Shown here: positions 1 to 7,806 of the stretch, piece by piece
Position numbering within the stretch: position 1 is the stretch's first letter
Layout: each line of letters begins with the position of its first letter
NCBI GenBank assembly: GCA_040756715.1
Contig: JBFLYE010000178.1
Span: 1-7,806 of the forward strand
Direction: 5' to 3'
DNA length: 7,806 bases
DNA from: JBFLYE01 sp040756715 [NCBI: bacterium]
Lineage (GTDB): Bacteria; UBA9089; UBA9088
Notes under the pieces: generated by a model
What the model was told of the DNA's origin: nothing
Seen by the model: only the letters and a program-made list of their open reading frames with translations
The model's database searches: none
Translations under genes and position numbers: made by a program

Positions 1-126
1 TGAAGGTTTAAGTTTTATAAAATTTTTTCCCTTTTAATTCAAAATTCAACATTCAAAATTCATAATTTTATAAAGTTTTCCTTAAGATTATCTAAACACA
101 TACATTTTGTAAAGCGTTATGGAATT
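1..126. repeat. Left arm of a 126-bp perfect inverted repeat
   Basis: Every base from 1 to 126 is the complement of its partner in 6149-6274 (positions sum to 6275). Pairing breaks at 127 against 6148. The arm begins at the first base of the window, so its outer limit is unknown and 126 bp is a minimum. It is very A+T-rich and contains several copies of the decamer ATTCAAAATT or close variants. On the minus strand it includes the last ten sense codons and the TAG of the Cys-rich gene at 92-316, followed by noncoding sequence. Confidence 0.97.
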
Positions 127-316
127 TCATTTTGGGGTATGCCCTTATGTGCTTCTCTAAATTTTTCGATAAGTCTACACATAATTTTCCTCTATGTTTA
201 TTACAAGTCAAACAATTTTCACAAGATTTTAGCAATAAACACTCACACACAACATCAGAGGCTGGTGATTTATGAGTAAATTTAGGTTAATTTAAGGAGA
301 TTTTGTAAAAATTCAT
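92..316 (-). pseudogene. Cys-rich small protein gene with in-frame TAA at codon 10
   Basis: I do not recognise this gene. The minus-strand ATG at 316-314 abuts the TAG (319-317) of the preceding gene, an operon-like junction. The frame reads nine codons (MNFYKISLN), meets TAA at 289-287, then stays open for 64 codons (286-95) to TAG at 94-92. The open part looks like protein: a Cys cluster of the form CxC-x5-CxxCxxC-x7-C lies in its first half (codons at 247-179), followed by a Lys/Arg-rich segment ending in FHNALQNVCV. The spaced cysteines suggest a zinc or Fe-S site, which is inference. Either a point change such as AAA to TAA broke the gene, or translation restarts at GTG 250-248 to give about 52 aa that keep all the cysteines. 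No Shine-Dalgarno precedes that GTG. The last 35 nt lie in the inverted repeat. Confidence 0.5.
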
Positions 317-628
317 CTATATTATCCTTATAGGATAAGCTGTAATCCAAATTTCTATTTGTTTAAATCGCTCCTTTAAGATTTCTTTATAGCTTTTAAA
401 GAAATCTTCTGTTTTTTGTGTATCTTGTGTATCAATAACCACCCTTAACAACTCATCCTCATATTCTTTTTCCTCATAAACCCACCAGCCAAAGAATTGA
501 GGTTCTATAGTAATAGCGCCAAATCTATCTATAAGCTCTCTCTTTGTTAGCTGAATCTTCTCATATTCAACATAGGTTCCATCGTTATACTTGAGAGGCA
601 ACAGGATTTCGTATCTTACTGCAGACAT
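317..628 (-). CDS. Conserved hypothetical small protein, 103 aa (second gene of cassette)
   Basis: The function is unknown. The protein begins MSAVRYEILLPLKYNDG and ends KQIEIWITAYPIRII. It alternates predicted strands and helices (strand RYEILLPL, helix LTKRELIDRFG, strand DELLRVVIDT, helix with KEILKERF, final strand IEIWITAYPI), which would suit a small ferredoxin-like alpha/beta fold; that is inference. From memory, proteins with this RYEILLPL...ND start and IEIWITAYPI end recur in diverse bacteria and archaea without an assigned role. I chose ATG 628-626 because AGAAGGA sits 7 nt upstream. An in-frame TTG at 634-632 has that motif too close. The first 44 nt overlap the 3' end of the 73-aa gene in another frame, and the stop abuts the ATG of the Cys-rich gene, so the three are probably cotranscribed and translationally coupled. 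Confidence 0.8.
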   Translation of the reverse strand: MSAVRYEILLPLKYNDGTYVEYEKIQLTKRELIDRFGAITIEPQFFGWWVYEEKEYEDELLRVVIDTQDTQKTEDFFKSYKEILKERFKQIEIWITAYPIRII

Positions 629-806
629 AATCAAATCCTTCTCTTTCGAGAATCTTATATTCTATCTTTAAATCGTCTAATATTCTGAGGCTTTTTTCAG
701 AAATCTCATATACATCATTCGGAAGGCAAATAAGCTTTATTCTTTTAGCCAATTCACAAAAACCCTTCGCATCCTCTTCTTTGTTCTTAAACCTAATTTT
801 TACCAT
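585..806 (-). CDS. Conserved hypothetical small protein, 73 aa (first gene of cassette)
   Basis: The function is unknown. The 73-residue product starts MVKIRFKNKEEDAKGF and ends FDYVCSKIRNPVASQV; predicted short strands (VKIRFK, IKLICLP, VYEIS, IEYKIL) alternate with helices. It has no signal peptide, membrane segment or recognised motif. The closing RNP-containing tail is encoded by the same DNA as the first residues of the downstream 103-aa protein, so both termini are constrained together. The start is ATG 806-804, with no good Shine-Dalgarno. A convincing promoter ends only 11 nt upstream of the ATG, so the message may be almost leaderless. It heads the three-gene cassette and lies 37 nt downstream of uvrB, so some readthrough from uvrB is also possible. 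Confidence 0.78.
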   Translation of the reverse strand: MVKIRFKNKEEDAKGFCELAKRIKLICLPNDVYEISEKSLRILDDLKIEYKILEREGFDYVCSKIRNPVASQV

Positions 807-817
807 CTCTATAAATC

Positions 818-847
818 ATTTTATCTTAAATTCTTTTGTTATGTCAA
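818..847 (-). promoter_or_regulatory. Sigma-70-type promoter of the small-gene cassette
   Basis: On the minus strand an exact TTGACA (847-842) is followed after 18 bp by TAAAAT (823-818), five of six matches to TATAAT and preceded by GA. The -35 box overlaps the uvrB stop codon (846-844). Transcription would start about 7 nt past the -10 box, leaving roughly a 4-5 nt leader before ATG 806. The match was read by eye; A+T-rich DNA throws up such boxes by chance, but the exact TTGACA and good spacing favour it. Confidence 0.6.
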
Positions 848-2808
848 GAATTTCTCCTTTTTCTTAAAACCCTTTTTATCTCAAATATTTTATCCCTAAA
901 TAAAGCTGCCTTTTCGTATTCAAGGGTTTCTGCGGCTTTTTTCATTTCCTCTTCAAGAAATTCAATCATTGTCCAGGGGTCGCTTGATTCTATCCCAATC
1001 TCTATTTTTTCATCCCCTGCCCTTCTCTTTACCTCAAGGTAATCGGTAATATTCTTTTCTATGGTCTTTGGTGTAATATTATTTATTCTGTTATATTCTA
1101 TTTGCTTCTTTCTCCTTCTTTCTGTCTCATCCATTGCCTTTTTCATAGAATTGGTTATCCTATCTGCATACATAATCACACAGCCATCAATATTCCTTGC
1201 ACACCTTCCAAATACCTGGATTAGGGATGTTTCCGACCTTAAAAATCCCTCCTTGTCTGCATCCAACACAGCAACCAAAGAAACCTCGGGAAGGTCTAAT
1301 CCCTCCCTTAATAGATTTATCCCAACCAAGACATCAAAGTTTCCCAGCCTTAAATCCTGTAATATCTCAACCCTCTTTAATGACTCTATATCCGAATGGA
1401 GATACCTGACCATTAAACCTTTCCTTGCAAGGTAATCTGCCAGGTCTTCGGCTAGCCTCTTAGTTATGGTTGTAACGAGAACCCGCTGATTTTTCTCGGT
1501 TCTTTTTGTAATCTCCTGGATTAAGTTTTCTATTTGATTCTCTTCGGGTCTAACTTCTACCCTTGGGTCAACAATCCCGGTAGGTCGGACAATCTGCTCA
1601 ACCACCTGCTGGCTTAAAGAAAGCTCATAGGAATCTGGTGTAGCAGAGATGTATATCTTCTGATGGGTTAATGATAAAAATTCATCAAACCTTAAAGGTC
1701 TATTGTCATAGGCAGAGGGAAGCCTAAATCCATAGTCAATAAGGGCTTTTTTTCTTGCTTTATCTCCCTCATACATTCCCTTAAGCTGGGGAATGGTTAC
1801 ATGGGATTCATCAATAATGACAAGAAAATCATCGGGGAAATAATCAATTAAGGTATATGGTCGTTCCCCTGGCTTTCTTCCTGAAAGGTGCCTTGAATAA
1901 TTTTCAATGCCATGGCAATAACCCGTCTCCCTTAACATTTCTATGTCAAATCTGGTTCTCTCTTCTATCCTCTGTGCCTCAATAAGCTTATTCCTATCTT
2001 TAAAATATTTTATCCGCTCAACAAGCTCATCGGAAATTGTCCTTAATGCCTGCCTTAATCTCTCTGCATTGGTAAGAAAATGCTTTGCCGGATAGATAAC
2101 CACACTATTTGTCTCTCTTTTCTCCTTTGTCAAAGGGTCAATTATCAAAATCTTTTCTATTTCATCGCCAAAAAGGGAAAGCCTGATTATATCTTCAGCT
2201 TGTGAAGGAAATAGATCAATTACCTCACCCTTTACCCTGAATTCCCCCTTTTGGGGAGAAGCATTGTTTCTTTTATATTGCAGCCTTACCAACTCGGAAA
2301 GAAACCCATCCCTCTCTATAACATCACCACAAGAAAGCTTGATGATGGATTCATGCCAGTCAGAGGGAGAACCAAGGTTATAGATGCAGGATACCGAGGC
2401 TACCACGATAACATCCTTCCTTGTCATCAAAGAAGCCGCTGCCTCAAGCCTTAATCTATCAATTTCATCGTTTATGCTGCAATCCTTCTCAATGTATGTA
2501 TCGGTTGATGGAATATATGCCTCAGGCTGGTAATAGTCATAGAAGCTAATAAAATAAGAGACAGCATTTTCGGGAAATAATTCCTTAAATTCTGAATAAA
2601 GCTGGGCAGCCAATGTCTTGTTATGGGAGATAACCAAGGTTGGTTTATTAACTTGGGCAATAACATTTGCAATGGTAAATGTCTTGCCACTTCCGGTAAC
2701 ACCCAATAAAACTTGGTCTAAAAAGCCAGATTTTAACCCTTTCACAAGCCTCTCTATTGCCTTTGGCTGGTCTCCCTTGGGAGAAAAATTACTTCTTAAT
2801 ATAAACAT
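844..2808 (-). CDS. uvrB: UvrB, excinuclease ABC subunit B
   Basis: UvrB is the DNA-damage-verifying helicase-like subunit of UvrABC nucleotide excision repair. It is loaded by UvrA, opens the helix at the lesion and recruits UvrC. Visible landmarks, in approximate residues: Walker A GVTGSGKT (36-43); the damage-probing beta-hairpin YDYYQPEAYIPSTDTYIEKD (90-109); motif II DESH (332-335); ISATP (386-390); motif V GINLLREGLDLPEVSL (495-510); motif VI FGRCARN (532-538), with both arginines kept though the usual form is IGRAARN; and a C-terminal UVR domain from about 610 that contacts UvrC or UvrA. The length of 654 aa is normal for the family. The start is ATG 2808-2806, giving MFILRSNFSPKGDQPKAI, the standard N-terminus. 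There is no Shine-Dalgarno; a -10 box lies 8 nt upstream, suggesting a leaderless mRNA. It is divergent from the jag-mnmE operon. Confidence 0.98.
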   Translation of the reverse strand: MFILRSNFSPKGDQPKAIERLVKGLKSGFLDQVLLGVTGSGKTFTIANVIAQVNKPTLVISHNKTLAAQLYSEFKELFPENAVSYFISFYDYYQPEAYIPSTDTYIEKDCSINDEIDRLRLEAAASLMTRKDVIVVASVSCIYNLGSPSDWHESIIKLSCGDVIERDGFLSELVRLQYKRNNASPQKGEFRVKGEVIDLFPSQAEDIIRLSLFGDEIEKILIIDPLTKEKRETNSVVIYPAKHFLTNAERLRQALRTISDELVERIKYFKDRNKLIEAQRIEERTRFDIEMLRETGYCHGIENYSRHLSGRKPGERPYTLIDYFPDDFLVIIDESHVTIPQLKGMYEGDKARKKALIDYGFRLPSAYDNRPLRFDEFLSLTHQKIYISATPDSYELSLSQQVVEQIVRPTGIVDPRVEVRPEENQIENLIQEITKRTEKNQRVLVTTITKRLAEDLADYLARKGLMVRYLHSDIESLKRVEILQDLRLGNFDVLVGINLLREGLDLPEVSLVAVLDADKEGFLRSETSLIQVFGRCARNIDGCVIMYADRITNSMKKAMDETERRRKKQIEYNRINNITPKTIEKNITDYLEVKRRAGDEKIEIGIESSDPWTMIEFLEEEMKKAAETLEYEKAALFRDKIFEIKRVLRKRRNS

Positions 2809-2816
2809 ACATAAAG

Positions 2817-2845
2817 ATTTTAAAAGAAAGAGAAAATTCTTGCAA
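2817..2845 (-). promoter_or_regulatory. uvrB promoter (one half of a symmetric divergent pair)
   Basis: On the minus strand TTGCAA (2845-2840) is followed after 17 bp by TAAAAT (2822-2817), then 8 nt to the uvrB ATG at 2808. The -35 box is palindromic and is the same hexamer used by the opposing jag promoter. The expected transcription start falls within about 2 nt of the ATG, so the message would be leaderless. The -35 matches consensus at four of six positions and the -10 at five of six. Confidence 0.55.
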
Positions 2846-2868
2846 TTCTTATATTTTTATGATAAAAT
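2840..2868 (+). promoter_or_regulatory. jag-mnmE operon promoter (other half of the symmetric pair)
   Basis: On the plus strand TTGCAA (2840-2845) is followed after 17 bp by TAAAAT (2863-2868), within GATAAAAT, then 8 nt to the jag ATG at 2877. The geometry is identical to the uvrB side, mirrored about 2842.5. There is no Shine-Dalgarno in the 8-nt interval, so a leaderless transcript is expected. Confidence 0.55.
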
Positions 2869-2876
2869 AAAAAATT

Positions 2877-3338
2877 ATGGAAGAACTTAATGAGAAGATA
2901 ATCGCAGCACAGGCAATTACAGAGAAGATTTTAGGCTTAATGGGAATAAGTGCGAATGTCATAGCACAGAAGGAAGGGGCTAATATTGTTATAGTAATCA
3001 AGAGCAATGATGCAGGATTGTTGATTGGAAAGGATGGAAAATGCCTTAATGCCCTTCAAGAGATTGCAAGAGCAATCTTCTTTAAAAAGACAGGTTTTAA
3101 AAAAAGGTTGGTATTGGATATCAATGATTATCGCAAAAGAAGGAAGGAAAGCATTATAAAGTGTGCAAGCGAGGCGGCAAATAAGGCATTTACCACAAAG
3201 GAAGAGGTGGTAATCCCTCCCATGCCTTCTTATGAAAGATATATTGTCCATTCATTCCTCCAAAGCGATCATCGGGTAACCACAATGAGTCAGGGAGAGG
3301 GGGATAATAGATGCGTCGTGGTTATTCCGAATGCATGA
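2877..3338 (+). CDS. Jag/KhpB-like RNA-binding protein (KH and R3H domains)
   Basis: This is a cytoplasmic single-strand nucleic-acid-binding protein of the Jag (SpoIIIJ-associated)/KhpB/EloR family, linked in Firmicutes to sRNA binding and control of cell elongation. A type II KH domain spans about residues 8-80, with the binding loop GLLIGKDGK (GKDG at 51-54). An R3H domain follows (about 82-151), with the signature RYIVHSFLQSDHRV (Arg121, His125). At 153 aa it is shorter than typical Jag proteins of roughly 200 aa or more and lacks the N-terminal Jag_N domain, so it may not share the same protein partners. It heads the operon and overlaps mnmE by 8 nt. jag next to mnmE is a conserved order (rnpA-yidC-jag-mnmE), but yidC is absent here and uvrB lies divergently upstream. 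The start is ATG 2877 with no Shine-Dalgarno. Confidence 0.93.
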   Translation: MEELNEKIIAAQAITEKILGLMGISANVIAQKEGANIVIVIKSNDAGLLIGKDGKCLNALQEIARAIFFKKTGFKKRLVLDINDYRKRRKESIIKCASEAANKAFTTKEEVVIPPMPSYERYIVHSFLQSDHRVTTMSQGEGDNRCVVVIPNA

Positions 3339-4656
3339 TACAATCTGTGCCATATCAACGCCAATTGGAGAGGCAGGAATAGGAATAGTAAGAATTTCGG
3401 GAGGAGAATCGTTGAAAATTGCAAAGAGAATATTTAGGTCAAAAAATAAGCTTACCTCTCATAGATTGATCTATGGGAAGATAATTGACCCAGACTCAAA
3501 TTGCATAATTGATGAGGCTCTTCTTTGCTATATGAAGGCACCAAAAACATATACAAGGGAAGATGTGGTTGAAATAAATCTTCATTCTGGCTTTGCCGTT
3601 CTTTCTGAGGTTCTTTCTCTTGTCCTAAAAGAGGGTGCAAGGCTTGCCGAGCCAGGTGAATTTACCAAGAGGGCATTCCTAAAAGGTCGAATTGACCTTG
3701 TTCAGGCAGAGGCTGTGGAAAAGATTATCTCATCAAAGACAACCCTGGCAAGAGAAATTTCGACCCAACAGCTACAAGGCGAACTTTCTTTAAAAATAAG
3801 AAAGATAAGGGAAAATCTCCTTTCTATCCTCTCCTTAATTGAAGCAAGCCTTGATTTTGAAGAGGAGCTGGATAGAGAAAGGCTTTTTAAAGATATTTTT
3901 TCTATTAAAAAAGAGCTAAAGGGTTTCCTTGAAGGATATAGGACAGGAAAATTCCTTTCAAATTCTTGTATTGGTGTTATTATAGGAAGACCAAATGTTG
4001 GAAAGAGCTCAATTCTAAATGCCCTGATTGGCACAGATAGAGCTATTGTAACCCCCATCCCTGGAACAACAAGGGATTTGGTAAGCGAGGTAATAAATAT
4101 AAAAGGAATTCCCCTTAAAATTACGGACACAGCAGGGCTTTGTGATGCAATTGATCTAATAGAAAAGGAGGGAATAAAAAGGGCTTATAAGGCAATTGAA
4201 AATGCCGATATTGTTATTTATGTTTTAGATGGCACAGGGATTATTACGAAAGATGATATTGCTATTTTTGAAAAAATAAAGAATAAAAGCATAATCTTTA
4301 CAGTTAATAAATCAGACCTTCCCAAAAGGATTGATATAGAGGTTTTAAAGAAATATAAAAAACCCATAGTTTTTGTCTCTGCAAAGAGAAAGGAGGTCTC
4401 TTTGCTTTTGGATGAAATAGAGAAGGCTCTTTTTAGCTCATACGATGAAGCACACATCATTACAAGTATAAGGCATAAGGAGGCAATGGAGAGGTCATTA
4501 GAGCATTTAGATAGGGCAATTAGCTCAAAAGAAGATGAGGTTGTTAGCATTGAATTAAGGGATTCTATAGATGCTATATCAGAGATATTGGGCGAGAATA
4601 TAACAAATGAGGATATTTTGGATAGAATATTCTCTACATTTTGTGTGGGAAAATGA
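3331..4656 (+). CDS. mnmE: MnmE (TrmE), tRNA wobble-uridine modification GTPase
   Basis: MnmE acts with MnmG to add the (carboxymethyl)aminomethyl group at C5 of wobble uridine 34 in certain tRNAs, using methylene-tetrahydrofolate, FAD and GTP hydrolysis. The N-terminal folate-binding domain (about 1-120) has the family block EPGEFTKRAFLKGRIDL (107-123). A helical domain is split around the inserted G domain, which carries G1 GRPNVGKS (219-226), G2 PGTTRD (244-249), G3 DTAG (266-269), G4 NKSD (326-329) and G5 VSA (349-351). The C-terminus is CVGK, the conserved C(I/L/V)GK whose cysteine is required for modification. The full length of 441 aa is normal. A local difference is HSG (85-87), where many members have HGG. 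The ATG lies inside the end of jag with no Shine-Dalgarno, so translation is probably coupled. The stop overlaps the next ATG as ATGA. Confidence 0.98.
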   Translation: MHDTICAISTPIGEAGIGIVRISGGESLKIAKRIFRSKNKLTSHRLIYGKIIDPDSNCIIDEALLCYMKAPKTYTREDVVEINLHSGFAVLSEVLSLVLKEGARLAEPGEFTKRAFLKGRIDLVQAEAVEKIISSKTTLAREISTQQLQGELSLKIRKIRENLLSILSLIEASLDFEEELDRERLFKDIFSIKKELKGFLEGYRTGKFLSNSCIGVIIGRPNVGKSSILNALIGTDRAIVTPIPGTTRDLVSEVINIKGIPLKITDTAGLCDAIDLIEKEGIKRAYKAIENADIVIYVLDGTGIITKDDIAIFEKIKNKSIIFTVNKSDLPKRIDIEVLKKYKKPIVFVSAKRKEVSLLLDEIEKALFSSYDEAHIITSIRHKEAMERSLEHLDRAISSKEDEVVSIELRDSIDAISEILGENITNEDILDRIFSTFCVGK

Positions 4657-5636
4657 AGAAGGGGTATTTTTTGGGGATTCTTTTAAGTTGCCTGTTTTTA
4701 TACCTTGCCATCAGGAATGTAGAATATAAAAATGTAAGAAATGCTTTGGTATCTGCGAATTACATCTTTATCATCCCTGCAATGCTTGTGGTTATTGCCT
4801 CATTTCTTTTAAGGGCGATAAGGTGGGGATATATCCTTGAAAGCACAAAGAAGATAGGGTTTAATAGCCTCTTTGGGGTGATGATGATAGGATTTATGGT
4901 GAATAATGTGCTTCCTGCAAGGATTGGAGAATTTAGCCGGGCATATATGATGGGAAGAAAGGAAAATATATCAAAAAGCCTTTCATTTGGAACAATTGTT
5001 TTAGAGAGAATCTTTGATGGCTTTGCTCTTTTGTTCATCCTTGGTCTTTCAATGCTTCTCTCTCCATTTCCAAAATGGGTAAAGGCATTTGGTCTTATTA
5101 GCCTTTTCATATTTAGCCTCTCTATGGTTTTTATTGTCTTTTTAAGGATAAAGAGGGAATTTATGGTAAAGAAAATAGAAAATTTAGCCTCTATTTTTCA
5201 TAAAGGGTTTTCAAGTAGAATTTCCTATATCTTTGATAGATTTATTGATGGATTGGCAAGCCTTGAAAACCTTAAGCATACAGGGCTAATAATCATTTAT
5301 TCTATAATTTCCCAAATCGTCCTTGGCATAGAATTTCACCTTTTGTTCTTTTCCTTTGGGTTTAATCTTGCTTTCTATTCTCCCTATTTTATTGCATCAA
5401 TCGTTGGGCTTTCCTCAATGATTCCATCTGCCCCAGGCTATATTGGCGTATTCCAATCATTCTGTGTGGGAGGCCTTATTCTTTTTGGAATAAACAAGGA
5501 TATTGCCTTAAGCTATTCCATTGTTTGCCATATTGTTCAATATATCCCAGTGACCGCAATTGGTATTTTTTATTTTATAAATGAAAATATTCCAATTTCA
5601 AAGATAGAAGGCAGACCTTGTTTTAGAAAGCCTTAA
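4653..5636 (+). CDS. UPF0104 / LPG_synthase_TM family integral membrane protein
   Basis: This is a polytopic inner-membrane protein of the lysylphosphatidylglycerol synthase transmembrane-region family (PF03706, UPF0104), of which some members are thought to act in lipid flipping or transfer. There is no soluble aminoacyl-transferase domain, so it should not be called a full MprF. About seven or eight hydrophobic segments are visible. Family motifs: RAIRWGYIL, NNVLPARIGEFSRAY (near residues 85-99), VLERIFDGFALL, and MIPSAPGYIGVFQ in the last third. I chose ATG 4653 (327 aa), which overlaps the mnmE stop as ATGA; an in-frame TTG at 4641 would add four residues. The C-terminus after ENIPISKIE (GRPCFRKP) looks abrupt, and the neighbouring frame stays open from 5611 to a TGA at 5695, so a 3' frameshift is possible. 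The substrate is unknown. Confidence 0.88.
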   Translation: MKKGYFLGILLSCLFLYLAIRNVEYKNVRNALVSANYIFIIPAMLVVIASFLLRAIRWGYILESTKKIGFNSLFGVMMIGFMVNNVLPARIGEFSRAYMMGRKENISKSLSFGTIVLERIFDGFALLFILGLSMLLSPFPKWVKAFGLISLFIFSLSMVFIVFLRIKREFMVKKIENLASIFHKGFSSRISYIFDRFIDGLASLENLKHTGLIIIYSIISQIVLGIEFHLLFFSFGFNLAFYSPYFIASIVGLSSMIPSAPGYIGVFQSFCVGGLILFGINKDIALSYSIVCHIVQYIPVTAIGIFYFINENIPISKIEGRPCFRKP

Positions 5637-5668
5637 TGATATAACAAAGGAGGTTTCTTTAAGAAGAT

Positions 5669-5920
5669 ATGAAAAGGGCGGTGTGTTTAAGATATGAGAA
5701 GAAAGAGGGTGCTCCTGTGGTTGTGGCCAAAGGACAAGGATATATTGCAGAAAAAATAATTGAAAAAGCTATGAAAAATAATATTCCCATATATACTAAC
5801 CCAAATCTAGCATCTATTCTTATGAGGGTTGAAATGGGCGAGGAGATACCAGAAATACTATATGAGGCTTGTGCAAAAGCCCTTGCCTTTGTCTTAAAAT
5901 TAGAGGAAAAAAGGAGATGA
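5669..5920 (+). CDS. FlhB C-terminal-domain-like protein (YlqH type)
   Basis: The 83-aa protein matches the cytoplasmic C-terminal domain of the FlhB/YscU export-switch family standing alone, as in B. subtilis YlqH. Diagnostic segments: RYEKKEGAPVVVAKGQGYIA (residues 9-28), IPIYTNPNLASIL, and GEEIPEILYEACAKALAFVL. It begins just after where FlhB has its NPTH self-cleavage site, so that site and the membrane part are absent. No flagellar or type III secretion genes are present, so an export role should not be assumed and the function is unknown. A perfect AAAGGAGG (5646-5653) lies 15 nt upstream of ATG 5669, a long spacing. An in-frame TAA at 5660-5662 excludes an earlier start. The gene follows the UPF0104 gene by 32 nt, and its TGA overlaps the ATG of the nine-codon stub. 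Confidence 0.88.
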   Translation: MKRAVCLRYEKKEGAPVVVAKGQGYIAEKIIEKAMKNNIPIYTNPNLASILMRVEMGEEIPEILYEACAKALAFVLKLEEKRR

Positions 5921-5946
5921 AAAAATGTAGGCATTTTGGATATTGA
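5917..5946 (+). pseudogene. Nine-codon stub resembling the start of an RlmD/TrmA-family RNA methyltransferase
   Basis: ATG 5917 overlaps the FlhB-like stop as ATGA and has AGAGGA 9 nt upstream. It reads MKKCRHFGY and then TGA. From memory, 23S rRNA uracil-C5 methyltransferases of the RumA/RlmD group often begin in this way and continue C-G-G-C, where the cysteines bind a 4Fe-4S cluster. The DNA matches up to TAT-TG, two bases into the expected Cys codon, and then diverges. This suggests the rest of the gene was replaced by the sequence from 5946 on. The match is only nine residues and could be chance, or this could be a short uORF coupled by TGATG to the 66-aa gene. Confidence 0.4.
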
Positions 5947-6146
5947 TGATAAAACTTTATAGGGAAGGTGAATTGTCCCTAAGCACCCTTGCTTCAAAGC
6001 TTGAATTGTCAGTAAGTGAAACCATAGAGAGTCTCTCTCAATTTGGGATAGAATCTCCCTTAGATTACCATGATTATCTAAAGGGATTTGAGAGAGTAAA
6101 AACGCTTAAGCTCCAAGAATTTAAAAAAGAAGGTAACAATTTATAG
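5946..6146 (+). CDS. Small UPF0175-like helix-turn-helix protein, possible orphan antitoxin
   Basis: The 66-aa product begins MIKLYREGELSLSTLASKLE, resembling the UPF0175 (PF03683) pattern LYxxGxxSLxxAAxxxGLS...LxxxGI, a small helical DNA-binding fold often paired with PIN-type toxins. The continuation LSQFGIESPLDYHDYLKG also fits loosely. The match is partial (the usual AAxxAG is TLASKLE here), so the assignment is tentative. No toxin gene adjoins it. I chose ATG 5946, with GGA at 5938-5940; a TTG at 5943 is the alternative. The ATG overlaps the stub's stop (TGATG), and the TAG ends 2 bp before the right repeat arm, so the gene sits exactly between an apparent breakpoint and the repeat. It may itself be a truncated or transplanted piece. 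Confidence 0.5.
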   Translation: MIKLYREGELSLSTLASKLELSVSETIESLSQFGIESPLDYHDYLKGFERVKTLKLQEFKKEGNNL

Positions 6147-6148
6147 TT

Positions 6149-6274
6149 AATTCCATAACGCTTTACAAAATGTATGTGTTTAGATAATCTTAAGGAAAAC
6201 TTTATAAAATTATGAATTTTGAATGTTGAATTTTGAATTAAAAGGGAAAAAATTTTATAAAACTTAAACCTTCA
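6149..6274. repeat. Right arm of the 126-bp perfect inverted repeat
   Basis: This is an exact reverse complement of 1-126. In plus orientation it starts with the last ten sense codons of the Cys-rich gene and its TAG (6151-6183), with an in-frame TAA just before (6148-6150), so nothing is expressed from this fragment. The rest is A+T-rich noncoding DNA. The repeat ends where the first ATTCAAAATT run of the following hairpin arm begins. Confidence 0.97.
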
Positions 6275-6300
6275 ATTCAAAATTCAAAATTTAGAATTCA
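6213..6300. terminator. A+T-rich long hairpin between convergent genes, possible bidirectional terminator
   Basis: 6213-6239 pairs with 6274-6300 (positions sum to 6513): 27 positions with one mismatch (6225/6288) and two G-T pairs, closing a 34-nt loop in which AAGG (6242-6245) can pair with CCTT (6269-6272). Both arms are built from ATTCAAAATT / AATTTTGAAT units. It lies between the stops of the 66-aa gene and gatB, where a terminator would be expected, but it lacks a G+C-rich stem, so it may simply be a repeat. No other feature is seen in 6147-6349 apart from the repeat arm. Confidence 0.4.
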
Positions 6301-6349
6301 AAATTTCTTAAAAGGTGGATGAATTTTTAACAGATAAACACAACCCTAT

Positions 6350-7786
6350 CTATTTTTGCACTAAGTAATGGAAGATACTATAAATCTGCAATCCTATCCT
6401 TTCTTTCAAAAGTCTGTTTGCTAATTCTGGGTTTGCTCGTCCTTTTGTTTTTTTCATTAAGGCTCCCACCAGGAAGCCCAATGCCTTCTCCTTTCCCTGT
6501 TTATATTCAGAAACCGCCTTTAAATTTTCCTTTAAAACCTCATCAATTACTCTAATGAGGCTTTCTTCATCCTTAATTTGAATAAGCCCTTTTTCCTTTA
6601 CAATCTTCTCAGGGTCTTTTCCTGTATTAAATATTTCAACAATCAGCTCCTTTCCTATCTTTCCCGATATTTCACCTTTTTCTCTCATTATAAGCATCTT
6701 TGCCAAAAGATTTGGCTTTATCAGAGAGTCATTTATTTTATCAGGGGAAACCAAAGAAAGAACCTCTGTGGTTATCCAATTGCTTACAATCTTTGGGTTG
6801 TTGTAATATTTCAAGGTTTCTTCAAAAAAGCCTGCTATTTCTTTAGATGAGATCAAAACCTCTGCATCATAAGGGGATAGGCAATATTCGCTTACAAACC
6901 TCTTTTTCTTATCAGATGGCAATTCTGGGATTTCTCTTTTTAATTCCTCAATCAAGCTATTATCTATAACCAAGGGAAGAAGGTCTGGCTCGGGAAAATA
7001 CCTGTAATCATGGGCTTCTTCCTTTTGTCTCATTGATAATGTAACCTCCTTTTTCTCATCCCATAGCCTTGTTTCCTGGATAATTTTTTCATTGTTTTCT
7101 AAAAGCTTTACCTGCCTTTCTATCTCATAGGATAATGCCTTTTCTACACCCTTAAATGAATTCATATTCTTTATCTCAACCTTTGTCCCTAGCCCTTCCC
7201 CCCTTTTCCTTATAGAAACATTTGCATCACACCTTAATGAACCCTCCTCCATATTGCAATCTGAGGCTTCAATATACTCAAATATTGCCTTAAGGGCGGT
7301 AAGGTATTGTCCTGCCTCCTTTGGACTTCTTATCTCAGGGCAAGATACAACCTCAATCAAAGGGATGCCACATCGATTAAAGTCAATAAGGGAATAATCT
7401 TCTTTATGAATAAGCTTTCCTGCATCCTCCTCAAGGTGAACTCTGATTATTCCAATTTTTTTCCCATCTATTTCAAGGAAGCCATCTATTGCTAATGGCT
7501 CATCATACTGTGAGATTTGGTAAGCCTTTGGAAGGTCTGGGTAGAAATAATTCTTTCTATGAAAACGTGATAGATTATTTATCTTGCAATTCAAAGCCAA
7601 AGCAGAAATAATAGCAAGGGAAACCGCACCCTTATTTAAAACAGGAAGGCATCCAGGAAGACCAAGACACACAGGGCAGACTAGTGTATTAGCTGATGCA
7701 CCAAATTTTGTTGAGCAGCCACAGAATAGCTTGCTTTTTGTTTTCAACTGAAGGTGAACCTCAAGACCTATAACCGGCTCATACAT
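6350..7786 (-). CDS. gatB: GatB, Asp/Glu-tRNA amidotransferase subunit B
   Basis: GatB is the kinase/tRNA-binding subunit of GatCAB, which converts Glu-tRNA(Gln) (and Asp-tRNA(Asn) where needed) to the amidated form using ammonia from GatA. The N-terminal catalytic cradle begins MYEPVIGLEVHLQL. The zinc-type cysteines CGC and CPVCLG follow (about 22-24 and 37-42), then DLPKAYQISQYD, RVHLEEDAGK, IPLIEVVSCPEI, EGSLRCDANVSIR, EIKNMNS and HDYRYFPEPDL. A helical linker and YqeY-like tail end near RANPELANRLLKERI. The length of 478 aa is usual. The last 15 residues (GLQIYSIFHYLVQK region) look non-family, and a 5-bp tandem duplication at 6391-6400 may have shifted the frame. There is no Shine-Dalgarno before ATG 7786. 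gatA and gatC are not in the window; the gene is convergent to the mnmE operon. Confidence 0.97.
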   Translation of the reverse strand: MYEPVIGLEVHLQLKTKSKLFCGCSTKFGASANTLVCPVCLGLPGCLPVLNKGAVSLAIISALALNCKINNLSRFHRKNYFYPDLPKAYQISQYDEPLAIDGFLEIDGKKIGIIRVHLEEDAGKLIHKEDYSLIDFNRCGIPLIEVVSCPEIRSPKEAGQYLTALKAIFEYIEASDCNMEEGSLRCDANVSIRKRGEGLGTKVEIKNMNSFKGVEKALSYEIERQVKLLENNEKIIQETRLWDEKKEVTLSMRQKEEAHDYRYFPEPDLLPLVIDNSLIEELKREIPELPSDKKKRFVSEYCLSPYDAEVLISSKEIAGFFEETLKYYNNPKIVSNWITTEVLSLVSPDKINDSLIKPNLLAKMLIMREKGEISGKIGKELIVEIFNTGKDPEKIVKEKGLIQIKDEESLIRVIDEVLKENLKAVSEYKQGKEKALGFLVGALMKKTKGRANPELANRLLKERIGLQIYSIFHYLVQK

Positions 7787-7797
7787 ATAGTATCTTT

Positions 7798-7803
7798 CTT
7801 ATA
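7798..7803 (-). promoter_or_regulatory. Possible gatB -10 element
   Basis: TATAAG on the minus strand lies 11 nt upstream of the gatB ATG, the same distance as the cassette -10 box from its ATG. It matches TATAAT at five of six positions. The -35 region falls outside the window, so support is partial. Confidence 0.3.
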
Positions 7804-7806
7804 GTA

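What the first reader, a model, noticed from the sequence alone, without database searches (positions are those of the whole stretch)
2808..2877. Exactly mirror-symmetric divergent promoter sharing one palindromic -35 box between uvrB and jag-mnmE
TTGCAA at 2840-2845 is its own reverse complement and is placed as -35 for both directions. Each side then has 17 bp, TAAAAT, 8 nt and ATG. The pairs 2817/2868, 2822/2863 and 2808/2877 all sum to 5685. The spacers themselves are not palindromic, so the symmetry is in the architecture rather than a simple repeat. Two RNA polymerases could not occupy the shared hexamer together, so repair (uvrB) and the RNA-binding/tRNA-modification operon may be expressed in a mutually exclusive way. 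The exclusivity is inference; the geometry is directly visible.
Basis: partly seen in the sequence, partly recalled or inferred. Interest (0 to 1): 0.62.

Follow-up and report, generated by a model that had tools for sequence, protein, structure and literature searches.

The report
Two opposite promoters sharing one box
A DNA-repair gene and an RNA-binding/tRNA-modification operon face away from each other and appear to start from two ordinary promoters packed so tightly that they use the same six-letter polymerase contact site; the mirror symmetry follows mostly from promoter habits of this bacterium, and whether the two really compete is untested.

Summary
The geometry is exactly as described. 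Each -10 box ends 8 nt before an ATG and no Shine-Dalgarno motif precedes it, so both mRNAs should be leaderless. That is a habit of this lineage: -10 boxes pile up 5-9 nt before start codons, 11-50 times background, in samples of three genomes. TTGCAA is one of its usual -35 boxes (6 of 54 leaderless-type promoters at spacer 16-18, 1 in 15 control windows), so its palindromy comes free, and 17 is the usual spacer. In the same-genus genome all 20 promoter letters are kept while 9 of 32 others differ (P 0.008); exact symmetry is not kept (7 nt on the jag side). Two-faced TTGCAA promoters are not in clear excess (3 of 86 matches, two orthologous sites). The genome holds two further sites of similar geometry between start codons, with TTGTCAA and TAGCAA centres; across five genomes 5 of 12 leaderless TTGTCAA promoters are two-faced (post hoc). 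So overlapping -35 boxes recur here. Mutually exclusive expression is unproven; alternation is more likely. Mostly ordinary, mildly interesting.

The parts
2840..2845 (.). TTGCAA, palindromic -35 hexamer shared by both promoters
   Evidence: TTGCAA at spacer 16-18 in 6 of 54 sampled leaderless-type promoters; unchanged in G001
2863..2868 (+). TAAAAT, -10 of the jag promoter
   Evidence: unchanged in G001
2860..2861 (+). TG of an extended -10 (jag side only)
   Evidence: unchanged in G001
2817..2822 (-). TAAAAT, -10 of the uvrB promoter
   Evidence: unchanged in G001 although uvrB is broken there
2869..2876 (+). 8 nt between -10 and jag ATG; predicted start of a leaderless mRNA within it
   Evidence: start site inferred
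2809..2816 (-). 8 nt between -10 and uvrB ATG; predicted start of a leaderless mRNA within it
   Evidence: start site inferred
844..2808 (-). uvrB
2877..3338 (+). jag/eloR-like, KH and R3H domains, 153 aa
3331..4656 (+). mnmE, overlaps the end of jag
4641..5636 (+). flippase-like (TIGR00374) gene, overlaps the end of mnmE

Best explanation
A compact pair of ordinary sigma-70/sigma-A-type promoters, back to back, for two leaderless transcription units. RNA polymerase binds in either direction on the same TTGCAA as -35. Rightward it opens at TAAAAT 2863-2868, helped by an extended -10 TG, and starts just before the jag ATG; leftward it opens at TAAAAT 2822-2817 and starts at about the uvrB ATG. 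The ribosome starts at the 5'-terminal AUG without a Shine-Dalgarno leader. The sharing most likely arose because the jag promoter carried a -35 that reads the same on both strands, so that a neighbouring uvrB needed only a -10 on the other side. Polymerases exclude each other only while one occupies the promoter, so expression should alternate; real interference would need one direction to be strongly activated. Shown: geometry, its statistical context, conservation in one relative. Inferred: start sites, leaderless translation, alternation, order of events.
For: Geometry. Leaderless habit: TAWWAT 5-9 nt before the first ATG in 28 of 197 and 8 of 57 genes (two samples of this genome), 16 of 113 (G001), 10 of 62 (G002), against 2.56, 0.42, 0.96 and 0.2 expected from internal ATGs. 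-35: of 54 leaderless-type promoters 29 have TTGnnn at spacer 16-18 (1-10 in 15 other windows); TTGCAA 6 there, 1 in all the others together; spacer 17 in 20 of 29. Conservation in G001: 0 of 20 promoter letters changed, 9 of 32 others, P 0.008. A second copy of the jag promoter in G001, before mnmE on C20 with no uvrB beside it, keeps 37 of 40 letters rightward but 18 of 31 leftward, where the -10 reads TATAAA: the leftward face goes with uvrB. In G002-G004 jag has its own promoter with a Shine-Dalgarno leader, and uvrB lies on another contig (boxes read by eye).
Against: No transcript data. Conservation rests on one relative in which uvrB is broken, so its leftward box may be a relic; the C20 copy may have carried only the right half from the start. 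TTGCAA fits the E. coli -35 at 4 of 6. In the whole sample TTGCAA is not followed by TAWWAT at 16-18 more often than at other distances (9 of 509 sites; 3-11 in 14 other windows), and the zero control is uninformative; only near start codons does it stand out. In the G001 and G002 samples TTGCAA at 16-18 is 1 of 23 and 1 of 17, with 2 and 1 elsewhere. Gene starts come from a simple longest-ORF caller; sample A contigs came from a listing of TAWWAT-N8-ATG matches.
Confidence: 0.78

Rival explanations
1. A polymerase-orientation toggle: because both promoters need the same -35, strong use of one shuts off the other, so repair and the jag-mnmE operon are expressed in turn.
For: Full overlap of the -35; both faces kept in G001; overlapping divergent promoters can act as a switch when strengths differ and a regulator acts (PMC4207663 passages).
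Against: No regulator site was found or sought by a dedicated test; neighbourhood not kept in relatives; E. coli bidirectional promoters show no competition at basal strength (PMC12825309).
Confidence: 0.07
2. Only the jag promoter is real (extended -10); the leftward boxes are chance in A+T-rich DNA and uvrB is expressed otherwise.
For: jag side has TG and is recognisable in G002-G004 and in the C20 copy; two-faced TTGCAA sites are about as many as chance predicts.
Against: Leftward -10 sits 8 nt before the uvrB ATG and is unchanged in G001; no other promoter room, since jag begins 68 bp away.
Confidence: 0.12
3. TTGCAA with its surroundings is a binding site of a regulator that acts on both genes.
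For: Palindromic centre; TTCTTGCAA context kept in G001.
Against: The palindrome is only 6 bp; the flanks beyond it do not mirror (8 of 17); TTGCAA at the -35 position recurs before many unrelated genes.
Confidence: 0.03

Closest known systems
Bidirectional promoters of E. coli and Salmonella (PMC12825309: abstract and passages; PMC10268837: passages)
   Same: One DNA stretch takes polymerase in two orientations because an element reads on both strands; [quoted passage not shown]
   Different: There the -10 is shared and starts lie 7-25 bp apart; here the -35 is shared, the -10 boxes are 40 bp apart and the predicted starts about 65 bp apart.
pLS20 Pr/Pc overlapping divergent promoters (PMC4207663: abstract and passages)
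   Same: Overlapping divergent sigma-A promoters at which polymerase can bind only one at a time.
   Different: There -10 and -35 of one are thought to coincide with -35 and -10 of the other, strengths differ and a regulator acts; here -35 lies on -35 and no regulator is known.
-10 adjacent to ORF, leaderless expression (PMC12340547: passages; PMC3160421: abstract)
   Same: TANNNT-like -10 a few bp before the start codon, no leader, used by many genes.
   Different: Shown there in Deinococcus-Thermus and surveyed in named bacteria; here an unnamed A+T-rich lineage, sequence evidence only; its same-genus 16S keeps the anti-Shine-Dalgarno sequence.

Membership tests
Leaderless (-10 adjacent to ORF) genes | -10 hexamer a few nt before the start codon | tested here: met
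   8 nt on both sides; lineage-wide enrichment at 5-9 nt
Leaderless (-10 adjacent to ORF) genes | No Shine-Dalgarno motif before the start | tested here: met
   None in the sequence before either ATG; 0 of 5 window genes tested
Leaderless (-10 adjacent to ORF) genes | mRNA 5' end at or within a few nt of the start codon | not testable with these tools
   Needs 5'-end mapping
Sigma-70-type promoter | -35 and -10 hexamers 16-18 bp apart | tested here: met
   9 of 12 consensus letters, spacer 17, on both strands
Bidirectional promoter in the sense of PMC10268837 | Divergent starts 7-25 bp apart with reciprocal overlap of -10 and start | tested here: not met
   -10 boxes are 40 bp apart (positions; definition)
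Mutually exclusive promoter switch | Raising one direction lowers the other | not testable with these tools
   Needs in vitro transcription or dual reporters
Conserved divergent uvrB/jag pair | Adjacency kept in related genomes | tested here: not met
   uvrB beside jag in 1 of 27 jag loci, the window's own (at most 1.5 kb flank, several cut by contig ends, e.g. 191 bp in G004) and 0 of 9 distant loci; on other contigs in G002-G004; 5' part missing in G001

The most novel reading that the evidence does not exclude
In this leaderless lineage a palindromic or nearly palindromic -35 (TTGCAA, TTGTCAA) is a recurrent core of bidirectional promoters, linking gene pairs as different as uvrB/jag, a metallophosphoesterase/zapA-like cluster, 16S rRNA/dGTPase, tRNA-Leu/ORF and groES/ORF, so that the orientation in which polymerase lands sets the balance between the two genes.
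Probability: 0.15. Interest if true: 0.5.

Novelty: new variant of a known kind. Interest (0 to 1): 0.28.

Why it matters
It shows how a striking symmetry can fall out of common promoter habits, and it gives natural test constructs for a question studied so far mainly with shared -10 elements: do polymerases competing for one -35 interfere? The lineage-wide use of -10 boxes set against the start codon, although the ribosome keeps its anti-Shine-Dalgarno sequence, also matters for choosing start codons in such genomes.

Tried and rejected
One search showed that control to be uninformative; some searches found two similar sites in the genome and the TTGTCAA group. The exact 52-bp layout remains the only perfect match; one-mismatch and other near matches are listed there.

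Organism name: the one genome-contig scan gave nine jag relatives at 31-41% identity, none close; lineage unnamed. Rfam: no match in the window at gathering thresholds. 16S: none found in G000, G003 and G004; the anti-Shine-Dalgarno sequence was read in G001, after searches had looked at the wrong strand. C217 near match: not between divergent starts. The five-genome DNA alignment did not line up the promoter boxes of G003 and G004; those were read by eye. The count of compact divergent pairs (9 of 52, window included, loose -10 matches) has no control. Paper searches for a shared -35 gave no clear precedent, but most subscription papers are missing, so this is no claim that none is in print. 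The 2021 paper on widespread divergent transcription was seen only as a phrase counted in other papers.

Full report
What is there. The window is one whole contig (C178, 7806 bp) of a 1.55-Mb, 218-contig genome, G000. The 68 bp between uvrB (-, ATG at 2808) and jag (+, ATG at 2877) hold 8 nt, ATTTTA, 17 bp, TTGCAA, 17 bp, TAAAAT, 8 nt. Outside the boxes the arms differ (8 of 17 and 2 of 8 letters agree). As consensus matches both are unremarkable: 9 of 12 letters, among 33 promoter-like sites where shuffles give 25.7, sd 6.4. The case must rest on context.

Leaderless starts. A -10 ending 8 nt before the ATG leaves room for a leader of only a few nt (usual -10 to start distance, recalled). I sampled 40 contigs: sample A, 20 from the listing (which can bias gap 8); sample B, 20 picked by number. 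TAWWAT lies 5-9 nt before the first ATG in 28 of 197 genes (A, 2.56 expected from internal ATGs), 8 of 57 (B, 0.42), 16 of 113 in G001 (same genus, 0.96) and 10 of 62 in G002 (same family, 0.2). In sample A the commonest gap is 6 (17 of the 28), not 8. Shine-Dalgarno-like motifs are present but sparse (28 of 197 against 9.8; 8 of 57 against 3.3). G001's 16S rRNA ends in GGATCACCTCCTTT. Whole-genome pattern counts agree: TTGACW-N16-18-TAWWAT-N5-9-ATG occurs 49, 77, 36, 44 and 32 times in G000-G004, reversed control 0 or 1 (reversed patterns are imperfect controls).

The -35. Of 54 leaderless-type promoters in the samples, 29 have TTGnnn at spacer 16-18 (1-10 in the 15 other 3-base windows), and TTGCAA occurs 6 times there and once in all other windows together. 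Spacer 17 is used in 20 of 29, and TTGCAA is the commonest hexamer (6; TTGACA 5). Against this, over the whole sample TTGCAA is not followed by TAWWAT at 16-18 more often than at other distances (9 of 509 sites; 3-11 in 14 other windows). So TTGCAA is a usual -35 before start codons, not a strong genome-wide signal. It is palindromic by nature.

Two faces. Of 51 sites with TTGCAA-N16-18-TAWWAT in G000 only the window's works both ways (52 matches); the sampled rate of far-side -10 boxes, 4 of 211, predicts 0.97. Among TTGCAA matches followed by an ATG in five genomes, 3 of 86 have a far-side ATTTTA or ATTATA at the mirror distance: the window in both directions and its G001 counterpart, hence two orthologous sites; not a clear excess over TTGACW, 2 of 238 (Fisher 0.12). 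Equality of spacer, gap and -10 hexamer has a probability of 0.032 for two random sampled promoters.

Similar sites. A search for two opposed -10 boxes 39-41 bp apart with an ATG 5-9 nt beyond the second gave about 36 distinct sites in G000-G004 by my count of the listings, many of them probably chance matches in coding DNA. In G000 three have start codons 5-9 nt outside both boxes: the window; C100:1728-1779, centre TTGTCAA (TTGTCA rightward, TTGACA leftward, offset by one), gaps 6 and 6, between a TIGR00282 metallophosphoesterase and a 59-aa ORF followed by a ZapA-like gene below cut-off; and C200:7319-7370, centre TAGCAA (TTGCTA leftward), gaps 6 and 7, with a long ORF to the left and a contig end 5 codons into the right ORF. 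From the sample, 13 such start-flanked pairs at distances 0-149, I would expect about 1.2 at 39-41 in the whole genome (my arithmetic). In relatives, TTGTCAA centres lie between GroES (with a leader) and an ORF (G001 C149), tRNA-Leu and an ORF (G002 C58), the 16S rRNA gene, whose match begins about 70 bp on, and a dGTPase (G002 C134), and two ORFs (G004 C155). A census of leaderless TTGTCAA promoters gives 12, of which 5 are two-faced; far-side -10 boxes occur 3 times at all 63 other distances. Against the sampled rate P is 2e-6, against TTGACW 2e-6. This test is post hoc: the TTGTCAA sites were noticed first. The pooled figures for the other -35 types are biased by loci, so I use whole-genome counts for them. 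Overlapping -35 boxes thus recur in the lineage, by a near-palindrome more than by TTGCAA.

Relatives at this locus. One same-genus, one same-family and two same-order genomes were among the 41 searched. G001 has ATTTTA-17-TTGCAA-17-TAAAAT-7-ATG before jag: 9 changes in 52 bases, none in the 20 promoter letters (P 0.008; jag third positions 74.5% identical). Similarity stops at the uvrB start codon; the uvrB remnant, from about codon 127-135 on, starts another contig, and both break points carry TGAATAGTTAC, facing each other (by eye). A second copy of the jag promoter in G001 lies before mnmE on C20, where only the last codons of jag remain (MVVVIPNG, stop): 37 of 40 letters agree rightward, 18 of 31 leftward, and the leftward -10 reads TATAAA. 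The leftward face is thus kept where uvrB was and not where it is absent, though the copy may have taken only the right half. In G002 jag faces a Der-like GTPase ORF across about 130 bp (name from similarity to the MnmE G domain and from recall). By eye, G002 jag has TTGCAT-18-TAAAAT with TG and a leader with GAGGTGAT; G003 and G004 have TTGACC and TATAAT with a GGAGG leader; G002 uvrB has TATAAT-8-GTG. Simplest history, inferred: an old jag promoter lost its leader in this genus, and uvrB took up its -35 from the other side.

Mechanism and verdict. Two polymerases cannot both hold TTGCAA. In E. coli, five bidirectional promoters sharing a -10 showed no competition at basal strength, but did when one direction was raised (PMC12825309); in pLS20 overlapping divergent promoters of unequal strength with a regulator are described as a switch (PMC4207663). 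I expect alternation here unless one side is activated. Observation confirmed, promoter reading likely, symmetry mostly explained, exclusivity unproven.

Noticed in passing
window 1-126 and 6149-6274: The first 126 bases of the contig are the exact reverse complement of 6149-6274; probably a contig end at an assembly-graph overlap inside an inverted repeat (inference). Part of it also occurs in G001 next to the uvrB break.
   Followed up: partly
G001 C62 (L057 1-186) and C136 (L058 1-200): uvrB of the same-genus genome lacks its first roughly 130 codons; both break points carry TGAATAGTTAC in facing orientation. The 11-mer occurs 5, 3 and 3 times in the sampled contigs of G000, G001 and G002. 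Repeat insertion or mis-assembly are both possible.
   Followed up: partly
G001 C20 (L108, about 17860-17940, minus strand): A near copy of the jag promoter sits directly before mnmE, with only the last codons of jag left, while jag with the other copy stands alone at a contig end (C62): the operon appears split with its promoter duplicated.
   Followed up: partly
window 2806-2812 (-): Two ATGs lie 4 nt apart: 2812 (out of frame, stop after 7 codons, by eye) and 2808 (uvrB). A transcript starting at 2812 would carry the wrong AUG at its 5' end.
   Followed up: no
G002:C134:2201-2263 (L139): The -10 box facing the 16S rRNA gene shares its TTGTCAA -35 region with a divergent leaderless dGTPase gene.
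   Followed up: partly
G000:C70 (L082), G001 L109 and L114: Compact divergent pairs (78-83 bp) with -10 boxes right before both starts but farther apart than here; a comparison set for interference.
   Followed up: no
window 5669-5920: Stand-alone 83-aa FlhB-like C-terminal domain, below its curated cut-offs, downstream of the flippase-like gene.
   Followed up: no
window 317-634 and 585-806 (-): Two small ORFs downstream of uvrB with no NCBIfam or Pfam match at E 0.001.
   Followed up: no
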